From positions 62,001 to 126,000 of the forward strand of contig CP076324.1 in assembly GCA_018771605.1 (NCBI GenBank): a stretch of DNA of 64,000 bases. Reading direction: 5' to 3'. The stretch comes from Aquificota bacterium (lineage in GTDB: Bacteria > Aquificota > Aquificia > Aquificales > Aquificaceae). Positions 1-64,000 of this stretch are shown here, piece by piece. A model generated the notes under the pieces. It did not search any database. It was not told the origin of the DNA and saw only the letters and a list, made by a program, of their open reading frames with translations. The stretch's first letter is position 1. Each line of letters starts with the position of its first letter. Position numbers and translations under genes: made by a program.

Positions 1-665
1 CTCATAGTTAGGCTAAGGCTTATGCCTTTTACATATTGACCTTTGGCGCCTGGTGGCTTTGCCTTTACTACCGCGTCTATGGCTGTGTAGATGTTCTCAA
101 TTAGCTTTTGGTTATCAAAGGATATTTTGCCCACGGGCATATGCACGTTTCCTGTCTTGTCTACCCTAAACTCAACCCTTCCCTTTTTGGCTTCCTCTAT
201 GGCTTGCTTTAGGTTTGTGGTTACCGTTCCCGTCTTTGGATTGGGCATTAGACCCTTTGGACCCAATATCTTACCAAGCTTTGCCACTTTGGGCATTATC
301 TCCGGTGTGGCTATAACCACGTCATAGTCTACCCACTCTTCCTTTGCTATCTTGTTTATGAGGTCCTCACCGCCCACATAATCCGCTCCTGCTTCCTTTG
401 CTATCTTTTGGTATTCGCCTTCGGCAAGCACAAGCACCTTTAGCTCTCTACCAAGCCCGTGAGGCAAGACTACCGAACCCCTTACCATCTGGTCCGCATA
501 CTTGGGGTCCACACCCAGCCTCATGGCAAGCTCCACCGTTTGGTCAAACTTTGGACCACATTCTTGATGGAGCTTTTTGAGAATATCCACTGCACCCTCC
601 ACCGAGTAGAGGGCATTCCTATCGTATAGCTCTAAGCACTTCTTGTATTTCTTTCCTCTTACCAT
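1..665 (-). CDS. rplA: 50S ribosomal protein L1 (partial, C-terminus off the left edge)
   Basis: Large-subunit protein that forms the L1 stalk, helps deacylated tRNA leave the E site and in many bacteria represses its own operon. The reverse strand reads [17 protein letters not shown] from 665 and continues with the family's hallmark stretch [20 protein letters not shown]. About 221 codons are visible; the family has about 230-240, so only the last few residues are missing. The start lies 4 bp after the rplK stop, so translation is probably coupled. Identification is secure; the end lies outside the window. Confidence 0.97.
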
Positions 666-669
666 GGCC

Positions 670-1104
670 TTACTCCTTCCATCCTTCTACTTCTATACCC
701 ATGCTTCTGGCAGTACCTACAATCTGCCTAATGGCTGCCTTTATATCCCTTGTGTTCATATCTTTTATCTTCATTTTGGCTATCTCTTCTACCTGTTGAA
801 GAGTTACCTTCCCTACCTTTTGCCTTTTGGGGTCGGATGAACCCTTTTGGACCTTGGCCGCTTTCTTTAGAAGGTAAGACACAGGTGGAGTTTTGAGTAT
901 AAAACTAAAGCTCCTGTCTTGGTATATGGTTATAACCACAGGCACCACAGTGCCAGGTTCAAAGTCCTTGCTGGCTGCGTTAAACTGCTTTACGAATTCC
1001 ATTATGTTTACACCATGCTGACCAAGGGCAGGTCCTACAGGTGGAGCAGGCGTTGCCTGTTGAGCTGGCAACATAAGCTCAACCTTGGCTGTTACCTTCT
1101 TCAT
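670..1104 (-). CDS. rplK: 50S ribosomal protein L11
   Basis: Binds the GTPase-associated centre of 23S rRNA at the base of the L7/L12 stalk and is the target region of thiostrepton. 144 residues, the normal length. The N-terminal domain shows the proline-rich segment [19 protein letters not shown] (about residues 20-38), and the C-terminal rRNA-binding domain ends with [10 protein letters not shown]. It lies between nusG (12 bp upstream) and rplA (4 bp downstream), the conserved bacterial order nusG-rplK-rplA. Very sure. Confidence 0.98.
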
Positions 1105-1116
1105 CTTATGCCTCCT

Positions 1117-1842
1117 TTATAACTTCTCCACTTGAGAATAGTCTAATTCTACAGGCGTTAACCTTCCAAATATGCTAACAAGCACAACTACCTTTTCTTT
1201 TTCTGGATGTACTTCTTCTACCGTTCCAGTAAAGTTCATAAAGGGTCCTTCTATTACCCTAACCTGGTCGCCCTTCTCAAAGAGAATTCGGACAGGCTTT
1301 ACACCCTTCTTAACAAAGGCTATTATCCTTTCCACTTCCTTTTCATCAAGGGGCGCAACCTTCCCACCTACCAATACGGGCTTATAAACGTGAGGGGTCT
1401 TTTCTATGGCACGCATAAGGGCATCGTTCATTATAGCCTTTATAAGGAGATAGCCGGGAAACATCTTTGACTCCAATATTATCTTTGCCTCAGTTTTGTT
1501 TTCCTTGCAGGTTATCTTCTGCCCGGGTTTGGATATGGGCGGAGCTTCCACACATAAGTCTCCTTCTACACTTTCTACTACCTTAACCTCTCCGTTTTCT
1601 ATCCTAAAGGTGGTCACACCCTTTTTGCCAAGCACGCTTATATCTCTGTTGTTTCCACGCAAAGATAGCCTATATTTTTCCTTTCCCATGGTTTTAATAA
1701 CCACCTTTTCCTCTGCAGGCACCACCACATCCTCTACCTGATGGAGAAGTCCTTCCAGCTCCAAAACCTTCAAAAGGTTCTCTCTTGCCGTGGCCTCCTT
1801 TCCAGCCTCAACCTGCAAAGCGTACCATTTAAACTCTTCCAT
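1117..1842 (-). CDS. nusG: Transcription termination/antitermination protein NusG (with inserted domain)
   Basis: Binds RNA polymerase through its N-terminal (NGN) domain, and Rho or ribosomal S10 through its C-terminal KOW domain, coupling transcription to termination or translation. 241 residues against about 180 in E. coli. The NGN fold is split: [12 protein letters not shown] at the start, then a beta-rich insert at about residues 45-130, then [12 protein letters not shown], where the NGN fold resumes. The KOW part begins near [14 protein letters not shown]. An extra domain II at this place is known from Aquifex aeolicus NusG, so the insert is a lineage trait. It starts 1 bp after the secE stop. 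Confidence 0.97.
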
Positions 1843-1843
1843 T

Positions 1844-2035
1844 TTAGCCCCTCAAAGAAAGCAAAAAGTGTATAAGCCTAGTAAATATAAGGTCAAAAAT
1901 CCACAAGCTTATACCAAAAGCCAAAGAAAATATTATAACACTAATCGTCGCTTTTATGACCAAATCTCTCCCTGGCCAAGAAACCTTATCAAGCTCCTTC
2001 TTTAAGCTCTTTATAAACTCCTTAAGCCTTTCCAT
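1844..2035 (-). CDS. secE: Preprotein translocase subunit SecE
   Basis: Small essential membrane subunit that clamps SecY in the SecYEG channel. 63 residues with the short amphipathic N-terminal helix ([22 protein letters not shown]) carrying the family signature VSWP, followed by a single membrane span at about residues 28-55. This is the short bacterial form (E. coli SecE has three spans). It sits between tRNA-Trp and nusG; secE-nusG coupling is nearly universal in bacteria. Confident. Confidence 0.95.
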
Positions 2036-2047
2036 GTCTTCTACCTA

Positions 2048-2120
2048 CGGGGCGCGGAGGACTCGAACCCCCAACCGCGGGATTTGGAGTCCCGCGCTCT
2101 GCCAATTGAGCTAGCGCCCC
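2048..2120 (-). tRNA. tRNA-Trp (CCA anticodon)
   Basis: The reverse strand folds as a 73-nt cloverleaf: acceptor GGGGCGC/GCGCCCC, D-arm beginning TAGCTC, anticodon loop CTCCAAA with CCA, and T-arm loop GTTCGAGTC. The discriminator base is G, as expected for Trp. The 3' CCA is not encoded. Its first base (2120) is also the last base of the rpmG stop codon. Confidence 0.97.
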
Positions 2121-2278
2121 TATTTCACCTCTCTATGTATAGTATGCTTCTTGCACCACTTACAGTACTTTCTTATCTCCATCCTTTGAGGGTGCTTTTG
2201 CTTGTTCTTAGTGGTGGAGTAGTTCCTTCTTTTGCATTCTGTGCATGCCAAAACTACTACTTCCCTTACTGCAGCCAT
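2120..2278 (-). CDS. rpmG: 50S ribosomal protein L33
   Basis: Small zinc-ribbon protein of the large subunit near the E site. The reverse strand encodes 52 residues, [20 protein letters not shown] followed by the [18 protein letters not shown] signature. The four cysteines of the C+ (zinc-binding) form are present as CTEC and CKWC. It is too short to stand out in an ORF scan but is certain by motif, length and place (tuf-rpmG-tRNA-Trp-secE). The stop codon shares base 2120 with the 5' end of tRNA-Trp, so tRNA processing should cut the transcript at the gene's stop codon. Confidence 0.96.
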
Positions 2279-2288
2279 ATTTTACACC

Positions 2289-3506
2289 TCATTCTATAAT
2301 TTTTGTGACGACGCCAGCGCCCACAGTTCTACCACCTTCTCTAATAGCGAATCTAAGGCCTTCCTCCATAGCCACAGGTTTAACGAGCTCCACTTCTATT
2401 TCCACATTATCTCCTGGCATTACCATTTCCTGACCTTCTGGAAGCTTCACCACCGTACCGGTAACGTCCGCAGTTCTGAAGTAAAACTGTGGTCTGTAAT
2501 TTACGAAGAAGGGCGTATGCCTTCCACCTTCTTCCTTACTAAGCACATACACCTGAGCTCTAAACTTTTTATGAGGCTTAACCGTTCCAGGCTTAGCCAA
2601 GACCTGACCTCTTTCCACATCATCCTTACCCACACCTCTAAGAAGCACACCCACATTATCACCAGGCAAGGCCTCATCTAGGATTTTTCTAAACATTTCT
2701 ATAGAAGTAGCCACAGTTTTAAGAGGCTCTTCTCTTAGGCCCACTATTTCCACTTCTTCACCAGGCTTTAACACACCCCTTTCCACCCTACCAGTCACAA
2801 CCGTACCACGACCAGATATAGTAAACACATCTTCTATAGGCATAAGGAAAGGCTTATCCACTTCTCTTTGCGGAGTAGGTATATACTGATCCAAGGCTTC
2901 CAACAACTGCACCACAGCATTACACCATTTATCAGGCTTACCAGCTTCAAGCTCTTGGAGAGCACCCAAAGCAGAGCCTCTAATTACGGGCACATCATCA
3001 CCAGGGAACTCATATTTATTCAAGAGTTCTCTCACTTCCAGCTCTACGAGGTCAAGGAGTTCTGGGTCATCTACCATATCACACTTGTTCATAAAGACTA
3101 CTATGTATGGCACATTAACCTGGCGTGCCAATAACACGTGTTCCCTCGTCTGTGGCATGGGACCATCCGCCGCAGATACTACAAGTATGGCGCCGTCCAT
3201 CTGGGCTGCGCCAGTTATCATGTTCTTTATGTAGTCCGCGTGCCCCGGACAGTCCACGTGGGCATAGTGCCTTTTGGGTGTCTCATACTCCACGTGAGTG
3301 ATGTTTATGGTTATACCTCTTTCCTTCTCTTCTGGTGCTTTGTCAATCTCTTCGTATTTCATGCACTTGGCCTTGCCTCCTGGCATAACGCCTGCGGCCA
3401 AAACGCATGTGATGGCAGAGGTCAATGTGGACTTGCCATGGTCAACGTGTCCTATGGTTCCTACGTTAACGTGTTCCTTCTCTCTTACAAACTTCTCCTT
3501 TGCCAT
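2289..3506 (-). CDS. tuf: Elongation factor Tu
   Basis: GTPase that delivers aminoacyl-tRNA to the ribosome. 405 residues, full length. G motifs in order: GHVDHGKST (P-loop, residues 19-27), the effector region with RGITIN, DCPGH (G3), NKCD (G4) and GSAL (G5). Domains 2 and 3 follow, ending [10 protein letters not shown]. It lies directly downstream of four tRNA genes and upstream of rpmG, the same tRNA-tufB arrangement as in E. coli. A strong ribosome site (AAGGAGG) precedes the ATG. Confidence 0.99.
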
Positions 3507-3523
3507 TGCTTACCTCCTTATTA

Positions 3524-3596
3524 AGCCCAGGACCGGACTTGAACCGGCGACCTCACCCTTACCAAGGGTGTGCTCTGCCGACTGAGCTACCTGGGC
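3524..3596 (-). tRNA. tRNA-Thr (GGT anticodon)
   Basis: 73-nt cloverleaf on the reverse strand: acceptor GCCCAGG/CCTGGGC, anticodon loop TTGGTAA with GGT, T-loop GTTCAAGTC. Discriminator T; CCA not encoded. It is the tRNA immediately upstream of tuf, the position of E. coli thrT. Confidence 0.97.
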
Positions 3597-3616
3597 TGTT
3601 GTCTTAATAAAATAAA

Positions 3617-3688
3617 AGCGGGCGACGGGACTCGAACCCGCGGCCTGCTGCTTGGAAGGCAGCTGCTCTACCACTGAGCTACGCCCGC
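3617..3688 (-). tRNA. tRNA-Gly (TCC anticodon)
   Basis: 72-nt cloverleaf: acceptor GCGGGCG/CGCCCGC, anticodon TCC between CTGCC and the complementary GGCAG-type stem, T-loop GTTCGAGTC, discriminator T. Its first base (3688) directly abuts the encoded CCA of tRNA-Tyr (3689), with no spacer. Confidence 0.96.
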
Positions 3689-3775
3689 TGGTGGAGGGGG
3701 CAGGATTCGAACCTGCGTAGGGCGGAGCCCGGGGGATTTACAGTCCCCTGCCTTTGGCCGCTCGGCCACCCCTCC
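3689..3775 (-). tRNA. tRNA-Tyr (GTA anticodon), CCA encoded
   Basis: 84-nt body plus an encoded CCA. Acceptor GGAGGGG/CCCCTCC with discriminator A, long variable arm as expected for a class II tRNA, anticodon loop CTGTAAA with GTA, T-loop GTTCGAATC. The encoded CCA (3689-3691) touches tRNA-Gly with no spacer, so one RNase P cut would free both ends. Confidence 0.97.
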
Positions 3776-3785
3776 TAAGCCTCTA

Positions 3786-3857
3786 AGCTGGCGGTGGGGG
3801 TCGAACCCACGCCCGCGGGATTACAAATCCCGCGCTCTGCCACTGAGCTACGCCAGC
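3786..3857 (-). tRNA. tRNA-Thr (TGT anticodon)
   Basis: 72-nt cloverleaf: acceptor GCTGGCG/CGCCAGC, anticodon stem CGGGA/TCCCG with loop TTTGTAA (TGT), T-loop GTTCGACCC. Discriminator T, CCA not encoded. With the Tyr, Gly and Thr(GGT) genes it reproduces the thrU-tyrU-glyT-thrT order of E. coli. Confidence 0.96.
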
Positions 3858-3876
3858 TTACAGAGGGTAATAATAT

Positions 3877-3906
3877 ATCATACTACATATACGAACCTTA
3901 AGTCAA
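3877..3906 (-). promoter_or_regulatory. Candidate promoter for the tRNA(Thr-Tyr-Gly-Thr)-tuf operon
   Basis: Between tRNA-Val and tRNA-Thr(TGT) the reverse strand carries TTGACT (3906-3901) and TATGAT (3882-3877) with an 18-bp spacer, close to the sigma-70 consensus. The -10 ends 20 bp before the first tRNA base. This would let the tRNA-tuf block be transcribed apart from tRNA-Val. No transcript data seen. Confidence 0.6.
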
Positions 3907-3912
3907 TATAAA

Positions 3913-3985
3913 TAGGCACGGGCGGACTCGAACCGCCGACCTCCGCCTTGTAAGGGCGGCGCTCTGCCAACTGAGCTACGCGCCT
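3913..3985 (-). tRNA. tRNA-Val (TAC anticodon)
   Basis: 73-nt cloverleaf: acceptor AGGCGCG/CGTGCCT (one G-T pair), anticodon stem CCGCC/GGCGG with loop CTTACAA (TAC), T-loop GTTCGAGTC, discriminator A. A 55-bp gap holding a promoter-like sequence separates it from the following tRNA-Thr. It is an addition relative to the E. coli four-tRNA cluster. Confidence 0.95.
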
Positions 3986-4044
3986 TTAAGGTTAATATTA
4001 TAATATAAAACCTATCATGCTGTATAAGGATTAAATTTATAAAC

Positions 4045-4986
4045 ATGCTTGCAACCGAAAAATTACCCTATTACTCTCTTAAGGACTACCTTAAGGAAAG
4101 GTATGGAAGGCGTGTGCAGAAGATAACGGTAGCTCTTCCTTTCACCTGTCCCAATATAGATGGCACAAAGGCAAGGGGTGGATGCACCTATTGTTTTTCT
4201 GGCACGAGGCCTGCCCACCTTGAGCCTTATATTCCATTAAAACAGCAGATAGAGGAAGGCATAAAAAGGGCAAAGAACAGATATGGTGAAAAGATCCTCT
4301 TTTTCATATACTACCAATCCTATTCCAATACTTATGGAGAGTATGAGTATTTAAAGTCCATTTACGATACGGCCCTTGAGTTTGAGGAAGTGGTAGGCAT
4401 AGATGTAGGCACAAGGCCTGATTGCGCACCCGAATGGGTGCTTGACCTCCTTGATAGCTACACTCAAAAGGGCCTTGAGGTATGGATAGAGTATGGCCTT
4501 CAAAGCGCCAACTTTAAAACCTTAAGGTTCATAAACAGGGCCCATGGCGTATCGGACTTTGTGGATGCGGTCCTAAGAACAAAGAGAAGAAAGCTCAAAG
4601 TATGCGCCCATATAATCCTTGGTCTGCCCTACGAGGACAGGGAGGATATGCTGGAAACTGGCAAACTACTTGCCAGCTTGCCCATAGATGGTGTAAAGAT
4701 ACATCCCTTGCATATAATAAAAAACACCAAAATGGCGGAGCAGTATTTAAATGGAGAGTTTGAGGTCTTAAGCCTTGAGGAGTATGCCAAGTATGCGGTG
4801 GACATCTTGGAAATACTGCCCCCCAATGTGGTTATACACAGATTAACCGGTGAGGTGGAGCCAGACAGGCTTATAGCACCAGACTATTGCACCTACTCCA
4901 AAAAGCAAGAGGTGATAAATGCCATACTTGAAGAGATGAAAAGGCGGGGGAGCTACCAAGGTTGCAAAACACCCTTTAACCGATGA
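4045..4986 (+). CDS. Radical SAM protein, YhcC/TIGR01212 family
   Basis: 313 residues. The N-terminal cluster-binding region is the YhcC type: C35 in FTCPNIDG and C47/C50 in GGCTYC, i.e. CX11CX2C, preceded by the conserved start YYSLKDYLKERYGRRVQKI. Later parts typical of the group are VGTRPDC, WIEYGLQS, HIILGLPYE and DGVKIHPLHI. The family binds a [4Fe-4S] cluster and SAM; the substrate is not established. It begins a plus-strand run divergent from the tRNA block, and its stop overlaps the next start by 4 bp (ATGA), so the two are probably co-translated. Family sure, function unknown. Confidence 0.9.
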   Translation: MLATEKLPYYSLKDYLKERYGRRVQKITVALPFTCPNIDGTKARGGCTYCFSGTRPAHLEPYIPLKQQIEEGIKRAKNRYGEKILFFIYYQSYSNTYGEYEYLKSIYDTALEFEEVVGIDVGTRPDCAPEWVLDLLDSYTQKGLEVWIEYGLQSANFKTLRFINRAHGVSDFVDAVLRTKRRKLKVCAHIILGLPYEDREDMLETGKLLASLPIDGVKIHPLHIIKNTKMAEQYLNGEFEVLSLEEYAKYAVDILEILPPNVVIHRLTGEVEPDRLIAPDYCTYSKKQEVINAILEEMKRRGSYQGCKTPFNR

Positions 4987-6158
4987 AAAAGCACCATTGG
5001 GCCCTTATATCCCTTAGCCTTAACCTAATACAATCTCTACTAAAATTTGTTGCAGGCGTGCTTACAGGAAGCCTTTCCATGATAGGCGAGGCTGTTCATT
5101 CCCTTTCCGATTCCTTTGCCTCTGTAATAGCCTTTATTACCATAAAGCTATCCGACAAAAAGGTTCAAAGATTCCCTTACGGCCTCTATAGGCTTGAAAA
5201 CCTTGGCTCCATAATAATAGCCTTCTTCCTTCTTTTGACAGCCTACGAGATAGGCAAAAGGGCAATGGGGAAGGAGGTGGTTATTAAGGAAGAGTATTTG
5301 GGCTTTGGTCTTGGGGTTGTGCTATTCTCCTTGGTTAGTTCCCTTACCCTTTCCATCCTTGAAAGGAGGGCTGGCAAAAGGCTAAACTCTCCCACCCTTG
5401 TGGCAGACTCTTACCACACACTTACCGATGCCTTTGGGTCTTCCTTGGTCCTTCTTAGCCTTTTGAGCGCCTATATGGGTTATCAACTGGATAGGTATTT
5501 TGCTTTTGGGGTGGCCATGCTTATAGGTTATACGGCCTTCGGCATACTTTGGAAAGAAGTTTCCGTGCTTTTGGACATATCGGCGGATGAAAAAACCTTG
5601 GAGAGGATAAGGGAGGTCCTTTTGTCCTTTCCAGAGGTAAAGGAGATAAAGAGCCTGTTTGTGAGGAGTTCTGGAGGAAGGCTTTTTGCCGATATTATTC
5701 TTGTGCTTGAAGGAAGGGATTTTATAAAGATACACCAGATAGTGGATAGAATAGAAAACAAGCTCAAGGAAGAGGTAAAAGAGCTTGATATGGTATTTAT
5801 ACACTATGAACCCGTGGATGGGGTTGGTCTTAAGGTGGGTGTGCTTGTGGACGAAAAGGGTGAAGTTAGCCCAAACTTTGAAAAGGCAAAGGAGCTTTTG
5901 GTCTTTGGGGGTTCTCCAGAAAGGCTTTCAAGCCTTCCGGAAGGAGAGGATGCCCTATCGGAGCTCATAAAGTCCAAAGGCCTTCTTGTGGTAGTATGTG
6001 GCCATCATCCCTTTTCTTCCAGCGCCAAGGGCATTTTAACCCAAGGTAGTGTTTTTGTGTGGGAAACAGAGGAGAAAAACCCATACAAAGCCTTAAGGGA
6101 AGTGGTTTATAATCTATGTGATGTCCAAGATTTTGATAAAAAGGGCAAGGGTGATTGA
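4983..6158 (+). CDS. Cation diffusion facilitator (CDF) transporter with C-terminal NifX/NifB-like domain
   Basis: 391 residues, longer than a standard CDF (about 290-300). Residues 1-190 hold about six membrane spans with the two metal-site motifs HSLSD (H39, D43) and HTLTD (H145, D149). Residues 195-275 fit the cytoplasmic dimerisation domain with VHFV-type ending (MVFIHYEP). From about 283 to 391 a second soluble domain begins VGLKVGVLVDEKGEVSPNFEKA in pattern and contains VVVCGHHPF, resembling the dinitrogenase iron-molybdenum cofactor (NifX/NifB C-terminal) fold. It should export a divalent metal; the tail may sense or bind metal or a cluster (inference). Overlaps yhcC-like by 4 bp and pyrC by 38 bp. 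Confidence 0.85.
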   Translation: MKKHHWALISLSLNLIQSLLKFVAGVLTGSLSMIGEAVHSLSDSFASVIAFITIKLSDKKVQRFPYGLYRLENLGSIIIAFFLLLTAYEIGKRAMGKEVVIKEEYLGFGLGVVLFSLVSSLTLSILERRAGKRLNSPTLVADSYHTLTDAFGSSLVLLSLLSAYMGYQLDRYFAFGVAMLIGYTAFGILWKEVSVLLDISADEKTLERIREVLLSFPEVKEIKSLFVRSSGGRLFADIILVLEGRDFIKIHQIVDRIENKLKEEVKELDMVFIHYEPVDGVGLKVGVLVDEKGEVSPNFEKAKELLVFGGSPERLSSLPEGEDALSELIKSKGLLVVVCGHHPFSSSAKGILTQGSVFVWETEEKNPYKALREVVYNLCDVQDFDKKGKGD

Positions 6159-7395
6159 CCCCTCTCAAGGCCTTGATAGTATTAAGGATATTTTAATAGA
6201 AAAGGGTCGCATAAAGGATATAGGCGAAGACCTTTTTGAGCTTGAGGCTCAGATAATACAAGCCAATGGGTTAATAGCTTGTCCTTCCTTTGTGGATATA
6301 CATGTTCATTTGAGGGACCCAGGGCAAGACTATAAGGAAGACCTTGAAAGCGGCATGAAAAGTGCAGTGGCGGGCGGTTTTACCACCCTTGTATGTATGC
6401 CAAACACAAACCCACCCATAGACTCTCCCGAAGTGGCCCAATACATAGTCAGAAAGGCGGAGGATATAGGACTATGTAAGGTCTTGCCTGCAGGCGCCTT
6501 AACCAAAGGAAGGAAGGGCAAAGAACTTGTGGACTTTTATGCACTTAAAAAGGCTGGCTGTGTGGCTTTTACCGATGATGGTTCCCCCCTTATGGACTCA
6601 AACCTTATGGAAAAGGCCCTAAGACTTACCGCACAGCTGGGAAGCCTTGTGATGAACCACTGCGAAGATGACAGGATTGCTTACGGACACATAAACGATG
6701 GATATGTAAGCTCCCTTTTGGGGCTTGCTTCAAGGCCTGCCAGCGCAGAGGATATCCTTGTAGCCAGAGATTGTGTGCTTGCTTACCATACAGGAGGCCA
6801 TATACACATACAGCATGTTAGCAGTAGTCTGAGCTTGGACCTTATTAGGTTTTTCAAAGATAAAGGGACAAAGGTAAGCTGTGAGGTAAACCCATACCAC
6901 CTTCTTTTCAATGAGCTTGAACTTTTAACTTCTTATGCCAACGCCAAAGTAAACCCACCCTTGAGGGAGGAAAATCAAAGAAAGGTCCTTCTTGAGGCTT
7001 TAAAGGATGGAACCATAGACTGCGTAGCCACAGACCATGCACCTCATGCACCATGGGAAAAGGGGTCCTTGGAAAGGGCCATGCCGGGCATGATAGGCCT
7101 ACAAACAGCCCTTCCTATGATGCTCCAGCTTGTGAGGGATGGTTACATTAGCCTTTCAAAGATGGTGGAGCTTATGTCTTGTAATCCCGCCAAAATCTTA
7201 GGTTTAGAAGGCTGTGGAAGTATAAAGGTGGGTGCGAGGGCAAACCTTGTGCTTTTTGACCCAGAAAAGGAATGGGTCCTTGGTGAAGAAACAAGCTTTT
7301 CCAAGTCAAGGAACACACCACTTTGGAATAAACCACTGAAAGGTAAGGTCATATACACCATCTTTGAAGGAAGGGTGGTATACCAGGATGTTTGA
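6121..7395 (+). CDS. pyrC: Dihydroorotase
   Basis: Zinc enzyme of pyrimidine synthesis that closes carbamoyl-aspartate to dihydroorotate. 424 residues from ATG 6121 (a GTG one codon earlier is also open). Metal ligands: DIHVHLRDPG (H61, H63), the mid-protein NHCEDD and HIQHVS histidines, and CVATDHAPH with the catalytic aspartate. Length and motifs fit the type I (PyrC/PyrC2, Aquifex-like) enzyme that pairs with aspartate transcarbamoylase. The start lies inside the CDF gene and the stop overlaps tyrA by 8 bp. Confidence 0.95.
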   Translation: MSKILIKRARVIDPSQGLDSIKDILIEKGRIKDIGEDLFELEAQIIQANGLIACPSFVDIHVHLRDPGQDYKEDLESGMKSAVAGGFTTLVCMPNTNPPIDSPEVAQYIVRKAEDIGLCKVLPAGALTKGRKGKELVDFYALKKAGCVAFTDDGSPLMDSNLMEKALRLTAQLGSLVMNHCEDDRIAYGHINDGYVSSLLGLASRPASAEDILVARDCVLAYHTGGHIHIQHVSSSLSLDLIRFFKDKGTKVSCEVNPYHLLFNELELLTSYANAKVNPPLREENQRKVLLEALKDGTIDCVATDHAPHAPWEKGSLERAMPGMIGLQTALPMMLQLVRDGYISLSKMVELMSCNPAKILGLEGCGSIKVGARANLVLFDPEKEWVLGEETSFSKSRNTPLWNKPLKGKVIYTIFEGRVVYQDV

Positions 7396-8239
7396 AAGGA
7401 TTGTGGTAATAGGCGTGGGCTTTATGGGCGGGTCCTTTGCCCTTGCATGTAAGGAGGCCTTTAACTGTAGAATCTTTGGCCTTGATATAAAAAAAGAATC
7501 CGTAGACAAGGCCTTAGAGCTTGGAGTGATAGATGAGGGAAGCCTTTCCATAGAAGACATTAGGAAATTTAACCCAGACCTGGTTATGCTTGCCACGCCC
7601 GTGCGTGCCTTTGAGGGCATAGCCATATCTCTAAAAGAACTTATAAGCCCACAGTGCATAGTCTCAGACCTTGGGTCTGTTAAAGGCAAACTGGTCTATA
7701 GGATGGAGGAGCTTTTGGGAAGCCGGTTTGTTGGAGGCCATCCCATCGCTGGCACAGAAAAGGCAGGCGTTGAGAATGCCCTAAAGGACCTCTTTAAAGG
7801 TAAAAGGTTTATACTCACACCCACTCTAAACACAGACCCCGTGGCAAAAGAAAAGATAAAGAGGCTCTGGGAAGGACTTGGCTCTATTGTGGAAGAAATG
7901 GACCCATACCTTCATGACTTTGTCTTTGGTGCAGTCTCTCACCTGCCCCATGCGGTAGCCTTTGCTCTAATGGAAACCATTGAAAGGCTCAGTAAAGAAG
8001 TAAACCTTTTTAAATATCCTGGTGGGGGATTTAAGGACTTTACACGCATCGCCGCTTCCGACCCAGTGATGTGGAGGGATATATTCCTTGAAAATAAGGA
8101 AGAGCTAATAAAGGCCATGGAGGCTTTTGAAGATGCTATGAAAGAATTAAAAGCCTTAATATTGGAGAGAAACCCTACAAAGTTGGAAGCTTACCTTTTC
8201 AAGGCAAGCCATAGGAGAAGGTCCCTTGAGGATAATTAG
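7388..8239 (+). CDS. tyrA: Prephenate dehydrogenase (or arogenate dehydrogenase)
   Basis: NAD(P)-dependent oxidative decarboxylation of prephenate on the way to tyrosine. I chose the ATG at 7388 (MFERIVVIG), because the Rossmann strand and glycine loop GVGFMGGSFA must begin at the N-terminus; the upstream ATG at 7364 adds an odd 8 residues inside pyrC. 283 residues. Other marks are GSVKGKL, the active-site HPIAGTEKAGVENA and FGAVSHLPHAVAFAL with catalytic histidines. The Aquifex aeolicus enzyme is a well-studied relative. Substrate preference cannot be told from sequence. Confidence 0.93.
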   Translation: MFERIVVIGVGFMGGSFALACKEAFNCRIFGLDIKKESVDKALELGVIDEGSLSIEDIRKFNPDLVMLATPVRAFEGIAISLKELISPQCIVSDLGSVKGKLVYRMEELLGSRFVGGHPIAGTEKAGVENALKDLFKGKRFILTPTLNTDPVAKEKIKRLWEGLGSIVEEMDPYLHDFVFGAVSHLPHAVAFALMETIERLSKEVNLFKYPGGGFKDFTRIAASDPVMWRDIFLENKEELIKAMEAFEDAMKELKALILERNPTKLEAYLFKASHRRRSLEDN

Positions 8240-8292
8240 GAATTCTAATATTCTGAAATCACTAGGTCTTATGGCATTATAAGATTTTGTTA

Positions 8293-8323
8293 TTGAAAAC
8301 TTTTCTCAAGAGTGTATTATAAT
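8293..8323 (+). promoter_or_regulatory. Candidate promoter of the thioredoxin-like/sox cluster
   Basis: TTGAAA at 8293-8298, then TATTAT at 8315-8320 (16-bp spacer) or TATAAT at 8318-8323 (19-bp spacer). Transcription would begin around 8327-8331, at or within 4 nt of the ATG at 8331, and no Shine-Dalgarno sequence precedes that ATG. This predicts a leaderless or nearly leaderless first gene. Confidence 0.5.
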
Positions 8324-8330
8324 ACCCAGC

Positions 8331-8735
8331 ATGAAGTTGGTCCTTATAATACTTGTGGGGCTTTCTTTAGCGGTAGCTGGATGGTTTAATAATGTGAAGG
8401 AAGGCTTGGAAATAGCCAAAAAGGAAAACAGGCCTGTAGCTTTCTATTTCTATGGTAGCCATTGTCCCTATTGTGCACAGATGGAGGAGTTTGTTTTAAA
8501 CCAGGAAGATGTGCAAAAGAAGTTGAATAACTTTGTAGTAATTAGCCTTAATATATCTTCCGATGATGGAAGTAAATGGGCAAGGAAGTTTGGTGTTCCT
8601 GGCGTACCAACCATAGTTTTTTATGACCCAAAACAAGATAAAGCCTTAGGTGCCATCTTTGGCAGCAGGCCACGGGGGGAGATCCTAAACTACATCAACG
8701 GTGTATGCAAAAGAACAAACCTAAAAACATGTTAA
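8331..8735 (+). CDS. Periplasmic thioredoxin-like protein (SoxW-like)
   Basis: 134 residues: a hydrophobic leader (about residues 1-17), then a thioredoxin fold with active site CPYC (C45, C48) in YGSHCPYC and the cis-proline loop GVPGVPTIVF. Two more cysteines lie at the very C-terminus (VCKRTNLKTC). Proteins of this sort (SoxW, SoxS, DsbC-like) keep Sox proteins, especially the SoxY cysteine, reduced. It is the first gene before soxY (22 bp) and probably co-transcribed with it. The role is inferred from fold and neighbours. Confidence 0.8.
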   Translation: MKLVLIILVGLSLAVAGWFNNVKEGLEIAKKENRPVAFYFYGSHCPYCAQMEEFVLNQEDVQKKLNNFVVISLNISSDDGSKWARKFGVPGVPTIVFYDPKQDKALGAIFGSRPRGEILNYINGVCKRTNLKTC

Positions 8736-8757
8736 AAACTTTTAAGGAGGTATAGAC

Positions 8758-9201
8758 ATGGATAGGAGGAAGTTTTTAGCCCTGTCTGCCGTGGCCTTTG
8801 TAGGTCTAAGTATGGCTCCAGCCCTTAGGCCAGCCTTTGGCGCCACCAAGCTAGAGGAAGAAATCCAGAAGAGGCTTGGAGTCCAACTGCTACAAATCAA
8901 AGAATCTGCGGACATCAAGCTCACAGCTCCCACCATAGCCGAATCTGGTGCCAATGTGCCCATAACCGTTGAATCCACCATACCGGTGGATAAGGTGGAA
9001 AAGCTTTACATCTTTGTGGACAAAAACCCAAGCCCATGGATAGCTGATGTTAGCCTTTCTCCAATGAACGGTCAGGTATACTTTTCCACAAGGATAAAGA
9101 TGGGTGAGACTTCCAACGTTAGAGCCATACTCAAATTAAAGGATGGCTCTTACGTGATGGCCATGAAGGAAGTAAAAGTAACAGCCGGTGGATGTGGATA
9201 A
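8758..9201 (+). CDS. soxY: Thiosulfate-oxidation carrier protein SoxY
   Basis: Carries the sulfur substrate covalently on a C-terminal cysteine during the Sox cycle in the periplasm. 147 residues. A Tat signal starts the protein (DRRKFLALSAVAFVG, R3-R4) and is probably cut after about residue 29. The carrier motif GGCG ends the protein with C146; many SoxY end GGCGG, so this is the one-glycine variant. A strong AAGGAGG ribosome site lies 7-8 nt before the ATG. SoxZ, its partner, follows after 33 bp. Confidence 0.96.
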   Translation: MDRRKFLALSAVAFVGLSMAPALRPAFGATKLEEEIQKRLGVQLLQIKESADIKLTAPTIAESGANVPITVESTIPVDKVEKLYIFVDKNPSPWIADVSLSPMNGQVYFSTRIKMGETSNVRAILKLKDGSYVMAMKEVKVTAGGCG

Positions 9202-9234
9202 TAACAAAGAAAATCTTATAAAGGAGGTAAAAAG

Positions 9235-9561
9235 ATGGCTGTAGGAACTGGTATACTGCGTGTGCCAAAAGAGGCAAAGAAGGGAGAAATAGTTAAGGTC
9301 CAGATGGTTATAACCCACCCCATGTCTCCAGCCAGAAAAGACCCTCAAACTGGTCAAGAAGTACCAGCTTATCACCTTACCAAACTGGACCTTTTCTTTA
9401 ACGACAAGCTTGTAAGCACCATAAATATGGGAGCTGGTGTGAGTGCCAACCCCTTTATGGCACTTACTCTAAAAGTGGAGGAAAGCGGAGTTGTTAAGAT
9501 AGTCTACGAAGACAACAAGGGTGGCAAATGGGAAAAGACAGCAGAGATAAAGGTGTCCTAA
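9235..9561 (+). CDS. soxZ: Thiosulfate-oxidation protein SoxZ
   Basis: Non-catalytic partner of SoxY; the SoxYZ complex presents the carrier cysteine to the other Sox enzymes. 108 residues, the usual length, one immunoglobulin-like domain. Family signatures VQMVITHPM, the PAYHLTKLDLFFND region and GAGVSANPFMAL are visible. No signal peptide: SoxZ is exported together with SoxY by the Tat route. Strong AAAGGAGGT ribosome site. Certain. Confidence 0.97.
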   Translation: MAVGTGILRVPKEAKKGEIVKVQMVITHPMSPARKDPQTGQEVPAYHLTKLDLFFNDKLVSTINMGAGVSANPFMALTLKVEESGVVKIVYEDNKGGKWEKTAEIKVS

Positions 9562-9574
9562 GGGAGGACAGACC

Positions 9575-10414
9575 ATGAAGAGAAAACTTTTGTTAGGAGT
9601 TTTTACTGCCGGTGCCATAGCCGGCGGTCTATTGTCCACAAAGGCCTTTGCACAGGTAGAGGGTGAGCTTTCTCCAGAAGAGGAAACAAGATTGGTTCAA
9701 GAGTTCAATAAGATGCTGGCCGAGGGCGTAAACCCCGGAGAGATATGGTATGAGGTGGGCAAAGAAGCCATAAAGAAATACCACCTTGACAAGTGCGACT
9801 TGGGATTGGGTCCCGGTGTCTTTAAGGGTGCGGCAGCACAGCTTCCAAGGTATTTTGCAGATGCGGGCAAGGTTATGGACCTTGAAACAAGGGTAGGCTG
9901 GTGCCTTCAAAAGTATGCAGGCATGACCCAGGACCAAGTGCTTAAGTTTGTCCGTCAGTGTTGGGGCAAAAGCGGAAACTGTATGAGCGAGTACGATGGC
10001 ATAATCATGTACCTTACCATGGAGTCCAACGGCCACAAGATAAACGTAAACCTAAAGGACCCGCATGTGAAAAAGATGTTTGAGATAGGAAAGCAAGCTT
10101 ACTACACAAGGCTTGGACCTTGGGACTTTAACTGTGCTACCTGTCATGCAGGAAAGAAGGAGGTTAGAATAAGGGCTACAAGGCTTTGGAGTGCGGACAG
10201 ACCCGGTGAAGCAGGCCAAGCTGTTTCCATATTCCCAAAATACCTTGTAAGATGGGGCATGCCCATGAGCATGCACTACAGGTATGCAGAGTGTATAAGG
10301 CAGATGAGATGGCCAGAGTTTATACCACATTCAGACCTTGGAGTGGCCCTTTCCACATACCTGTATGGCTTGGCTAATGGCACAGAGATAAAGGCACCAG
10401 GTATAGGGAGGTGA
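9575..10414 (+). CDS. soxA: L-cysteine S-thiosulfotransferase subunit SoxA (cytochrome c)
   Basis: With SoxX it joins thiosulfate to the SoxY cysteine oxidatively. 279 residues: signal peptide (about 1-26, ending TKAFA), then a cytochrome c domain with one haem motif CATCH (C187, C190, H191) and the cysteine expected to ligate haem in YAEC (C240). The N-terminal half lacks a second CXXCH, so this is the mono-haem form; two other cysteines there (CDLGLG and WCLQK/RQCWGKSGNC) probably form structural disulfides. It ends overlapping the first possible soxX start. Confidence 0.95.
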   Translation: MKRKLLLGVFTAGAIAGGLLSTKAFAQVEGELSPEEETRLVQEFNKMLAEGVNPGEIWYEVGKEAIKKYHLDKCDLGLGPGVFKGAAAQLPRYFADAGKVMDLETRVGWCLQKYAGMTQDQVLKFVRQCWGKSGNCMSEYDGIIMYLTMESNGHKINVNLKDPHVKKMFEIGKQAYYTRLGPWDFNCATCHAGKKEVRIRATRLWSADRPGEAGQAVSIFPKYLVRWGMPMSMHYRYAECIRQMRWPEFIPHSDLGVALSTYLYGLANGTEIKAPGIGR

Positions 10415-10419
10415 TAAAC

Positions 10420-11094
10420 ATGAAGAAGGGATTAATATTAACCGGGCTTTTTGTTCTTGTGGCTGGTGTGGTCCAAGCACAGCAGAAAAAGGTACAGCCT
10501 AAGAAGGAACAAGCTGTAAAGCAAGAAGAAGTGATGCAAGTTTTAAAGTCTGGCCTTTCTTCGGACCCAAGGTTTGCGTGGAAGATAAAGCAGGATGAAG
10601 CTCAAAGGATATGCTCTCAGTATCCCAGCAGGGAGGAGATGCCAGCAAGCGCCGTCCAAAAGGTGATCCAGCTAAGCCAGGCAGAGATAAAATACCCCCA
10701 ATGGGGCATCTATATGGGAGATTGGAAGGAAGGTAAAAAGCTTGTAGATTCTCCAAGGGGAGGAAGGTATGCAAGCTATGGCTTTTCCGATAAGCCTACC
10801 GATAAAGGTGGAAACTGTTATGCATGCCACCTTATAGAGAAGGGCGTTCCCGGTGGTACAATGGGACCAAACCTCTACCAATACGGAAAGAGATGGAACA
10901 TTACAAAGGAGAACCTAAATTCTCCAGAGACGGTGGAAAAGATAAAGAGTGTTTACAACATAGTGTATAACTCTTGGTCTGCCTTCCCTTGCTCTTCCAT
11001 GCCAAGGTTTGGCTATCATGGAAATCTTTCTCCAGAAGACATAGCAAACATAGTGGCATATCTTTTACATCCAGAATCCCCAGTCAACAAGTAA
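10420..11094 (+). CDS. soxX: L-cysteine S-thiosulfotransferase subunit SoxX (cytochrome c)
   Basis: Partner haem subunit of SoxA. I prefer the ATG at 10420 (MKKGLILTGLF), which has GGAGGTG 6-7 nt upstream; the ATG at 10411 is poorer. 224 residues, larger than many SoxX because of a charged, lysine/glutamine-rich segment after the signal peptide (about residues 20-40). The haem motif is CYACH (C133, C136, H137) in GGNCYACHLIEKGVPGGTMGPNL, with a methionine in the MPRFGYHG region as candidate distal ligand. The C-terminal LSPEDIANIVAYLL helix is typical. Confidence 0.94.
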   Translation: MKKGLILTGLFVLVAGVVQAQQKKVQPKKEQAVKQEEVMQVLKSGLSSDPRFAWKIKQDEAQRICSQYPSREEMPASAVQKVIQLSQAEIKYPQWGIYMGDWKEGKKLVDSPRGGRYASYGFSDKPTDKGGNCYACHLIEKGVPGGTMGPNLYQYGKRWNITKENLNSPETVEKIKSVYNIVYNSWSAFPCSSMPRFGYHGNLSPEDIANIVAYLLHPESPVNK

Positions 11095-11100
11095 TTTTGT

Positions 11101-11118
11101 GGGGCGTAGGCCCCTTTT
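11101..11118 (+). terminator. Hairpin with T-run between soxX and soxB
   Basis: GGGGC-GTAG-GCCCC (11101-11114) followed by TTTT lies just after the soxX stop and before the soxB ribosome site. It has the form of a short intrinsic terminator and could make soxB expression lower than soxYZAX, or stabilise the upstream message. Stem only 5 bp, so weak. Confidence 0.45.
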
Positions 11119-11140
11119 ACAATCTAAGGAGGTTGTTAAA

Positions 11141-12883
11141 ATGGCTCTAAGCAGAAGAGAGTTTTTGGCTTACTCCGCTATTGGAATATCTACATTGCCT
11201 TTTGTCCCCCAAGCCTTTGCCAAAAAGCCTGTAAGCTTTGAAAAGCTTATGGAGTTCAAGCCTTATGGAAACCTCACCCTTATATTCACTTCCGATATTC
11301 ACGGTCACCTAAAACCCATGTACTTTGCAGAACCTATGAACCTTTTGGCTCCTGAAGCTTTGAAAGGCACACCGGGCTATTTGGCTGGTATGGACTTTCT
11401 CAAGTACTACAGCATAAAGCCAGGTACCGTGGAAGCTTATATGGGTTCTTGCGTGAGCTTTATAAAGTTGGCAAAGCTCTATGGTATGACTGGCGGCGCT
11501 CCACAAATGGCTACCATAATAAAAACCATAGTAAATGAAAGAGGCAAAGATAGATGTTTGGTGCTTGACGGTGGGGATACTTGGGTAACTTCCGGCATAG
11601 CAGTAAAGACCGATGGCTTGGCGATAGTAGATTGGCTCAACTATGTGGGATATGAGTATATGGTAGGCCACTGGGACTTTACAGTTGGAAAGGAAAAGTT
11701 CTTGGACATAGTCAAAAACAAGTTAAAAGCAAAGTTTATCTCATATAACATTACAGAGGAGCCCTTTGGAGACTTGGTATTTCCGCCTTACGATGTGGTG
11801 GAGAAGGGAGGAGTAAGGGTAGGCATAATAGGTAGCTCCTTCCCCTTTACACCAGTGGCAAACCCAAGAGTATATACGGAAGGATGGACCTTTGGTGTAA
11901 GGCCAGAAGAGCTTCAAAAGTATGTCAATGAACTAAGGGAAAAGCACAAGGTAGACCTCGTCATACTCCTTTCCCACGATGGACTACCCTTAGACATAGC
12001 CCTTATGAAGATGGTAAAAGGAATAGATATAGTCATCTCTGGCCACACACACGATATAACACCCACACCCGTTAAGGTGGGAGATACGCTAATAGTTTCT
12101 CCTGGTTCTCACGGCAAGTTTGTGGGAAGGATGGACCTGGAAGTCAAAAAGGGCAAGCTTCAAGGTTATAGGTTTAAGCTTATACCAGTGCTTTCTGAGG
12201 TGGTCCCAGAAGACAAGGGAGCCAAAGATCTTGTCAAAAAGTGGTATGAACCTTACGAAAAGGAGTTTAACACGGTTATTGGCACTGCCAGAACGCTCCT
12301 TTACAAGAGGGATACAGTTTATAGCACTTGGGATAGGCTCATCGGCGAAGCCCTTGCAGACTACTACCATGGTGTGGATGCGGTAATGTCTTTGGATGTG
12401 GCCACTTCTCCCGGATATAGATGGGGTACAACCGTGCTACCCGGTCAAAAGATAACTGTGGAACATGTTTATGATGTGCTTGGTATAACCTATCCACAAG
12501 TATTTATCATGAAGAGGAAAGGGAAGGACCTTTTGGCCCTATGGGAGGATGTGGCGGACAACGTGTTTAATCCAAACCCACTATACCAACAGGGCGGCGA
12601 TATGTCAAGGCTCTACGGTGTGGAGTATGAACTGAAAATAAACGCAAAGCAAGGAGAGAGGATAAGAAACGTTAAGATAAAGGGCAAGCCTTTGGACCCC
12701 AATAAGGAGTATGTGGTTGCAGTTTATGGTGGACCACCACCCATGGGAGTGGAACCCGAAAAGAAGAACATAAGGGAAATTGTGATAGACTATATAAGGA
12801 AGAGAAAGGATGTGGAAGTGGAAAGAAAACCAAACGTTAAGGTGCTTGACCATCCCTATAATACTGAGTGCTACTGGAGGTAA
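11141..12883 (+). CDS. soxB: Thiosulfohydrolase SoxB
   Basis: Di-manganese enzyme that hydrolyses the S-thiosulfonate bound to SoxY, releasing sulfate. Start chosen at 11141 (MALSRREFLAYS) because it has AAGGAGG upstream and gives a clean Tat signal (R5-R6), ending near PQAFA. 580 residues. Metallophosphatase part: SDIHGHLKP, LDGGDTWVTSG, the region with HWDFT, LLSHDG and SGHTHD; then the 5'-nucleotidase C-terminal domain (from about residue 390) with STWDRLIGEALADYY and QQGGDMSRLYGVEY. It is the diagnostic Sox gene, downstream of soxX. Confidence 0.97.
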   Translation: MALSRREFLAYSAIGISTLPFVPQAFAKKPVSFEKLMEFKPYGNLTLIFTSDIHGHLKPMYFAEPMNLLAPEALKGTPGYLAGMDFLKYYSIKPGTVEAYMGSCVSFIKLAKLYGMTGGAPQMATIIKTIVNERGKDRCLVLDGGDTWVTSGIAVKTDGLAIVDWLNYVGYEYMVGHWDFTVGKEKFLDIVKNKLKAKFISYNITEEPFGDLVFPPYDVVEKGGVRVGIIGSSFPFTPVANPRVYTEGWTFGVRPEELQKYVNELREKHKVDLVILLSHDGLPLDIALMKMVKGIDIVISGHTHDITPTPVKVGDTLIVSPGSHGKFVGRMDLEVKKGKLQGYRFKLIPVLSEVVPEDKGAKDLVKKWYEPYEKEFNTVIGTARTLLYKRDTVYSTWDRLIGEALADYYHGVDAVMSLDVATSPGYRWGTTVLPGQKITVEHVYDVLGITYPQVFIMKRKGKDLLALWEDVADNVFNPNPLYQQGGDMSRLYGVEYELKINAKQGERIRNVKIKGKPLDPNKEYVVAVYGGPPPMGVEPEKKNIREIVIDYIRKRKDVEVERKPNVKVLDHPYNTECYWR

Positions 12884-12886
12884 AGG

Positions 12887-13759
12887 ATGTTAAGGCTTAT
12901 TTTTCTCCTCCTTCCCTTTTTTGCTTTTGCCATGGACCCCATCAGGGTCATGTATGTAAACTACAACCTGAAAGAAAAGGACTTTAAGACCGCCGTGGAG
13001 TCTGTCAAGAAGAGTATGGAAGGTCAAGGTTTGCAAGTAATGAGAACACTTACCATATCGGATGCCATAAGGGCAAGAGGGAACAAGGACTTTAGGAACT
13101 ACTACGTTATCTTTGGATGCAAGTTTGAAGGTATGGATAGCATACTACTCAAAGCTCCAGCTCTTACCAACATAGCACCTTGCAGTGTGGCCGTTTATGA
13201 GGACAAGGGCAAGGTCAGGGCAACGGTTATAAACCATGGAGTATTCCTTTCAAAGTATAAGGACAGGCTTACCCCTTCCGAAAGGAAGGCTGTAGACGAG
13301 GTTTATAGGAAATTACATTCGGCCCTTGCAAAGGCAAGCACCAACAAACCACGCCTGCCCAAGGCTCCACCTATAAAGGATGACCTTGTGTATGAAGAGA
13401 TAATAGAAGGTTTGGACTTTGACACATTCAAGACTCTTTACAAAACTTCACTTGACGGAGCCAATATGAACATACTTGATGTTATGGATATAAGGCAAGA
13501 AAGTCCAAAGCTATCCATCTTTTTGGCGTGCAACCTCACTTACGGTGAGGCCATACTAAAGGACATACCCCAATTTGGTACCCTTGCCCCCTGTAGGGTA
13601 TATATGTATGAGAAGGAAGGAAAGGTGGTAACTGGCTATATAAACATACCCTTCCTTCTAAAGACCTACGGAAAACATCTTAGCAAGGAAAACGCCGAAA
13701 TCTTTAAAAAGGCAGACCAGGATATAAAGCGTGCCTTAAAGGAAGCAAAGGGGGAGTGA
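12887..13759 (+). CDS. Exported protein with two DUF302-like domains
   Basis: 290 residues: signal peptide (1-15, FLLLPFFAFA), then two similar halves, about 20-125 and 140-285. Each half carries the same pattern: a substrate of ALTNIAPCSVAVYEDKGKVRA in the first and GTLAPCRVYMYEKEGKVV in the second, each preceded by a FGCKFEG or LACNLTYG strand. That pattern fits DUF302, a small fold of unknown function often near thiol or sulfur chemistry genes. Each half keeps two cysteines. It starts 3 bp after the soxB stop, so it belongs to the sox transcript; role unknown. Confidence 0.75.
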   Translation: MLRLIFLLLPFFAFAMDPIRVMYVNYNLKEKDFKTAVESVKKSMEGQGLQVMRTLTISDAIRARGNKDFRNYYVIFGCKFEGMDSILLKAPALTNIAPCSVAVYEDKGKVRATVINHGVFLSKYKDRLTPSERKAVDEVYRKLHSALAKASTNKPRLPKAPPIKDDLVYEEIIEGLDFDTFKTLYKTSLDGANMNILDVMDIRQESPKLSIFLACNLTYGEAILKDIPQFGTLAPCRVYMYEKEGKVVTGYINIPFLLKTYGKHLSKENAEIFKKADQDIKRALKEAKGE

Positions 13760-13760
13760 T

Positions 13761-14579
13761 CTATAATAGTTCCCAAGCCTTGTAGGAGCTCCTTATATGG
13801 GCTCCTGCCTTTGCCCTTTTAAAGCCAAGAGAATAGGCAATCTTTTCAAGCTCTTTAAACTCTTCTTCTGTGTAGTATTTGACTACTGGATGGTGATCCT
13901 TTGAAGGCTGATAGTATTGCCCTATGGTGATAAAATCACAATCTACCCTTCTGAGGTCTTTTAAAACATCCACTATCTCTTCCCATTTTTCTCCAAAGCC
14001 TAGTATTAAGGCGGATTTTGTAGGAATATGTGGGTTTATACGCTTTGAAGCTTTTAATATTTCAAGGCTTCTCTCATACTTTGAACCGGTCCTAACCTTT
14101 TCATAAAGCCTTGGAACGGTTTCTACATTGTGAGCAAGCACATTGGGCTGGGAGGAAAGCACAAGCTCCAAAGCCTTCATATTCCCCTTAAAGTCTGGTA
14201 CCAACACCTCCACTTTAATATGTGGAATGGTCTCCTTTAGCACCTTTACACACCTGTAAAAATGCCCAGCACCTCCATCCGGCAGGTCATCCCTTGTGGG
14301 AGAGGTGATAACCACATAGCTTAGCCCGAGGCTTTTAACCGCCTGAAGAAGAAGGTATGGCTCTTCTGGGTTTGGGGGTATTGATTTGCCCCTTTTTAGG
14401 TTGCAAAAGGTACAGGCACGGGTGCAAGCATCCCCCAGTATCATAAAGGTGGCAGTGCCAGAGCCAAAGCACTCCCCTATATTTGGACAGCGAGATTCTT
14501 CACAAACCGTGTTTAACGTTAGGTTTCTCAAAAGCCTTTTTACTCTGTGTGTTTCCGATAGTAGAAGAACAGGCTTCAT
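13761..14579 (-). CDS. lipA: Lipoyl synthase
   Basis: Radical SAM enzyme that inserts two sulfurs into octanoyl groups of lipoyl-dependent enzymes. 272 residues. Auxiliary cluster motif C26-X4-C31-X5-C37 (CEESRCPNIGEC), radical SAM motif C52-X3-C56-X2-C59 (CTRACTFC), and the C-terminal RSSY whose serine ligates the auxiliary cluster (AHIRSSYKAW). All ligands present. It converges on the sox operon with only 1 bp between the stops. Relatives of this lineage also use lipoate-binding proteins in sulfur oxidation, but nothing in the window ties lipA to that. Confidence 0.95.
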   Translation of the reverse strand: MKPVLLLSETHRVKRLLRNLTLNTVCEESRCPNIGECFGSGTATFMILGDACTRACTFCNLKRGKSIPPNPEEPYLLLQAVKSLGLSYVVITSPTRDDLPDGGAGHFYRCVKVLKETIPHIKVEVLVPDFKGNMKALELVLSSQPNVLAHNVETVPRLYEKVRTGSKYERSLEILKASKRINPHIPTKSALILGFGEKWEEIVDVLKDLRRVDCDFITIGQYYQPSKDHHPVVKYYTEEEFKELEKIAYSLGFKRAKAGAHIRSSYKAWELL

Positions 14580-14661
14580 ATCATTTAAAGTATAGCAAAA
14601 ATTAAGCCTTTAGCAGTGTCCCTTTTGTGAGTGCTGACTGTAGGCCTTAATTCTTTACTTT

Positions 14662-14686
14662 GCAAAAAATAAATGAGACAAACAAT
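14662..14686 (+). repeat. Dispersed intergenic repeat, copy A
   Basis: Contains AAAAAATAAATGAGACAA. Over 25 bp it differs from copy B (35441-35465, other strand) at one position. Copies C (46837-46858) and D (52719-52742) share the core. Confidence 0.7.
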
Positions 14687-14743
14687 GTGAATTTTTGCTT
14701 CAAATATTTTTGTAAAAAATTGCACCAAATTCTCCCCCTCCCC

Positions 14744-14772
14744 TTGACAAATCTTTAAAAAAGAAGTAAGTA
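14744..14772 (+). promoter_or_regulatory. Candidate promoter of the hemerythrin operon
   Basis: TTGACA at 14744-14749, 17-bp spacer, TAAGTA at 14767-14772; the -35 is a perfect consensus, the -10 is weak. A strong TAGGAGGTG ribosome site follows before the ATG at 14796. Confidence 0.5.
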
Positions 14773-14795
14773 TATATGCACTTAGGAGGTGAAGC

Positions 14796-15224
14796 ATGTA
14801 TAGTATAAGAGATTACCTCACAGAGGAACACAGAAGAGGAGATAGCTTGTATGCCAAGCTTGAGGGGCTTGTGAGGTCAGAAAGATGGCAGGAGGCAGAA
14901 GAAGCCTTTAAAGCCTTTGAGGAAGATGTGCTAACCCACTTTAAGAAGGAGGAGGATATTCTCTTTCCGGAGTTTGAGAGGACCACAGGCATCACCATGG
15001 GTCCCACGCAGGTTATGAGGGTGGAGCATGCACAGGCAAGAGAGCTTTTAGAAAGGATGAGATCAGCCTTGGAAGGCAGAGATAAGAAAAACTTTCTTGC
15101 CGTGGCGGATACTCTTATGATACTTTTACAACAGCACAACATGAAAGAAGAGCAGATCCTATACCCCATGTGCGACCAATACCTTGATAGCTTAGAGCTT
15201 GTAAATAGAATGGATAGCCTATGA
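14796..15224 (+). CDS. Hemerythrin-like (HHE) domain protein
   Basis: 142 residues, one four-helix HHE domain filling the whole protein. Candidate di-iron ligands in the expected order: H12 (EEHRRGD), H48 and E52 (HFKKEED), H79 (VEHAQAR), H114 and E118 (QQHNMKEEQ). Such proteins bind oxygen, nitric oxide or iron; some repair iron-sulfur damage (YtfE/Ric). It overlaps the downstream membrane-protein gene by 4 bp, suggesting a joint role in O2/NO handling (inference). Confidence 0.88.
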   Translation: MYSIRDYLTEEHRRGDSLYAKLEGLVRSERWQEAEEAFKAFEEDVLTHFKKEEDILFPEFERTTGITMGPTQVMRVEHAQARELLERMRSALEGRDKKNFLAVADTLMILLQQHNMKEEQILYPMCDQYLDSLELVNRMDSL

Positions 15225-16405
15225 GCCAAGGGCTTTCTTTGCTTCAGGCTCCCCCTTTCATAATAGTCTTTGGCTTTTTTCTAACAGCCTGCCTTTTTGG
15301 AGTTTTTGCTTCTTTCTTTGAGCTTTTCCTTTCTATAAAAGGTTCCTTTAACCTTCCTCCCTTGGTCCACCTTTACACCTTAGGCTTTGCCCTATTTACC
15401 ATGTTTGGTGCCCTTTTTCAGATGCTACCCGTGGTAGCTGGTGCTGTAATAAAAAACCCAAAGCCAAAGGCTTTTCTATCCTATATTCTTTTGCTTTTAG
15501 GCTCTACCCTTATGTTTGTGGGCTTTTTGAAAAGGGATTACCTTATTCTTGGAGCTATCTTTGCCTACTTGGGCATAGTGTATACATCCCTTCTCATGCT
15601 TTGGCATCTTTTCAAAGTTAAGGCTTACATTCCCACACCCATGGGCTTTAGGTACGCTTTGGGTTTTTTACTGCTTGGTGCTTCCATTGGCCTTTATCAG
15701 GCGCTTTCCTACTTTGACCTTGTGCCTTTTTGGGAAAGGGCTATCTATGTTCATCTTACCCTTTTGCTTTTTGGGTGGATAGGCCTTTTGGTGGCAAGCG
15801 TTTCCTTTCAAGTGGTGGAGATGTTCTTTGTGGCAGAACCTTATAACAAGAGCTTTTCTATGAACTTTCCTCTTATGGTGCTTTTTGGGCTTGTGCTTTC
15901 TTACTTTGGCGGTCCTTTCTCTGTGCCTTTAGTGGTTTTATTTTTAAGCTACTCCTACATGACCATAAGGAGGCTTATAAGAAGAAAGAGGGGTATGGAG
16001 CCAAGCATACTCTTTTGGTATATGTCTCAAGCCTTTTTAATTATCTCCTCCCTACTCTATCCCTTTATGCATACCTACTTCTTGCCCTTCCTTTTCTCCT
16101 TCCTTGTTTTCTTCTCAAGCATAATCATGGGCATGATGTATAGGATCATACCCTTCCTTGTGTGGTTCCACCTTAGCAATATGCCTGCAAAAAGGGTGCC
16201 TTTAATGTCCGAGGTTATCCCATATGGAAGGATAAGGCTTAACTTTTATCTACATCTTCTTTGGGTTGTATGCGTAGTGTTATCTTTCCTCCTGAATCAA
16301 AAGGCAGGCTTTATACTATCTTCTGTGGTGCATGTGGCATCTTCTTTGTTTCTTCTTTACAACATATACTCTGGTGGAAGGCTTTACTTTGAACTGAAAA
16401 GTTAA
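15221..16405 (+). CDS. Polytopic membrane protein, NnrS / oxidase-subunit-I-like
   Basis: 394 residues with about 11-12 membrane spans and almost no soluble loops. Conserved-looking histidine-bearing helices are HLYTLGFALFTMFGALFQMLPV, YVHLTLLLFGWIGLLV...VSFQVVEMF and MGMMYRIIPFLVWFHL. This pattern resembles NnrS and the cbb3-subunit-I-like group, haem-copper proteins without a proven pump role. Coupled (4-bp overlap) to the hemerythrin gene, so a nitrosative or oxygen stress role is plausible. The exact family is uncertain; no gene symbol is justified. Confidence 0.6.
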   Translation: MSQGLSLLQAPPFIIVFGFFLTACLFGVFASFFELFLSIKGSFNLPPLVHLYTLGFALFTMFGALFQMLPVVAGAVIKNPKPKAFLSYILLLLGSTLMFVGFLKRDYLILGAIFAYLGIVYTSLLMLWHLFKVKAYIPTPMGFRYALGFLLLGASIGLYQALSYFDLVPFWERAIYVHLTLLLFGWIGLLVASVSFQVVEMFFVAEPYNKSFSMNFPLMVLFGLVLSYFGGPFSVPLVVLFLSYSYMTIRRLIRRKRGMEPSILFWYMSQAFLIISSLLYPFMHTYFLPFLFSFLVFFSSIIMGMMYRIIPFLVWFHLSNMPAKRVPLMSEVIPYGRIRLNFYLHLLWVVCVVLSFLLNQKAGFILSSVVHVASSLFLLYNIYSGGRLYFELKS

Positions 16406-16422
16406 TATAATATTAAGTGTAA

Positions 16423-16509
16423 GCCGGAGTGGCGGAACTGGCAGACGCGCTGTCTTGAGGGGGCAGTGCCCGTGAGGGCGTGCGGGTTCGACTCCCGCCT
16501 CCGGCACCA
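16423..16509 (+). tRNA. tRNA-Leu (GAG anticodon), CCA encoded
   Basis: Class II tRNA: acceptor GCCGGAG/CTCCGGC, D-arm GGCGGAACTGGCAGACGCG, anticodon stem CTGTC/GGCAG with loop TTGAGGG (GAG), long variable arm GTGCCCGTGAGGGCGT, T-loop GTTCGACTC, discriminator A, encoded CCA (16507-16509). It precedes murJ by 9 bp. Confidence 0.97.
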
Positions 16510-16518
16510 AAAGGAACA

Positions 16519-18009
16519 ATGAGCCTAATAAAGCATTCCCTCTCTTTTTCCTTTGCTACGCTTTTTAGTAGGGTTCTTGGTTATGTAAGGGATGCCCTTA
16601 TTGCCTACTATTTTGGTGTGTCTCATATTACGGATGCCTTTTTTGTGGCCTTTAGGCTTCCCAACACCTTTAGGAGGCTTTTGGGGGAAGGAGGCTTTAA
16701 TGCGGCCTTCGTTCCCATCTTTGCCAAAAGGATAAAGGAAGGCACAGAAAAGGCCTTTTTAAACTCCGTATTCACATACTACACCCTGTTTAACCTTCTT
16801 ATCACACTACTTGGCATTGTCTTTTCTGACTGGATTATAAGGCTTATAGCTCCTGGCATATCACACAAGGGATATTTTGACCTTGCTGTTTTTATGGCAA
16901 GGTTTCTCTTTAGTTATCTCTTTTTTGTTGGCTTGAGTGCTTTTTTTATGGCCCTTCTTAACACAAAGGGGGTCTTCTTTGTTCCAGCCTTTGCGCAAGC
17001 TATTTTTAATCTTGTATTTGCCTTGTGCTTGGCTTTTTTGGCAGAAAGGATTGGGTATATGGCTCTTATAATCGGTGTAATACTGGGTGGGCTTGCGCAG
17101 CTTCTATTTAATATTCCTTCGGCCCTTAAAAAGGGCCTTATACCAAAGCCTACTCTTGAAAGAGATAAGGACCTTAACCTGCTCTTAAGGAGGCTTTTGC
17201 CGGCCATAATGGGCTTTGGCGTTGCCCAACTTTCCTTTTTTATTGATACCTTTCTTGCCTCCTTCCTTGCCCTTGGCACCATATCCTACCTATACTACGC
17301 CAACAGGATATTCCAGCTACCATTGGGAGCCTTATCGGTTGGTATGGCAAATTCCTTGCTTTCTGTTCTATCTTACGGTGAGGATAAAAGGAATAACATA
17401 ACCTTGGCCTTTAGGTTTATTACCCTTCTTGCCCTTCCCGCCACGGGAGGGCTTATAGTTCTTTCACACCAGATAATAGCTCTTCTTTACGGAAGGGGAA
17501 GGTTTTCTTCAGAGGACATCTCTATAGCTGGTAGCGTGCTTTCTGTGTATTCGTTGGGCCTTTTGTTCTTTTCCTTACAAAAGGTGCTTTCAAGTGTTTT
17601 CTTTGCAAAGGGTGATACAAGGACACCTGTTTTTTCTTCTCTCTTTGCCGTCATTGTGGAGGGTTTTTTGGGCTTTATCTTTGCCTTTGTGTTCAAACTG
17701 GGTGTGATAGGCCTTGTGCTTGGCACTGCCAGTTCATCCTTGGCTGGCTTTGGTTTTCTTTTGTATTTTTGGAAAGAAAGGGAGTTTAACACGCATAGCT
17801 ACATTCCCTCCCTCCTAAAGGCCTTTCTTTCAACCCTTCTTATGTGCCTTTTCTTAGTAGCTATTAAACCAAATCCCTATGAACTTTTCTATGCTATACC
17901 TTTGGCCTCACTTATATATTGGATTTCTTTACTTCTTTTAAAAGAGCCTTTGGCCCTTTCAGTTTTGCACCTGCTTAAGAGCCTTGTTAAGAAGCTTGCT
18001 AAGTCTTGA
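16519..18009 (+). CDS. murJ: Lipid II flippase MurJ (MviN family)
   Basis: Moves lipid-linked peptidoglycan precursor across the inner membrane. The reading frame is open from 16480 inside tRNA-Leu, but the true start is ATG 16519 (MSLIKHSLSFSFATLFSRVLGYVRD). 496 residues, about 14 spans. Family signatures: FSRVLGYVRDALIAYYFG, AFRLPNTFRRLLGEGGFNAAFVPIF and YANRIFQLPLGALSVGMA. The arginines lining the central cavity region are present. Its 3' end overlaps rpsT on the other strand by 51 bp. Confidence 0.95.
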   Translation: MSLIKHSLSFSFATLFSRVLGYVRDALIAYYFGVSHITDAFFVAFRLPNTFRRLLGEGGFNAAFVPIFAKRIKEGTEKAFLNSVFTYYTLFNLLITLLGIVFSDWIIRLIAPGISHKGYFDLAVFMARFLFSYLFFVGLSAFFMALLNTKGVFFVPAFAQAIFNLVFALCLAFLAERIGYMALIIGVILGGLAQLLFNIPSALKKGLIPKPTLERDKDLNLLLRRLLPAIMGFGVAQLSFFIDTFLASFLALGTISYLYYANRIFQLPLGALSVGMANSLLSVLSYGEDKRNNITLAFRFITLLALPATGGLIVLSHQIIALLYGRGRFSSEDISIAGSVLSVYSLGLLFFSLQKVLSSVFFAKGDTRTPVFSSLFAVIVEGFLGFIFAFVFKLGVIGLVLGTASSSLAGFGFLLYFWKEREFNTHSYIPSLLKAFLSTLLMCLFLVAIKPNPYELFYAIPLASLIYWISLLLLKEPLALSVLHLLKSLVKKLAKS

Positions 18010-18237
18010 TGCCCTTCTTGCTGCCTCTCTTTTGTGTATTACACCCTTTGAAGCCGTGTGGTATATGATGCTTATTACCTTTGGTAAAAACTCTTTTGCC
18101 TCTTCTATTTGATTATTCTCTACCATCTTTCTAAACTTTTTTATGTAAGTTCTCATCCTTGAAAGGTGATACCTATTCCTTAGCCTTCTCTTGGCGTCCC
18201 TTCTCATTCGTTTTTCTGCCTGCCTTGTATTTGGCAT
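17959..18237 (-). CDS. rpsT: 30S ribosomal protein S20
   Basis: Small-subunit rRNA-binding protein made of long basic helices. Start chosen at 18237 (MPNTRQAEKRMRRDAKRR), giving 92 residues as usual; the upstream ATG adds ten unusual residues. Family signs are the N-terminal basic helix and HKREAARRASRLSKLLNKAL at the end. The last 17 codons lie over the end of murJ on the opposite strand. It sits downstream of tRNA-Cys and tRNA-Gly on the same strand. Confidence 0.95.
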   Translation of the reverse strand: MPNTRQAEKRMRRDAKRRLRNRYHLSRMRTYIKKFRKMVENNQIEEAKEFLPKVISIIYHTASKGVIHKREAARRASRLSKLLNKALKQVQN

Positions 18238-18271
18238 ACCATACCTCCAATAATGTTTATTTTTCAATCAA

Positions 18272-18343
18272 AGGCAACGGGCGGATTTGAACCGCCGTAA
18301 AAGGGATTTGCAGTCCCTCGCCTAACCACTCGGCCACGTTGCC
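18272..18343 (-). tRNA. tRNA-Cys (GCA anticodon)
   Basis: 72-nt cloverleaf: acceptor GGCAACG/CGTTGCC, anticodon loop CTGCAAA with GCA, T-loop GTTCAAATC, discriminator T as required for Cys. CCA not encoded. Confidence 0.96.
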
Positions 18344-18347
18344 TAAG

Positions 18348-18419
18348 AGCGGGCGACGGGACTCGAACCCGCGACCTGCTGCATGGCAAGCAGCCGCTCC
18401 ACCACTGAGCTACGCCCGC
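18348..18419 (-). tRNA. tRNA-Gly (GCC anticodon)
   Basis: 72-nt cloverleaf: acceptor GCGGGCG/CGCCCGC, anticodon loop TTGCCAT with GCC, T-loop GTTCGAGTC, discriminator T. Almost the same outside the anticodon arm as tRNA-Gly(TCC) at 3617-3688. Four bases separate it from tRNA-Cys. Confidence 0.96.
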
Positions 18420-18443
18420 TGGCTATATTAATATTATATCATT

Positions 18444-19292
18444 TTACTCCACGTTTGCCACCTGTTGCTTTAGCCTGTCTATCTCCGTTTTTATTTCTAC
18501 TGCAAGAGAGGACAAGTCCGGAAGCTTATTGGAAAGGGTTGTTATTTCTCTATGCATCTCTTGGAATATAAACTCCAGCTTCCTTCCCACATCCTCGTTG
18601 GACTTCATAAGCTCCCTGCTTTTATTCAGGTGGGACTTAAGCCTGGTTATCTCTTCTTCCACATCCATCTTAGAAATTATCAAGGCTATTTCGTTCAAAA
18701 CAAGGGCATTGTTTTCAGAAAGTCCCAGTTCTTCGGCCTTTTCAAGCACTTTCTTCTTTGCCCTTTCATAAATCTCTTCTCTTTGCTTTAATATCTCCTG
18801 CAAAAGCCCTTCAATCCTTTTTAGCCTTTCCTCCATATCCAACCTTATATGCTCTCCTTCCTCCGCTTTTCTATTAAGAAGCTCTTTTAGAGCATCGGTA
18901 AGAGCGCAGGAGATAGCTTCTTCAAGGCTTGGGTCTATTTCTTCCTTTGGGGCCTCTGAAAACTTCGTTGCCAGTTGAAGCACCGTATCATCGCTCACGT
19001 TTAAGTTAAGCTTTTCCCTTATTATCTTAAAAAAGTTTATGTTGGTAAATAGGTTTTCAAGGTTCACCGGCTCAATTATATCCTTCCTCCTAACATCCAC
19101 ATGAACGCTTACAGTGCCACGCCTTAAAAACTCCCTTACCATCTTCCTTATAGAAAACTCAAGGGCCATAAGGTTATAGTTGGACTTTATAAATACTTCA
19201 AGAGCTTTGCCGTTTAGACTTTTAACAAAAACGCTTACGGCCCACCTATCGTTTTCATAAACCCCAGAACCAAAGCCCGTCATACTAAGCAT
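18444..19292 (-). CDS. YicC-like endoribonuclease family protein
   Basis: 282 residues, normal for YicC/YloC. It begins MLSMTGFGSG, the family's near-invariant N-terminus; further marks are VFVKSLNGKALEVFIK, IRKMVREFLRRGTVSVHVDV and the C-terminal MHREITTLSNKL with the conserved EINTLSNK-like motif and IKTEIDRLKQQVANVE. E. coli YicC is an endoribonuclease linked to small-RNA turnover. The start is 28 bp from the divergent helicase start; TATAAT lies 7 nt upstream of the ATG with no ribosome site, so it may be leaderless. Confidence 0.92.
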   Translation of the reverse strand: MLSMTGFGSGVYENDRWAVSVFVKSLNGKALEVFIKSNYNLMALEFSIRKMVREFLRRGTVSVHVDVRRKDIIEPVNLENLFTNINFFKIIREKLNLNVSDDTVLQLATKFSEAPKEEIDPSLEEAISCALTDALKELLNRKAEEGEHIRLDMEERLKRIEGLLQEILKQREEIYERAKKKVLEKAEELGLSENNALVLNEIALIISKMDVEEEITRLKSHLNKSRELMKSNEDVGRKLEFIFQEMHREITTLSNKLPDLSSLAVEIKTEIDRLKQQVANVE

Positions 19293-19320
19293 GTAAAAGA
19301 TTATAAGCTAAAATAATGGA
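19293..19320. promoter_or_regulatory. Short divergent promoter region yicC / helicase
   Basis: On the minus strand TATAAT (19305-19300) ends 7 nt before the yicC ATG; on the plus strand TAAAAT (19309-19314) ends 6 nt before the helicase GTG. Neither gene has a Shine-Dalgarno sequence, and no convincing -35 was found. Confidence 0.45.
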
Positions 19321-21219
19321 GTGCTTTTGTATGAGTTCCTTATTAACAGAGGTTTAGAACGTAGAAAGGCTCAGGAGGAGTTCTTTCAGATAGTGCTTGA
19401 AGCTTTTGATGTTGGTGGCACAAAGATAGTGCAAGCACCTACAGGCACAGGTAAAACCTACGCATACCTTATACCCATCATAGAAAAGGACCAAAAGGCT
19501 ATCATATCCACAGGCACAAAAATGCTACAAGAACAGCTAAGAAAGGATTTAGAAACTTTGAAAAGCTATGCAAAATACCTTTTAAACAAGGATGTTAACT
19601 ATCTTATACTAAAGGGTAAATCCAATTATCTTTGTCTTGATAGGTATTACTCCAGTCAAAAAGTGGACTTGGAGAGTTATATAAGCTCAGAATGGGATGG
19701 GGATTATGAATTTGTAAGCATTCCTGCGGAAGTCTGGCTGGAAATATGCGTGGATGATGATTATTGTGATAGCCATTATAGAAGTATGTGTAAGTACAGA
19801 AAGGAATGCTATTACTGGGGAAGGATAAAGGAGATGGAAAAACAAGCTCAGATATTGGTGGTAAATCATGCTCTTTTGAGCCTAAAGGAGTTTGAAAACA
19901 CTAAGGAAAGGGTTTTGGTAATAGATGAGGCCCATGAACTGGACAAGTATATAACAAGCAGTTTAACGGCGAGCCTGTCTTTATATACTTTAAGGGTGGA
20001 GGTTTTGGGTAGGATAAGGAACTTTTTGCCAGAGGCCAACGTAGATGTGGAAAGCTTTTTTATAGAAAACTTTGAAAAGCTGTTTAAAGAAAAGGAAGAA
20101 GAGCTACCCTTAGAGAGTCTAAGACCCTACCAAGAGGCCTTTGAAAGGGAAATTCTTTTTCCAATAGAAGCTTTGTACGAAAGAGTAAAGGAAAAGGTGC
20201 TTGAGGATTTGGAAGACTTTTTGGAAGGCAGGCTGTTCGTAAGCCTAAGGTTTAAGGATTATCTTTTAAAACTTGGAATTATAAGTTGGGAAAGGTATTT
20301 GGCTTTGAACTCTAACTACGAAGAGCCTTCAGAAGAGGAGGAATCTTTGATAAAAAGGATAAAATATTATGAGCTTTTATCCAAAAGTATAACAAAGTTA
20401 AGAAATTTTAACCTTGTAATGAAGGAGGATAGCGCCAACTTTGGCTATCTTGTGGGAAGAAAATGGAGTAAGAAGCTAAAAACTTTTAACTATTGGATCG
20501 GTATTTTCCCAGTTTTCCCAAAGGATTACGTAGATTTTAGTGATTACAAGGCCGTTATTATCACGTCCGCCACCGTAGACCCAGAAGACCTAAGGCTTAC
20601 TTTGGGTATTGAAGGAGATTATTATGAGCTTTCTCATCCTTTTCCATACCATAAGGTAAATTTCCTTGTTTATGACGTGGACCCAAGGGAAAGGGAGTGG
20701 GCTATGTATTTAAAGGATGCCTACAAATACCTTAGGAGCCTATACGATAAGGTTCTTGTCCTTTTGACCAATAAAGAACAAAAGGCCATTTTTGAAAGGG
20801 AAGAGGGCCTTGCCTTCCAGGGAGAGGAAGGCCTATCTAAGCTTGTGCAGGACCTAAGGGAGGGTAAAATAAAAGCCTTGGCAGGCTTTGATTCCCTTTG
20901 GCTTGGTGTGGATGTGCCAGGGAAAAAGGGCCTTCTTATGGCCAAACTTCCCTTTGAAAGCCCAGAAGAACCCATAACCTTCCATAGGATTAGGTTCTTG
21001 AAGGAAAAAGGAATAAACCCCTTTGAGTACCAAAAAAGAAAGGCCCTTATAAAGTTTAGGCAAGGCATAGGAAGGCTTATGAGGACAAAGGATGATGGTG
21101 GAACCATAATATTGTGCGACAAAAGAGTTTATAAGTTTAGGGAGTTTTTGCATGTACTGGATAAGCTTGGCATAAAGGTTACCAAGGTTCCAAAGCTATC
21201 TCTTAAACTATTATCATGA
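19321..21219 (+). CDS. DinG/XPD-type superfamily 2 DNA helicase with iron-sulfur cluster
   Basis: 632 residues, GTG start. Walker A APTGTGKT (about residues 41-48), motif Ia STGTKMLQEQL, four cysteines in a YCDSHYRSMCKYRKECYYW-like stretch (about 145-165, with C107 region nearby) typical of the [4Fe-4S] domain, the VVNHALL motif that follows it, DEAH box VIDEAHEL, and the C-terminal motif VI FRQGIGRLMRTKDDGG. It unwinds 5'-3', probably in repair or R-loop/D-loop removal. The stop overlaps bioD by 4 bp, although the functions are unrelated. DinG versus other XPD relatives cannot be settled. Confidence 0.85.
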   Translation: MLLYEFLINRGLERRKAQEEFFQIVLEAFDVGGTKIVQAPTGTGKTYAYLIPIIEKDQKAIISTGTKMLQEQLRKDLETLKSYAKYLLNKDVNYLILKGKSNYLCLDRYYSSQKVDLESYISSEWDGDYEFVSIPAEVWLEICVDDDYCDSHYRSMCKYRKECYYWGRIKEMEKQAQILVVNHALLSLKEFENTKERVLVIDEAHELDKYITSSLTASLSLYTLRVEVLGRIRNFLPEANVDVESFFIENFEKLFKEKEEELPLESLRPYQEAFEREILFPIEALYERVKEKVLEDLEDFLEGRLFVSLRFKDYLLKLGIISWERYLALNSNYEEPSEEEESLIKRIKYYELLSKSITKLRNFNLVMKEDSANFGYLVGRKWSKKLKTFNYWIGIFPVFPKDYVDFSDYKAVIITSATVDPEDLRLTLGIEGDYYELSHPFPYHKVNFLVYDVDPREREWAMYLKDAYKYLRSLYDKVLVLLTNKEQKAIFEREEGLAFQGEEGLSKLVQDLREGKIKALAGFDSLWLGVDVPGKKGLLMAKLPFESPEEPITFHRIRFLKEKGINPFEYQKRKALIKFRQGIGRLMRTKDDGGTIILCDKRVYKFREFLHVLDKLGIKVTKVPKLSLKLLS

Positions 21220-21875
21220 AGTTTAGGCCCATACTTATTACAGCCACTGATACGGGTGTAGGAAAGACCTTTATAAGCTACAACCTCGTGTATGCCTTGA
21301 GGGAAAAAGGTATTAAAGTGGGCTACCTAAAGCCTGTGGAGACGGATGTAAAGGACATACCACAGGATGGGTCCCTTTTGGCTTCTCTGACTGGCCAAAG
21401 CCTTGAGGAAGTGGTGCCTGTACGATTTTCTTTGCCACTTGCTCCCTATGCGGGCATACTGGAGGAAGGTAAGGATTTTTCCTTAGAAGACCTACGGAAG
21501 CACTATGAAAGACTTTTGGAAAAATATGAGCTTTTGATAGTGGAAGGAGCTGGTGGTGTGGCCGTGCCTATAAAAAAAGACTACAACTATGTAAATCTTG
21601 CCAAGGATTGGAACTTGAGGACTCTTCTTGTAGCAAGGGCAGGCCTTGGTACCATAAACCATACCTTCCTTAGCTGGTATTATATGAAATCCATGGGCGT
21701 GGAGCCTATGGGTATAGTTATGAACGGCTTTGAAGGCAAAGATGTATCCGAAAGGACAAACCCTTTGATAATAAGGGAGCTAACTGGCCTTAAGCCATTG
21801 GAAATCCCAAAGGTGGAGGGTCTAATTCTACCATCCGAATACAGAAATCTACTTGCTGAGCTTGTCGGGTTCTAA
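21216..21875 (+). CDS. bioD: ATP-dependent dethiobiotin synthetase
   Basis: Closes the ureido ring of dethiobiotin in biotin synthesis. 219 residues. P-loop ATDTGVGKTFISYNL (residues 9-23), KPVETD with the catalytic lysine, VEGAGGVAVPI with the conserved EGAGG, and the adenine-binding C-terminal part. No other biotin gene is nearby. The last 27 bp lie over the end of ftsI on the opposite strand. Confidence 0.95.
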   Translation: MKFRPILITATDTGVGKTFISYNLVYALREKGIKVGYLKPVETDVKDIPQDGSLLASLTGQSLEEVVPVRFSLPLAPYAGILEEGKDFSLEDLRKHYERLLEKYELLIVEGAGGVAVPIKKDYNYVNLAKDWNLRTLLVARAGLGTINHTFLSWYYMKSMGVEPMGIVMNGFEGKDVSERTNPLIIRELTGLKPLEIPKVEGLILPSEYRNLLAELVGF

Positions 21876-23510
21876 TCTGTAGTAGAAGGCCACTCTTTCC
21901 ACCAACTCTTTAAAGTATGGTGCCGAAACGGTACCGCCGTAAGGGTTTGGTCCCCTGGGATTATCCACCATTATGCCAGCTACAAACCGTGGATTGGTGG
22001 CAGGGAAATATCCTATAAAGTAGGCTACCACCTTCTCCCTTGAGTATCTCCCAGTGCTAAAGTCAAACTTTTGGGATGTGCCAGTTTTACCAGCTATGCT
22101 AAAGTAGTCCGACCTTGCCATTGAGGCCGTTCCCTCTTCCACAACCCTTCTTAAGTTCTCTTGAAGCCATCTAAAAACTGGTGGTGAAAAGATGTTTTCT
22201 CTTAGCACTTGGCTTTTTTCTTCCAAAAGTATCTTTGGCTTTATTACCCTATTGGTAGCAAGGGCGTTAAAGCTTACGCATAGATTGAGAAAGTTGGATG
22301 CCATACCTTGACCTATGCTTGCATACAGTATGTTGGCAGGGTAGTTAAAGTTGGGAAGCTTTGGTTTTACCTCTCCCGGAAGCACGTCAAACTTATCCTT
22401 CATGTATATCTTGTCCAAAATTTCTTCCACATCTCTTTTGGAAAGATAGCGTGCCACTTTTATGGTCCCTACGTTGGAAGATTTTATAAGCACCTGTTCA
22501 AGAGTAAGAGTTCCCGAAGGCTTTACATCTTTAACATACCTACCAAAAACTTCAATCTTACCCCCTTCCGTATCTATCCACATGCCTGGTCTTACATAGC
22601 CCTTTTGTAATGCCTGACCTATAAAGAAGGGCTTCATCACAGAGCCAGGCTCAAAGAGGTCTGTAGCCACAAAGTTCCTTCTATGAAAGGGGCTATACTT
22701 TTGATAATTGTTTGGGTCGTAGGTAGGGTAATTTGTCAAGCCAAGTATTTCACCGCTTTTTGTGTCAATAACCAGAATACCTACTCTATCTGGGTTCCAC
22801 TGCTTGACTATCTTATCCCTTATATCCTCAAGTATGGTTTGGACGCCCAGGTCTATGGTAAGTTTTATTTCTTTGGTTTCCATATCCTCCGTTATTGGTC
22901 CTATGGCAAGCTTTCCGAGATAAAGAACGGCCTTTATCTCCTTTCCTTTTAGGTCTTTGTTGAACATATATTCCACACCTTCAAGCCCTTCCCCATCCAT
23001 GCCAACAAAGCCCAAAAGATTTCCCGCAAGGCTTCCATGAGGATATAGCCTTTTGTACTCTTCTTGCAATCCAACTGCCTTAACATTGTTAGTATCTTTT
23101 ATTGCTCCTTTTATGTATGGTGCATAAGCCTTATCAAGGTGCCTTGCCAACCACACAAACTTTTTGTCAGAGTTTAACTTTTCTAAAAGGTCCCTTTCCT
23201 TTATCTCTGGGATGGCAGAAAGTCTTCTTATAAGCTCTTCCTTGTTTTCCACAAGTTGTGGAAAGGCATAGATGGATATGGTAGGTATGCTTATGGCAAG
23301 GTCGTTGCCGTTCCTGTCCTTTATTGACCCTCTTGGAGTAGAGAGTTTAACCACGGAAGCCTTTGGAAACTTTTCAACCACCTTCTCCACATACCCTTCC
23401 CTACCTATAAGCTGTATATAAAAGAACCTTCCCGTTATTATTACCACTCCTATAAGCAAAAGGAAAGATAAAAAGGCTATTTTTACATTACTACTTCTAA
23501 GGTTTTGCAT
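21849..23510 (-). CDS. ftsI: Peptidoglycan D,D-transpeptidase (FtsI/PBP2B-type penicillin-binding protein)
   Basis: Cross-links septal peptidoglycan. 553 residues: one N-terminal membrane anchor (about 12-33), the pedestal/dimerisation domain beginning PKASVVKLSTPRGSIKDRNG, and the transpeptidase domain with EPGSVMKPFF (SXXK, catalytic serine), the SSNVG (SXN) motif and GKTGTSQKF (KTG). It lacks a separate PASTA tail. Its start lies 14 bp inside the carA end, so the two are translationally linked. FtsI is favoured over PBP2 by length and the PRGSI box. Confidence 0.9.
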   Translation of the reverse strand: MQNLRSSNVKIAFLSFLLLIGVVIITGRFFYIQLIGREGYVEKVVEKFPKASVVKLSTPRGSIKDRNGNDLAISIPTISIYAFPQLVENKEELIRRLSAIPEIKERDLLEKLNSDKKFVWLARHLDKAYAPYIKGAIKDTNNVKAVGLQEEYKRLYPHGSLAGNLLGFVGMDGEGLEGVEYMFNKDLKGKEIKAVLYLGKLAIGPITEDMETKEIKLTIDLGVQTILEDIRDKIVKQWNPDRVGILVIDTKSGEILGLTNYPTYDPNNYQKYSPFHRRNFVATDLFEPGSVMKPFFIGQALQKGYVRPGMWIDTEGGKIEVFGRYVKDVKPSGTLTLEQVLIKSSNVGTIKVARYLSKRDVEEILDKIYMKDKFDVLPGEVKPKLPNFNYPANILYASIGQGMASNFLNLCVSFNALATNRVIKPKILLEEKSQVLRENIFSPPVFRWLQENLRRVVEEGTASMARSDYFSIAGKTGTSQKFDFSTGRYSREKVVAYFIGYFPATNPRFVAGIMVDNPRGPNPYGGTVSAPYFKELVERVAFYYRLEPDKLSK

Positions 23511-24618
23511 AAGCTACAGCCAACTGTACAAACTCTCTAAATATACCCTTAGAGTCATGAGGCCCTGGAGAAGCTTCTGGGTGGTACTGAACGCAAAAGA
23601 TAGGTAAATGCTTGTGCTTAAAGCCTTCAAGGGTGTTGTCCAATAGGTTTATATGGGTTATTTCCACTTCTTTTAAACTATCTGGGTCCACCGCAAAATT
23701 GTGGTTTTGGGCTGTTATTTCAATATGGCCATCCCTTAGGTCCTTTACTGGATGGTTTCCTCCACGATGGCCAAACTTTAACTTATAGGTCCTTCCACCG
23801 AGGGCAAGCCCTATTATTTGATGTCCCAAGCATATGCCCATTATGGGAAGCTTTTCCATATACCTCCTCACAAGCCTTATACCTTCTACTACCCTTTGTG
23901 GGTCTCCTGGCCCGTTGGAAAGGAAAAGGGCATCTGGCTTTATCTCTTCTATCCTTTCCTCCACATTGTAAGGCGGCACCACCACAACCTTTGCACCTTC
24001 TTGTGTCAATCTCCTTAGAATGTTTCTCTTTACACCATAATCTACCACCATAATAAGGGGCTTTTCATTATCCTTATATATGTAGCCTTTTATGAGGTCC
24101 CAGTCTCCTTCTTTCCAATAATAGACCTCCTTTGTTGCCACCTCTTCTACCAGGTTAAGCTCCGATATATCTGGAAGGGACCTGGCCTTTTCTACCAGCT
24201 TTACAGGATCGTCTTCTATTGTGGATATAACTCCCCTAAGGGCGCCCTTTTCCCTTATCCTTTTAACGAGGGCCCTTGTATCAATACCCCATATTCCCAC
24301 CACGCCGTTTTCTTTTAGATATTCATGCAAACCCTTTTTTGCCCTCCAATTGCTATATATGGGCGACAGCTCCTTTATTACAAAGCCATTCACTTGAACT
24401 TTCCCAGATTCTACATCCTCATAGTTTATTCCATAGTTTCCTATCTGGGTGTAGGTCATAACAAGTATCTGTCCTTTATAGGATGGGTCTGTTAGTATTT
24501 CTTGATAGCCTGTCATGGAGGTGTTAAACACCACCTCCCCTGAGGTTTCCCCTTCTGCACCAAAGGAGTAGCCTATAAAGTAGCTTCCATCTTCAAGGGC
24601 AAGTATGGCTCTTTTCAT
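23497..24618 (-). CDS. carA: Carbamoyl-phosphate synthase small (glutaminase) subunit
   Basis: Releases ammonia from glutamine for carbamoyl phosphate, feeding pyrimidine and arginine synthesis. 373 residues. N-terminal half begins ALEDGSYFIGYSFGAEGETSGEVVFNTSMTGYQEI in pattern; the class I amidotransferase domain (about 190-373) has the nucleophile in MGICLGHQ and the His/Glu pair in VQYHPEASPGP. carB is not in the window. tRNA-Ser lies 16 bp upstream on the same strand. Confidence 0.96.
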   Translation of the reverse strand: MKRAILALEDGSYFIGYSFGAEGETSGEVVFNTSMTGYQEILTDPSYKGQILVMTYTQIGNYGINYEDVESGKVQVNGFVIKELSPIYSNWRAKKGLHEYLKENGVVGIWGIDTRALVKRIREKGALRGVISTIEDDPVKLVEKARSLPDISELNLVEEVATKEVYYWKEGDWDLIKGYIYKDNEKPLIMVVDYGVKRNILRRLTQEGAKVVVVPPYNVEERIEEIKPDALFLSNGPGDPQRVVEGIRLVRRYMEKLPIMGICLGHQIIGLALGGRTYKLKFGHRGGNHPVKDLRDGHIEITAQNHNFAVDPDSLKEVEITHINLLDNTLEGFKHKHLPIFCVQYHPEASPGPHDSKGIFREFVQLAVAYAKP

Positions 24619-24634
24619 GACTTTTATTTTAATA

Positions 24635-24724
24635 CGGAGAGGGCGGGATTCGAACCCGCGGTAGGGCTGTTAACCCTACAACTCCTTAGCAGGGAGCCGC
24701 CTTCGGCCTCTCGGCCACCTCTCC
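24635..24724 (-). tRNA. tRNA-Ser (GCT anticodon)
   Basis: 90-nt class II cloverleaf: acceptor GGAGAGG/CCTCTCC, D-arm GGCCGAGAGGCCGAAGGC, anticodon loop CTGCTAA with GCT, long variable arm around TAGGGTTAACAGCCCTA, T-loop GTTCGAATC, discriminator G as in all Ser tRNAs. CCA not encoded. Confidence 0.96.
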
Positions 24725-24744
24725 TAAGGGCTTAATAAAATATA

Positions 24745-26757
24745 TCATAAATCTTTTTTGTAGGCTTGCCTTATTCTATAAAGGGCTATGGCCACCACAC
24801 AAGCCACCAAAGAAACGTAAAGCATGGCCATAAAGGCATTAATATAATCGTTAAATATAAGCCTTTGAGCTATTTCTGGTGTGGGTGCTATTGGTGGTAG
24901 CTTTCCTTTTTGAAGAGCTTCTTCCAACCACTTTGCATGGGACAAAAAGCCTATGGCCTTATCCGGGTGGAATATCTTTTCAAGTCCTGCCGTTCCCGTG
25001 TTGATTATCATAAATAGGGCAGGAAGGCCTGTAATCCATAGGTATTTTATCTTTCCATTGTTTGCAAGGTAGACGGTGGAGACTACAAGGGCTGTGGCAG
25101 CCAAAAGCTGGTTTGATATGCCAAAGAGGGGCCAAAGGGTCTTTATACCCCCATAAGGGTCAATCACACCCACATACAAAAAGTATCCCCAGGCCAACAC
25201 CGTTATTCCGCTGGTGAGTATGTTTATCCATAGGTTTTTGTAGTCCTTAAAGACTGGCCATATGTTGGAGAGGAGGTCCTGAAGGATATACCTTCCCACC
25301 CTTGTACCCGCATCTATGGTGGTTAGAATAAATACGGCTTCAAAGAGTATGGCAAAATGGTACCAAAAGGCAAGCAAGGCTCCACCTGTTATCTTGGAAA
25401 ATACAAGAGCCATACCTATGGCAAAGGCTGGAGCTCCACCAACCCTTGATAGAATGGTAGGCTCTTCTATCTTTTTGGCTATTTCCTGTAGGTATTCTGG
25501 AGTTATATAAAAGCCCCAGCTTGATATTTTACTGGTAGCCTCTTGCACCGTTTTTCCTATCTCCGATGCTGGACTGTTTATGGCAAAGTAAAGACCAGGC
25601 TCCATAGAGACGGCGGCAATAAGGGCCATTATGGCCACAAAGGATTCACCAAGCACGCCACCGTATCCCACAAGCCTTACATGGCTTTCTTTGTCAAGAA
25701 GCTTGGGAGAGGTGCCAGAGGATATAAGAGAATGAAAGCCAGATATGGCACCACAGGCTATGGTTATAAAGAGAAAGGGGAAAAGGTCGCCCTTCCAAAC
25801 GGGGCCCATGCCTGTAAAGGCATACTGAGTAAAAGCTGGCATCTTTATCTCTGGGTTTACTATAAGAACTCCCAAGGCCATAAGGGCTATGGTGCCAAGT
25901 TTTAAAAAGGTGCTAAGGTAATCTCTTGGCGCCAAAAGAAGCCAAACGGGCAAGACAGAGGCAAAAAATCCATACACCATAAGGGCTATGGCAAGAGCTG
26001 GTTCAGACAGGGTAAAGGCTTTTCCAAGGACTTGATGGTGTGCTATAAGCCTTCCAATGTATAGGCTTATCATAAGAGCTACAGCTCCAAAGACAGAGGC
26101 AGATACAACAGCTCCAGGCCTTATGTGCCACATATACACTCCCATAAGCATGGCTATGGGGATGGTCATAAACACGGAGAAGGTGGCCCAAGGGCTTTTA
26201 GCCAAAGCTTTTACAACCACAAGAGCAAGGACGGCAAGAAGTATTATTAATATGCTGTAGATTACCAAAAGGGTTATAAAGCCACCCACCTTGCCCAGCT
26301 CTTCCCTTGCTATCTGTCCCAAACTTTTGCCACCCTTACGCATAGATATGGTGAGGACTACCATATCTTGAACAGCTCCAGCCAAAAGCACACCCACAAG
26401 TATCCAAAGGGTTCCGGGTAGATAGCCCATCTGGGCAGCCAGCACGGGGCCCACCAAGGGGCCAGCTCCCGATATGGAGGCGAAATGATGACCAAAAACA
26501 ACCCACTTATTGGTAGGCACATAGTCAAGGCCGTTGTAAAACTTGTGGGCAGGTGTGGGATTGTTATCGTTTACTTCAAAGACCTTATAAGCTATAAAGT
26601 AGGAGTAATACCTGTAGCCTATAAAGTATATGCAAAAGGTGGCCAACAAAAGCCAGAAAGCTCCAACAGGCTCGCCCCTGGATAGGGCAAGCACACCAAA
26701 GGCGATGGCACCTACTATGGAAACTGAAAGGAGTATTAGCCTATCTTTCCAACTCAT
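24745..26757 (-). CDS. cstA: Carbon starvation protein A-family transporter
   Basis: 670 residues with about 16-18 membrane spans. Family signatures: YRYYSYFIAYKVFEVND near the N-terminus, FGHHFASISGAGPLVGPVLAAQMGYLPG (in the expected place, residues 90-115), and ACGAISGFHSLISSGTSPK. CstA relatives import peptides or pyruvate in E. coli; the substrate here is not known and an autotroph might use it for scavenging. The start overlaps the end of the upstream hydrolase by 4 bp, so they form one unit. Confidence 0.9.
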   Translation of the reverse strand: MSWKDRLILLSVSIVGAIAFGVLALSRGEPVGAFWLLLATFCIYFIGYRYYSYFIAYKVFEVNDNNPTPAHKFYNGLDYVPTNKWVVFGHHFASISGAGPLVGPVLAAQMGYLPGTLWILVGVLLAGAVQDMVVLTISMRKGGKSLGQIAREELGKVGGFITLLVIYSILIILLAVLALVVVKALAKSPWATFSVFMTIPIAMLMGVYMWHIRPGAVVSASVFGAVALMISLYIGRLIAHHQVLGKAFTLSEPALAIALMVYGFFASVLPVWLLLAPRDYLSTFLKLGTIALMALGVLIVNPEIKMPAFTQYAFTGMGPVWKGDLFPFLFITIACGAISGFHSLISSGTSPKLLDKESHVRLVGYGGVLGESFVAIMALIAAVSMEPGLYFAINSPASEIGKTVQEATSKISSWGFYITPEYLQEIAKKIEEPTILSRVGGAPAFAIGMALVFSKITGGALLAFWYHFAILFEAVFILTTIDAGTRVGRYILQDLLSNIWPVFKDYKNLWINILTSGITVLAWGYFLYVGVIDPYGGIKTLWPLFGISNQLLAATALVVSTVYLANNGKIKYLWITGLPALFMIINTGTAGLEKIFHPDKAIGFLSHAKWLEEALQKGKLPPIAPTPEIAQRLIFNDYINAFMAMLYVSLVACVVAIALYRIRQAYKKDL

Positions 26758-27455
26758 TTGAGGTGCTTATTGAAAAAGGCTATAGTCTTCTCCCATACAT
26801 CATTGGCATACTCTTCGTGGTATACCTCTGGCCTTGTGTCGTTGAAGAAGGCGTGGTCCACACCAGAGTATATGATAAACTGAGCTTGAACCTTATTTTT
26901 GTTGCACTCTTCTATGGCCTTTACCACTTCCGAAAGGGGTATAAAGGAGTCTTGTCCTGCATGGATTGCCAGCACTGGAGCCTTTATCTTTGAAAAGTCA
27001 ATGGGAACTATGCTGTAAAGGCCATAATAAGGCACCAAAGCCTTAAAGTCTTCTGAGAACTTGGCTCCAAAGTACCAAGTGCATGTCCCACCACAGCAAA
27101 AGCCGGTGGCACCAAGCATAAACTCTCCCACCCTTGGTACATAACCCATGTCTTGCTCTCTAAAGTATTCAATAGAGGCCTTAACCATGGCTTCCGCCTC
27201 TGAGAACCTATTTTGGAAAAGGTCTTGCATGAGCTTTCCTGCCTTGTCTGGGTCGCTGGCAGTCTGGCCTCTGTATAGGTCTATGCCAAAGGCATAAAAG
27301 CCTTCCTTGGCTAACCTGTCGCATACATCCTTTATGTGGTCCACAAGCCCCCACCACTCATGAAAGACTATGATCATAGGGCCTTTCATTTCTGGTTCTG
27401 CAAGGTAGCCAGACACTTCTATACCATCCTTTTTGAAGCTTATCATCTTCCCCAT
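26754..27455 (-). CDS. Dienelactone hydrolase family protein
   Basis: Alpha/beta hydrolase of 233 residues. Start chosen at 27455 (MGKMISFKKDG), which has AAGGAGG 5-6 nt upstream. The N-terminal FHEWWGL carries the glutamate that positions the nucleophile; the nucleophile elbow is GFCCGG (family GFCXGG, catalytic cysteine); the Asp and His of the triad are in AGQDSFIP and GVDHAFFN. Substrate unknown; many thermophile members act on small esters. Translationally coupled to cstA. Confidence 0.88.
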   Translation of the reverse strand: MGKMISFKKDGIEVSGYLAEPEMKGPMIIVFHEWWGLVDHIKDVCDRLAKEGFYAFGIDLYRGQTASDPDKAGKLMQDLFQNRFSEAEAMVKASIEYFREQDMGYVPRVGEFMLGATGFCCGGTCTWYFGAKFSEDFKALVPYYGLYSIVPIDFSKIKAPVLAIHAGQDSFIPLSEVVKAIEECNKNKVQAQFIIYSGVDHAFFNDTRPEVYHEEYANDVWEKTIAFFNKHLK

Positions 27456-27550
27456 ATTAAACCTCCTTAAGTTTTTAAGCAATATTATACCTAAGGTTTA
27501 TGCAAAGATTGTTCCTTTTCAAACCTATCTGGTGCTATAATTGTAAAACT

Positions 27551-28024
27551 ATGCAATTGCAAGAAAAATTAATAGTGGAAAGGGTAAAAGAGCTTGTGGA
27601 ACCAATAATAAAGAGTATGGGCTACAAGCTTTTTGATGTGGAATTTAAGCCAGAAAAGGGGTGGGTTTTGAGGATAATATTGGACAAGGAAGGTGGTATA
27701 ACCATAGGTGATTGTGAGGAGGTAAGCAAAAGGGTAAGCGCCCTCTTGGATGTGGAGGATATTATTCCCGTTTCTTACTTGCTTGAAGTCTCTTCTCCCG
27801 GACTTACCAGAGAGCTTACAAAGCCATCTCACTTTGAGTTTTTTGTAGGTAGGCTTGTAAGGCTTGTTTTGAGGGAGGCCATAGAAGGTAAAAGGGAGCT
27901 TAAAGGCTACATAGAAGGTATAAAAGAGAACATACTTCACATAAGAGAAAGAGAGACGGAAAAGGAATACCACATTCCTCTATCCTTAATAGCCAAGGCA
28001 AACTTGGAGCCAGAAAGATGGTAA
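27551..28024 (+). CDS. rimP: Ribosome maturation factor RimP
   Basis: Helps 30S assembly around S12. I set the start at ATG 27551 (MQLQEKLIVERVKELVEPIIKSMG), giving 157 residues as usual; the ATG at 27500 adds 17 untypical residues. Motifs: YKLFDVEFKPEKGWVLRIILDKEGGITIGDCEEVS (in spirit) and YLLEVSSPGLTREL. TATAAT at 27535-27540 lies 10 nt before this ATG and no ribosome site is seen, so the leader is very short. It overlaps nusA by 7 bp; rimP-nusA is a conserved pair. Confidence 0.93.
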   Translation: MQLQEKLIVERVKELVEPIIKSMGYKLFDVEFKPEKGWVLRIILDKEGGITIGDCEEVSKRVSALLDVEDIIPVSYLLEVSSPGLTRELTKPSHFEFFVGRLVRLVLREAIEGKRELKGYIEGIKENILHIRERETEKEYHIPLSLIAKANLEPERW

Positions 28025-29001
28025 AGAGCTTAAAAAAACTTATAGAACAGGTGGCAAAGGAGAAGAATCTACCAGAGTGGATAGTGGAAAGGTCTTTGAA
28101 AAACGCCATAGCCATTGCTATAAAGAAGGATAGGAAAATAAAGGAAGACCTTGAGGTCCATCTTGAGGAAGACCACATAAAGGTCTGTGTGCTACGGAAA
28201 AAGAACGGTGAGATAGAGAAGTCTCCTTTGGAGATATCAACGGAGGACCTAAACAGGATAGCGGTGTATGCGGCAAAGGAAGAGTTTTTAAAGGAATTGG
28301 AAAAGGCGGAGGAAGAGAGGGGTTATCTTGAGTATGTGGAAAAGGAAGGGAGTATAGTCTTTGGGATAGTTAGAAAGATAACAGAAGAGGGTGATGTGAT
28401 AGTGGACCTGGGGAAGGTGGTAGGCATATTGCCAAAAAGGGAACAGATAAAAAAGGAAGAATACAAGCCTGGCATGAGGCTAAAGGCTCTGCTACTTCAA
28501 GTTAAGATAAAAAGGGGAAAGTATGAAATAATCCTTTCAAGGACTCACCCTAAGTTTCTCAAAAAACTCATAGAACAAGAGGTGCCAGAGGTAAGCAGGG
28601 GAGAAATAGTTATAAAGGCGGTGGTAAGAGAGCCGGGTGAGAGGGCAAAGGTCTTGGTCCACTCTGAAGACCCTAAGATAGACCCCGTGGGTGTGATAGT
28701 TGGTGTAAAGGGTTCAAGGATAGCGCCCATATCGGAGGAGCTGTCTGGTGAAAAGATAGATGTTATAAGATGGACTCCCGACGAGGAAGAACTCATAAAA
28801 AGAAGCCTCTCTCCTGCTCCCGTATCAAAGATAAAGATTGATAGAAAGAATAAAAGGGCAGAAGTGGCAGTACCAAAGGATAAACTTTCCCTTGCCATAG
28901 GAAGGCATGGTGTTAATGTAAAGCTTGCCAACAAGCTTACAGGATGGTATATAGATGTAATGTCTGAGGAAGACTTTGAGGCACTACAAAGACTAAAATG
29001 A
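28018..29001 (+). CDS. nusA: Transcription termination/antitermination protein NusA
   Basis: Pausing and antitermination factor that rides on RNA polymerase. 327 residues: a polymerase-binding N-terminal domain (about 1-105), S1 domain (about 110-180, EGSIVFGIVRKITEEGDVIVDLG in pattern), then two KH domains with VGVIVGVKGSRI and LAIGRHGVNVKLA. The acidic repeats at the C-terminus of E. coli NusA (495 residues) are absent, as in many non-proteobacteria. It overlaps both neighbours by a few bases. Confidence 0.95.
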   Translation: MVKSLKKLIEQVAKEKNLPEWIVERSLKNAIAIAIKKDRKIKEDLEVHLEEDHIKVCVLRKKNGEIEKSPLEISTEDLNRIAVYAAKEEFLKELEKAEEERGYLEYVEKEGSIVFGIVRKITEEGDVIVDLGKVVGILPKREQIKKEEYKPGMRLKALLLQVKIKRGKYEIILSRTHPKFLKKLIEQEVPEVSRGEIVIKAVVREPGERAKVLVHSEDPKIDPVGVIVGVKGSRIAPISEELSGEKIDVIRWTPDEEELIKRSLSPAPVSKIKIDRKNKRAEVAVPKDKLSLAIGRHGVNVKLANKLTGWYIDVMSEEDFEALQRLK

Positions 29002-30248
29002 GGCTTTTACACGACGTTCATATAGAAAAGCTAATATACGGTGGGTATGGTCTTTCTCACGTAGAGGGTAAAAGCCTTATGGTGGATTATGCCCTTCCGG
29101 GTGAAAGGGTGGATGTGGAAATCCTTAAGGAGAAAAAGGATTACATGTTGGGAAGGGCCAAAAGGGTTTTGGTAGCCTCTCCAGAGAGGAGAGAGGCTCC
29201 ATGTAAATACTATGGTTTGTGTGGTGGATGCCAACTACAACATATGGACTACTTGGCCCAGGTAAGGGCAAAGGAGAATATGCTTTTGGAGACTATTGAA
29301 AGAATAGGAAAGATAAATATAGACAGCCTTGGGCCTTCCCTATACTCTGAAGAGTTCGGTTATAGGGTTAAGGCACAGCTTAAGGTAGAAAATAGCTCCG
29401 TAGGTTTTTATGAACGCCAAAGCCACAACCTTGTAGAAATAGACCAATGCCTTCTCTTACATCCTCTAATTAACGACCTTATACCTTCCCTTAAAGAGTT
29501 AGCAAGGAAGATGCAGGGGCTTAGGGAGATACATGTGGTATGCTCTCCTACGGAGGAAGAGTTGGTTCTTAAGTTAATATCGGAGGAAATCATACCAAAG
29601 GAAAAACTAAGAAAGCTCATGGAGAACATCCTTCCCAAAAAGGTGGTAGGCCTTGGGCTTTATAAGGATGGAAAAATCTATAGCCTTGGCAGGGATTTTA
29701 TCTTTGTAAAGGTTGGGCCTTACAGGTATAGGGTCAGTATGGACTCCTTTGTGCAGGTCAATTACAAGCTCTGGGAGAAGTTTATAGAATATGCTGTGCC
29801 TACGGATAGTTTTGACAGAGTTTTGGAGCTACACTGTGGGATAGGGTTTTTTAGCCTATTTTTGGCACAAAGGTCTAACTTTCTTATGGCATACGATAGC
29901 AACCCTTCCGCCATAAGGGATGCAGAGTATAATGCCAAGATAAACTCCATAAGCAATGCCACCTTTGGGCTTGAAAAGGGATTATCTGCCCTTAAGAGAC
30001 ACGCTGGAGATATTATAGACCTTATATTCCTTGACCCGCCCAGGGCAGGGCTTTCAGAGGGCGAAGCCCAGCTTATACTAAAGAACAAACCCAAAAGCTT
30101 GGTCTATGTCTCCTGCGAACCCACCACCCTTGCCAGGGACCTAAAAGTCCTGGTAAAGGGAGGCTACAAGATAACTAAACTTCATATGATAGATAACTTT
30201 CCAAACACATACCACATTGAGGCTATAGCCCATCTTATAATGGAGTGA
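28998..30248 (+). CDS. 23S rRNA / tRNA (uracil-5)-methyltransferase, TrmA/RlmD family
   Basis: 416 residues: TRAM-like N-terminal domain (GGYGLSHVEGKSLMV), an iron-sulfur motif CKYYGLCGGCQLQHM (C69-X5-C-X2-C spacing) with a later cysteine DQCLL, and a C-terminal SAM methyltransferase domain with LELHCGIGFFSL, FLDPPRAGLS and VSCEPTTLARD, where the cysteine is the catalytic nucleophile. It methylates U in rRNA (RlmD or RlmCD type). Overlaps nusA by 4 bp; the usual infB does not follow. The last 14 bp overlap the tnpB stop region. Confidence 0.9.
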   Translation: MRLLHDVHIEKLIYGGYGLSHVEGKSLMVDYALPGERVDVEILKEKKDYMLGRAKRVLVASPERREAPCKYYGLCGGCQLQHMDYLAQVRAKENMLLETIERIGKINIDSLGPSLYSEEFGYRVKAQLKVENSSVGFYERQSHNLVEIDQCLLLHPLINDLIPSLKELARKMQGLREIHVVCSPTEEELVLKLISEEIIPKEKLRKLMENILPKKVVGLGLYKDGKIYSLGRDFIFVKVGPYRYRVSMDSFVQVNYKLWEKFIEYAVPTDSFDRVLELHCGIGFFSLFLAQRSNFLMAYDSNPSAIRDAEYNAKINSISNATFGLEKGLSALKRHAGDIIDLIFLDPPRAGLSEGEAQLILKNKPKSLVYVSCEPTTLARDLKVLVKGGYKITKLHMIDNFPNTYHIEAIAHLIME

Positions 30249-31743
30249 TAAATTTCAGGGTATTCCGAAAATAGCCTGTGTTTTCACACAGACCACCGCC
30301 CCCGCCCCCTGCAGTAGGAGCTCGTGCCCTTTTCGGGTCTCCCCACAAGCCCCGAAAGAGAATATCTTTCAGGACAGAGAGGTCCCTTAGGACCTTCTCA
30401 GGAGAGAGTGCCGTTAGCACCACTACCTTGAGAACTCGCCATGGATTAAATCGGGTATCTAAGCTTGTTCCTTCCAGTGGCTTAGATATCCTCCATGGCT
30501 CACTCCCAAGGCTTTTTATTAAATTCTCTATCTCCTTTATGTGTTTAGCTTTCAAATAGGCATTCTTTACCTTCTCTTTCACATACTCTTTTAACTCTTT
30601 CAACTCTTTTATGCTTAGCCTTTTTATAAGCTCCATATAATTCTTTGGCACCTTTTCTTTTAGTCCCAATCCTCTCCTTGCTATCACATAGGCAGAAGCT
30701 ACATCCTTGCTTACCATGTATTGTGGTGCATACTTTAACATACCTATGATAGATGTGTAAGCTGGATTTACTTCTATCACTTCTATGCCATTCCTTTTGG
30801 CAAGTAGTTTTATCCTTTCTAACAATTTCCTATAAGCAAAGCTGTGTTGTATTCTCCTTACCTTTCTCCCAGAGTAGTCCCCTCCTTTGTTTTTCTTCAT
30901 CTTTAACTTCTCTACCGCTATAGCCTTTCCTTTCTCTTTGGCTAAGCTTATAACTTTATGAGCGTATATCCATGTGTAGTAGTCTCTCTTATTGCTATTG
31001 CCACTTCCCAATTCTGGCATAGGTATTTCACCATAAGAAATAAGTCCGCCACGTTCATCCGTTTCTGTCCAAGCTATGTGGTTTGGATAGGCGTTTAGGT
31101 CTATGCCTATTACTCCATAAGCTTTGGTTATCTCTATCTGTGGATATTCTTCCTCTATGGTGAAGTAAGCATACACATTGCCATCTCTTAGCTTTAGCTC
31201 TACCGTATATGCTCTTCCAGAAAAGGCTATCTCTTTAATCTTCTCTATCCTATCCCCCGCACTTATCAAGGCATAAACATATTGCCTTTCTCCTGTGTTT
31301 ATTCTAAGATAGGTCCTATCCTCTTTTACTTCTATCCTTGTGTTTTGGTTTCCTTTTGAGTGTTTTTGTCCTATGGAGTATAGATTGCCTTTTCTCCTCT
31401 CTTGGAATTGAATTTTTAATCCTTGATAGTCTTTTCCGTTTATATGTCTTTTTTGCAATTTTCTAAAATTATCTCTTCCGCCAAATATAACCTTTTTTAA
31501 GCTTTCTCCTTTCTCTTTTCTTACTTTCATCAAGGCTTGTGCTTTAACAATGGCTGAGTGTGAATATCTTGCGTTTAGTCCAAACACATTTTGAATTAAC
31601 TTTCTTAAAGTGTTGATATCCATGCTTTCTAAAAGTCTTTTGTAGGCATATCTCATAGCAGAAGACCATATTCTCATTAGGTTTAAGACCTTCTCTTTGT
31701 CTTGATAGTTTGAGAATAAAAGCTTAGTGCTTATGGTTATCAT
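30235..31743 (-). mobile_element. TnpB-type IS200/IS605 nuclease gene (no tnpA, zinc finger missing)
   Basis: 502 residues. RuvC-like nuclease residues are visible: D215 (GVIGIDLN), E278 (AVEKLKM) and D347 (SKDVASAYVIARRGLG). Between the last two, the NPAYTSIIGMLKYAPQY segment replaces the CXXC...CXXC zinc ribbon of classic TnpB, placing it with the 'TnpB-related' group. TnpB proteins are RNA-guided DNA nucleases. The last ~75 residues have an odd composition (PTAGGGGGGLCENTGYF) and overlie hairpin-forming DNA, as expected where a guide-RNA gene overlaps the 3' end. No TnpA in the window. It sits at the very end of the methyltransferase gene; element ends were not fixed. Confidence 0.85.
30270..30480 (-). 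ncRNA. Candidate omega-RNA-like scaffold overlapping the tnpB 3' end
   Basis: Read on the minus strand, this stretch carries several hairpins: GGTCC-TAAG-GGACC, a G/C-rich run, and at 30291-30276 CTGTGT-GAAA-ACACAG with a GNRA loop. In TnpB systems the guide RNA is made from the 3' part of tnpB through the element's right end, followed by a short guide from the flank. Position and folding fit; no expression or covariation evidence. Confidence 0.4.
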
Positions 31744-31944
31744 CTCTTTGTTATTTTAACATAACCGGTAGGTTAAGTGGATTTTTGGAACAGCCTTGAT
31801 AAATTTTGACGGATTAACCCATACTAAGGAACGTATGCATATACGGCTTAGTCCTATTGGGTGATGGGTGTCTTGCCAATTGACTGTGTATGGTAATAAA
31901 CTTTAAAGTTCCACGGTCCGACAAAATAAATAGAGGAGGCAAAC
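31744..31944 (+). promoter_or_regulatory. nrdAB leader region with a strong stem-loop
   Basis: 201 bp between the tnpB and nrdA starts. At 31823-31852 ACTAAG pairs with CTTAGT, and inside it CGTAT pairs with ATACG around a GCAT loop; CCCAT (31818-31822) can close the whole with ATGGG (31864-31868) or pair CCCA with TGGG at 31858-31861. A GAGGAGG ribosome site precedes the nrdA ATG. It could be an RNA switch or an element end; no known riboswitch class or clear NrdR box pair was recognised. Confidence 0.5.
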
Positions 31945-34236
31945 ATGCATGTCCTTAAGAGGAATGGAAAGAAGGAAGCTCTTGATATATCAAAAATCCG
32001 TATAGCCATAGGCTTTGCCTGCGAAGGTATTGATGTGGACCCTATGGAGCTTGAGCTTGACGCTCAAATACAGTTCAGAGATGGTATTAGCACAAAGGAA
32101 ATACAACAACTTCTTATAAGGACTGCGGCAGAGAAGGTTTCTCCACAAACACCCCAATGGCAATATGTGGCTGCAAGATTGCTTTTGTATGACCTTTACA
32201 AGGAGGTGGGACACCTCAGAGGCTATAAGGTAAAGGACAAGCTAAACGGCAAATACAAGCCTTATAACCCAGACAGCTTTTATAAACTGGTAAAGACCTA
32301 TGCAGAGAAGGGTATATACGGAGACTATCTTCTTGAAGGATACACAGAAGAGGAGTTTAACACTCTATCAAGGTATATAGACCCAGATAGGGACCTTCTT
32401 TTCAACTACACTGGGATAAAGGTGCTGGTGGATAGATACCTTGTAAGGGATGAGGATGGCAACGTAATAGAACTTCCACAAGAGATGTATATGCTCATAG
32501 CCATGACCCTTGCCCTACCAGAAAGAAAGGAAGAAAGGTTAAAATGGGCTAAAACCTTTTATGACCTACTTAGCAAGCACGAAATCTCCTTGGCTACACC
32601 TACTTTAATGAACGCAAGAAGAACCCATACACAGCTTAGCTCTTGCTTTGTTTTAACTGTGGATGACGACCTTTACGATATCTTTGACAACGTGCAAAAG
32701 GCTGGGCAGATCTCCAAGTTTGCGGGTGGGCTTGGTATCTACCTTGGTAAGATAAGGGCAACGGGCGCACCTATTAGGAAGTTTAAGGGTGCAAGCTCTG
32801 GAGTTTTGCCAGTGGTAAAGATACTAAACGATGTGATGATATATGTGGACCAGCTTGGTATGAGGAAAGGTTCAGCCAGCATAACCTTGGATATATGGCA
32901 TAAGGATGTGTTGGACTTTCTTGAGGTAAAGACCAATGTGGGCGATGAAAGGAAAAAGGCTCACGATATACATCCAGCCATATCCATACCAGACCTATTT
33001 ATGAAAAGGCTAAAAAACAGGGACAAGTGGACCCTTTTTGACCCATACTACTGCAAGAATGTAAAGGATGGCAAAAACCTTGAGGACCTATACGGAGAAG
33101 AGTTTGAAAAGGTATATGAAAGGCTGGAAAGGGAGCTTCCACCTTATGCCAAAAAGGAGGTGCCAGCCTTTGAGCTTTGGAAAAGGCTTCTTACAGTTAT
33201 CTTTGAAACGGGAGAGCCTTATATATTCTTTAGGGACACAGCCAACAGATTAAACCCCAACAAACACTGTGGCATGGTGTATAGCTCCAACCTTTGCCAC
33301 GAGATAGTGCAAAACATGTCCACCACACAGCATATAGAAGATACCTTATTGGAGGATGGCACCATAGTTCACAAAAAGAAGTCTGGAGATGTGGTGGTGT
33401 GTAATCTTGGTTCTATAAATCTTGGAAAGGTATATACAAAAGAAGACTTGGAAAGGGTGGTGCCAGTGCTTGTAAGAGTGCTTGACAATGTGATAAACAT
33501 GAACTTCTATGCCATAAAAGAGGCCGAATACACCAACAAAAGATACAGAGCCATAGGCATAGGTGTAAGTAATTACCACTACTGCCTTGTGAAAAACGGC
33601 ATTCAGTGGGAATCGGAAGAACACCTTGAGTTTGCAAATGCCCTTTTTGAAAGGATAGCCTACTATGCCATAAAAGGCTCTGTGGAGCTTGCAAAGGAGA
33701 GAGGACCTTACCCCCTCTTTGAGGGTTCCGATTGGAGCAAGGGTATATTCTTTGGAAGGACTGCCGAAGAAAATCAAAGAATATCAAAAAACGGCTTTGA
33801 CTGGACATCCTTAGCTGAAGAAGTTAAAAGATATGGCATGAGAAACGCCTATCTTTTGGCCGTTATGCCAACTGGCTCCACTTCTTTAATAGTGGGTGCT
33901 ACTCCATCTGTGGACCCCATCTTTGCCAAGTTTTACAAAGAAGAGAACATGTCTGGCATATTGCCACAGGTGCCACCCGAGATAGACAAATACTTCTGGC
34001 ACTATAAAAGTGCATACAATATAGACCAAGAGTGGGTAATAAGGGCTGCCGCCGAAAGGCAAAAGTGGATAGACCAAGCCCAATCTTTGAACTTGTTTAT
34101 AGACCCAGAGCAGATAGATGGGCCAAAGCTTTCAAGACTTTATGAACTTGCTTGGGAATTGGGTCTTAAGACTGTATATTATACAAGAAGTAAGTCTATG
34201 ACAGATATAGAAGAGTGTGAGAGCTGTTCCACATAG
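31945..34236 (+). CDS. nrdA: Ribonucleoside-diphosphate reductase class I, alpha subunit
   Basis: Makes deoxyribonucleotides; holds the active site and allosteric sites. 763 residues. An ATP-cone starts the protein ([24 protein letters not shown] in pattern). Redox cysteines in [10 protein letters not shown] and [10 protein letters not shown]; catalytic site SNLCHEI (C451 as thiyl-radical cysteine, with the neighbouring Asn and Glu); tail pair CESC at the end for thioredoxin reduction. The stop is followed at 11 bp by nrdB with an AGGAGG site. Class Ia-like. Confidence 0.97.
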
Positions 34237-34246
34237 GAGGTATGCC

Positions 34247-35275
34247 ATGGAAAGGACCATTATCTTTAACCCAGAGGGCGATAGAGAGACATCAAAAAGG
34301 AAAATAGTTTTTGGCAACCCTACCAACATAATGGAGCTAAACAACGTAAAATACCAGTGGGCTTTTGACCTTTATAAGACCATGGGCTTTACCAACTTCT
34401 GGATACCAGAAGAAATACCCATGCACGAGGACCGCAAGCAGTATGAAAAGGAGCTATCCGAGTATGAAAGAAGAGCCTATGAGATGGTGCTAAGCTTTCT
34501 CATAGCCTTGGATAGCTATCAGGTTAATATGCTAAAGGAGTTTGCAAGATATATCACAGCTCCAGAGCTTGTTATGGCACTCACTTCTCAGGAATTTCAA
34601 GAAGCACTTCATTCCTATTCCTACCAGTTTATCCTTGAAAGCGTAGTGGACCCAAGAGTGGCAGATGAGATATACAACTACTGGAGGCAGGACCCAGTTT
34701 TGATGGAAAGGAACAAGGTTATAGCAGAGCTTTACAATGAGTTTATAAGAAAGCCAACAGAGGAAAACTTTATAAAGGCTGTTTTTGGAAACTATGTCTT
34801 AGAAAGCCTATACTTTTATTCGGGCTTTGTCTTCTTCTACACCCTTGGAAGACAAGGCAAAGTGAGAAATACGGTCCAACAGATAAAGTATATAAACAGG
34901 GATGAACTCACTCATGTGACGCTGTTTAGGAATATAATCTTGACCTTGAAAGAGGAAAACAAGGAACTCTTTACCGTAGAGATAGAAAAGTGGGTCTATG
35001 AATTTTTCAAGTTTGCCACAGAAAAAGAAATTGAATGGGGCAAGTATGTAACCCAAAACCAGATATTGGGCCTAAACGACTATCTAATTGACCGATACAT
35101 AAAATACCTTTCTAACCTCAGGCTCACCCAGATTGGCTATAAGCCTCTATACCCAGATATTACAGACAACCCTATGAAGTGGATAGACCAGTTTAGGACC
35201 ATAAACGACACCAAAACAGACTTCTTCCAAGCAAAACCGCAGACCTACGCCAAAAGGAGTGAGTTAAAGTGGTAA
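34247..35275 (+). CDS. nrdB: Ribonucleoside-diphosphate reductase class I, beta subunit
   Basis: Di-metal radical subunit. Start at 34247 (MERTIIFNPEGD), 342 residues, with TAGGAGGT upstream; a longer frame from 34217 overlaps nrdA. Metal ligands: LDS aspartate after FLIA, EALHSYSY (E, H and the radical tyrosine in the E-X2-H-X3-Y spacing), LESLYFYSGF glutamate, and DELTHVTLF (E and H). Because the tyrosine is kept, this is a tyrosyl-radical (class Ia/b) protein, which needs oxygen for assembly and suits a microaerophile. Confidence 0.97.
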   Translation: MERTIIFNPEGDRETSKRKIVFGNPTNIMELNNVKYQWAFDLYKTMGFTNFWIPEEIPMHEDRKQYEKELSEYERRAYEMVLSFLIALDSYQVNMLKEFARYITAPELVMALTSQEFQEALHSYSYQFILESVVDPRVADEIYNYWRQDPVLMERNKVIAELYNEFIRKPTEENFIKAVFGNYVLESLYFYSGFVFFYTLGRQGKVRNTVQQIKYINRDELTHVTLFRNIILTLKEENKELFTVEIEKWVYEFFKFATEKEIEWGKYVTQNQILGLNDYLIDRYIKYLSNLRLTQIGYKPLYPDITDNPMKWIDQFRTINDTKTDFFQAKPQTYAKRSELKW

Positions 35276-35282
35276 GAAATTC

Positions 35283-35416
35283 TTATACTTGATTTTTCAC
35301 TTTTTGTTCTAATTCTTTAAAAGTCCTAAACCAGTATTCTTCATACTCTTTTGCTGGCTGTTTACCTGTATTATTAAAGCATCGGGCGGGTCAAAGACCA
35401 GTAGATTTTTTATTAG
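35283..35416 (-). pseudogene. Possible frameshifted gene remnant
   Basis: On the minus strand two reading frames look protein-like in turn: first LIKNLLVFDPPDALIIQ, then in another frame NNTGKQPAKEYEEYWFRTFK continuing to a stop at 35285-35283. Shifting frame once near 35350-35370 would join them into about 40 residues of a plausible C-terminus. It ends against the palindrome. I do not recognise a family; chance coding is possible. Confidence 0.3.
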
Positions 35417-35439
35417 AGGCACGGCATGCCGTGCCTCTA
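35414..35439. repeat. Perfect 26-bp palindrome
   Basis: Arm TAGAGGCACGGCA followed at once by its reverse complement, centre between 35426 and 35427. Palindromes of this look (GTAG-GGCACGGC types) occur as dispersed repeats in several bacterial genomes. It could fold as a hairpin on either strand or bind a dimeric protein. No T-run directly follows, so it is not a standard terminator. Confidence 0.75.
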
Positions 35440-35440
35440 C

Positions 35441-35465
35441 ATTGCTTGTCTCATTTATTTTTTGC
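35441..35465 (-). repeat. Dispersed intergenic repeat, copy B
   Basis: Reverse strand contains AAAAAATAAATGAGACAA and matches copy A over 25 bp with one difference. Lies 1 bp from the 26-bp palindrome. Confidence 0.7.
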
Positions 35466-35549
35466 GAGAAGGTATAATGGCATCCCAGTTTCCTAATTAA
35501 TTTCTCACCCCACGTATGATGTTAATATTATAAGAGTGCTTCAAATATT

Positions 35550-35578
35550 TTGAAAAAGACTGAACCATAGCATAATAT
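35550..35578 (+). promoter_or_regulatory. Candidate rbfA promoter (predicts leaderless mRNA)
   Basis: TTGAAA at 35550-35555, 17-bp spacer, TAATAT at 35573-35578. The ATG of rbfA is at 35584, 6 nt after the -10, so the transcript would start at or next to the initiation codon. There is no ribosome site. Confidence 0.55.
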
Positions 35579-35583
35579 TCTCT

Positions 35584-35904
35584 ATGGATATAAAGAGGGC
35601 AAAGTTTGCAAAACAGTTGATGGAAGAGATAGCAAGCCTTATACATAGGGAGATAAAAGACCCAAGGCTTGAGGGGCTTGTGATAACTGGATTGGAACTC
35701 TCCGAGGATATGAGCGTGGCAAAGGTGTATTTTACAACCCTTGAGGAGGGAAAAGAAGAAGAGGCAAAAAAGGCTTTGGAACATGCCAAAGGCTACATAA
35801 GGTCCCAGCTTATGAAAAGCTTAAGGGTTAAAAGAATGCCAAATCTTGTTTTTATCTTTGATAAAGAGCTAAAAAGAATGGAAAGGATATGGGAAAAGCT
35901 TTAA
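35584..35904 (+). CDS. rbfA: Ribosome-binding factor A
   Basis: Small KH-type factor for late 30S maturation and cold adaptation. 106 residues, normal length. Family pattern: RAKFAKQLMEEIASLIHREIKDPRL, LEGLVITGLELSEDMSVAKVYF (in parts) and the ending RMPNLVFIFDKELKRMERI. The gene overlaps the next helicase by 16 bp. It is preceded by the 308-bp gap, so it starts a transcript. Confidence 0.95.
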   Translation: MDIKRAKFAKQLMEEIASLIHREIKDPRLEGLVITGLELSEDMSVAKVYFTTLEEGKEEEAKKALEHAKGYIRSQLMKSLRVKRMPNLVFIFDKELKRMERIWEKL

Positions 35905-38120
35905 GAATTCATGTCCTCAAAGAAAGCTACTACAGATTAAACCCACCAGAGGGAAAGGTAATATATTCCGATGGAAAAAAGACAAAGGAAGAGGAGTTAA
36001 TAAGGACCAAGGACATAGATGAGAGGATAGACTACCCTCTTTTAAACCCCATACAGACGGTTTTTTATAAGTTTTACAAGGGTGGCAATGCCTTGGTGGC
36101 CTCTCCCACTTCCTCTGGCAAGAGCCTTATAGCCTACCTTTTTATGAAAAACTTTGAAGGGAGGATAGTTTATACGGTGCCTACCAGGTCCTTGGCAAAG
36201 GAGAAGCTTTTGGAGTTTAAAAGGTATTATCCCAATAATGTGGAGCTAAGGACTGGTGAAAACGTGCTTGAAAGCTTTAAAGAAGTCAAGGTAAAGGTGG
36301 TTGTTAGCACCTACGAACATCTTGCCTACTCTCTCAGAAACAAAGCCAGATGGCTTGAAGGCCTTTCTGCGGTAGTCATAGACGAGGTCCATCAGATACT
36401 AAAAAGGTGGATACTTGAGGAGATAATCACCTCTTGCATAAGGGATGGGGTGCCCCTGCTTTGCCTCTCTGCCACCTTGCCCGGTGTGGAGGAGCTATCA
36501 AGCTGGATAGGTGCAGAGCTTGTAATAGAGAGCGCCTGGAGGCCCGTGCCTCTATACAGGAGCGTGGAGAGCTTAGTTCATTACAAGCCCATAAGGCATG
36601 GCTTGGAGGGAGAGGATCTTTTGGCCGGCAGGCTTTTGAACGCCCTTTTTTTCCTAAAAAACAGGGAAGAAAGTGTAATACTCTTTGTGCCAAAGAAGAG
36701 CCTTGGCTGGAAGCTTTTGGAGCTTGCAAGCAAAGAGAAGATAGGCATAATGAACCAAACACTACCCTTTGAGGTGGAGGAAGAGAGGGAGCCAGAGATA
36801 GCCTTTCATAATGCGGATGTGCCAAAGGAGGAAAGGGAAGAGATAGAAAAGGCTTTTAGAGATGGAAGGCTTAAAACCCTTATAGCCACACAGACCTTGG
36901 CCTACGGCGTAAACCTTCCTGCGGACAGGGTTATAATCCTTACGAGATTTTTCAGAAGCAGGGGGAAGCTAAGGAGCATACCAGACACCCTTGACATTCT
37001 CCAGATGGAGGGAAGGGCTGGAAGGTTTGGTATAAGGGATGTGGGCTATTCAAACCTCTTGGTCTATGGTGCCAAAGAGAAGGACTTAGAAAGGGACCTA
37101 TCTCAGGCTTTGAACAAACCCTTTAGCACGGCCACGATGGAAGAGGGCGAAAGCCTTGATATTCTTAGCTTCTTCTTACTTTTGGCACACCTTTATGAGA
37201 GGGACAGGCCCGAGAAGTATTTGGAGAGTACGTATTCTTTTAGGCATGTAAGCAAGGAAAAGGTAAGGAAGGTAGAAAGCTTTTTAAGGAGCTATGGCTA
37301 CCTTGAGGGAAATACTTTGAGCCAAAAGGGCCTCTTTTGTGTGAGGTCTGGCATACCACCCACCAGGTTTGAATCCTTTGTGCTAAGGAAAAGCCTACAG
37401 CTTGATACGATGACCTGCATAAGGCCTCTCCTTTATATGAAGAAGTTTGACAGCCTTTTTTTCTTTTTGAAGGAAAAGGAGAGGTTTGAGGAGGACCTTC
37501 AATACATAAAAGCTATGCTTTTGCCCTGCGGGGTAGATTGCTGGGAGGACAACACAGACCAGTTTTTGTTCTATGTGGAGGGCCTCACTGTAAGGTATGC
37601 CAACCTAAAAAACCCACCGGGGGAGTTTTCCTACCTCTCTACCGATGCCATACACCTCCTTAGGGTTCTAATGGACATAAACAAGCATGGCTTTTATAGG
37701 TTTTCTACGGAGGAGATGATAAGGATAGCCCATGCGGTAAAGTATGGTATAAGGCCGGAGTATGGTAGTCTTGCGGGCATAAAGGGTATAGGCCACATAA
37801 GAGCAAACCTCTTGAAGGAAGTGCTAATAGAGTCAAAGGTAAATCCACCGGGCATTGGAGAGCCTACGGCCAGCTTTTTGGACATCATGGAGTCTGAAAA
37901 GCTTTATGACCTATTGCTTGAAAAGGTAATAGATTACAGAAGCCTAAGCACTGAGAGGGCAAGGGAAGAGGTTGGTAAAATTAGGAAAATACTCCTTAAC
38001 AACAGAAGGGGCTATATGGTGGATGATAAAATACTGCTTGCCTTTGGCCTCTTTTTGGAAGGGCCTTCTGCCATGAAAAGGACAAAAAAGGAGCTTGTAG
38101 AGCTTATAAGATGGAGTTAG
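35889..38120 (+). CDS. Ski2-like DEAD/DEAH-box helicase (Hel308-like)
   Basis: 743 residues. Q-motif-like LNPIQTVFYKFY, Walker A ASPTSSGKS (about 72-80), motif Ia YTVPTRSLAKEK, DEVH box VIDEVHQI, SAT motif LSATLPG, ATQTLAYGVNLPA, and motif VI QMEGRAGRFG. The C-terminal third contains a helix-hairpin-helix-like IKGIGHIRANLL. This is the order of Ski2/Hel308 helicases, which in archaea act at stalled forks; bacterial members are little known. Start assumed at 35889, overlapping rbfA by 16 bp; 10-bp overlap with the DUF4416 gene downstream. Confidence 0.85.
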   Translation: MGKALRIHVLKESYYRLNPPEGKVIYSDGKKTKEEELIRTKDIDERIDYPLLNPIQTVFYKFYKGGNALVASPTSSGKSLIAYLFMKNFEGRIVYTVPTRSLAKEKLLEFKRYYPNNVELRTGENVLESFKEVKVKVVVSTYEHLAYSLRNKARWLEGLSAVVIDEVHQILKRWILEEIITSCIRDGVPLLCLSATLPGVEELSSWIGAELVIESAWRPVPLYRSVESLVHYKPIRHGLEGEDLLAGRLLNALFFLKNREESVILFVPKKSLGWKLLELASKEKIGIMNQTLPFEVEEEREPEIAFHNADVPKEEREEIEKAFRDGRLKTLIATQTLAYGVNLPADRVIILTRFFRSRGKLRSIPDTLDILQMEGRAGRFGIRDVGYSNLLVYGAKEKDLERDLSQALNKPFSTATMEEGESLDILSFFLLLAHLYERDRPEKYLESTYSFRHVSKEKVRKVESFLRSYGYLEGNTLSQKGLFCVRSGIPPTRFESFVLRKSLQLDTMTCIRPLLYMKKFDSLFFFLKEKERFEEDLQYIKAMLLPCGVDCWEDNTDQFLFYVEGLTVRYANLKNPPGEFSYLSTDAIHLLRVLMDINKHGFYRFSTEEMIRIAHAVKYGIRPEYGSLAGIKGIGHIRANLLKEVLIESKVNPPGIGEPTASFLDIMESEKLYDLLLEKVIDYRSLSTERAREEVGKIRKILLNNRRGYMVDDKILLAFGLFLEGPSAMKRTKKELVELIRWS

Positions 38121-38659
38121 CCAAGCCCATCCTTGCCATCCTCTATGCCGATGAAAGACTTTTGACAGATTTTATATCACAGCTAAAGGTAGAATTTGTC
38201 TCAGAGAGTTTTTACTTTGAGGGCCTTCAAAGGTATTACGGGAAGGAGATGGGAGAAGGCCTATACAAGCGGTTCTTTAGCCTAAAGGGCTTGATGAGAA
38301 AGGAAGACCTAAAAAACTTTAAGCTTTGGGCCACAAGAAGGGAAAGAGAGTTTTCCACAGAAGGCAGAAGAAGGCTAAACATAGACCCGGGCTATGTGAA
38401 TGAGAGCCACCTTATACTGGCTTCTTCAAAGAAGAGGGGTGGAAGGATATACCTTGGGGAGGGTGTTTATGCGGAGATGGAATACCTTTATGTTTACGGT
38501 GGCTTTAGGCCACTCTATTGGACCTACGGCGACTACAGGGATAAAAGGGTAAGGGAGTTTTTTGAAAAAGTAAGGGAGAGTTTTTTGGAGGAGTTAAACC
38601 TTGCAAGGAAGGGACACAAGTCTTGGCTCCTTGACTTCTCCAAGGATGAGCTCTACTAA
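38111..38659 (+). CDS. DUF4416 family protein
   Basis: 182 residues, the family's usual size. Recognised by FEGLQRYYGKEMGEGLYKRFF in pattern, the nucleotide-like TEGRRRLNIDPGYVNESHLILAS, RIYLGEGVYAEMEYLY and PLYWTYGDYRD. The family has no assigned function; it is common in thermophiles and deep-branching bacteria. It overlaps the helicase upstream by 10 bp and the murI end on the other strand by 66 bp. Confidence 0.85.
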   Translation: MELAKPILAILYADERLLTDFISQLKVEFVSESFYFEGLQRYYGKEMGEGLYKRFFSLKGLMRKEDLKNFKLWATRREREFSTEGRRRLNIDPGYVNESHLILASSKKRGGRIYLGEGVYAEMEYLYVYGGFRPLYWTYGDYRDKRVREFFEKVRESFLEELNLARKGHKSWLLDFSKDELY

Positions 38660-39361
38660 GCTTTGAAGGCTTGGGGAGATGTCTGTAAAGTATAGGTCAA
38701 GCTTTGAAGAGCCTTCCCTTTTTACAAAGGGTTCTATCTCAAGAGCTATGGCCTGTGCCGAGTCTATAACTTTTACCTGTGGACCCATAAACCTTTCTAT
38801 AAGGGGCTTCAAAAGGGGGTAGTGGGTGCAACCAAGAATTAGGGTGTCTATGCCCTTTTCCTTTAAGTCCTTAAGATAGTGTTCTACCACCGCCTCTGCT
38901 ATGCTACCTTCCAAAAGGCCCTCTTCCACGAGGGGAACAAACAAGGGACAAGCCCTTTGGTAGACTTCTACTCCCTTGGCTTCCAACAGGTTTTTATAAG
39001 CACAGCTTGAGATGGTGGCCTTTGTGCCTATCACACCCACCTTTCCTTTTGTGTTTTCAAGGGCCCTCTTTACTCCAGGCTCTATAACGCCAAAGACTGG
39101 AATGGGTAGGCTTCCCTTTAACACTTGCAAGGCATAAGAGCTTGCGGTGTTGCAGGCCACCACAAGAAGGTCTATGCCTTCATTTAGTAGAAACTCCGCA
39201 CATTCGAGGCTATACCTTATGACCGTTTGGGCAGACTTATTGCCATAAGGCACCCTTGCCGTATCTCCAAGGTATACAAAATCTACCTCTGGGTAGGTCC
39301 TCCTTAGGGCTTTTAGGACGGTAAGACCACCCACGCCAGAGTCAAAGAGCCCAATTTTCAT
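38594..39361 (-). CDS. murI: Glutamate racemase
   Basis: Makes D-glutamate for peptidoglycan. 255 residues. Active-site loops are intact: FDSGVGGLTVLKAL (residues 6-19), VVACNTASSYAL with the first catalytic cysteine and ILGCTHYPLLKP with the second. The Aquifex pyrophilus enzyme is a classic structure. The last 22 codons overlap DUF4416. Its start lies 58 bp from the divergent cytochrome c-552 gene. Confidence 0.96.
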   Translation of the reverse strand: MKIGLFDSGVGGLTVLKALRRTYPEVDFVYLGDTARVPYGNKSAQTVIRYSLECAEFLLNEGIDLLVVACNTASSYALQVLKGSLPIPVFGVIEPGVKRALENTKGKVGVIGTKATISSCAYKNLLEAKGVEVYQRACPLFVPLVEEGLLEGSIAEAVVEHYLKDLKEKGIDTLILGCTHYPLLKPLIERFMGPQVKVIDSAQAIALEIEPFVKREGSSKLDLYFTDISPSLQSLVELILGEVKEPRLVSLPCKV

Positions 39362-39362
39362 C

Positions 39363-39391
39363 TTATTTTCAGAATTCTTTTGTATTATAAT
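39363..39391 (+). promoter_or_regulatory. Candidate promoter of cytochrome c-552
   Basis: TTATTT at 39363-39368, 17-bp spacer, TATAAT at 39386-39391; a short leader with the strong site TTAGGAGGTG precedes the ATG at 39420. The -10 is perfect, the -35 weak. Confidence 0.5.
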
Positions 39392-39419
39392 ACATAAAAC
39401 AAACTTAGGAGGTGAAAGG

Positions 39420-39722
39420 ATGAAAAAGGTAGCCTTAGCACTTGCAATGATGGTAGGCTTTGCTGGGCTGTCTTTGGCAAACGAACAGCTTGCAAAGCAA
39501 AAGGGCTGTATGGCTTGTCACGACCTTAAGGCAAAGAAGGTAGGGCCATCCTTTGCAGATATGGCCAAGAAGTATGCAGGAAAGAAGGATGCAGTAGATT
39601 ACTTGTCTGGAAAGATCAAGAAGGGTGGTTCTGGTGTTTGGGGTTCTGTTCCCATGCCACCTCAAAACGTATCAGACGCCGAAGCCAAGCAATTGGCTCA
39701 GTGGGTCCTTTCTGTAAAGTAA
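39420..39722 (+). CDS. Cytochrome c-552
   Basis: Periplasmic monohaem electron carrier between the bc1 complex (or Sox proteins) and the terminal oxidase. 100 residues: signal peptide 1-20 (ending GLSLA), mature protein starting NEQLAKQKGCMACHDLKAKK. Haem motif CMACH (C30, C33, H34) and axial methionine in WGSVPMPPQ. From memory, the mature sequence differs from H. thermophilus c-552 at only a handful of places (for example GPSFADMAKKYAGKKD here). Strong leader and ribosome site suggest high expression. Confidence 0.97.
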   Translation: MKKVALALAMMVGFAGLSLANEQLAKQKGCMACHDLKAKKVGPSFADMAKKYAGKKDAVDYLSGKIKKGGSGVWGSVPMPPQNVSDAEAKQLAQWVLSVK

Positions 39723-39747
39723 AAAAACTTTGGGGGCTTATGCCCCC
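39721..39747 (-). terminator. Intrinsic terminator for the nadA-ispG operon
   Basis: On the minus strand GGGGGC-ATAA-GCCCCC (39747-39732) is followed by AAAG and a run of seven T. The loop ATAA contains the TAA stop of the small gene at 39738. For the plus strand the hairpin may still protect the c-552 message end, but it has no T-run there. Confidence 0.8.
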
Positions 39748-40082
39748 TCCTCCAAAGGATTACATCTATTTATATTCCCAAAGCATTGAGGGCATAGGTC
39801 AAAAAAGACCAAAAGTCCAAGACCTCCAAGCATCATATTGACCTGTGTTATAACCAAGTTTTCTTGCCTTTCTGGAAGCACCTGATACTTTTCAAGCTTT
39901 TTGCCGCAGGCAGTTAAAGCCTCCTCTTGACCAAGCTTATGAAACTGAAACACAAGCCTTTTTGTTCTTCTGCACTTCATCCACCTTGGTGTGAGGTCAA
40001 GAATTACAAAGTTTATTTGAATGTTTTGGTCTACAAGTTGTGCCTTTTGCATAAGCCTTTCAAATTTTTCCTTTTCCGTCAT
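39738..40082 (-). CDS. Hypothetical protein with C-terminal cysteine cluster
   Basis: 114 residues, no family recognised. It begins MTEKEKFERLMQKAQ (helical), has a basic centre (PRWMKCRRTKRLVF), one hydrophobic segment MMLGGLGLLVFF, and ends with DLCPQCFGNINRCNP, four or five cysteines in all, perhaps binding metal. The start is inside ispG (23-bp overlap), so it is the last gene of the nadA-ispG transcript, and its stop is in the terminator loop. Probably real because of this fit; no signal peptide. Confidence 0.65.
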   Translation of the reverse strand: MTEKEKFERLMQKAQLVDQNIQINFVILDLTPRWMKCRRTKRLVFQFHKLGQEEALTACGKKLEKYQVLPERQENLVITQVNMMLGGLGLLVFFDLCPQCFGNINRCNPLEEGA

Positions 40083-41130
40083 ACTTCAATACCTCCTCCA
40101 TTAGGGCTTGTGCCATCTCTTCTTCGCTTACCTTTTTAATTGGCTTACCTTCTTTAAAAAGCCAAGCAAAGCCCCTTCCACAGGCAAGGCCCAAGTCTGC
40201 CTCTCTGGCCTCTCCTATGGCGTTTACCACACAGCCCATTATGGCAACCTTTAGGGGCTTGTTTATATGCTTTAGTTTTTCTTCTACTTCTTTTACAACC
40301 TTGGGAAGGTCCACTTCTATACGCCCACAGGTAGGGCAGGAGATTATCTCAAGTCCCTTTCTCCTTAGTCCAAGGGATTGGAGTATGGCATAAGCCACCT
40401 CTACTTCCACCTCTGGGTCGTCAGTCAAAGAGACCCTTATGGTATCTCCTATACCTTTATAGAGGAGTATACCTATGCCGACGGAGGATTTTACTATACC
40501 TTTGGTGCCCATGCCCGCTTCCGTTATGCCTATGTGAAGGGGTATATCTGTGTGCTTTGCAAAGAGTTCATTGGCCTTTATGTTTTCCAGCACATCGGAC
40601 CCTTTTATAGACACTTTAAAGTTATAAAAACCCCACTTTTCAAACTTTTCAGACCATCTTATGGCGCTTTCAAAAAGGGCTTCTCCACAAGGGTAGCCAT
40701 ACTTTTCAAGAAGGTCCTTCTCCAAAGAGCCAGAGTTTACACCTATCCTTATGGCCACACCCTTTATCTTTGCCTCTTCCACAATTTCTTTTACTATCTC
40801 CTCCTTCCCTATGTTTCCTGGGTTTATCCTTATACCATGAACCCCCTTCTCCATGGACCTAAAGGCATAGGATGGTGCAAAGTGTATGTCTGCAATGACA
40901 GGCATGGGAGAGTTTTTCACTATCTCCGGAAGGGCCTCCAGGTCTTCCTCATGGGGCACGGCCACCCTTATGATTTCACAGCCAGCCTTGTGTAGCCTTT
41001 TTATCTGTTCAAGGGTGGGCTCAAGCTCATGGGTTTTTGTGGAGGTCATAGACTGCACCACAACGGGCGCATCTCCGCCTATCTTTACCCAGCCTACCTT
41101 TATCTGGCGTGTTTTCCTCCTTTCTATCAT
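40060..41130 (-). CDS. ispG: 4-hydroxy-3-methylbut-2-enyl-diphosphate synthase
   Basis: [4Fe-4S] enzyme of the MEP isoprenoid pathway. 356 residues. TIM-barrel start RRKTRQIKVGWVKIGGDAPVVVQSMT in pattern, VRVAVP-type strands and NPGNIG; the cluster ligands are in ISCPTCGR and AIMGCVVNAIGEA with the glutamate of the FGxACG-like LGLACGRG region. The start overlaps the nadA stop by 4 bp. Two iron-sulfur enzymes share one transcript here. Confidence 0.95.
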   Translation of the reverse strand: MIERRKTRQIKVGWVKIGGDAPVVVQSMTSTKTHELEPTLEQIKRLHKAGCEIIRVAVPHEEDLEALPEIVKNSPMPVIADIHFAPSYAFRSMEKGVHGIRINPGNIGKEEIVKEIVEEAKIKGVAIRIGVNSGSLEKDLLEKYGYPCGEALFESAIRWSEKFEKWGFYNFKVSIKGSDVLENIKANELFAKHTDIPLHIGITEAGMGTKGIVKSSVGIGILLYKGIGDTIRVSLTDDPEVEVEVAYAILQSLGLRRKGLEIISCPTCGRIEVDLPKVVKEVEEKLKHINKPLKVAIMGCVVNAIGEAREADLGLACGRGFAWLFKEGKPIKKVSEEEMAQALMEEVLKYDGKGKI

Positions 41131-42095
41131 GACAGCTCCAGCATTCTAAGTATGGGCCTTTTTGCCCTCTCTATTATATCCTCTGGCAATATTACCTCGT
41201 TTATCTCTTCCTTTAAGGTTTGGTAGACCTTAGGCAATGTTATACCCTTCATGGTGCAACAATAGACCGTTCCACAGTAGTTCATAGACTCTGGGAAGAT
41301 GTATTCCTTGTTGGGGTTTTTCTTCATAAGTGTGTATTTTAGGCCCACCTCTGTTATCACTATTACCCTTTTTGCCTCACAAGTGGTAGCATAGTTTATT
41401 ATCTGGGAGGTAGAGCCTACAAAGTCTGCAATCTCTATCACCTTGGGGTGGCATTCGGGATGCACGGCCACCTTGGCATCGGGGTATTGTTCTTTTAGCT
41501 TTAGAACCTCCCTTGCGGTAAACTCAAAGTGAGGGGGGCAAAAGCCCTGCCAGATCACAAACTCCTTATCTGGCACATGTTTCTTTACCCAGTTGCCAAG
41601 GGCTTGGTCTGGTATAAAGATGATCTTTTTGCTCTCCAGCTTTTGGACTACCTTTATAGCGTTGGCGGAGGTTACGCAAACGTCAGAGACAGCCTTCACC
41701 TCTGCATTGGTATTTACATAGGCCACCACTTCACCATCGGGATGTTTTTCCTTTAACCTTAAAACATCCTCAGCCCTTATCATATCTGCCATAGGACAGC
41801 CAGATTCAGGGTTAGGATGTAGCACCTTTTTGGTGGGGTTTACTATCTTGGCCGTCTCACACATAAACCGCACACCGCAAAAGACTATGATGTCCGCATC
41901 GGTCTGCGAAGCCCTTCTGGAAAGCTCCAAAGAATCTCCTATAAAATCCGCTATATCTTGAACCTCTGGCCTTTGATAATAATGGGCCAATATGACCACA
42001 TTCTTTTCCTTTGCAAGCCTCCTTATCTCCTCTTGAAGAGCCTTTATATCCTCACCGCTTAACTCTTGATCTTTTACAAGCTCCACCTGTAGCAT
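41127..42095 (-). CDS. nadA: Quinolinate synthase
   Basis: [4Fe-4S] enzyme that condenses iminoaspartate with DHAP in NAD synthesis. 322 residues, A-type. AHYYQRPEVQDIADFIGDSLELS in pattern near the N-terminus; three cluster cysteines in VFCGVRFMCETA, the DVCVTSANA region, and NYCGTVYCCTM; HPECHPKV as well. nadB and nadC are not in the window. Its start overlaps the end of a broken gene by 44 bp. Confidence 0.95.
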   Translation of the reverse strand: MLQVELVKDQELSGEDIKALQEEIRRLAKEKNVVILAHYYQRPEVQDIADFIGDSLELSRRASQTDADIIVFCGVRFMCETAKIVNPTKKVLHPNPESGCPMADMIRAEDVLRLKEKHPDGEVVAYVNTNAEVKAVSDVCVTSANAIKVVQKLESKKIIFIPDQALGNWVKKHVPDKEFVIWQGFCPPHFEFTAREVLKLKEQYPDAKVAVHPECHPKVIEIADFVGSTSQIINYATTCEAKRVIVITEVGLKYTLMKKNPNKEYIFPESMNYCGTVYCCTMKGITLPKVYQTLKEEINEVILPEDIIERAKRPILRMLELS

Positions 42096-42513
42096 AATAA
42101 AAGAATATAAGACCTTCTAGCGTATCTTTTATGAGCTTTTTTATAAAACTGCCAAGTATGCCCTCATTGCCTGCCTTCTTTTTCAAACATTCAACGGCTT
42201 CCTCCAACCCTATAGAGTAAAGTGCTTTTGCTATAACCATAAGCTTATAAATATCCCTATCCTCAAAAAGCATGGCGTATAACTTTTCTGTAGCCCTCTT
42301 TACTTTCTTTTTTCCTATCAGCTAAATTACAAACATCCTTTTTGGAGTTATTGGATTGTCAAGGCCAAGCAAAAGCTTATCCTCGTAGCTTAAGCTTTGA
42401 ACATATCCTAAGTCCTTCCCATAGTAGGGGCACATTCTGTTCTTTTCCAAAACCTCTTTCCAACAGAAGGAACAAAACCACTTTACAAGTTCATAATATA
42501 GTGTTCTGGGCAT
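42052..42513 (-). pseudogene. Zinc-ribbon/HEAT-like helical protein gene interrupted by an in-frame TAG
   Basis: Frame from ATG 42513 reads MPRTLYYELVKWFCSFCWKE to MFVI, then TAG at 42324-42322, then continues in the same frame with LIGKKKVKRATEKLYAMLFEDRDIYKLM and a helical repeat-like part to a stop at 42052. The two halves join without gap or shift, so one nonsense change (CAG to TAG would do) split a gene of about 150 codons. The ribbon CSFC...CPYYG has a tyrosine where the fourth cysteine is expected, a second sign of decay. The end runs 44 bp into nadA. Family not certain. Confidence 0.7.
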
Positions 42514-42531
42514 TTTGCCTATAATATTCCT
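42514..42531. promoter_or_regulatory. 18-bp divergent promoter with overlapping -10 elements
   Basis: Between the start codons of the broken gene (minus) and DUF190 (plus). TATAAT (42520-42525) ends 6 nt before the GTG on the plus strand; TATTAT (42526-42521) ends 7 nt before the ATG on the minus strand. The two -10 elements lie on top of each other. No ribosome sites. Confidence 0.55.
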
Positions 42532-42846
42532 GTGGCTTATCTTTTAGCACGTGTATACCTCAGAGAAGATGATAAGCTGGAGGGAAAGCTTGCCTACAGG
42601 AGGGTCTTGGAGCTATTAAAGGAGTGGGGCGTAGAGGGCGCTACCGTACTTAAGTCCGTTATGGGTTATGGAACCACAAAGAGCTTTCATTATGAGGGGT
42701 TGGAGGTTTTGTCTTATGGTTTGCCTGTAGTGGTTGAGTTTATAGATGAGGAACCAAAGGTGATGACGGCTGTGGAGAGGCTTATTTCAAAGTTTGGGAA
42801 CCTTTTTATCACCCTTGAGGAGGTGCGGCTTTGTCCCTATTCTTAG
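42532..42846 (+). CDS. DUF190 family protein (first copy)
   Basis: 104 residues with a GTG start. DUF190 pattern: ARVYLREDDKLEGKLAYRRVLELLKEWGVEGATVLKSVMGYG in parts, then VVVEFIDEEPKV and FITLEEVRL. The fold resembles PII-like signalling proteins; family members sit beside crcB fluoride channels in many genomes, so a fluoride-related or regulatory role is likely. It overlaps crcB by 16 bp. A second, different copy follows crcB. Confidence 0.85.
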   Translation: MAYLLARVYLREDDKLEGKLAYRRVLELLKEWGVEGATVLKSVMGYGTTKSFHYEGLEVLSYGLPVVVEFIDEEPKVMTAVERLISKFGNLFITLEEVRLCPYS

Positions 42847-43205
42847 CCATAGCCTTGGGCGGAGCTATTGGTTCTGTGCTTAGATTTTTGGTATCCAAAC
42901 TTGTACAAACGAAGGTTGGTGTGGAGTTTCCTGTAGGCACTCTTTTTGTAAACCTCACCTCTGCATTCATCATAGGCTTTGCCTTTTCTTTCCTTGTGGA
43001 AAGGCTGGATATTTCTCCTACCTTTAGAGCCTTTTTTATAACTGGTATTCTTGGCGGATATTCTACCTATTCCACCCTCTTTTATGAAGCCTACTACCTT
43101 ATGATAAACGGTGAGTGGATAAAGCTTGGCTTTTATCTCTTTCTTAGCAATCTTTTGGGCTTGGTTTTTGTTGCCATAGGCTATGGTCTTGGTAAACTTT
43201 TATAA
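42831..43205 (+). CDS. crcB: Fluoride ion channel CrcB (Fluc)
   Basis: Exports fluoride as an antiparallel dimer. 124 residues, four membrane spans. Start is TTG at 42831, fixed by the strong site GAGGAGG seven bases upstream and by the N-terminus MSLFLAIALGGAIGSVLRFL. Family marks: GGAIGSVLRF, GTLFVNLTSAFIIG with the pore Asn, and GGYSTYSTLFYEA with the phenylalanine-box region and the central Na+ site. Sandwiched between two DUF190 genes. No crcB riboswitch precedes it. Confidence 0.94.
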   Translation: MSLFLAIALGGAIGSVLRFLVSKLVQTKVGVEFPVGTLFVNLTSAFIIGFAFSFLVERLDISPTFRAFFITGILGGYSTYSTLFYEAYYLMINGEWIKLGFYLFLSNLLGLVFVAIGYGLGKLL

Positions 43206-43208
43206 GCT

Positions 43209-43529
43209 ATGAAGTGTGAAGAGGCGGTGCTTGTAAGGGTCTTTTTTGGAGAGGATGACAAGTATGGGGGCAAGCCACTATATAGGTATATGGTGGAGTT
43301 CTGCAGAGAAAGAGGTGTGGCAGGTGCCACTGTCTTTAGAGGTATCCTTGGCTATGGCAAGTCTTCCGTTATACACAAGGCTGGCCTGCTGGCTCTGTCT
43401 TCCGACCTTCCCATGGTGGTAGAGATAGTGGACTGTGAGGAAAAGATACAAGAGATACTTCCAGAGCTTTCAAAGATGGTAAAGGATGGCATAATAACCC
43501 TTGAAAAGGTAAAAGTGGTCAAGGCTTAA
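43209..43529 (+). CDS. DUF190 family protein (second copy)
   Basis: 106 residues, same pattern as the first copy: VRVFFGEDDKYGGKPLYRYMVEFCRERGVAGATVFRGILGYG in parts, VVEIVDCEEKI and GIITLEKVKV. It is clearly diverged from the first copy, so this is not a recent duplication. It begins 3 bp after crcB and overlaps the surE end on the other strand by 11 bp. Confidence 0.85.
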   Translation: MKCEEAVLVRVFFGEDDKYGGKPLYRYMVEFCRERGVAGATVFRGILGYGKSSVIHKAGLLALSSDLPMVVEIVDCEEKIQEILPELSKMVKDGIITLEKVKVVKA

Positions 43530-44271
43530 AGACCTCTTTTAAGCTCTCAAGATATTTGTAGTTTGTGAGGTCAAGCTGGAGTGGAGTAATTGACACATAA
43601 CCATGGTATACAGCCCAGTAGTCTGTGCCCTCCTCAAGGTGCCATCCAAACTCTTCAGCTGTTATCCAATATAGTGGTCTTCCAGAGGGGTCCAAAAGCT
43701 TTAGAACCTTTTCCTTGTAAGCCCTTCTTCCTTGGCGTGTCACCATAAAGCCCTTTATCTCTTCCTTTGGAAGGTTTGGAATGTTTACATTGAGATAAAC
43801 ATCCTCTGGCATGCCTTTTTCAAGCACCTTGACAACCACCTCTTTTGCAATCTTTGCCACCTCAGAAAAGTTTATATCCTCCCTTCCAAAGGCGGAAAAG
43901 GCAATGGAAGGAATGCCCAATATCCTACCCTCCATAGCTCCAGATACGGTGCCAGAGTAAGTAATGTCCTCTCCAAGGTTTGGCCCTTCGTTTATGCCAG
44001 AACAAACAAGATCTGGCCTTTTACCATCAAGGAAAAGGTAATATCCAAAATGCACGCAGTCCGCAGGCGTTCCACCTATAACAGTCCAAAAGTCCTCATC
44101 CACCCTTCTTATCCTAAGAGGTTGTGTAAAGGTTAAGGAGTGGCCCACACCGCTAAGGTTTCTGTCTGGAGCCACCGTTATAACCCTTCCAAGCTTTTTT
44201 AGCTCTTCCCTTAAGGCCCTTATACCTTCGGAAAAATAGCCATCATCGTTGGTAAGCAAAAAGGTAGGCAT
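43519..44271 (-). CDS. surE: 5'/3'-nucleotidase SurE
   Basis: Metal-dependent phosphatase on nucleoside monophosphates, linked to stationary-phase survival. 250 residues. Starts MPTFLLTNDDGYFSEG with the Asp-Asp metal pair; then VAPDRNLSGVGHSLTF, GTPADCVHFG and SGINEGPNLGEDITYSGTV in parts. The start lies 19 bp from the divergent dnaC start, with TAAAAT 7 nt upstream and no ribosome site. Confidence 0.95.
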   Translation of the reverse strand: MPTFLLTNDDGYFSEGIRALREELKKLGRVITVAPDRNLSGVGHSLTFTQPLRIRRVDEDFWTVIGGTPADCVHFGYYLFLDGKRPDLVCSGINEGPNLGEDITYSGTVSGAMEGRILGIPSIAFSAFGREDINFSEVAKIAKEVVVKVLEKGMPEDVYLNVNIPNLPKEEIKGFMVTRQGRRAYKEKVLKLLDPSGRPLYWITAEEFGWHLEEGTDYWAVYHGYVSITPLQLDLTNYKYLESLKEVFKP

Positions 44272-44290
44272 AGCCTATATTTTAATCCTT
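44272..44290. promoter_or_regulatory. 19-bp divergent promoter surE / dnaC
   Basis: CCTATATTTTAATCC core. Minus strand: TAAAAT (44284-44279) ends 7 nt before the surE ATG. Plus strand: TATATT (44276-44281) ends 9 nt before the dnaC ATG. Overlapping -10-like elements, no ribosome site on either side. Confidence 0.5.
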
Positions 44291-44941
44291 ATGGAGTGTC
44301 CCAAATGTAAAGGCACAGGCTTTATAGATAAGGGAGGTGTGGTAGAGCTTTGTTCTTGCAGGTATGAGGGTGTAAACCTTCAAAAGTATTTGAACATCCC
44401 ACCAAGGTTTATAAACGCAGAGTTTGAAAACTACATGCCCATATCTCCTTCCCAAAAGACAGCCCTTGAGATATGCCTTCATTATGCGCACAGCTTTGAC
44501 CCAAAGGAAGGAAAAGGACTAACCCTTGTGGGACCACCTTCCATGGGAAAAACCCACCTTGCGGTAGCTACCCTAAAAAACATCTATAGGTTAAAAAGGG
44601 TCAGGGGCTTTTTCTTTGACACAAAGGACCTCTTTTATAGGCTTCAAAGCTACGCAGGGTCGGACAAAATGAACAAGCTTATGAACTTTTTGATAAACGT
44701 GCCTCTTTTGGTCCTTGATGACCTTGGCAGTGAAAGGCTCTCCGACTGGAGGGTGGAGGTACTCTCTTACATAATCAGCACAAGGTATAACTACCTTAAA
44801 AGCACCATAATAACCACCAACTACCCCTTGTTAAAAAGGGAAGAGGAAGGCCAATCCCTTGAAGAGAGGCTTTCACCGGCAATAGTTAGCAAGATATACC
44901 AGATGAACGACCTAATAAACATAAGCTCTCTGGCTAAATAA
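44291..44941 (+). CDS. dnaC: DnaC-type helicase-loader ATPase
   Basis: AAA+ ATPase that helps load the replicative helicase. Start at 44291 (MECPKCKGTGFI); the longer frame runs through surE's start. 216 residues: a zinc-finger-like CPKCKGTGFIDKGG...CSC at the N-terminus, Walker A GPPSMGKTHLA (about 80-90), Walker B LLVLDDLGSERLS, sensor IITTNY. Structures of the Aquifex aeolicus protein exist under this name. IstB-like transposition ATPases look similar, but there is no IstA neighbour. Confidence 0.88.
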   Translation: MECPKCKGTGFIDKGGVVELCSCRYEGVNLQKYLNIPPRFINAEFENYMPISPSQKTALEICLHYAHSFDPKEGKGLTLVGPPSMGKTHLAVATLKNIYRLKRVRGFFFDTKDLFYRLQSYAGSDKMNKLMNFLINVPLLVLDDLGSERLSDWRVEVLSYIISTRYNYLKSTIITTNYPLLKREEEGQSLEERLSPAIVSKIYQMNDLINISSLAK

Positions 44942-45590
44942 AAAGGGCAATCACAAGGGAAGGCATCAAATTTAATAGCTTAAGGTTTTCCAAAAGGCCA
45001 AATATTTTAAGTGATGTAAGCACCATAAGGCCACCACCTATAAAGAGGGTGTTGGAAAGGGCTTGACCTTTTAGAAAATCACCGTAAAAGTAGGCCAAAA
45101 GGGTGATAGAACCTTGAAATAAAAGCACATAAATAGCGGAAAAGATAACACCCCTTCCAAGTGAAGAGGAAAGGATTATGGAAGAAAAGCCATCCATAAA
45201 GGCCTTTGAGAGGATAAGAGTGCTATCACCCTTTGTCCCTTCAAGGATACAGCCTACAAGGGTCATAGGACCAACCGTAAAAAGCAAAGAGGCGGATATA
45301 AAGCCCCTTGTAAAGCCAGAAGAGCCTTTTGATATGCCTTCAATTCTCTCTTCCAGCCTAAAAAGGGTGCCAAGAGAGGACCCAACTACCAAAAGGAAGA
45401 AAACCTTAAGCATCTCTGGCTTGTTCTCTGAGATAAGCCTTATTCCAAGGAGTAAGGTAAAGAGGCCAATGCCCCACATGATGGAAGTTCTAAGGCTTTG
45501 TGGCAAAAGATGAGAAAACCTAAGGCCTATAAAGCTTCCAGCCACTACCAAGCTTGCGTTCACCAAGGTTCCAAAGGTGGGAAACATCAA
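44934..45590 (-). CDS. DUF554 family membrane protein
   Basis: 218 residues, about 6-7 spans. Family pattern: FGTLVNASLVVAGSFIGL at the start, MWGIGLFTLLLGIRL, VVGSSLGTLFRLEERIEG in parts, and FVGPMTLVGC-like TVGPMTLVGCILEGTKGD. The function is unknown (B. subtilis YdfK relatives). Overlaps dnaC by 8 bp at the 3' end and the glycosyltransferase gene upstream by 4 bp. Confidence 0.88.
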   Translation of the reverse strand: MMFPTFGTLVNASLVVAGSFIGLRFSHLLPQSLRTSIMWGIGLFTLLLGIRLISENKPEMLKVFFLLVVGSSLGTLFRLEERIEGISKGSSGFTRGFISASLLFTVGPMTLVGCILEGTKGDSTLILSKAFMDGFSSIILSSSLGRGVIFSAIYVLLFQGSITLLAYFYGDFLKGQALSNTLFIGGGLMVLTSLKIFGLLENLKLLNLMPSLVIALFI

Positions 45591-46795
45591 CTTTGGCTAT
45601 CTTGTTGAGACTGTGCTTGGGCCAATATATCTTGGAAAGTTTTGTATAGAAACTCTGCCCTATCCTTGGGTGTATAGCTTTGAAGCACTTTCTCCCTTGC
45701 CCTCTGTCCTATTTCCCTTGCTTCCTGAAGGTTTTCCAAGTAATATACCACCTTCTCTTCTATGTCCGCTCTGTCAAGAGGCAAGTAGGTTATTACCTCT
45801 TCCTCTGGTGTGAAGAAACCTCCAAGGGTTGCCCTAAAGTCCACCATGGGTGCGCTACCCATAAATGCCACCTCTAAAGGAACAAAGCCTACACCAGTAG
45901 GAACTGTATGAGGATAGCTAAGTATGGTTATATGGGACCTGCCTATCAATTCTAAGGCTTCACTCCAGCCGTTCGTGCTTATATGCTCATGGCCCTCTTT
46001 CAATTCACCCTCAAAGGCGCCCAATATCTTAAGGTTTATCCCTTCAAGGAAGCTAAGAATATACCACCTTTTCCTTGCGGTGGCATAAAAGCTAATATCG
46101 TTCAAAAGCTTAAGGTAATCTTGGAAGTTTTCTTGTCTCCATCGGTTGAACTCCTCTTGGAAGCCTGGGTTAAACATGGAAAGAATATACTCGCTTGCAT
46201 AAAGTATATGGGCCTCTGGGTTTCTAAAGAGGAACTCACCCACTTCAAAGAAATAGGGGATAAAGTCCTCTCTTAGATTCTGTAGCATCTGCTGTGCCAA
46301 GATTTGGGGGTCAATGGCTGGGCCAAGGAAGATGGCCTCTATGTCCTTTTCCTCTGGAATGCTTGGCATCTGCTTTGGGTCTATAAAGGGCGTCATATAT
46401 AGCGTACCTCTTTCATGCCCAAGAAGCCTTAAACTGTCTGCATATTTTAGGTCCGATATAACTAAAAGGAGGTTATTGGCATTTTTTAGGTCCAAAAGGA
46501 TAGGGAAATGGAAAAGAGGCTCATCTGCAAGGAGGCTAACATGGACAAAACCAAAGGCATCAAAGACGGGAATTCTTTGACCCTCTCTTTCTCCAAAGAT
46601 AACACAGCTACCGTTTACATCAAGGGTAAAGTAGGGTGAAAAGTCCAAAAGCTCTTGCACCCTGTCTTGCAGATCGCCTTGGCTTAGGTCCAATTCTTTT
46701 ACCTCAGCTCCCAACTCCCTAAGGTAATCTACTAAACCGAGCATATGTCTGTTTATTCCAAGGTCTTCTCCTTGCTTCAAGAAGGCTATCCTCAT
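45587..46795 (-). CDS. Glycosyltransferase-like protein (CgeB/GT-B type)
   Basis: 402 residues from ATG 46795 (MRIAFLKQGEDLG); upstream ATGs add an untypical MYVMIFKA. Two Rossmann-like halves; the second has SHITILSYPHTVPTGVGFVPLEVAFMGSAPMVD in parts, DFRATLGGFFTPEEEVITY and a C-terminal helix AREIGQRAREKVLQSYTPKDRAEFLY, which matches the end of GT-B enzymes of the CgeB/DUF3880 kind. Acceptor and donor unknown. No signal peptide. Confidence 0.7.
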   Translation of the reverse strand: MRIAFLKQGEDLGINRHMLGLVDYLRELGAEVKELDLSQGDLQDRVQELLDFSPYFTLDVNGSCVIFGEREGQRIPVFDAFGFVHVSLLADEPLFHFPILLDLKNANNLLLVISDLKYADSLRLLGHERGTLYMTPFIDPKQMPSIPEEKDIEAIFLGPAIDPQILAQQMLQNLREDFIPYFFEVGEFLFRNPEAHILYASEYILSMFNPGFQEEFNRWRQENFQDYLKLLNDISFYATARKRWYILSFLEGINLKILGAFEGELKEGHEHISTNGWSEALELIGRSHITILSYPHTVPTGVGFVPLEVAFMGSAPMVDFRATLGGFFTPEEEVITYLPLDRADIEEKVVYYLENLQEAREIGQRAREKVLQSYTPKDRAEFLYKTFQDILAQAQSQQDSQS

Positions 46796-46836
46796 GGCTT
46801 TAAAAATCATAACATACATATAAGGTGAAAATTTTG

Positions 46837-46858
46837 GTAAAAAATAAATGAGACAAAC
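46837..46858 (+). repeat. Dispersed intergenic repeat, copy C
   Basis: Contains AAAAAATAAATGAGACAA followed by AC as in copy A. Lies about 120 bp upstream of the tolC-like gene. Confidence 0.65.
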
Positions 46859-46924
46859 GACCTTAGGAACACATGGTGTAAAGCACTATAATTTTTAAAG
46901 GATGATGTTAGGAGGGATGGTGGA

Positions 46925-46954
46925 TTGACCAGAATAAGAATATTAGAATATAAT
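46925..46954 (+). promoter_or_regulatory. Candidate promoter of the RND efflux operon
   Basis: TTGACC at 46925-46930, 18-bp spacer, TATAAT at 46949-46954; AAAGGAG ribosome site before the ATG at 46978. A second TATAAT at 46887-46892 upstream could be another start. Confidence 0.55.
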
Positions 46955-46977
46955 TATATTGTTAAAGGAGTTGTGCC

Positions 46978-48288
46978 ATGATCGCTATAATCTTATTGGC
47001 CTTATGGTCTGCTGTGTTGTTTGCCAAGGAGCTTAGCCTACAAGAGGCCATAGACCTTGCCCTCAAAAACAGTCCAATAATAAAGGCTTCCCAAAGGGAT
47101 GTGAAGGCTCAAGAGCTTGAGCTAAAGGCTGCCAGAGGCGCCCTTTTCCCAAGGATAAAGCTTGAGGAAACCTACACAAGGACCGATGTGCCAGCCTACG
47201 CCTTTATGAGCAAGCTAAACCAAGAGAGGATCACCTTACAAGACCTTGACCCTTCAAAGCTAAACAATCCATCCTCCATAAACAACTTTGAAACAAAGCT
47301 AAGCTTGGAAGTGCCTATATGGCTCGGTGGTAAAATCCAGTCCGCCAAAAGGATGGCCGAATACGAGTACAAGGCTGTAAGCCTTGAGGCAAGCAGAAAA
47401 GAAGAAGAGGTAATAAGGCAGGTCTATCATACCTATGCGGATGTGGCCTTGGCAAAGGAAGCCGTAGAGGTATCCAAACAAGCTGTGGAGGATGCAAAGG
47501 AACACTTGAGGCTTGCCGAGCAGATGCATAAGGTAGGGATGGGGCTTTTGTCCGATGTGCTGAGGGCTCAAGTTTATCTTTCAAAGGCCCAAGAGAACTT
47601 AGAAAAGGCTGAGAGAAATTACAGCGTGGCAAAAAGAGGCCTTGAGGTTGTTATAGGCCTCAGGCTTGGAGATTTTGAGGTGGAAGGCCTAAAGGTGTGC
47701 CCGCAGGTAAATGTGGAAGGGCTAAAGGAAAAGGCACTCCAAAGAAGGGATATAAAAGCTATGGAAGAGAGATTAAGGACCTTGCAAGAGGCCTATAGGT
47801 TTACCCTCTCTGATAACCTTCCACACATATACGCCTTTGGCCAATACTTCCTTAACTCAAAGGACCATCCCTTCGGTTCCGATGGTAAGGGCTACATGGT
47901 TGGTATTGGCTTTTCTTGGGCTTTTGACACGGGCCTTACCACTCTTAGGAAGGCTCAAGCAAACCTTGAAAGAAGGTATGGATTGGAAGAGAGGATAAGG
48001 CTTATGAAGGACATGGCCTTGCTTGATGTAGAAAAGGCCTATGCAGAGTATAAGAATGCTCTTGATATGCTAAGGTCTGCAGAGGACAGGATTAAGGCAA
48101 GCAAGGAAGTTTTAAGAGTTATTGAGTTAAGGTACAAAAACGGCCTTGCCAGAATGGTGGATATTTTGGATGCACAAACAGAATTGGATAAGGCAAGGCT
48201 TGAAAGGATACAAGCCATAAACGCATGCCATAAGGCTTATGCAGACCTTCTTTTTGGTGCAGGCTTAACAGAGGAGGTGAAAAGATGA
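46978..48288 (+). CDS. TolC-family outer-membrane efflux protein
   Basis: 436 residues: signal peptide (about 1-15), then LSLQEAIDLALKNSPIIKASQRDVKAQ in parts, the classic TolC start, long coiled-coil helices, and a second half-repeat with AEYKNALDMLRSAEDRIKASKEVLRVIELRYKNGLARMVDILDAQTEL in parts. It forms the outer-membrane channel for the adaptor and pump encoded just downstream (4-bp overlap). A lipoprotein cysteine is absent. Confidence 0.92.
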   Translation: MIAIILLALWSAVLFAKELSLQEAIDLALKNSPIIKASQRDVKAQELELKAARGALFPRIKLEETYTRTDVPAYAFMSKLNQERITLQDLDPSKLNNPSSINNFETKLSLEVPIWLGGKIQSAKRMAEYEYKAVSLEASRKEEEVIRQVYHTYADVALAKEAVEVSKQAVEDAKEHLRLAEQMHKVGMGLLSDVLRAQVYLSKAQENLEKAERNYSVAKRGLEVVIGLRLGDFEVEGLKVCPQVNVEGLKEKALQRRDIKAMEERLRTLQEAYRFTLSDNLPHIYAFGQYFLNSKDHPFGSDGKGYMVGIGFSWAFDTGLTTLRKAQANLERRYGLEERIRLMKDMALLDVEKAYAEYKNALDMLRSAEDRIKASKEVLRVIELRYKNGLARMVDILDAQTELDKARLERIQAINACHKAYADLLFGAGLTEEVKR

Positions 48289-49403
48289 AAGGTTGGATAA
48301 AGTATGTAGCTTTTGCCTTTGCAATGCTTTTGGTAATTTTGTGGCTTGGTGGCTTTTTCTCCCATAGGGAAAGGGCTGGGGAAGTAAAGAAAGAGACGGC
48401 CACCGTGGGAGGTCTAACCGTAGGCTCTGTGGAAAAGGTTTCTGAGATAAGCTCTCCCTACACTGGGCAGATAGTGGCGGACAAGAGGATAGAGGTAAGC
48501 ACCAGGATAATGGGGAAGGTGAAGAAGGTTTTTGTGCAAGAGGGGCAGATGGTAAGGCCTGGACAGGTTCTTGTGGAAGTGGATGCGCAGGATATAAAGG
48601 CGCAAGTTTCTGCGGTAAATGAGCAGATAGCTCAGGCCGAGCAAGCTCTCAAGTCTGCCATGGCAAACTACGAGGCCGTAAGCAAAACCTTTGAAAGGTA
48701 TTCAAGGCTTTTAAAAGAAGGGGCCATAACACAGCAGGAGTTTGACCAGATAAAGGCCCAGTATGAGTCTGCAAAGGCTCAGGTAGAACAGGCAAAAGCT
48801 GGCATAAGGGCCTTACAAAACCAAAAACAAGCGGTGGCAAGCAATTTAAACTATGCAAGCCTTGTATCACCAGTGGAAGGCTATGTGGCACACAAACAGG
48901 TGGATGTGGGAGATTTGGCAGTGCCAGGACAGCCCTTGCTTGTGGTAGAGTCCCCACCCTACCTTTTTGAAGTATTCCTACCAGAAAGGTTCGTTGGGAA
49001 GATAAAGGTAGGCCAAGAGTATGAGGTGTATGTGCCAAGCCTTGGCAAAAACCTAAGGGCTAAAGTGAAAGAAGTGTCTTCCGCCCTTGACCCAGCCACA
49101 AAGACCTTTAGAGTAAAGCTTGAGCTTGAACAAAATAAGGAATTAAGGAGTGGTATGTACGGAAGCCTTCTTATACCAGAAAAGGTAGAAGCCCTTTTGG
49201 TGCCAGAATCAGCCATAGTTAGGAGGTTTGACTTTACAGGGGTATGGGTTGTAAAGCCCGACAACACCTTGGAGCTTAGGTTTGTAAAGCTTGGAGAAAG
49301 AAGGGGTGATAAGGTGGAAGTTCTGTCTGGTCTTAAGGAAGGAGAAAGGATAGTTATACAGGGCATAGAAAAGGCCTGCGAAGGCTGTAGGGTAGGAGGT
49401 TAA
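48285..49403 (+). CDS. RND efflux periplasmic adaptor (membrane fusion protein)
   Basis: 372 residues: N-terminal membrane anchor (about 7-25, AFAFAMLLVILWLGGFF), lipoyl half KVFVQEGQMVRPGQVLVEVDAQD, a long alpha-hairpin (about 100-185, rich in Q and A), second lipoyl half YVAHKQVDVGDLAVPGQPLLVV in parts, and the beta-barrel/MP domain with VPESAIVRR. Joins the inner-membrane pump to the TolC-like channel. Overlaps tolC by 4 bp and precedes the pump gene by 2 bp. Confidence 0.93.
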   Translation: MKGWIKYVAFAFAMLLVILWLGGFFSHRERAGEVKKETATVGGLTVGSVEKVSEISSPYTGQIVADKRIEVSTRIMGKVKKVFVQEGQMVRPGQVLVEVDAQDIKAQVSAVNEQIAQAEQALKSAMANYEAVSKTFERYSRLLKEGAITQQEFDQIKAQYESAKAQVEQAKAGIRALQNQKQAVASNLNYASLVSPVEGYVAHKQVDVGDLAVPGQPLLVVESPPYLFEVFLPERFVGKIKVGQEYEVYVPSLGKNLRAKVKEVSSALDPATKTFRVKLELEQNKELRSGMYGSLLIPEKVEALLVPESAIVRRFDFTGVWVVKPDNTLELRFVKLGERRGDKVEVLSGLKEGERIVIQGIEKACEGCRVGG

Positions 49404-49405
49404 GA

Positions 49406-52400
49406 ATGTATGGCTTTGCTGGAAGACTTGCCAACTATTTTATAGACTCCAAGCTTACTCCCATAATCATACTCGTATCTTTGGCTTTGGGCCTTTTTGC
49501 CATAGTGGCAACTCCAAAGGAGGAAGAGCCACAGATTATAGTTCCAATGATAGATATAATGATCGCCTACCCTGGAGCAACGCCAGAGGAGGTGGAAAGG
49601 AGGGTAGTGGCACCCCTTGAGAAAAAGCTATGGGAGCTAAAGGATATTGAATACATATACTCGGCCAGCATGGAGGGAATGGCCATAGTGACAGCCCGTT
49701 TCTATGTGGGCACAAACCCGGTAAAGGCCTTGGTGGACCTTAATACAAAGATGATGTCCGCCATGGACGTGGCGCCACCAGGCGTCATACTTCCGCCACT
49801 GGTAAAGCCCAAGTCCATAGACGATGTGCCCATACTCACCCTTACCCTTTGGGGCAAAAACTATGATTTCTATGACCTAAGGCGTATGGCGGAAGCCCTT
49901 GAGAACGAAATAAAGAAAGTGCAAAACGTGGCAGATGTTTTTATTGTAGGTGGAAGGCCAAGGGAAATACGCATAATCCTTGACCCAAATAGATTAAGCG
50001 CCTACAGGATATCTCCATTGTATATAGCACAGCTTATTCAAAGCGCCAATGCACAAACAGTAAGCGGTAAGATAGTCCAAGGTGGAAAGGAGTTTGTGGT
50101 AAGGACTGGCGAATTTTTAAAGTCAAAGGAAGATGTGGAAAACATTGTGGTGGGTGTGTTTGGCGGGAGGCCCGTGTATCTAAAAGATGTGGCCACTGTG
50201 GTGGATGGGCCTTCTGAAGTAAAGGACTACGTGCTTATGGGCTTTGGACCCAAGCATGAGGAGAAAGGTATTAAAGATGTAAAACCTGGTGAGCTTTATC
50301 CTGCGGTTACCATAGCCGTATCCAAAAGGGTAGGCACCAACGCAGTGGAAGTGGCCAATGAAGTTTTGCAACTTGTGGACCATCTAAAAGGGAAAATCCT
50401 TCCAAAGGACCTTAGCATAACCGTAACAAGGAACTACGGTGAAACTGCCAAGGAAAAGTCCAACGAGCTTTTGGAACACCTTTTTATAGCCACCTTTTCT
50501 GTCATACTCCTTATAGCGGTAGCCCTGGGTGTAAAAGAGGCCATAGTGGTAGGCATAGCGGTGCCTGTAACTCTTGCCATAGCCCTATTTTTGAGCCATA
50601 TGTTTGGCTTTACCCTAAACAGGGTGACCCTCTTTGCCCTTATCTTCGCCATCGGTATACTTGTGGATGATGCCATAGTGGTGGTGGAAAACGTCCACAG
50701 ATGGTTTGAGCTAAAGCTGGCAAAAACACCAAGAGAAGCCATTGTGAGGGCTACCGACGAGGTGGGTAATCCCACCATTTTGGCCACCTTTACCGTTATA
50801 GCTGCCCTCATGCCCATGGCCTTTGTCTCTGGGCTTATGGGACCTTACATGAGACCCATACCCATAAACGCCTCTGTGGCCATGTTCTTCTCCCTTTTGG
50901 TGGCCTTTATAATAACCCCTTGGGCTAGTTATCTATTTTTGAGAAAGGACTTTGATAAAGGGCACGAAAAAGAAGAAATAAACATAAAAGAAACTACATT
51001 TTGGAAAATATACTCCCGCATAATGGTGCCACTCCTTACCAACAAGGCTAAAAGATATACCTTTTATGGATTTACCCTCGCCCTTATGGGAATATCCGTA
51101 GGTCTTTTGATCACAAAAGCTGTGGTGGTAAAAATGCTACCCTACGATAACAAGAGTGAGCTTCAGATAGTTATAGACATGCCAGAGGGCACACCCCTTG
51201 AAAAGACCCTTGAAGCGGCAAAGGCCATAGGCGATTACATATCAAGGCAGTCCATAGTATCAGACTATCAAGTCTATGTGGGCACATCCGCACCCTTTAA
51301 CTTCAACGGCCTTGTAAGGCACTACTATCTTAGGCAGGCCTCCAACCTTGCAGATATTCAGGTAAACCTCATAGGAAAGCATGAAAGAAAAGAACAATCC
51401 CACGACTTTGCCAAAAGGATAAGGCCTGTGGTGCATCAAATAGCCCAAAGGTATGGAGCCAAGTACGTGGCTGTGGTGGAAGTGCCACCAGGTCCACCAG
51501 TGCTTTCTCCCATAGTGGCAGAAATATATGGCCCAGACCTAAAAGTCCAACAAGCCTTTGCAAAAGAAGTGCTAAAGGTCTTTAAGGAGAGCAAAAGTAT
51601 AACGGATGAGGGCATATACCTTGAGGACCCCGCACCCCTCCTAAGGCTTGTGGTAAAGGAAGACAAAGCCAAAATGGCTGGACTTTCAAAGCAAGAGGTG
51701 GTCTATACCCTTCAAGCCCTCTTTGGTGGCTACAAGGCTGGCATAATGCAAAATACAGATACGGAGCATACGCCAATAGTGATAAGGTTTGACGAAAAAT
51801 ACAGAACCCTTGACGTTTTAAAGATGCTTCAAATACCCACCAAAGATGGAAAGACGGTGCCTCTTTCCGAGCTTGTGGAGATAAGGCAAGACACAATTCC
51901 AACCACCATATACCACAAGAACCTAAGAAGGGTTGTTTATGTGATAGGCGATGTGGCGGGAAGGGAAGAGGCGCCCTTCTACGGCATATTGGATGTAAGA
52001 AAGGCTGTAAAAAGCTTGCCAAACCCCTACGGAGAAGTGAAGGAGCTTTGGATGTCCTTGCCAGTTGTGGAGGATGGCATTTATGTAAAGTGGGATGGTG
52101 AGATGCATATAACCCTTGAGGTCTTTAGGGACCTTGGCCTTGCCTTTGGAGTTGCCCTTTTTGTTATGTATGTGTTAATCCTTGGATGGTTCAAGGACTT
52201 TAGAATACCGGGTATAATAATGGCACCCATACCCCTTACCTTGGTGGGTATAATCCCAGGACACCTTCTTATGGGTGCCTTCTTTACGGCCACATCCATG
52301 ATAGGCTTTATAGCCCTTGCGGGCATAATAGTGAGGAACTCCATACTCCTTGTAGACTTTGCAGAGGAAAGGATAAAGGACGGCGTGCCACCACACTTGG

Positions 52401-52648
52401 CCATGGTGGAGGCTGGTGTAATAAGGACAAGGCCCATACTTTTGACCGCCGTGGCAGTCATTGTGGGCGCCTTTGTGATAGTCTTTGACCCCATCTTTAA
52501 CGGTCTTGCCATATCCCTCATATTTGGAACCATAGGCTCCACCACCCTCACCCTTGTGCTTATTCCTCTTATGTATTACTCAAGCAAGGTCAAAAGGATA
52601 GAAAGGTTGCCCACAGCAGAGGAAGTGCAAAGGGATATTCTCAAGTAG
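49406..52648 (+). CDS. RND efflux transporter permease
   Basis: 1080 residues: 12 spans and two large periplasmic loops, the AcrB layout. Proton-relay aspartates are present in helix 4 (GILVDDAIVVVENV). N-terminal pattern VPMIDIMIAYPGATPEEVERRVVAPLEKKL in parts and the final GTIGSTTLTLVLIPLMYY are typical. It lacks the methionine triad and metal motifs I would look for in CusA, so multidrug or organic substrates are more likely. Third gene of the tolC-adaptor-pump operon; no regulator adjoins it. Confidence 0.93.
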   Translation: MYGFAGRLANYFIDSKLTPIIILVSLALGLFAIVATPKEEEPQIIVPMIDIMIAYPGATPEEVERRVVAPLEKKLWELKDIEYIYSASMEGMAIVTARFYVGTNPVKALVDLNTKMMSAMDVAPPGVILPPLVKPKSIDDVPILTLTLWGKNYDFYDLRRMAEALENEIKKVQNVADVFIVGGRPREIRIILDPNRLSAYRISPLYIAQLIQSANAQTVSGKIVQGGKEFVVRTGEFLKSKEDVENIVVGVFGGRPVYLKDVATVVDGPSEVKDYVLMGFGPKHEEKGIKDVKPGELYPAVTIAVSKRVGTNAVEVANEVLQLVDHLKGKILPKDLSITVTRNYGETAKEKSNELLEHLFIATFSVILLIAVALGVKEAIVVGIAVPVTLAIALFLSHMFGFTLNRVTLFALIFAIGILVDDAIVVVENVHRWFELKLAKTPREAIVRATDEVGNPTILATFTVIAALMPMAFVSGLMGPYMRPIPINASVAMFFSLLVAFIITPWASYLFLRKDFDKGHEKEEINIKETTFWKIYSRIMVPLLTNKAKRYTFYGFTLALMGISVGLLITKAVVVKMLPYDNKSELQIVIDMPEGTPLEKTLEAAKAIGDYISRQSIVSDYQVYVGTSAPFNFNGLVRHYYLRQASNLADIQVNLIGKHERKEQSHDFAKRIRPVVHQIAQRYGAKYVAVVEVPPGPPVLSPIVAEIYGPDLKVQQAFAKEVLKVFKESKSITDEGIYLEDPAPLLRLVVKEDKAKMAGLSKQEVVYTLQALFGGYKAGIMQNTDTEHTPIVIRFDEKYRTLDVLKMLQIPTKDGKTVPLSELVEIRQDTIPTTIYHKNLRRVVYVIGDVAGREEAPFYGILDVRKAVKSLPNPYGEVKELWMSLPVVEDGIYVKWDGEMHITLEVFRDLGLAFGVALFVMYVLILGWFKDFRIPGIIMAPIPLTLVGIIPGHLLMGAFFTATSMIGFIALAGIIVRNSILLVDFAEERIKDGVPPHLAMVEAGVIRTRPILLTAVAVIVGAFVIVFDPIFNGLAISLIFGTIGSTTLTLVLIPLMYYSSKVKRIERLPTAEEVQRDILK

Positions 52649-52670
52649 TTTGAGAGGCCTTATAAACACG

Positions 52671-52697
52671 GGGGCGATACCTTCGCCCCTCCTTGTT
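52671..52697 (+). terminator. Weak terminator-like hairpin after the RND operon
   Basis: GGGGCG (52671-52676) pairs with CGCCCC (52684-52689) around a 7-nt loop, followed by TCCTTGTTG. The T-run is poor, so this is only a candidate. Confidence 0.35.
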
Positions 52698-52718
52698 GCA
52701 AATAATTATAAAAAAGGC

Positions 52719-52742
52719 AAATTGTCTAATTTATTTTTTACA
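52719..52742 (-). repeat. Dispersed intergenic repeat, copy D (diverged)
   Basis: The reverse strand reads AAAAAATAAATTAGACAA, one base from the core of copies A-C. It overlaps the stop codon (52738-52740) of the CBM48 gene. Confidence 0.5.
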
Positions 52743-53020
52743 CAACTATTAAACTATCCGTGGTGCCAAAAGGGTTTGGCACTTGCTGGTCTGCTTCAAG
52801 CTCGTTCTCCCAGAATTCTCCATCAATAAGATACTTAAACCTGTAGCTCTTTCCCTTTTTTAGCCTTTTGCTAATCCAAAAGGTGCCATCCTTTTTTTCT
52901 TTTCATAGCCTCCGGCCTCCATTGGTTCCACTCACCCACAAGCTCTACCTTTTGCGCCCCCTCCTTTTTCACATAAAAGCTCACCACGCATACATCCCCA
53001 GCGTAGGTTTTCTTAATCAT
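52738..53020 (-). pseudogene. CBM48 (glycogen-binding) domain protein gene with +1 frameshift
   Basis: ATG at 53020 after a GGAGGTGAG site. The first part reads MIKKTYAGDVCVVSFYVKKE, then VELVGEWNQWRPEAMK, the start of an isoamylase-type/CBM48 domain. In AAAAGAAAAAAAG (52891-52903 region) one extra base shifts the frame; the other frame continues perfectly as KDGTFWISKRLKKGKSYRF and YLIDGEFWENELEADQQVPN, ending LIVV at 52738. Restored length about 93 residues, a typical stand-alone CBM48. Could be a real mutation, a sequencing error in the A run, or slippage-based expression. Confidence 0.75.
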
Positions 53021-53054
53021 ATCTCACCTCCTCTCAGCCTTATAATTTAAATTT

Positions 53055-54137
53055 ATGCGTGTAGGAATACTGGGCGGTGGACAGTTGGGTTGGATGACCA
53101 TACTGGAGGGCAGAAAGCTCGGCTTTGAATTTTTTGTGCTTGACCCAGACCCAAAAGCTCCAGCCAGCAGGATAGCGGACAGGTGGTTTTCGCCAGAAGA
53201 GGCAGAAGATTTTATAAAGGCTTGCCACGTTATAACCTACGAGTTTGAACACATAGAAGAAGATATCCTTGAAAAGGTTTATGACCTTACCACACCATCC
53301 TTGAACGTACTTGAGCTAAAAAGAAGCAGGATAAGGGAAAAGGAGTTTTATAGAAAGTCAGGGTACCCTACACCAGAGTTTGTAGTTGCCAAGTGGGAGG
53401 ACCTCAAGGAAAAGGTGCAAAGCTTTGGATTCCCGTGTGTAGTAAAGGCGGAAAGGCTTGGTTATGATGGCAAAGGGCAGTATAGGGTTTATTACAAGGA
53501 GGATGTGGAAAACATAATAAAAAACCATAGCCCTGAAGAAGGCTTTTTGATAGAAAGGCTTATAGATTTTAGCTTTGAGTTTTCCTTGATAGGTGTTAGG
53601 GATACAAAGGGTAATGCACGCCTTTATCCTATAACCATAAACCATCACGAAAACGGCATATTACTTTACAACTCCACAAGACAATTTCAACTAAAAGAGG
53701 CAGAGGATATAGTTTTTTCTCTTATGGAAAGCCTTAACTTGGTAGGACTTCTTGCAGTGGAGTTTTTCTACACGTGGGACGGGAAGGTTTTAATTAATGA
53801 GTTTGCACCAAGGTCTCACAATACGGGGCATTATAGCCTTGATGGGTGTTATACATCCCAGTTTGAAAACCTTATAAGGGCCATATGCGGTATGCCCCTT
53901 GGTTCAACAAGGCTAAAGGCTCCCTCCGGCATGGTAAATATACTGGGCCTTTCCCTTGAAGATATGGACCTTAACGCCCTTTTATCCATAGAAGGCACAA
54001 AGCTATACTGGTATGGAAAGGAGAAAAAACCAAGGAGGAAAATGGGACATATAAACCTTGTGGCAAACACAGAACAGGAAGTAGAAGAGAAGATTGAAAG
54101 ACTTATAAATTTAATATACTCCCATGAGCCTTCTTAA
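53055..54137 (+). CDS. purK: N5-carboxyaminoimidazole ribonucleotide synthase
   Basis: ATP-grasp enzyme of purine synthesis that carboxylates AIR for PurE. 360 residues. N-terminal VGILGGGQLGWMTILEG with the glycine loop, then FVVLDPDP-like FFVLDPDPKAPAS, ATP-grasp strands FPCVVKAERLGYDGKGQ and VEFFYTWDGKVLINEFAPRSHNTGHY in parts, and RAICGMPLG. TATAAT at 53041-53046 ends 8 nt before the ATG and no ribosome site is visible, so it is probably leaderless. purE is not nearby. Overlaps the kinase gene by 14 bp. Confidence 0.95.
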   Translation: MRVGILGGGQLGWMTILEGRKLGFEFFVLDPDPKAPASRIADRWFSPEEAEDFIKACHVITYEFEHIEEDILEKVYDLTTPSLNVLELKRSRIREKEFYRKSGYPTPEFVVAKWEDLKEKVQSFGFPCVVKAERLGYDGKGQYRVYYKEDVENIIKNHSPEEGFLIERLIDFSFEFSLIGVRDTKGNARLYPITINHHENGILLYNSTRQFQLKEAEDIVFSLMESLNLVGLLAVEFFYTWDGKVLINEFAPRSHNTGHYSLDGCYTSQFENLIRAICGMPLGSTRLKAPSGMVNILGLSLEDMDLNALLSIEGTKLYWYGKEKKPRRKMGHINLVANTEQEVEEKIERLINLIYSHEPS

Positions 54138-55110
54138 GGAATTTTTAAGCCAAGTTGGCGAGGGCTACCTTCTCATAGATAAAGAGGGTAGGGTGGTTTT
54201 TGGAAATGATTTCCTTATAAGGAGAGGGCTGTTAAAAAGGGATTTTGAAGGCAAGCCCTACTATGAATGCGTAAATAACCTTACAGTAGTCAGTTGTTTG
54301 GCCGAAGCCTTGTCAGAAAAAAGTGATAAGTTATGCAACTTTGACCATGAGGAAAGGGAATATTCCCTTTATGCTTTTGTAGGTAGCGACCTAACAGTGG
54401 TTCGTTTTTCCGATATTACAGACCTTAGAAGGTATGAAAGGTCAAGGAGGGAGTTTGTTGCCAACGTATCCCACGAGCTTAAAACACCCATTGCAGTCCT
54501 CAAAAGCCTTTTGGAAACCCTCTATGAAGAGGAGGATAGGGAAGAAAAGAAGGCCTTTCTTGAAAAGGCGTTAAAGCGTGTGGAGGATATGAGGAGGTTG
54601 GTGGAGGACCTACTTATACTCACAAAGCTTGAGTCTGGTGAAGAAAGAATAAGAAGGGAGGAAATAGACCTTAGAATGCTTATAGATGAGGTTTTTGACC
54701 TTTTTGAACCACAGGCTTTGGAGGCAAAAATAGACCTAAAAAACTCTGTGGAGGAGGGTTTTAAGATAAAAGGAGATTGGGATAAGCTTTTCTTACTTTT
54801 TAAAAACCTTGTGGACAACGCCATAAAGTATAACAAGGAAGGTGGTAAAGTAGAGGTAAGGGCTTACAAGAAGGACGGAATTGCCGTAGTTGAGGTCATA
54901 GATACGGGCGTAGGCATCCCAAAGGAGCATTTACCCTTTATATTTGAAAGGTTTTACAGGGTGGACCCTTCAAGGTCAAGGAAGATGGGTGGCACAGGCT
55001 TGGGGCTTTCTATCGTTAAGCACATAGCCCTATCCCATGGCGGAAAAGTAGAAGTAGAAAGCGAAGAAGGCAAGGGTAGCACCTTTCGTGTGCATCTACC
55101 CTTAGAGTAA
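54124..55110 (+). CDS. Soluble PAS-domain sensor histidine kinase (PhoR-like)
   Basis: 328 residues with no membrane span. Residues 1-105 form a PAS-like domain ([18 protein letters not shown]) with several cysteines (YECVNN, VSCLAEA, KLCNF). HisKA follows with [16 protein letters not shown] (phospho-accepting His), then HATPase: NLVDNAIKY (N box), DTGVGIP (G1), [12 protein letters not shown] (F box), [12 protein letters not shown] (G2). No response regulator lies next to it. PhoR-like in catalytic part, but cytoplasmic; the cysteines hint at redox or metal sensing (inference). Confidence 0.88.
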
Positions 55111-56310
55111 GTGTCCAAGCTTTGTCTTCTTTGCTTCCAAGTATCTTTGGTTATGTTCGCAAGCTGGAATTTTTAAAGGAACCCTTTCAACCACTTCAAG
55201 ACCATAACCCTCAAGGGCCACTATCTTCCTTGGATTGTTGGTAAGTAGCCTCATCTTTCTTACTCCAAGGTCAAGGAGTATTTGAACCCCTATACCATAA
55301 TCCCTAAGGTCTGCAGGGTAGCCTATCTTTTCATTCGCCTCCACCGTATCGTAGCCCATATCTTGTAGGTGATAGGCTTTTATCTTATTAACTATGCCTA
55401 TGCCCCTTCCTTCATGACCCATTATGTAGACAAGGACGCCCTTGCCCTCTTGGGCTATTGCTTCCATGGCAGCTTCAAGCTGCGACCTACAATCACATCT
55501 CAAGGATTTAAACACATCACCCGTTAAGCACTCAGAATGGACCCTTACAAGCACAGGCTCATCTTCCTTCCACTCACCCATGGTAAGGGCCACTTGCTCC
55601 TCTCCGGTAAGCACATGCCTATAGGCGTGTATCTTGAAAAAGCCATACCTGGTTGGTAGGTTGGCCGTTGCCTCTCTTACCACAAGCCTTTCTCTTTTTA
55701 GCCTGTATCTTATTAGGTCCGCTATGGTGATGATCTTAAGGTTGAATTTTTTGGCAAACTCCATAAGGTCAGGAAGCCTTGCCATGGTGCCATCATCCTT
55801 CATTATCTCGCATATAACGCCTGCAGGATAAAGGCCTGCAAGCCTTGCCAGGTCCACGCTTGCTTCTGTATGCCCAGCCCTCTCCAAAACACCACCAGGC
55901 TTTGCCTTTAGAGGGAAAACATGCCCAGGCCTTATAAAATCCGTTGGCTTTGCCTCTGGACTTATGGCAAGTTTTATAGTTATAGCTCTATCAAAGGCGG
56001 ATATACCGGTAGTTGTGCCAAACCTTGGATGGGCATCTATGGAAACGCAAAAGTAGGTTCCTTTTGGGTCCGTGTTCCTAATGGCCATAGGATAAAGGTC
56101 AAGCTCTTCACACCTTTGGGGAGTTAAGGTAAGACATATAAGGCCCCTTCCATACTTTGCCATAAAGTTTATAGCCTCGGGTGTTACCTTCTCTGCAGCC
56201 ATTACCAAATCGCCTTCATTCTCCCTGTCTGGGTCATCCACCACTATAACCATCTTACCCTGGGCTATATCCTCAAGGGCCTCTTCAATGGTGTTGAATT
56301 TAAACTCCAT
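55102..56310 (-). CDS. ribBA: Bifunctional DHBP synthase / GTP cyclohydrolase II
   Basis: Catalyses the two entry reactions of riboflavin synthesis. 402 residues. RibB part (1-200): [18 protein letters not shown] acidic loop, [11 protein letters not shown], and ICEIMKDDG. RibA part (205-402): [20 protein letters not shown] with the zinc cysteines, [10 protein letters not shown] and LTNNPRKI. Both active sites look complete. Converges on the histidine kinase with a 9-bp overlap; a small membrane protein gene lies 4 bp upstream. Confidence 0.96.
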
Positions 56311-56313
56311 AAC

Positions 56314-56559
56314 TTAACCTCCTTCACCTTGAGTATCCTTATCCCTTTTTATAAATCCTTTTACCTTTTCCCAAAGCTCATCCAAAAGGCTTTTTCTATA
56401 TGCTTGTTCAATGGGAACTATTTCCTTTTCATTGGTTGCTTTTTTCAATTCTTCCCTATATTCACCCCTCCACCTATCTATAATAGGGCTTCCATAATGC
56501 ACCCATACATGGTCAATTAATAAAAAGGCTATTATTATGCCTACTATCCATCTTACCAT
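56314..56559 (-). CDS. Small single-span membrane protein, unknown
   Basis: 81 residues. One N-terminal membrane helix (about 3-20, WIVGIIIAFLLIDHVWV), then a charged, helical tail (REELKKATNEKEIVPIEQ, RKSLLDELWEKVKGFIKRDKD). No family recognised. It starts a transcript with ribBA (3-bp gap), 26 bp from the divergent ABC transporter start. Coding is supported by the tight spacing and the clear helix-plus-tail layout. Confidence 0.6.
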   Translation of the reverse strand: MVRWIVGIIIAFLLIDHVWVHYGSPIIDRWRGEYREELKKATNEKEIVPIEQAYRKSLLDELWEKVKGFIKRDKDTQGEGG

Positions 56560-56585
56560 GTTTATCTAATAAAATAATCTTTTGC

Positions 56586-58241
56586 ATGGAACATATCAAG
56601 TGGGTTCTTGGACGCCTAAAAATTTATTGGCATCTCATCCTACTTAGCCTAATAGGCTCTTTGTTTGAGGCTGCTGGGACTGCGGGAGTAAGCCTTCTAA
56701 TAAAATCCTTGGTGGATAAGGTCTTTCTTTTTAAAGAAAAAGAAGAAATCTTTAAGGTAATACTAAGCCTTATAGCTTTTGTGCTTCTTGCACAGATGGG
56801 CAACTTTATGGTCTCTTTCTTTTCTGCCTTATACACAGAGCTTGAAATGAAAAAACTCCGGTTTGAAGCCTTTAAAAAGCTATTAAAAGCAGATTATTCT
56901 GCCTTTCTTGGTGTTTCTCCGGGAGAGTTTGCCTCAAGGGTTATCTCTGATATGAACCTTTATAAAAACCTAATAGGGTCTTACATCATAAAAGTCTTTA
57001 GAGATCCATTAACTACTGTATTCTTATTAGGCGTGCTTTTCTACAGAGATTGGATACTTACGCTTAACTTGGCACTTTTGGTGCCTGTGCTTGCTTTTGC
57101 TATTAAGTACTTTGGGGGCAAAAAAGGAAAACACATAAAAAGGACGCAGGAGGGATATGCTGGTATAACAGATAGACTCTTTAGCTCCTTTTCTGGTTTT
57201 GAAAGTATAAGAAGTTTTAAGGCTCAAGGCATGTTTGAAAGACTATTTGAACAGCTAAACAGGAATCTATTTAGGTCCAGTTTAAAATCGGAGCTTTACT
57301 CCGCTCTTAATTCTGTTTTTAACTACACCTTTGGCTATATTGTGGTAGCTTTGGTCATATTTTATGGCAGCTACAGGATAACAGAAGGTAGCCTTACGCC
57401 TGGAGATTTCCTCTCATACTTGACTGCTTTAGTCTTTTTACAAAACCCACTTATAGAAACCCAAAAGGGTATTATGGAATTAAGGTCTGCACTGCCGGTA
57501 ATAAACAGAATAAGGGAGCTTTTAAACCTTGAAGAAGAAGGGGAAGGTATTCTTAGACTGGAGAGTTTTAAAAGTGAAATAAAAGTTGAAAATCTACTGG
57601 TGAGCGTTGGTGAAGAAAAACTTCTAAAGGGTGTAAATCTTACTATTTACAGAGGCGAAAAGCTTGGCATTATGGGTGATACTGGGTCTGGGAAAAGTAC
57701 ATTTTTGAGGGTCCTTGCAGGCCTTTTGCCCTACCAAGGAAGTGTAAAACTTGATGGCCTTGAGCTAAGTCAAATAAGAAAAGAGGACCTAAGGGAGATA
57801 ATGCTTTTGCTTTCACAAGAGCCTTTTGTATTCCCTGGAACAGTGAGAGAAAACTTAATTATGGCAAAGGAAAAGCCAGAAGAAGACCTCTGGAAAGCCC
57901 TCCATCTGGCAGGGTGCGATTTTGTAAAAAGCCTTGACCAACAGGTAAGTCCCAAAAGTCTATCTGGTGGAGAGAGGCAAAGGCTTGCCCTTGCAAGGGT
58001 ATTTTTAAAGTCTCCAGAGATAATACTACTTGATGAGGCAACCTCTGCCCTTGACGCAAAAAAGGAAGAAGAGGTGTTAAACAATCTCTTTGAACACTTT
58101 AAAGATAAAACTTTTATCCTCGTAGCTCACAGGTTTTCAAACCTCCTAAAGTGCGATAGAGTGGTTGTTCTAAAAGAGGGTAGGGTGGTCTTTGAGGGAA
58201 GACCGAGAGAGGCCATTGACTTTTTCCTTCAAAGTCCATAG
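56586..58241 (+). CDS. ABC exporter, membrane domain fused to ATPase (MsbA-like)
   Basis: 551 residues. Six-span exporter domain (about 1-300) and nucleotide-binding domain with Walker A GDTGSGKST, Q-loop LLSQEP, signature LSGGERQRLALARVFL, Walker B IILLDEATSALD and H-loop VAHRFSN. Homodimer expected. It faces lpxI (lipid A pathway) with a 13-bp end overlap, which fits a lipid A flippase role (inference). The ATG at 56586 has no ribosome site, and an AATAAT/TAAAAT box lies 7-10 nt upstream. Confidence 0.88.
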   Translation: MEHIKWVLGRLKIYWHLILLSLIGSLFEAAGTAGVSLLIKSLVDKVFLFKEKEEIFKVILSLIAFVLLAQMGNFMVSFFSALYTELEMKKLRFEAFKKLLKADYSAFLGVSPGEFASRVISDMNLYKNLIGSYIIKVFRDPLTTVFLLGVLFYRDWILTLNLALLVPVLAFAIKYFGGKKGKHIKRTQEGYAGITDRLFSSFSGFESIRSFKAQGMFERLFEQLNRNLFRSSLKSELYSALNSVFNYTFGYIVVALVIFYGSYRITEGSLTPGDFLSYLTALVFLQNPLIETQKGIMELRSALPVINRIRELLNLEEEGEGILRLESFKSEIKVENLLVSVGEEKLLKGVNLTIYRGEKLGIMGDTGSGKSTFLRVLAGLLPYQGSVKLDGLELSQIRKEDLREIMLLLSQEPFVFPGTVRENLIMAKEKPEEDLWKALHLAGCDFVKSLDQQVSPKSLSGGERQRLALARVFLKSPEIILLDEATSALDAKKEEEVLNNLFEHFKDKTFILVAHRFSNLLKCDRVVVLKEGRVVFEGRPREAIDFFLQSP

Positions 58242-59011
58242 ACAGCTATGCCATATCTGTCTGCAAGCTTTTGAAGTTTTTCCCTTTCCAGTATATAAAC
58301 CTTTCCAGCTTCCAAAAATAGAGCATCGCCCTTTATCTTCCTTATGGCCTCAAGGGTCTTAGGACCAACCGTAGGCACATCTATCCTAAAGTCCTGTGAT
58401 TTTCTTGCGGTTTTAATAACCCTACAGCCTTTCCCTGCCAATTGGCCTGCCCTTTCTATGGCCTTTTGTGTGCCTTCCATGGCTTCCACGCTTACCACAG
58501 CCTTATCTTTTACCACAATGGTCTGCCCAATATCAAGGCTTGCTATCTCCTTGGCTATAGGAAAGCCCCAAAGGCCATCCTCCATGGCAGAAGGAGAAGG
58601 TTCAAGGGAGGATATCCTACCCTCTGGTGCCAAAAGGTCCTCCAAAAAGGGCCTTGGGTCTGGGAATTCAAAGCCCATAGATTCCAACTCTTCTATGAGT
58701 GTTTTTACAAGAGTTTGTGGCTTTTTATCCTTGGATTTTTGGAAGATTCTGAGAGCCACCTCATCAAGGGTCAAAAGGTGGGAAAAGATCAGGCTATGTT
58801 CAAACTTTCCCAGCATAACTATTTTATCTATGCCTTGTTTTTCAAGGGTCTTTATAAGCCTTCCCACCTTTCCCAAGGGTAGGTATTCATCGGCAGGGAG
58901 GTCCGTTATGCCCTTTACACCAACCACAAAAACATCAAAGCCCTTTTCCCTTGCCTTCTTTAAAAACACCTTAGGAAGTTCGCCAGAACCAGCCACAAGA
59001 CAGAGCTTCAT
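58229..59011 (-). CDS. lpxI: UDP-2,3-diacylglucosamine diphosphatase LpxI
   Basis: Lipid A pathway pyrophosphatase used where LpxH is absent. 260 residues. N-terminal LCLVAGSGELPKVFLKKAREKG, then LGKVGRLIKTLEKQGIDKIVMLGKF, and the C-terminal domain with SVEAMEGTQKAIERAGQLAGKGCRVIKTARKSQDFRIDVPTVGPKTLEAI in parts; the DxDxRxDxPTVG-like catalytic block is recognisable. Its presence implies an LPS-bearing outer membrane. Confidence 0.93.
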   Translation of the reverse strand: MKLCLVAGSGELPKVFLKKAREKGFDVFVVGVKGITDLPADEYLPLGKVGRLIKTLEKQGIDKIVMLGKFEHSLIFSHLLTLDEVALRIFQKSKDKKPQTLVKTLIEELESMGFEFPDPRPFLEDLLAPEGRISSLEPSPSAMEDGLWGFPIAKEIASLDIGQTIVVKDKAVVSVEAMEGTQKAIERAGQLAGKGCRVIKTARKSQDFRIDVPTVGPKTLEAIRKIKGDALFLEAGKVYILEREKLQKLADRYGIAVYGL

Positions 59012-59020
59012 ATAGACATT

Positions 59021-59392
59021 TTACATTCCTTCCCTTGTGCTGTAAATATCCTCTTGCATTTCTTCCATTATGTAGCTAACTTTCTTTTTTAAATCTGGAA
59101 TATCTTTCTCTATGGTTTCCCAAACTATTTTGTAATCTACTCTAAAAAACTCGTGGATAAGTTTATTTCTCATTCCTCTCATTTCCTTCCATGGTATGCC
59201 TGTATATTTATGTTTGATTTTGCTTGAAATTTGTATTCCTGCTTCGCATATAACCTCTAAACTTCGCACGAATGCTCTTTTAAGCGTTTCATCTTTAATA
59301 AAGTCCTCATAGGTAAGCTTCTGAGATTCTTTTAGAACATAATCGCACTCATTTATAATATCTTTTAGATAATCTATTACCCTTCTTTTCAT
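59021..59392 (-). CDS. HepT-like HEPN-domain ribonuclease (toxin of a HepT/MntA pair)
   Basis: 123 residues, all-helical DUF86 domain. The RNase motif RX4H is present as R75-NKLI-H80, but the following residue pair is E81-F82, so the usual RX4HXY tyrosine, which MntA modifies with AMP in studied pairs, is phenylalanine here. Other family marks: RSLEVICEAGIQIS and GIPWKEMRGMRNKLIHEFF in parts. The gene starts within the last 4 bp of its partner. Likely a toxin that cuts tRNA or mRNA; activity not provable from sequence. Confidence 0.85.
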   Translation of the reverse strand: MKRRVIDYLKDIINECDYVLKESQKLTYEDFIKDETLKRAFVRSLEVICEAGIQISSKIKHKYTGIPWKEMRGMRNKLIHEFFRVDYKIVWETIEKDIPDLKKKVSYIMEEMQEDIYSTREGM

Positions 59393-59718
59393 ACATAGGC
59401 AATTTCTTGTGGAACTTCTTGTGATTCTAAAGCTTCCTTTGAAATTAAATTCACCTTTTTTCCTATAGTTTCCGAAAGATAATTTTCAAGACGGATGAAC
59501 TCAAAAAAAGTAGGCGGCTTATAGAACTCTACAAGTATATCTATAGTACCTCTCTTTATCTGTTTCTTTCTTATCCGAGAATCAAATATTCCAATTTCTT
59601 TAACGTTGTATTCCTTTTCTAACCTTGGTTTTAACTCTTTTAGTATAACTTTAACATCTTCTAAGGTTTCCACTTTTTTACTTCCCTTCAAGCCCTTCAT
59701 ACTATATAATATATACAC
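59389..59718 (-). CDS. MntA-like nucleotidyltransferase antitoxin with altered active site
   Basis: 109 residues from ATG 59718, or 103 from ATG 59700 (MKGLKGSKKV). The fold is a minimal nucleotidyltransferase: VKEIGIFDSRIRKKQ...TIDILVEF...FEFIRLENYLSETIGKKVNLI. The family motif GSX10DXD reads D46-S47-X10-T58-I59-D60, so the glycine and first catalytic aspartate are changed while the spacing is exact. AMP transfer should be lost or weak. Overlaps hepT by 4 bp (ATGA). No recombinase or phage gene nearby. Confidence 0.82.
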   Translation of the reverse strand: MYILYSMKGLKGSKKVETLEDVKVILKELKPRLEKEYNVKEIGIFDSRIRKKQIKRGTIDILVEFYKPPTFFEFIRLENYLSETIGKKVNLISKEALESQEVPQEIAYV

Positions 59719-59726
59719 TAATTGTC

Positions 59727-60287
59727 TTATAAAGTTTTCCTTCCTATTAGCTTAAGAAACTCCTCCCTTGTCCTGAGGTCGCTGAGGAAAAGACCCCTTA
59801 GGGCAGATGTAACTGTTAGATGCCCAGGAGACATAACTCCCCTCATAGACATACAAAGATGTTCCATCTCCAAGACTACAGCCACACCTTTTGGTTTTAA
59901 CTGTTCCATGAGGAAATCTGCAATCTGGTTTGTAAGCCTCTCTTGCACCTGAGGTCTTAGGGCAAAGGCCCGCACAGTCCTTACAAGCTTGGAAAGACCG
60001 CATACTATACCATCGGGTATGTAGGCGATATGCGCTTTACCGAAGAAGGGCAAAAGGTGGTGTTCGCACAGAGAATATATATTCACATCTTTTACAAGCA
60101 CCATTTCGTTATAAGACCCAAACTCCTCAAAGAGCTTAAAGTCAAAATCCCTTTGCCTTTCAAACTCTTCCCACATACGTGCTACTCTATCGGGAGTCTC
60201 CAAAAGGCCTTCTCTGTTTGGGTCTTCTCCTATACCTTCCAAAAAAAGCCTTATGGCCTGTTTTATTTTTTCCTTGTCTATTGGCAT
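59727..60287 (-). CDS. folE: GTP cyclohydrolase I
   Basis: Zinc enzyme that starts tetrahydrofolate synthesis from GTP. 186 residues. Zinc cysteines and histidine in [20 protein letters not shown] (C, H) and [10 protein letters not shown] (C); GLSKLVR and [14 protein letters not shown] are family motifs. folP, a later step, is in the window at 62291. The ATG has TATAAT 6 nt upstream and no ribosome site. Its start is 15 bp from the divergent psiE start. Confidence 0.96.
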
Positions 60288-60302
60288 GGTAATATTATAC
60301 CT
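60288..60302. promoter_or_regulatory. 15-bp divergent promoter folE / psiE
   Basis: GGTAATATTATACCT between two start codons. Minus strand TATAAT (60299-60294) ends 6 nt before the folE ATG. Plus strand TAATAT/TATTAT (60290-60298) ends 4-7 nt before the psiE ATG. The core is nearly self-complementary. No clear -35 in either direction. Confidence 0.5.
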
Positions 60303-60731
60303 ATGGAAGACTTAGAAAAAAGACAACGAATACTGCTTTTTAGCATAAAAGGCGTAGCTTGGTTGTTTGATGTTTTTGTAGTTCTAACCTTGGCCACCGT
60401 TGGCATCTTTTTAATGGTATGGATAGTGTATGAATTTTATTTAGTCATAACTGGTGAACTACCTCTTGAAAGGGGAGGCTTAAGCATACTGGGTTCTGTG
60501 CTAATACTCTACGCCATATCAGAACTTCTTTCAGAGGAGATAAAACATATAAAAGGTGGCACGGTTAGCATAAAGGCCTTTGTAGGCGTGGCACTGGCAG
60601 CGGTAATAAGAAAGGTTCTAATAATCTCTTTATCTCCAGAAAAGGTTATGGAACTTATAACTTTATCGGTAGTGTTATTCGCCTTAGGTTTGGTATATTG
60701 GATAATACACAAAGTAGAAAGCTCTTCATGA
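60303..60731 (+). CDS. PsiE-family membrane protein
   Basis: 142 residues from ATG 60303 ([17 protein letters not shown]); an open frame runs further upstream through folE but is a shadow. Four membrane spans. The family feature is the amphipathic stretch [33 protein letters not shown] in parts between spans 2 and 3. E. coli PsiE is induced by phosphate starvation; function unknown. Start is only 15 bp from folE. Confidence 0.82.
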
Positions 60732-60752
60732 GCATTGTCATAAAATATCCCC

Positions 60753-60780
60753 TTGCAAAAGGCTACAGTGGGGCTATCAT
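60753..60780 (+). promoter_or_regulatory. Candidate promoter of the IscA-like gene
   Basis: TTGCAA at 60753-60758, 16-bp spacer, TATCAT at 60775-60780, then a leader with AAGGAGGTAG before the ATG at 60814. Confidence 0.5.
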
Positions 60781-60813
60781 ATACTTAGCAAAACTTTTTA
60801 AGGAGGTAGTGTT

Positions 60814-61158
60814 ATGCAAAAGGTAGGATTTAACTTTTTTGCAACAGATAAGGCCGTTCAAGAAGTGCTTAGGATAGCACAAGAAAACAACATAACTGAA
60901 CCCATACTAAGGATAAGGGTTGTTCCAGGAGGTTGTTCTGGCTTCCAATATGCTATGGGCTTTGACGACACAATAGAAGAAGGAGACAATGTTTTTGAAT
61001 TTGGTGGTCTAAAGATAGTTATAGACCAATTTTCCATGCCCTACGTAAACAATGCAGAGCTTGACTACGTTATGGACTTTATGGGTGGTGGATTTACCAT
61101 CAAGAATCCTAACGTAACAGGTTCTTGTGGTTGCGGTAGCTCCTTCTCTTGTGGATGA
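60814..61158 (+). CDS. A-type iron-sulfur carrier protein (IscA/HesB family)
   Basis: 114 residues. The three cluster cysteines are in VVPGGCSGFQYAMGFDD and the C-terminal GSCGCGSSFSCG (CXC plus one more). From memory it is very like the structurally studied Aquifex aeolicus IscA. It delivers or assembles Fe-S clusters for the many Fe-S enzymes of this window. Monocistronic: own promoter and a clear terminator right after it. Confidence 0.94.
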   Translation: MQKVGFNFFATDKAVQEVLRIAQENNITEPILRIRVVPGGCSGFQYAMGFDDTIEEGDNVFEFGGLKIVIDQFSMPYVNNAELDYVMDFMGGGFTIKNPNVTGSCGCGSSFSCG

Positions 61159-61160
61159 CC

Positions 61161-61547
61161 TTACTGCCCCCTGTTGGGGGCTTTTATAACCTTAACTTTT
61201 ACATAATCTGGTTCAATTTTTTCTACGGATACTATAAATTTTGGGACATTTTTAACATAAACCTTGAGAAGATATTCTCCTTCCTCAAGTCCTTTTACAT
61301 CTATTCCTACGGTTATGTTTTCTATCATTTCTTCTGAAACAAATCTTTCCATCACACTTAGCTTTAGTCTTACTTTTTTCCTTTCAAGTTTATAGGTATA
61401 TCCATCCCTTTGGTTAAATATTTCAATGTACCTTTCTATATTCATTGGCACTTTCCCACCAAAGTTGTGTATAAACCAAAGCGTTGTTCCCATGAATAAT
61501 GCCAATAACTTATACTGCCAATCCTTAATCAAAGCATCTTTAAGCAT
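61161..61547 (-). CDS. CdaR/YbbR-like regulator of diadenylate cyclase
   Basis: 128 residues: a membrane anchor near the N-terminus (about 12-30, WQYKLLALFMGTTLWFIHNF) and a single YbbR-like beta domain. Typical YbbR proteins have three or four such domains, so this is a short form. It begins 8 bp inside cdaA. CdaR partners control CdaA activity in Firmicutes; I infer the same here from gene order. Confidence 0.78.
   Translation of the reverse strand: MLKDALIKDWQYKLLALFMGTTLWFIHNFGGKVPMNIERYIEIFNQRDGYTYKLERKKVRLKLSVMERFVSEEMIENITVGIDVKGLEEGEYLLKVYVKNVPKFIVSVEKIEPDYVKVKVIKAPNRGQ
61166..61185 (+). terminator. Intrinsic terminator of the IscA-like gene, inside the opposite gene's end
   Basis: GCCCCC-TGTT-GGGGGC (61166-61181) followed by TTTT. 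It also encodes the last residues (APNRGQ) of the CdaR-like gene on the other strand, whose stop is at 61161-61163. Confidence 0.85.
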
Positions 61548-62304
61548 TTTCTATCCTCAACTCCTTAATAAGTAATGTTCTCAACATTTCTGGGTCAAGA
61601 TTTCTTTGTAGTTTACCATCAACGGCAAGGGAGATCTCTCCAGTTTCTTCCGAAACTACTACGCAAAGGGCATCAGTCTCCTCAGATATGCCAAGTGCAG
61701 CCCTATGCCTTGTGCCGTACTTTTTGGGAAGCTTGGAAGATTTAGAAAGGGGTAAAATGCAGGAAGCGTAGACAACTCTATCCCCTCTTATTACCACAGC
61801 ACCGTCATGTAATGGAGATAGTGGGTTGAAAATAGTAATCAATAGTTCAACGGAAACAAGACTGTCTATTAGAACGCAACCTTCCACAATACCATCCACA
61901 CTTTGCGATCTTTCTATAACTATAAGCCCTCCTATCTGTCTTTCGGAGAGAAAAGAAGAAGCCCTAACAACCCTATCCACTACCCTTTCTCCCACAGGCT
62001 TTATAACAGGAACTCCCGTTTTTTGTCCAAGCCTGCTTAAGGCTTTTCTTATTTCAGGTTGGAATATAACCACAAGGGAGAAAAGTCCCACAGTCCATAG
62101 CTTTTCAAAGACCCAAGAAAGGGTACTAAGACCCAAAAGCTCCGCAACAAGCCAAAAAATGGCCAAAAGACTTAGGCCTTTGAATATTTGAAAACCTCTC
62201 GTTATACGTAAAAAGTACAAGATGCCATAAAAAAACAAAGAAACAGACAGTATATCTAAAAGGTCCTTCCAAGATATAACCTTTAAAAAGTCAAAATTCA
62301 CCAT
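61540..62304 (-). CDS. cdaA: Diadenylate cyclase CdaA
   Basis: Makes the second messenger c-di-AMP from two ATP. 254 residues: three N-terminal membrane spans (about 15-85) and the DAC domain with the catalytic DGA (NPLSPLHDGAVVIRGDR) and RHR (GTRHRAALGISEETDAL) motifs, both intact. Operon order folP-cdaA-cdaR-like; the 14-bp overlap with folP indicates co-translation. No glmM in the window. Confidence 0.95.
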   Translation of the reverse strand: MVNFDFLKVISWKDLLDILSVSLFFYGILYFLRITRGFQIFKGLSLLAIFWLVAELLGLSTLSWVFEKLWTVGLFSLVVIFQPEIRKALSRLGQKTGVPVIKPVGERVVDRVVRASSFLSERQIGGLIVIERSQSVDGIVEGCVLIDSLVSVELLITIFNPLSPLHDGAVVIRGDRVVYASCILPLSKSSKLPKKYGTRHRAALGISEETDALCVVVSEETGEISLAVDGKLQRNLDPEMLRTLLIKELRIENA

Positions 62305-63481
62305 AGGTCCTCACCGTATCAAGCAAAGCCAAAAACTCACGAGTTTCTTTAACGTCATGAACCCTTACTATATGAGCGCCTTTTATCACAGCCAGAGCCA
62401 ATGCTCCAAGGCTTCCGTATAGCCTCTCTTTTGGCTCTGTCTTCTTTTTTAATAGCCCTTCTATAACAAGGCCTATAAAGGACTTTCTTGAAACTCCTAC
62501 AAGCAAAGGAAGGCCAAAAAGTCGTAGCTCATCAAACCTCTTTAATATCTCCACATTATGTTCCGGGAGCTTCCCAAAGCCTATGCCTGGGTCAAGGATG
62601 GCTTGACTTTTATAGCCCGATTCTTCAAGGGCCTTTAACCTCTCTTCAAACCAAAGGATGATTTCTTCCATCACATCTTCATAGACTATGGGCATCTCCT
62701 TCCATGTTTCTGGCTTACCCTTAATGTGTGTTATTACATAAGGGCAGTTGTATTTGGCTACTACGCTGTACATGTTAGGGTCAAAGGTTCCACCGCTTAT
62801 ATCATTTATCATATCCGCACCTTCTTGAAGGCAGGCATCTGCCACTCCAGCCTTATAAGTATCTATGGATATCCAGACCTTTGGAAGCTCCTTTCTTATC
62901 TCCTTTAAAACGGGTAAAACCCTTTCCAGCTCCTCTTGGGCTGATATCCTCTGTGAGCCTGGCCTTGTAGACTCCCCTCCTATATCTATTATATCAGCTC
63001 CTTCTTCTGCCATCTGCACAGCCCTTTTTACCGCCTCAGAAGGCTTCAAATACAGCCCTCCATCGGAAAAAGAATCTGGAGTTATATTAAGCACGCCCAT
63101 TATGGCCGTTTTTATGCCCAGTGGTAATATTTTTTGGTTATACTGTATCTTAAAGGACCTTTTCCGGTAGTTTTGAAGCTTTTGAAGTATTTCAAGGGCA
63201 AGGGCCTTATCTTCCTTTACAAGAAGGGAACAAAAATCCCTTATCTTTGCCTCAGAACCACAAAGAACAAAGCCACCTTCTCCATAAAAAGCGTGAAGGC
63301 AAGCCTGTTTTGCCAAAGGGAAAAGTATTTCTGGCTTTACATTCTTTAGATATATAACATGAAAAATACCCTCAAAAGCCCTATCGTAGGCTTCTCTAAA
63401 GAATATTCCTACTTTTTCCTTAAGAAATCTGTAAAAGGCATCCCTGCTTTCAAAATGCTTGACCATCATATAGAATAGCAT
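62291..63481 (-). CDS. folP: Dihydropteroate synthase with N-terminal extension
   Basis: Joins p-aminobenzoate to the pterin diphosphate in folate synthesis. The catalytic TIM barrel is about residues 127-396: MGVLNITPDSFSDGG, DIIDIGGESTRPGS, NDISGG and the final RVHDV. About 120 residues precede it, against a few in E. coli, with a cysteine-containing alpha/beta look (QACLHAFYGEGGFVLCGS). Start at 63481 or the ATGs at 63469/63466; no ribosome site helps choose. Only 13 bp separate it from the divergent sdhB-like gene. Confidence 0.92.
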   Translation of the reverse strand: MLFYMMVKHFESRDAFYRFLKEKVGIFFREAYDRAFEGIFHVIYLKNVKPEILFPLAKQACLHAFYGEGGFVLCGSEAKIRDFCSLLVKEDKALALEILQKLQNYRKRSFKIQYNQKILPLGIKTAIMGVLNITPDSFSDGGLYLKPSEAVKRAVQMAEEGADIIDIGGESTRPGSQRISAQEELERVLPVLKEIRKELPKVWISIDTYKAGVADACLQEGADMINDISGGTFDPNMYSVVAKYNCPYVITHIKGKPETWKEMPIVYEDVMEEIILWFEERLKALEESGYKSQAILDPGIGFGKLPEHNVEILKRFDELRLFGLPLLVGVSRKSFIGLVIEGLLKKKTEPKERLYGSLGALALAVIKGAHIVRVHDVKETREFLALLDTVRTYGEF

Positions 63482-63494
63482 ACATTATTTACTC
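63482..63494. promoter_or_regulatory. 13-bp divergent start region folP / sdhB-like
   Basis: On the plus strand TTGACC (63459-63464), a 16-bp spacer and TACATT (63481-63486) could start a transcript around 63493-63495, at the ATG. On the minus strand TAAATAAT lies just before the folP ATG at 63481. No ribosome sites. Confidence 0.4.
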
Positions 63495-64000
63495 ATGGTT
63501 CTAAGGTTGAAAATTAGAAGGCAGGAAGAGAAGGGAAAGCCATACTATCAGAGCTTTCAAGTTCCTTATGAAGAGGGCATGACCCTTCTTATGGTCCTAC
63601 AAAGGATAAAGGAAGAGATAGACCCAACCTTAAGCTTTAGACATTTTTGCAGAGCTGGTATATGTGGAACTTGTGCAGTTATGGTAAATGGCTTTCCAAA
63701 GCTTGCTTGCAAAGAGCAAGTATTGCCCTATGTGCTTTTCGGTGAAGAGATTACCATAGAACCCCTTAAGAACTTTGAGGTTATAAGGGACCTCGTGGTG
63801 GATAACGAAAAGGTCATTAGAAAGATGAAAGATATGCACCTTTGGATAAAGGAAAAGTCCAAGGACCCACGCATACCACCAGAAGTGAGCAAAAGGATAG
63901 AAAACTCTGCAGACTGTATTTTATGCCTTTCCTGTCAGGCCTACTGCCCACAGGTTTTGGAAGAAAATTATGCTGGACCTCTCTTCTTTGCCAAGCTTTA
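63495..64000 (+). CDS. Succinate dehydrogenase / fumarate reductase iron-sulfur subunit (partial, 3' end off the window)
   Basis: 168 residues visible. [2Fe-2S] ligands C52, C57, C60 and C72 in FCRAGICGTC and KLAC; the next cluster motif is C141-X2-C144-X2-C147-X3-C151 (CILCLSCQAYCP), as in SdhB/FrdB. The protein passes electrons between the flavoprotein and the membrane part. In Aquificaceae this family serves fumarate reduction in the reductive TCA cycle as well as succinate oxidation; which one cannot be told here. Not detected as a complete frame because it runs off the edge. Confidence 0.92.
   Translation, partial: MVLRLKIRRQEEKGKPYYQSFQVPYEEGMTLLMVLQRIKEEIDPTLSFRHFCRAGICGTCAVMVNGFPKLACKEQVLPYVLFGEEITIEPLKNFEVIRDLVVDNEKVIRKMKDMHLWIKEKSKDPRIPPEVSKRIENSADCILCLSCQAYCPQVLEENYAGPLFFAKL

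Follow-up and report, generated by a model that had tools for sequence, protein, structure and literature searches.

How can two genes be expressed in opposite directions when their start codons lie only 18 bp apart? This question is raised by a DUF190 (COG1993) gene in the window analysed here, a 64,000-nucleotide stretch (positions 62001-126000) of the 1,722,082-bp single-contig genome of an Aquificota bacterium (G000). The gene (42532..42846, + strand; PF02641, E 1.3e-22) begins with GTG at 42532, lacks a Shine-Dalgarno (SD) sequence and is predicted to have a leaderless start. Head to head with it lies a broken reading frame (42096..42513, - strand, ATG at 42513) that has an in-frame stop after 63 codons; the 63-residue part has no Pfam match. 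The 18-bp core between the two starts, TTTGCCTATAATATTCCT (42514..42531), contains a TATAAT box on the + strand (42520-42525, spacer 6) and a TATTAT box on the - strand (42521-42526, spacer 7), which overlap one base out of register. The promoter box of the broken gene is intact. A shared promoter would go on transcribing this dead partner because the DUF190 gene needs its promoter.

Divergent gene pairs in the window

A first-pass annotation of the window had listed six short divergent gaps, and all six are present at the same coordinates. It had also proposed that the -10-like boxes of the two strands overlap or adjoin. We found overlapping boxes in four pairs (one of them after its start was moved) and adjacent boxes in a fifth; in the sixth they are weak. 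The surE gene (43519..44271, - strand, ATG at 44271; PF01975, E 1.6e-63) and a dnaC/IstB-like ATPase gene (44291..44941, + strand, ATG at 44291; PF01695, E 3.2e-15) are separated by the 19-bp core AGCCTATATTTTAATCCTT (44272..44290). Its boxes, TATTTT on the + strand (44278-44283) and TAAAAT on the - strand (44279-44284), both have a spacer of 7 and again overlap one base out of register. Between folE, encoding GTP cyclohydrolase I (59727..60287, - strand, ATG at 60287; PF01227, E 1.6e-68), and psiE (60303..60731, + strand, ATG at 60303; PF06146, E 3.6e-21), there are only 15 bp, GGTAATATTATACCT (60288..60302), in which TATAAT on the - strand (60294-60299, spacer 6) overlaps TAATAT on the + strand (60290-60295, spacer 7).

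The fourth overlapping pair consists of folP, encoding dihydropteroate synthase (62291..63469, - strand; PF00809, E 1.1e-88), and an sdhB/frdB-like gene for an iron-sulfur subunit (63495..64000, + strand, ATG at 63495; PF13085, E 5.8e-36), which exceeds the window end. The 13-bp gap first reported for this pair came from a misassigned start. The folP ATG at 63481 is absent in a relative of the same genus, G006, which has GAT where the window has CAT, so the conserved start is the ATG at 63469 and the gap is 25 bp (63470..63494). In this gap, TATGCT on the - strand (63477-63482, spacer 7) and TACATT on the + strand (63481-63486, spacer 8) share 2 bp. In the 28-bp core (19293..19320) between yicC (- strand, ATG at 19292) and a helicase gene (+ strand, GTG at 19321), the boxes TATAAT (- strand, 19300-19305, spacer 7) and TAAAAT (+ strand, 19309-19314, spacer 6) stand side by side, 3 bp apart and without overlap. 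The 26-bp gap between a small membrane gene and an ABC exporter gene (56560..56585) has the weakest boxes of the six, and they are ambiguous; neither strand has a clean TANNNT at 6-9 nt from the start codon.

A short spacing class of divergent pairs

To avoid testing the pattern on the sites that had prompted the idea, we took an independent sample of G000, comprising 40 stretches of 20 kb (800 kb), all outside the window. Gene starts were called by a custom script from coding potential and start-codon type, and nothing else, so that the boxes had no influence on the called starts. The identical procedure was applied to 400 kb from each of five relatives (G006, G022, G018, G023 and G036); G022 and G018 represent two other genera within the family, and G036 belongs to another family of the same order. 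A count of short divergent pairs beyond the window had been suggested by the first-pass annotation. In the G000 sample, 13 of 95 divergent gaps measure 15-22 bp, and the sole smaller gap is 0. Gaps of 15-22 bp also occur in G006 (7/48), G022 (5/43) and G018 (9/54), while none was found in the 400 kb of G023 (0/27) or of G036 (0/36). A 100-kb annotated stretch of Escherichia coli has zero divergent gaps at 15-22 bp, and a 50-kb plasmid stretch of Deinococcus deserti, a small and unrepresentative sample, has no short pairs.

The four positive genomes (G000, G006, G022 and G018) were pooled, giving 240 divergent pairs. Thirty-four of these fall at 15-22 bp, none at 1-12 bp and one at 13 bp. The next three 8-bp bins hold a mean of 16.3 pairs, so the short class is about twofold enriched (Poisson P ~1e-4). 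The peak is broad, with gaps of 17 and 20 bp tied in frequency. Measured between called start codons, which are presumed to mark the transcript starts, the distances are mostly 16-23 bp, with modes at 18 and 21. A strict 18-bp quantum is excluded by the tie and by the varying register offsets of the boxes. In the G000 sample outside the window, nine divergent pairs with gaps of 39-46 bp looked like a second cluster. By eye, these pairs are a mix of two separate leaderless promoters, or of one leaderless and one SD-led gene. The pooled data and the relatives show no peak at this spacing, and it was rejected as a second class.

It might be supposed that the real start codons are located deeper within the genes, which would make the true gaps larger. 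The folP start is such a case, and for one pair of G000 (L011) the ortholog starts 17 nt further in. As a general explanation, miscalled starts are improbable. The same gene finder gives zero short-gap pairs in G036 and G023. Of 70 start comparisons between short-gap genes and their orthologs, 40 match exactly, a result no worse than in the other gene classes. Moreover, the alignments of surE, folE and psiE begin at residue 1 in relatives. Another explanation is that two independent, ordinary leaderless promoters have simply been packed together by genome compaction, and that any overlap is a by-product with no functional sharing or coupling. The gap distribution above 25 bp is a smooth continuation, as such packing would predict, but the twofold excess at 15-22 bp over the following bins speaks against it.

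Promoter boxes and Shine-Dalgarno sites

In the pooled set, 23 of the 34 pairs at 15-22 bp carry TANNNT at 6-9 nt from the start codon on both strands, against 2.2 expected and a maximum of 7 in 2000 letter shuffles of the same gaps. A clean TANNNT is missing on one or both strands in the other 11. The gap sequences are also more self-complementary than shuffled ones (0.42 versus 0.32, sd 0.02). The two hexamers physically overlap in 21 of the 23 two-box pairs, so that sharing follows from the geometry, contrary to the by-product explanation; the adjacent yet separate boxes of yicC and the helicase gene fit that explanation. Register offsets range from -2 to +7 and are most often +1 or +4 bases. 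Counted by gene, TANNNT at 6-9 nt precedes 26 of 30 starts of G000 genes (window included) whose gaps are 10-24 bp, and 65 of 82 short-gap starts over the four genomes. Before divergent starts at gaps below 60 bp in G000, the motif peaks at 7-8 nt (0.30 and 0.25 of genes, against ~0.05-0.1 at most other spacers). The peak before divergent starts is likewise at 7-8 nt in G006 and G022, at 6-8 nt in G018 and at 6-7 nt in G023, and there is none in G036.

SD 4-mers precede only 3 of 82 short-gap genes; a control region taken farther upstream gives 14/82, and co-directional genes give 555/1001. SD sites at short-gap starts are thus rarer than background, in agreement with the lack of them originally noted. 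The reported contrast with genes preceded by AGGAGG sites is also broadly right; in G000, SD 4-mers are found at 11% of divergent genes at gaps below 60 bp versus 54% of closely spaced co-directional genes. In G036, SD motifs precede 68% of divergent genes. The 3' end of the G000 16S rRNA, CACCTCCTTT, carries a normal anti-SD sequence, so an altered ribosome cannot account for the missing SD sites.

No -35 peak was found for short-gap genes (6%), while long-gap leaderless promoters have a weak signal at spacer 17 (14%). A dependence of the short-gap promoters on a -35 element was therefore dropped. TG at -15/-14 occurs in 15% of short-gap genes, about threefold over the 4.4% background. Bacteria do have divergent promoters within partner genes, and the weak -35 signal of the long-gap leaderless genes in this family might be read in the same sense: the promoters would lie inside the neighbouring genes, the short gaps would be only 5' untranslated regions and the AT-rich boxes would be coincidental. 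We consider this very unlikely, even more so than miscalled starts. Leadered mRNAs would be expected to carry SD sites, which are here below background; the boxes are fixed at 6-9 nt and occur on both strands at ten times the shuffled expectation; and the class is missing from G036, which uses SD sites.

G036 lacks both the TANNNT peak and the short pairs, indicating that the short-gap class tracks the leaderless signal. G023 is the exception. It has a leaderless signal at a shorter spacer, yet it has no divergent gaps of 1-29 bp, and 0/27 has P ~0.016 under the pooled rate. Thus, leaderlessness alone is not sufficient for compact pairs. A stronger -35 element as the cause of this difference was discarded, as no clear difference was found.

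Conservation of the cores and their partner genes

Conservation of the cores in other Aquificaceae had been suggested as a check. It holds for surE/dnaC and folP/sdhB and fails for the spacing of folE/psiE and, in G006, for the pairing of yicC with the helicase gene. The head-to-head gap of surE and the dnaC-like gene is 19, 17, 17 and 17 bp within the genus (G000 and three congeners) and 24 bp in each of three species of another genus. The spacing of folP and the sdhB-like gene is identical in five genomes from two genera, of which four (G000 among them) belong to this genus and the fifth to a different one. For most relatives, the spacings of these two pairs were computed from hit coordinates. 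Two pairs outside the window keep both gap and core in G006, from 22 to 22 bp and from 21 to 23 bp.

Other pairs are less stable. A TATAAT-like box lies 7-8 nt before the folE ATG throughout the genus, without an SD site, and the folE start is SD-led in the other family of the order. In four congeners, folE and psiE are ~48-50 bp apart and have two separate boxes; the fused 15-bp core is found only in G000 among the genomes compared. In G006, yicC and the helicase gene are far apart and do not form a pair, the upstream context of the small membrane gene and the ABC exporter gene differs, and a fabG-like gene keeps its box next to a different neighbour. In relatives, the genes of most short-gap pairs of G000 are paired differently or stand without a divergent neighbour. 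The comparisons of the fabG-like gene, folE/psiE and yicC/helicase indicate that pairs form and dissolve, while single leaderless boxes persist.

The 13 pairs outside the window consist mostly of recognisable housekeeping genes, as named from their Pfam matches. They include relA/spoT with mreB, ffh with an isocitrate/isopropylmalate dehydrogenase gene, tyrS with an aldehyde dehydrogenase gene, prfA with a GNAT gene, a fabG-like gene with a cytidylyltransferase-like gene, ksgA with yaaA, the RNase R gene with a small gene, and a cytochrome c assembly gene with acpS, among others. There is no obvious regulator/target pair among the 13. A functional linkage of the partners was considered and set aside, since none is apparent from the Pfam readings of the outside and window pairs.

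The unrelated functions of the partners, the exchange of most partners between relatives and the separate folE and psiE boxes of the congeners all agree with independent promoters brought together by compaction, and the pairs that keep their spacing do not. We regard such packing as a serious contender that comes close to an even chance. It mainly denies functional meaning to the overlap, not the anatomy, and much of the bidirectional-promoter reading set out below could hold alongside it.

A candidate minimal bidirectional promoter

Judging from the sequence patterns, we think it quite probable that the cores are minimal bidirectional promoters, in which one pseudo-symmetric -10 element gives rise to two leaderless mRNAs. 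The element (TANNNT on both strands with overlapping hexamers) would be bound in either orientation by the housekeeping sigma factor, presumably of the sigma-70 type, and would be active both ways. Each transcript would start on the initial nucleotide of its gene's start codon or within 1-3 nt of it, and neither leaderless mRNA would need an SD site. The first-pass annotation suggested that symmetric -10 elements are fused here with leaderless translation of both genes. The box statistics, the phylogenetic control and the conservation of spacing favour this reading, in which leaderlessness itself is inferred. A leaderless gene would have its promoter within ~15 nt of the start codon, so a deletion or rearrangement could join two such genes until their -10 boxes overlap. 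The floor of ~15 bp may reflect the loss of one box at any closer spacing.

A broader proposal is that in most Aquificaceae about one seventh of the divergent pairs, largely of housekeeping genes, hold their entire two-way signal (promoter core and translation start, with no -35 element, leader or SD site) in one symmetric element of 15-22 bp, where the orientation of the polymerase would be a mutually exclusive choice that couples both genes. This proposal is tentative, and we judge it possible and rather doubtful.

Relation to known systems

In the bidirectional symmetric -10 promoters described by Warman, Grainger and colleagues, divergent start sites lie 7-25 bp apart with a mode of 18 (PMC12825309, PMC10268837), and spacings of 10 and 23 bp are also common (PMC12825309). 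The 18-bp spacing is explained by reciprocal -11A/-7T pairing and by -18T opposite +1A (PMC10268837). These promoters do not show competition between directions at basal levels, and one direction is repressed if the other is strongly activated (PMC12825309). In the Salmonella chromosome, they are commonest between divergent genes (PMC12825309, PMC10268837). Like them, the cores described here have one pseudo-symmetric -10 for both strands. If both genes are leaderless, a 17-bp gap places the start sites 18 bp apart, the published mode for symmetric -10 promoters, and by this geometry the A of one AUG would be paired with -18T of the other promoter. Unlike in the published class, the element here lies directly between the start codons, and its register offset takes several values; PMC12825309 and PMC10268837 make no mention of leaderless mRNAs.

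Zheng et al. (2011) predicted leaderless genes from TA-like signals for 20.7-32.4% of the genes in two Aquificae genomes, with Aquifex aeolicus as a worked example (PMC3160421). Their signal, TAtaaT immediately before the start codon, matches the one found here, but paired genes with a shared box were not treated, and the words 'divergent' and 'bidirectional' are absent from the main text. In Mycobacterium tuberculosis, both mRNAs of the divergent pair prpD/Rv1129c were mapped as leaderless, and closely juxtaposed divergent promoters were called common (Cortes et al. 2013; PMC3898074). Unlike the pairs described here, prpD/Rv1129c is a regulator/target pair, and the passages of that article consulted here describe neither a shared -10 core nor a genome-wide spacing class. 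The dRNA-seq study of Aquifex aeolicus by Lechner et al. (2014; PMC4227106) reported very high reads where the 5' regions of opposed genes overlap, which its authors leave unexplained. It resembles the present case in the order Aquificales and in the head-to-head arrangement of the genes, but the word 'leaderless' is absent from its text. The cores described here offer a possible reading of these published head-to-head transcripts.

The ingredients, leaderless genes in Aquificae and symmetric -10 promoters, are therefore known; their combination in a minimal layout used across the genome appears to be undescribed. In a search mainly of open-access papers, we found none that joins the two into a spacing class. 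The layout would be close to the smallest possible for two genes transcribed away from each other, and would account for the floor of divergent spacing in these compact thermophile genomes. Two questions could be tested in this one system, namely how polymerase selects one of the two directions at a symmetric -10 element, and whether unrelated housekeeping genes become coupled by this selection. The layout may also yield a practical rule by which annotated gene starts of Aquificaceae can be corrected.

Inserts in folE of relatives

The folE gene of G018 (L070:352-1938) has an in-frame insert of ~340 residues near residue 147, with a LAGLIDADG domain (PF14528). A similar insert is suggested by the hit coordinates for folE of G038. 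The interruption of folE resembles an intein within GTP cyclohydrolase I. The folE genes of G015 and G024 (L061 and L062), which belong to one genus, have one TGA in the matched stretch, and this may be only the terminal stop.

Follow-up and report, generated by a model that had tools for sequence, protein, structure and literature searches.

A HepT/MntA-type gene pair of an Aquificota bacterium that has lost AMP-transfer residues in both partners and may now work by contact

The window, that is the whole stretch of DNA analysed here, comprises 64,000 nucleotides (positions 62,001 to 126,000) of contig CP076324.1 of an Aquificota bacterium. It carries two open reading frames (ORFs) on the same strand which overlap by 4 bases, an MntA-like MNT gene and directly downstream of it the HEPN gene hepT (Table 1). 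The gene order, MNT then HEPN, is that of HepT/MntA modules. The true start of MntA is probably the GTG at 59673 rather than the listed GTG at 59718, because relatives align from about METLEDVKV...; the choice alters residue numbering only. The pair is flanked, with gaps of a few bases, by two genes which we take to be folE (GTP cyclohydrolase I) and lpxI. A promoter scan returned 4 promoter-like sites versus 3.2 expected and is thus uninformative.

Table 1. Features of the pair and its surroundings, in window positions unless given as genome positions; "other rows" are those of the phylum alignments described in the text.
Feature	Position	Strand	Comment
MntA-like ORF	59389-59718	minus	109 aa from GTG 59718; antitoxin position; predicted pseudo-nucleotidyltransferase
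HepT ORF	59021-59392	minus	123 aa; PF01934 match
MntA D46 codon	59581-59583	minus	replaces G of the GS motif; G in 89/90 other rows with a letter there
MntA G57 codon	59548-59550	minus	replaces S before DxD; S in 90/91 other rows
MntA T58 codon	59545-59547	minus	replaces first Asp of DxD; D in 90/91 other rows; D60 kept
MntA N90 codon	59449-59451	minus	replaces third metal-binding Asp; D 87, E 3, N 1 of 91 other rows
MntA C-terminal tail	59392-59439	minus	short and divergent; cf. alpha-4 in Shewanella MntA
HepT R75-x4-H80 RNase motif	59153-59170	minus	kept; R in 52/52, H in 51/52 other rows
HepT F82 codon	59147-59149	minus	replaces AMP-accepting Tyr; Y in 52/52 other rows
Insertion holding the pair	59012-59726		~715 bases, ~31% GC; between folE and lpxI
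folE-like gene (GTP cyclohydrolase I)	59727-60287	minus	neighbour
lpxI-like gene	58229-59011	minus	neighbour
L041 MntA, GS-x10-DxD	genome 811677-811925		no HepT match adjoining
L058 MntA, GS-x10-DxD	genome 1044552-1044794		no HepT match adjoining

Membership of HepT in Pfam family PF01934 is clear (93.6 bits, cut-off 23.5), while its score of 55.9 bits lies below the cut-off of 60 of the type VII HepT equivalog NF047751 of NCBIfam. MntA exceeds the cut-off of NTP_transf_2 (PF01909) by a narrow margin (21.6 bits, cut-off 21) and stays far below that of the MntA equivalog NF047752 (16.9 bits, cut-off 60); its best PADLOC match is PDC-S09 (E 3.5e-19). The MntA sequence gave no match to PDB chains at E values up to 0.01. 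The monomer models (pLDDT 82.9 for MntA and 92.9 for HepT) keep both folds. In Foldseek the first six matches of the MntA model are chains of the Shewanella MntA-HepT complex (7bxo, 7aer, 6m6u, 6m6v), with moderate TM scores by query length of 0.55-0.59, and the first PDB matches of the HepT model are the HEPN toxin chains 7ae6, 7ae8 and 7ae9, the first nine matches having similarly moderate TM scores of 0.61-0.69. Kinship of both proteins to the HEPN/MNT family is secure, which the motifs are not. Judged by sequence, the pair is of type VII descent; of the two motifs that define this type, RX4HXY and GSX10DXD, neither is found intact, and for this reason the pair should not be classed as a functional type VII system.

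The residues of the pair were compared with those of relatives in the phylum. In a protein search of the phylum (136 genomes) MntA relatives turned up in 50 genomes and HepT relatives in 44. From the loci of the MntA search an alignment of 92 MntA-like and 53 HepT-like rows was made, window included, leaving out the four weakest MntA places, matches with a model coverage below 80%, identical sequences and L001, a duplicate locus. The original prediction had described the MntA motif as D46-S47-x10-T58-I59-D60, with glycine and first aspartate replaced at exact spacing, and it was located just so, following F45. Both of these replacements were borne out, and two more, at G57 and N90, had been missed. 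In the alignment seven columns, F, G, S, S, D, D and D, are at least 96% conserved, and in the window MntA they read F, D, S, G, T, D and N. Four of six active-site columns are thus lost, with F45, S47 and D60 kept. By its position in the KVDL stretch, rather than by structural superposition, N90 is taken as the probable counterpart of Shewanella D71, which according to PMC7641770 binds Mg. The MntA tail is the shortest of the 53 pairs, with 20 residues (next 22, median 23).

In HepT the stretch R75-N-K-L-I-H80-E81-F82-F83 likewise agrees with what had been predicted, namely a Tyr to Phe change at position 82 next to preserved RNase residues: R75 and H80 remain. Two conserved Glu of HepT are also kept. 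In helix alpha-2 the window HepT has C49, I53 and S56 where the relatives of the phylum mostly have G, K and P. The C and the I are those found at these places in Shewanella HepT, and the G to C and K to I changes were accordingly set aside as signs of decay.

Of the five altered codons, four (D46, G57, N90 and F82) would each encode the usual residue after a single base change, whereas T58 needs two to become Asp. One sequencing error is ruled out because T58 needs two base changes and the other active-site codons differ too, five in all, in a genome assembled as a single contig. Frameshift or pseudogene formation was set aside, both ORFs being open.

The combination of losses is rare. Among the 53 pairs of the phylum 49 are canonical throughout, reading GSSDDD in the MntA columns and RHY in HepT. 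The other four are L013 (GSSDDD and RRY), L012 (GSSDDE and RHY), L056 (--KYEE and RHY) and the window (DSGTDN and RHF), which is the sole pair without the acceptor Tyr and the only one (1/53) with losses on both sides. Of the 92 MntA rows 39 have no HepT row, four of them non-canonical at one column (L020, L034, L042 and L074). Among the partial or stop-bearing MNT fragments which had been dropped, non-canonical motifs were seen in L061 and L084 (CS), L080 (GL), the second MNT of L064 (AxD) and L088 (RxR). A follow-up of 40 loci, 30 of them from the HepT search (for the most part genes already covered) and 10 additional ones, with the four weakest MntA places and HepT-only places included, gave no second Phe at the HepT Tyr position and one Tyr to Cys change, in L182. 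In this locus (genome G123) the MNT gene (360-682, plus strand) has its GS-x10-DxD but lies broken across two frames, and the HepT-like gene (723-1085, plus strand) has Cys for Tyr; loss of the Tyr can therefore also accompany plain decay. L056, from a genome of the window's genus (G048), has an MNT gene (1282-1749, minus strand) without the G-loop motif and with an odd C-terminal extension, next to a HepT (875-1231, minus strand) which keeps R, H and Y. It resembles a case of ordinary decay and serves well for contrast with the window pair.

Two other kinds of variant were seen in the phylum. In L013 (G028), near the branch of the window, HepT (1109-1504, minus strand) has Arg instead of the RNase His (R-x4-R-E-Y-F) and its MntA partner is canonical; judged by these residues, the toxin of this pair is probably dead. 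In three genomes of one genus (L012, L026 and L027, of G046, G036 and G037 respectively) MntA and HepT are fused in one frame of about 230 residues, and GS-x10-DxD and HxY are kept.

Beyond the phylum, the Phe version of a HepT sequence pattern was run over the contigs of 84,980 species (genome_contigs) and matched 5 stretches, one of them a HepT, in a Fibrobacter metagenome-assembled genome (MAG; L095); the pattern demands Gly after F-F and would miss the window HepT and other variants. The Tyr version had 21 matches in 20 of the 136 genomes of the phylum, and in viral contigs the same pattern matched 5 times with Tyr versus 0 with Phe. The Fibrobacter HepT reads H-D-F-F, and its MntA keeps GS-x10-DID with the third Asp changed to Asn. 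Asn at this position occurs in 1 of the 91 other MntA rows of the phylum, that of L020 (G131; 1408-1821, plus strand), which keeps GS-x10-DID; no HepT match was found in the 3.3 kb around this MntA. Asn at the third Asp is thus seen three times (window, L095 and L020), each time where the acceptor Tyr is not found, a suggestive coincidence of sequences made up of few cases, noticed post hoc and, outside the phylum, drawn from the pattern search alone. Viral relatives are few; by eye, GS-x10-DxD and HxY are intact in all of them, as far as both are present, and in two viral contigs (L101, identical with L166, and L102, identical with L167) the third Asp is Glu. Plasmids gave no DNA match to the pair, and at the protein level 6 plasmid records have MntA relatives and 1471 have HepT relatives. 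A literature search, limited mostly to openly readable papers, found no description of a natural HEPN/MNT pair with both losses.

The genome of the window carries other genes of these families. Two MntA genes with an intact motif, L041 and L058, are listed in Table 1, and directly downstream of one of them lies an ORF which we take to be transposase-like. The original prediction had named another MntA serving this HepT as a finding that would speak against it. Other MntA genes do exist, but by appearance they belong to other subfamilies and the Phe of the window HepT is not AMPylatable. Binding of the window HepT in trans by one of these MntA proteins is possible. The genome further contains a weak HepT-like match (24.3 bits, one internal stop) beside a further MNT with GS-x10-DxD, and in L002 (1450-2328, minus strand; genome 968308-968655) a 292-residue protein with a HepT-like match of 52.9 bits, which by eye looks like two HEPN repeats without R-x4-H.

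All 13 other genomes of the genus have, by match coordinates, their folE and lpxI matches side by side on a single contig and the same strand, and the sequence of the empty site was read in 5 of the 13; hence the pair is an insertion. Its GC content of ~31%, compared with 41-47% in the adjoining gene stretches, is not telling alone, values between 32 and 44% being found in segments further away. A search for terminal repeats such as a mobile element would have gave only short repeats, and this idea was set aside. Fourfold sites of folE and lpxI differ by 52% (86/164) from the nearest relative by that measure, G048, so that there has been time enough in this lineage for an insert without use to break down. 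The residue losses may have preceded insertion at the folE-lpxI site. Comparable HEPN-MNT insertions, one of them inside a lysine operon, are described for Deinococcus and Thermus in PMC2701414.

Unselected genes would change evenly throughout, and the uneven change of the window pair therefore disfavours a plain loss of selection. In a leave-one-out profile the six catalytic columns of the window MntA score lowest of 91 rows (-6.2, the next being 15.6), while its other well-filled columns are ordinary (26th lowest of 92). HepT outside the motif is 7th lowest of 53. Identity by region was compared between the window and its siblings (11 for MntA and 7 for HepT) and among the siblings themselves. 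At sibling level are MntA beta-1 (0.65 vs 0.52), beta-2 (0.91 vs 0.82) and alpha-1 (0.49 vs 0.52) and the HepT helix bearing R75 and H80 (0.67 vs 0.68). Identity falls furthest in two parts of MntA, its G-loop (0.37 vs 0.70) and its C-terminal tail (0.25 vs 0.62), and in the Y-loop of HepT (0.55 vs 0.81), with smaller drops in MntA beta-3, which holds N90 (0.48 vs 0.66), and alpha-2 (0.44 vs 0.56), and in HepT alpha-1 (0.46 vs 0.55) and alpha-2 (0.70 vs 0.82). That the strongest drops fall on the AMP-transfer surfaces of studied pairs is the chief argument for a loss of AMP transfer specifically.

Decay was also simulated by unconstrained point mutation of seven sibling pairs in 2800 runs, each stopped when 4 of the 6 catalytic residues had changed. 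MntA was free of stops in 263 runs and neither gene had a stop in 28; the non-catalytic MntA score was as good as that of the window in 24, and the whole observed state was reached in 2. In an earlier simulation with 7 start sequences stops arose in 91-95% of runs for every start. With L007 as start the 97.5th percentile (1.73) exceeded the window score of 1.348, so that the criterion of non-catalytic score depends on the chosen ancestor. In a tree of the 53 pairs the window falls in a fork with five pairs (SH-aLRT 88, not starred), all of which have the canonical MntA motif and the HepT Tyr, one of them with a His to Arg change. Its end branch of 0.81 is the sixth longest of 53 (median 0.26) and, together with the low profile rank of HepT, makes some relaxation of selection likely. 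The original prediction had held that the matching loss is not random decay of one gene, and this part stands: loss of the AMP-transfer residues on both sides is real, found in one of the 53 pairs, and is not what unconstrained decay gives. Its further suggestion, that the pair now works by binding alone, fares less well, in view of the diverged tail and of the insufficiency of binding in Shewanella.

On the mechanism, published tests are given in PMC7641770. In Thermococcus cleftensis a Tyr to Phe change in HepT and a GS to AT change in MntA each abolish modification. With DxD changed to ExE in the Shewanella MntA, HepT is unmodified yet bound, and the DxD-changed Shewanella MntA was found by Yao et al. 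2020 to bind HepT and to neutralise it less well (PMC7641770). Binding without AMP transfer is judged insufficient in Shewanella, where alpha-4 of MntA is the main contact; binding is called important in earlier and insufficient in later work of this one research line. According to PMC11586414, a Legionella MNT without an alpha-4-type helix still binds, via alpha-2, so that contact may do without alpha-4; the paper also describes a HEPN toxin held in check by its self-assembly. AMP transfer to position 82 of HepT would be very unlikely, because the window has both MntA-type and HepT-type changes, each of which abolishes modification in studied pairs.

The explanation which we prefer is descent from type VII with AMP transfer abandoned on both sides and MntA kept as a non-catalytic partner that restrains HepT by contact; as a whole it has, in our estimate, a probability of roughly one half. 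Most likely one side was lost first, for example by the Tyr to Phe change, and as a loss on one side makes the chemistry of the other useless, the partner's active site and tail would then have been free to drift while selection kept both folds. MntA would now be a pseudo-nucleotidyltransferase, with the glycine of GS and two of three metal-binding Asp gone and the fold retained, and HepT, without the AMP-receiving Tyr and with R75, H80 and the two Glu in place, would still be an RNase, restrained most likely by complex formation with MntA, possibly via the alpha-2 helix. That the module as such turned binding-only, donor and acceptor lost and folds kept by selection, making MntA a natural pseudoenzyme antitoxin, is a tentative proposal to which we give somewhat less than even odds. 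Against binding speaks that the tail of the window MntA, matching the contact end of the Shewanella protein, is its most diverged part (25% vs 62% identity).

We think it rather unlikely that the pair is simply decaying, that is, that it became useless after insertion, with HepT harmless and with AMP transfer and then the rest eroding, the frames being open by chance or through weak constraint. Such a course would agree with the presence of the insertion in this species only (compared with 13 other genomes of the genus), with the long end branch, the diverged MntA C-terminus and the reduced HepT profile score, and with the occurrence of other pairs in visible decay, namely L056 of the same genus and L182, where the Tyr is lost too. 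Neutral simulation nevertheless arrives at the observed state in hardly any run, the non-catalytic MntA columns are ordinary, HepT keeps R75, H80 and both conserved Glu, and in L182 the frames are broken and GS-x10-DxD is kept, the reverse of the window pair. It is improbable that HepT merely escaped modification and that the pair is now an RNase or RNA-binding module under restraint or put to a new use, for instance tuned by self-assembly of HepT, with MntA only a folding partner. Here the published case of a self-assembling HEPN toxin (PMC11586414) and C49, I53 and S56 of alpha-2 in place of G, K and P, the first two as in Shewanella, have to be set against an intact R-x4-H motif.

Much less probable still is that another MntA of the genome serves the window HepT in trans. 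L041 and L058 have the motif and no adjoining HepT match, but they align as other types (34% and 32% identity, with different C-terminal halves) and F82 has no hydroxyl to accept AMP. We give hardly any credit to AMP transfer persisting with unusual residues or at another acceptor: D60 and S47 remain, but the Gly is gone along with the first and the third Asp, and in published work a change of GS or of DxD by itself already abolishes modification.

The shares of contact and of AMP transfer in the silencing of HepT by MntA have been weighed differently within one research line (PMC7641770). A natural pair in which the chemistry has been given up on both sides and the folds kept would be a ready-made case of separation of function. 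If the window MntA still neutralises, contact can suffice and a type VII system can shift to a type II-like mode; failing that, the pair would illustrate the way in which such modules perish once they have landed between housekeeping genes.

In type II RNase toxin-antitoxins the toxin is neutralised by direct protein contact, and the likeness of the window pair to these would lie in the proposed contact-only neutralisation, homology not being implied. The closest comparison is with the type VII pairs of Shewanella oneidensis (SO_3166/SO_3165; 5yep, 6m6u-w, 7bxo) and T. cleftensis (CL1_0071/CL1_0070), which share with the window pair the MNT-then-HEPN order, both folds and R-x4-H. Unlike these pairs, the window MntA has neither the Gly nor the first and third Asp nor the Ser before DxD (the latter by phylum consensus), the window HepT has no Tyr, and the MntA tail is shortened relative to relatives of the phylum. 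The Legionella pneumophila HEPN-MNT (8xeh, 8xeo) keeps GSX10DXD and RX4HXY and is AMPylated, whereas the window pair has neither motif. The siblings of the phylum (L006, L008, L011, L014 and L019, with L015 in addition for HepT) are 36-46% identical to the window in MntA and 47-51% in HepT over the alignments, and all have the canonical GS-x10-DxD, third Asp and HxY which the window lacks. The Fibrobacter pair L095 shares with the window the change of Tyr to Phe and of the third Asp to Asn, and differs in being a distant pair with GS and both Asp of DxD intact.
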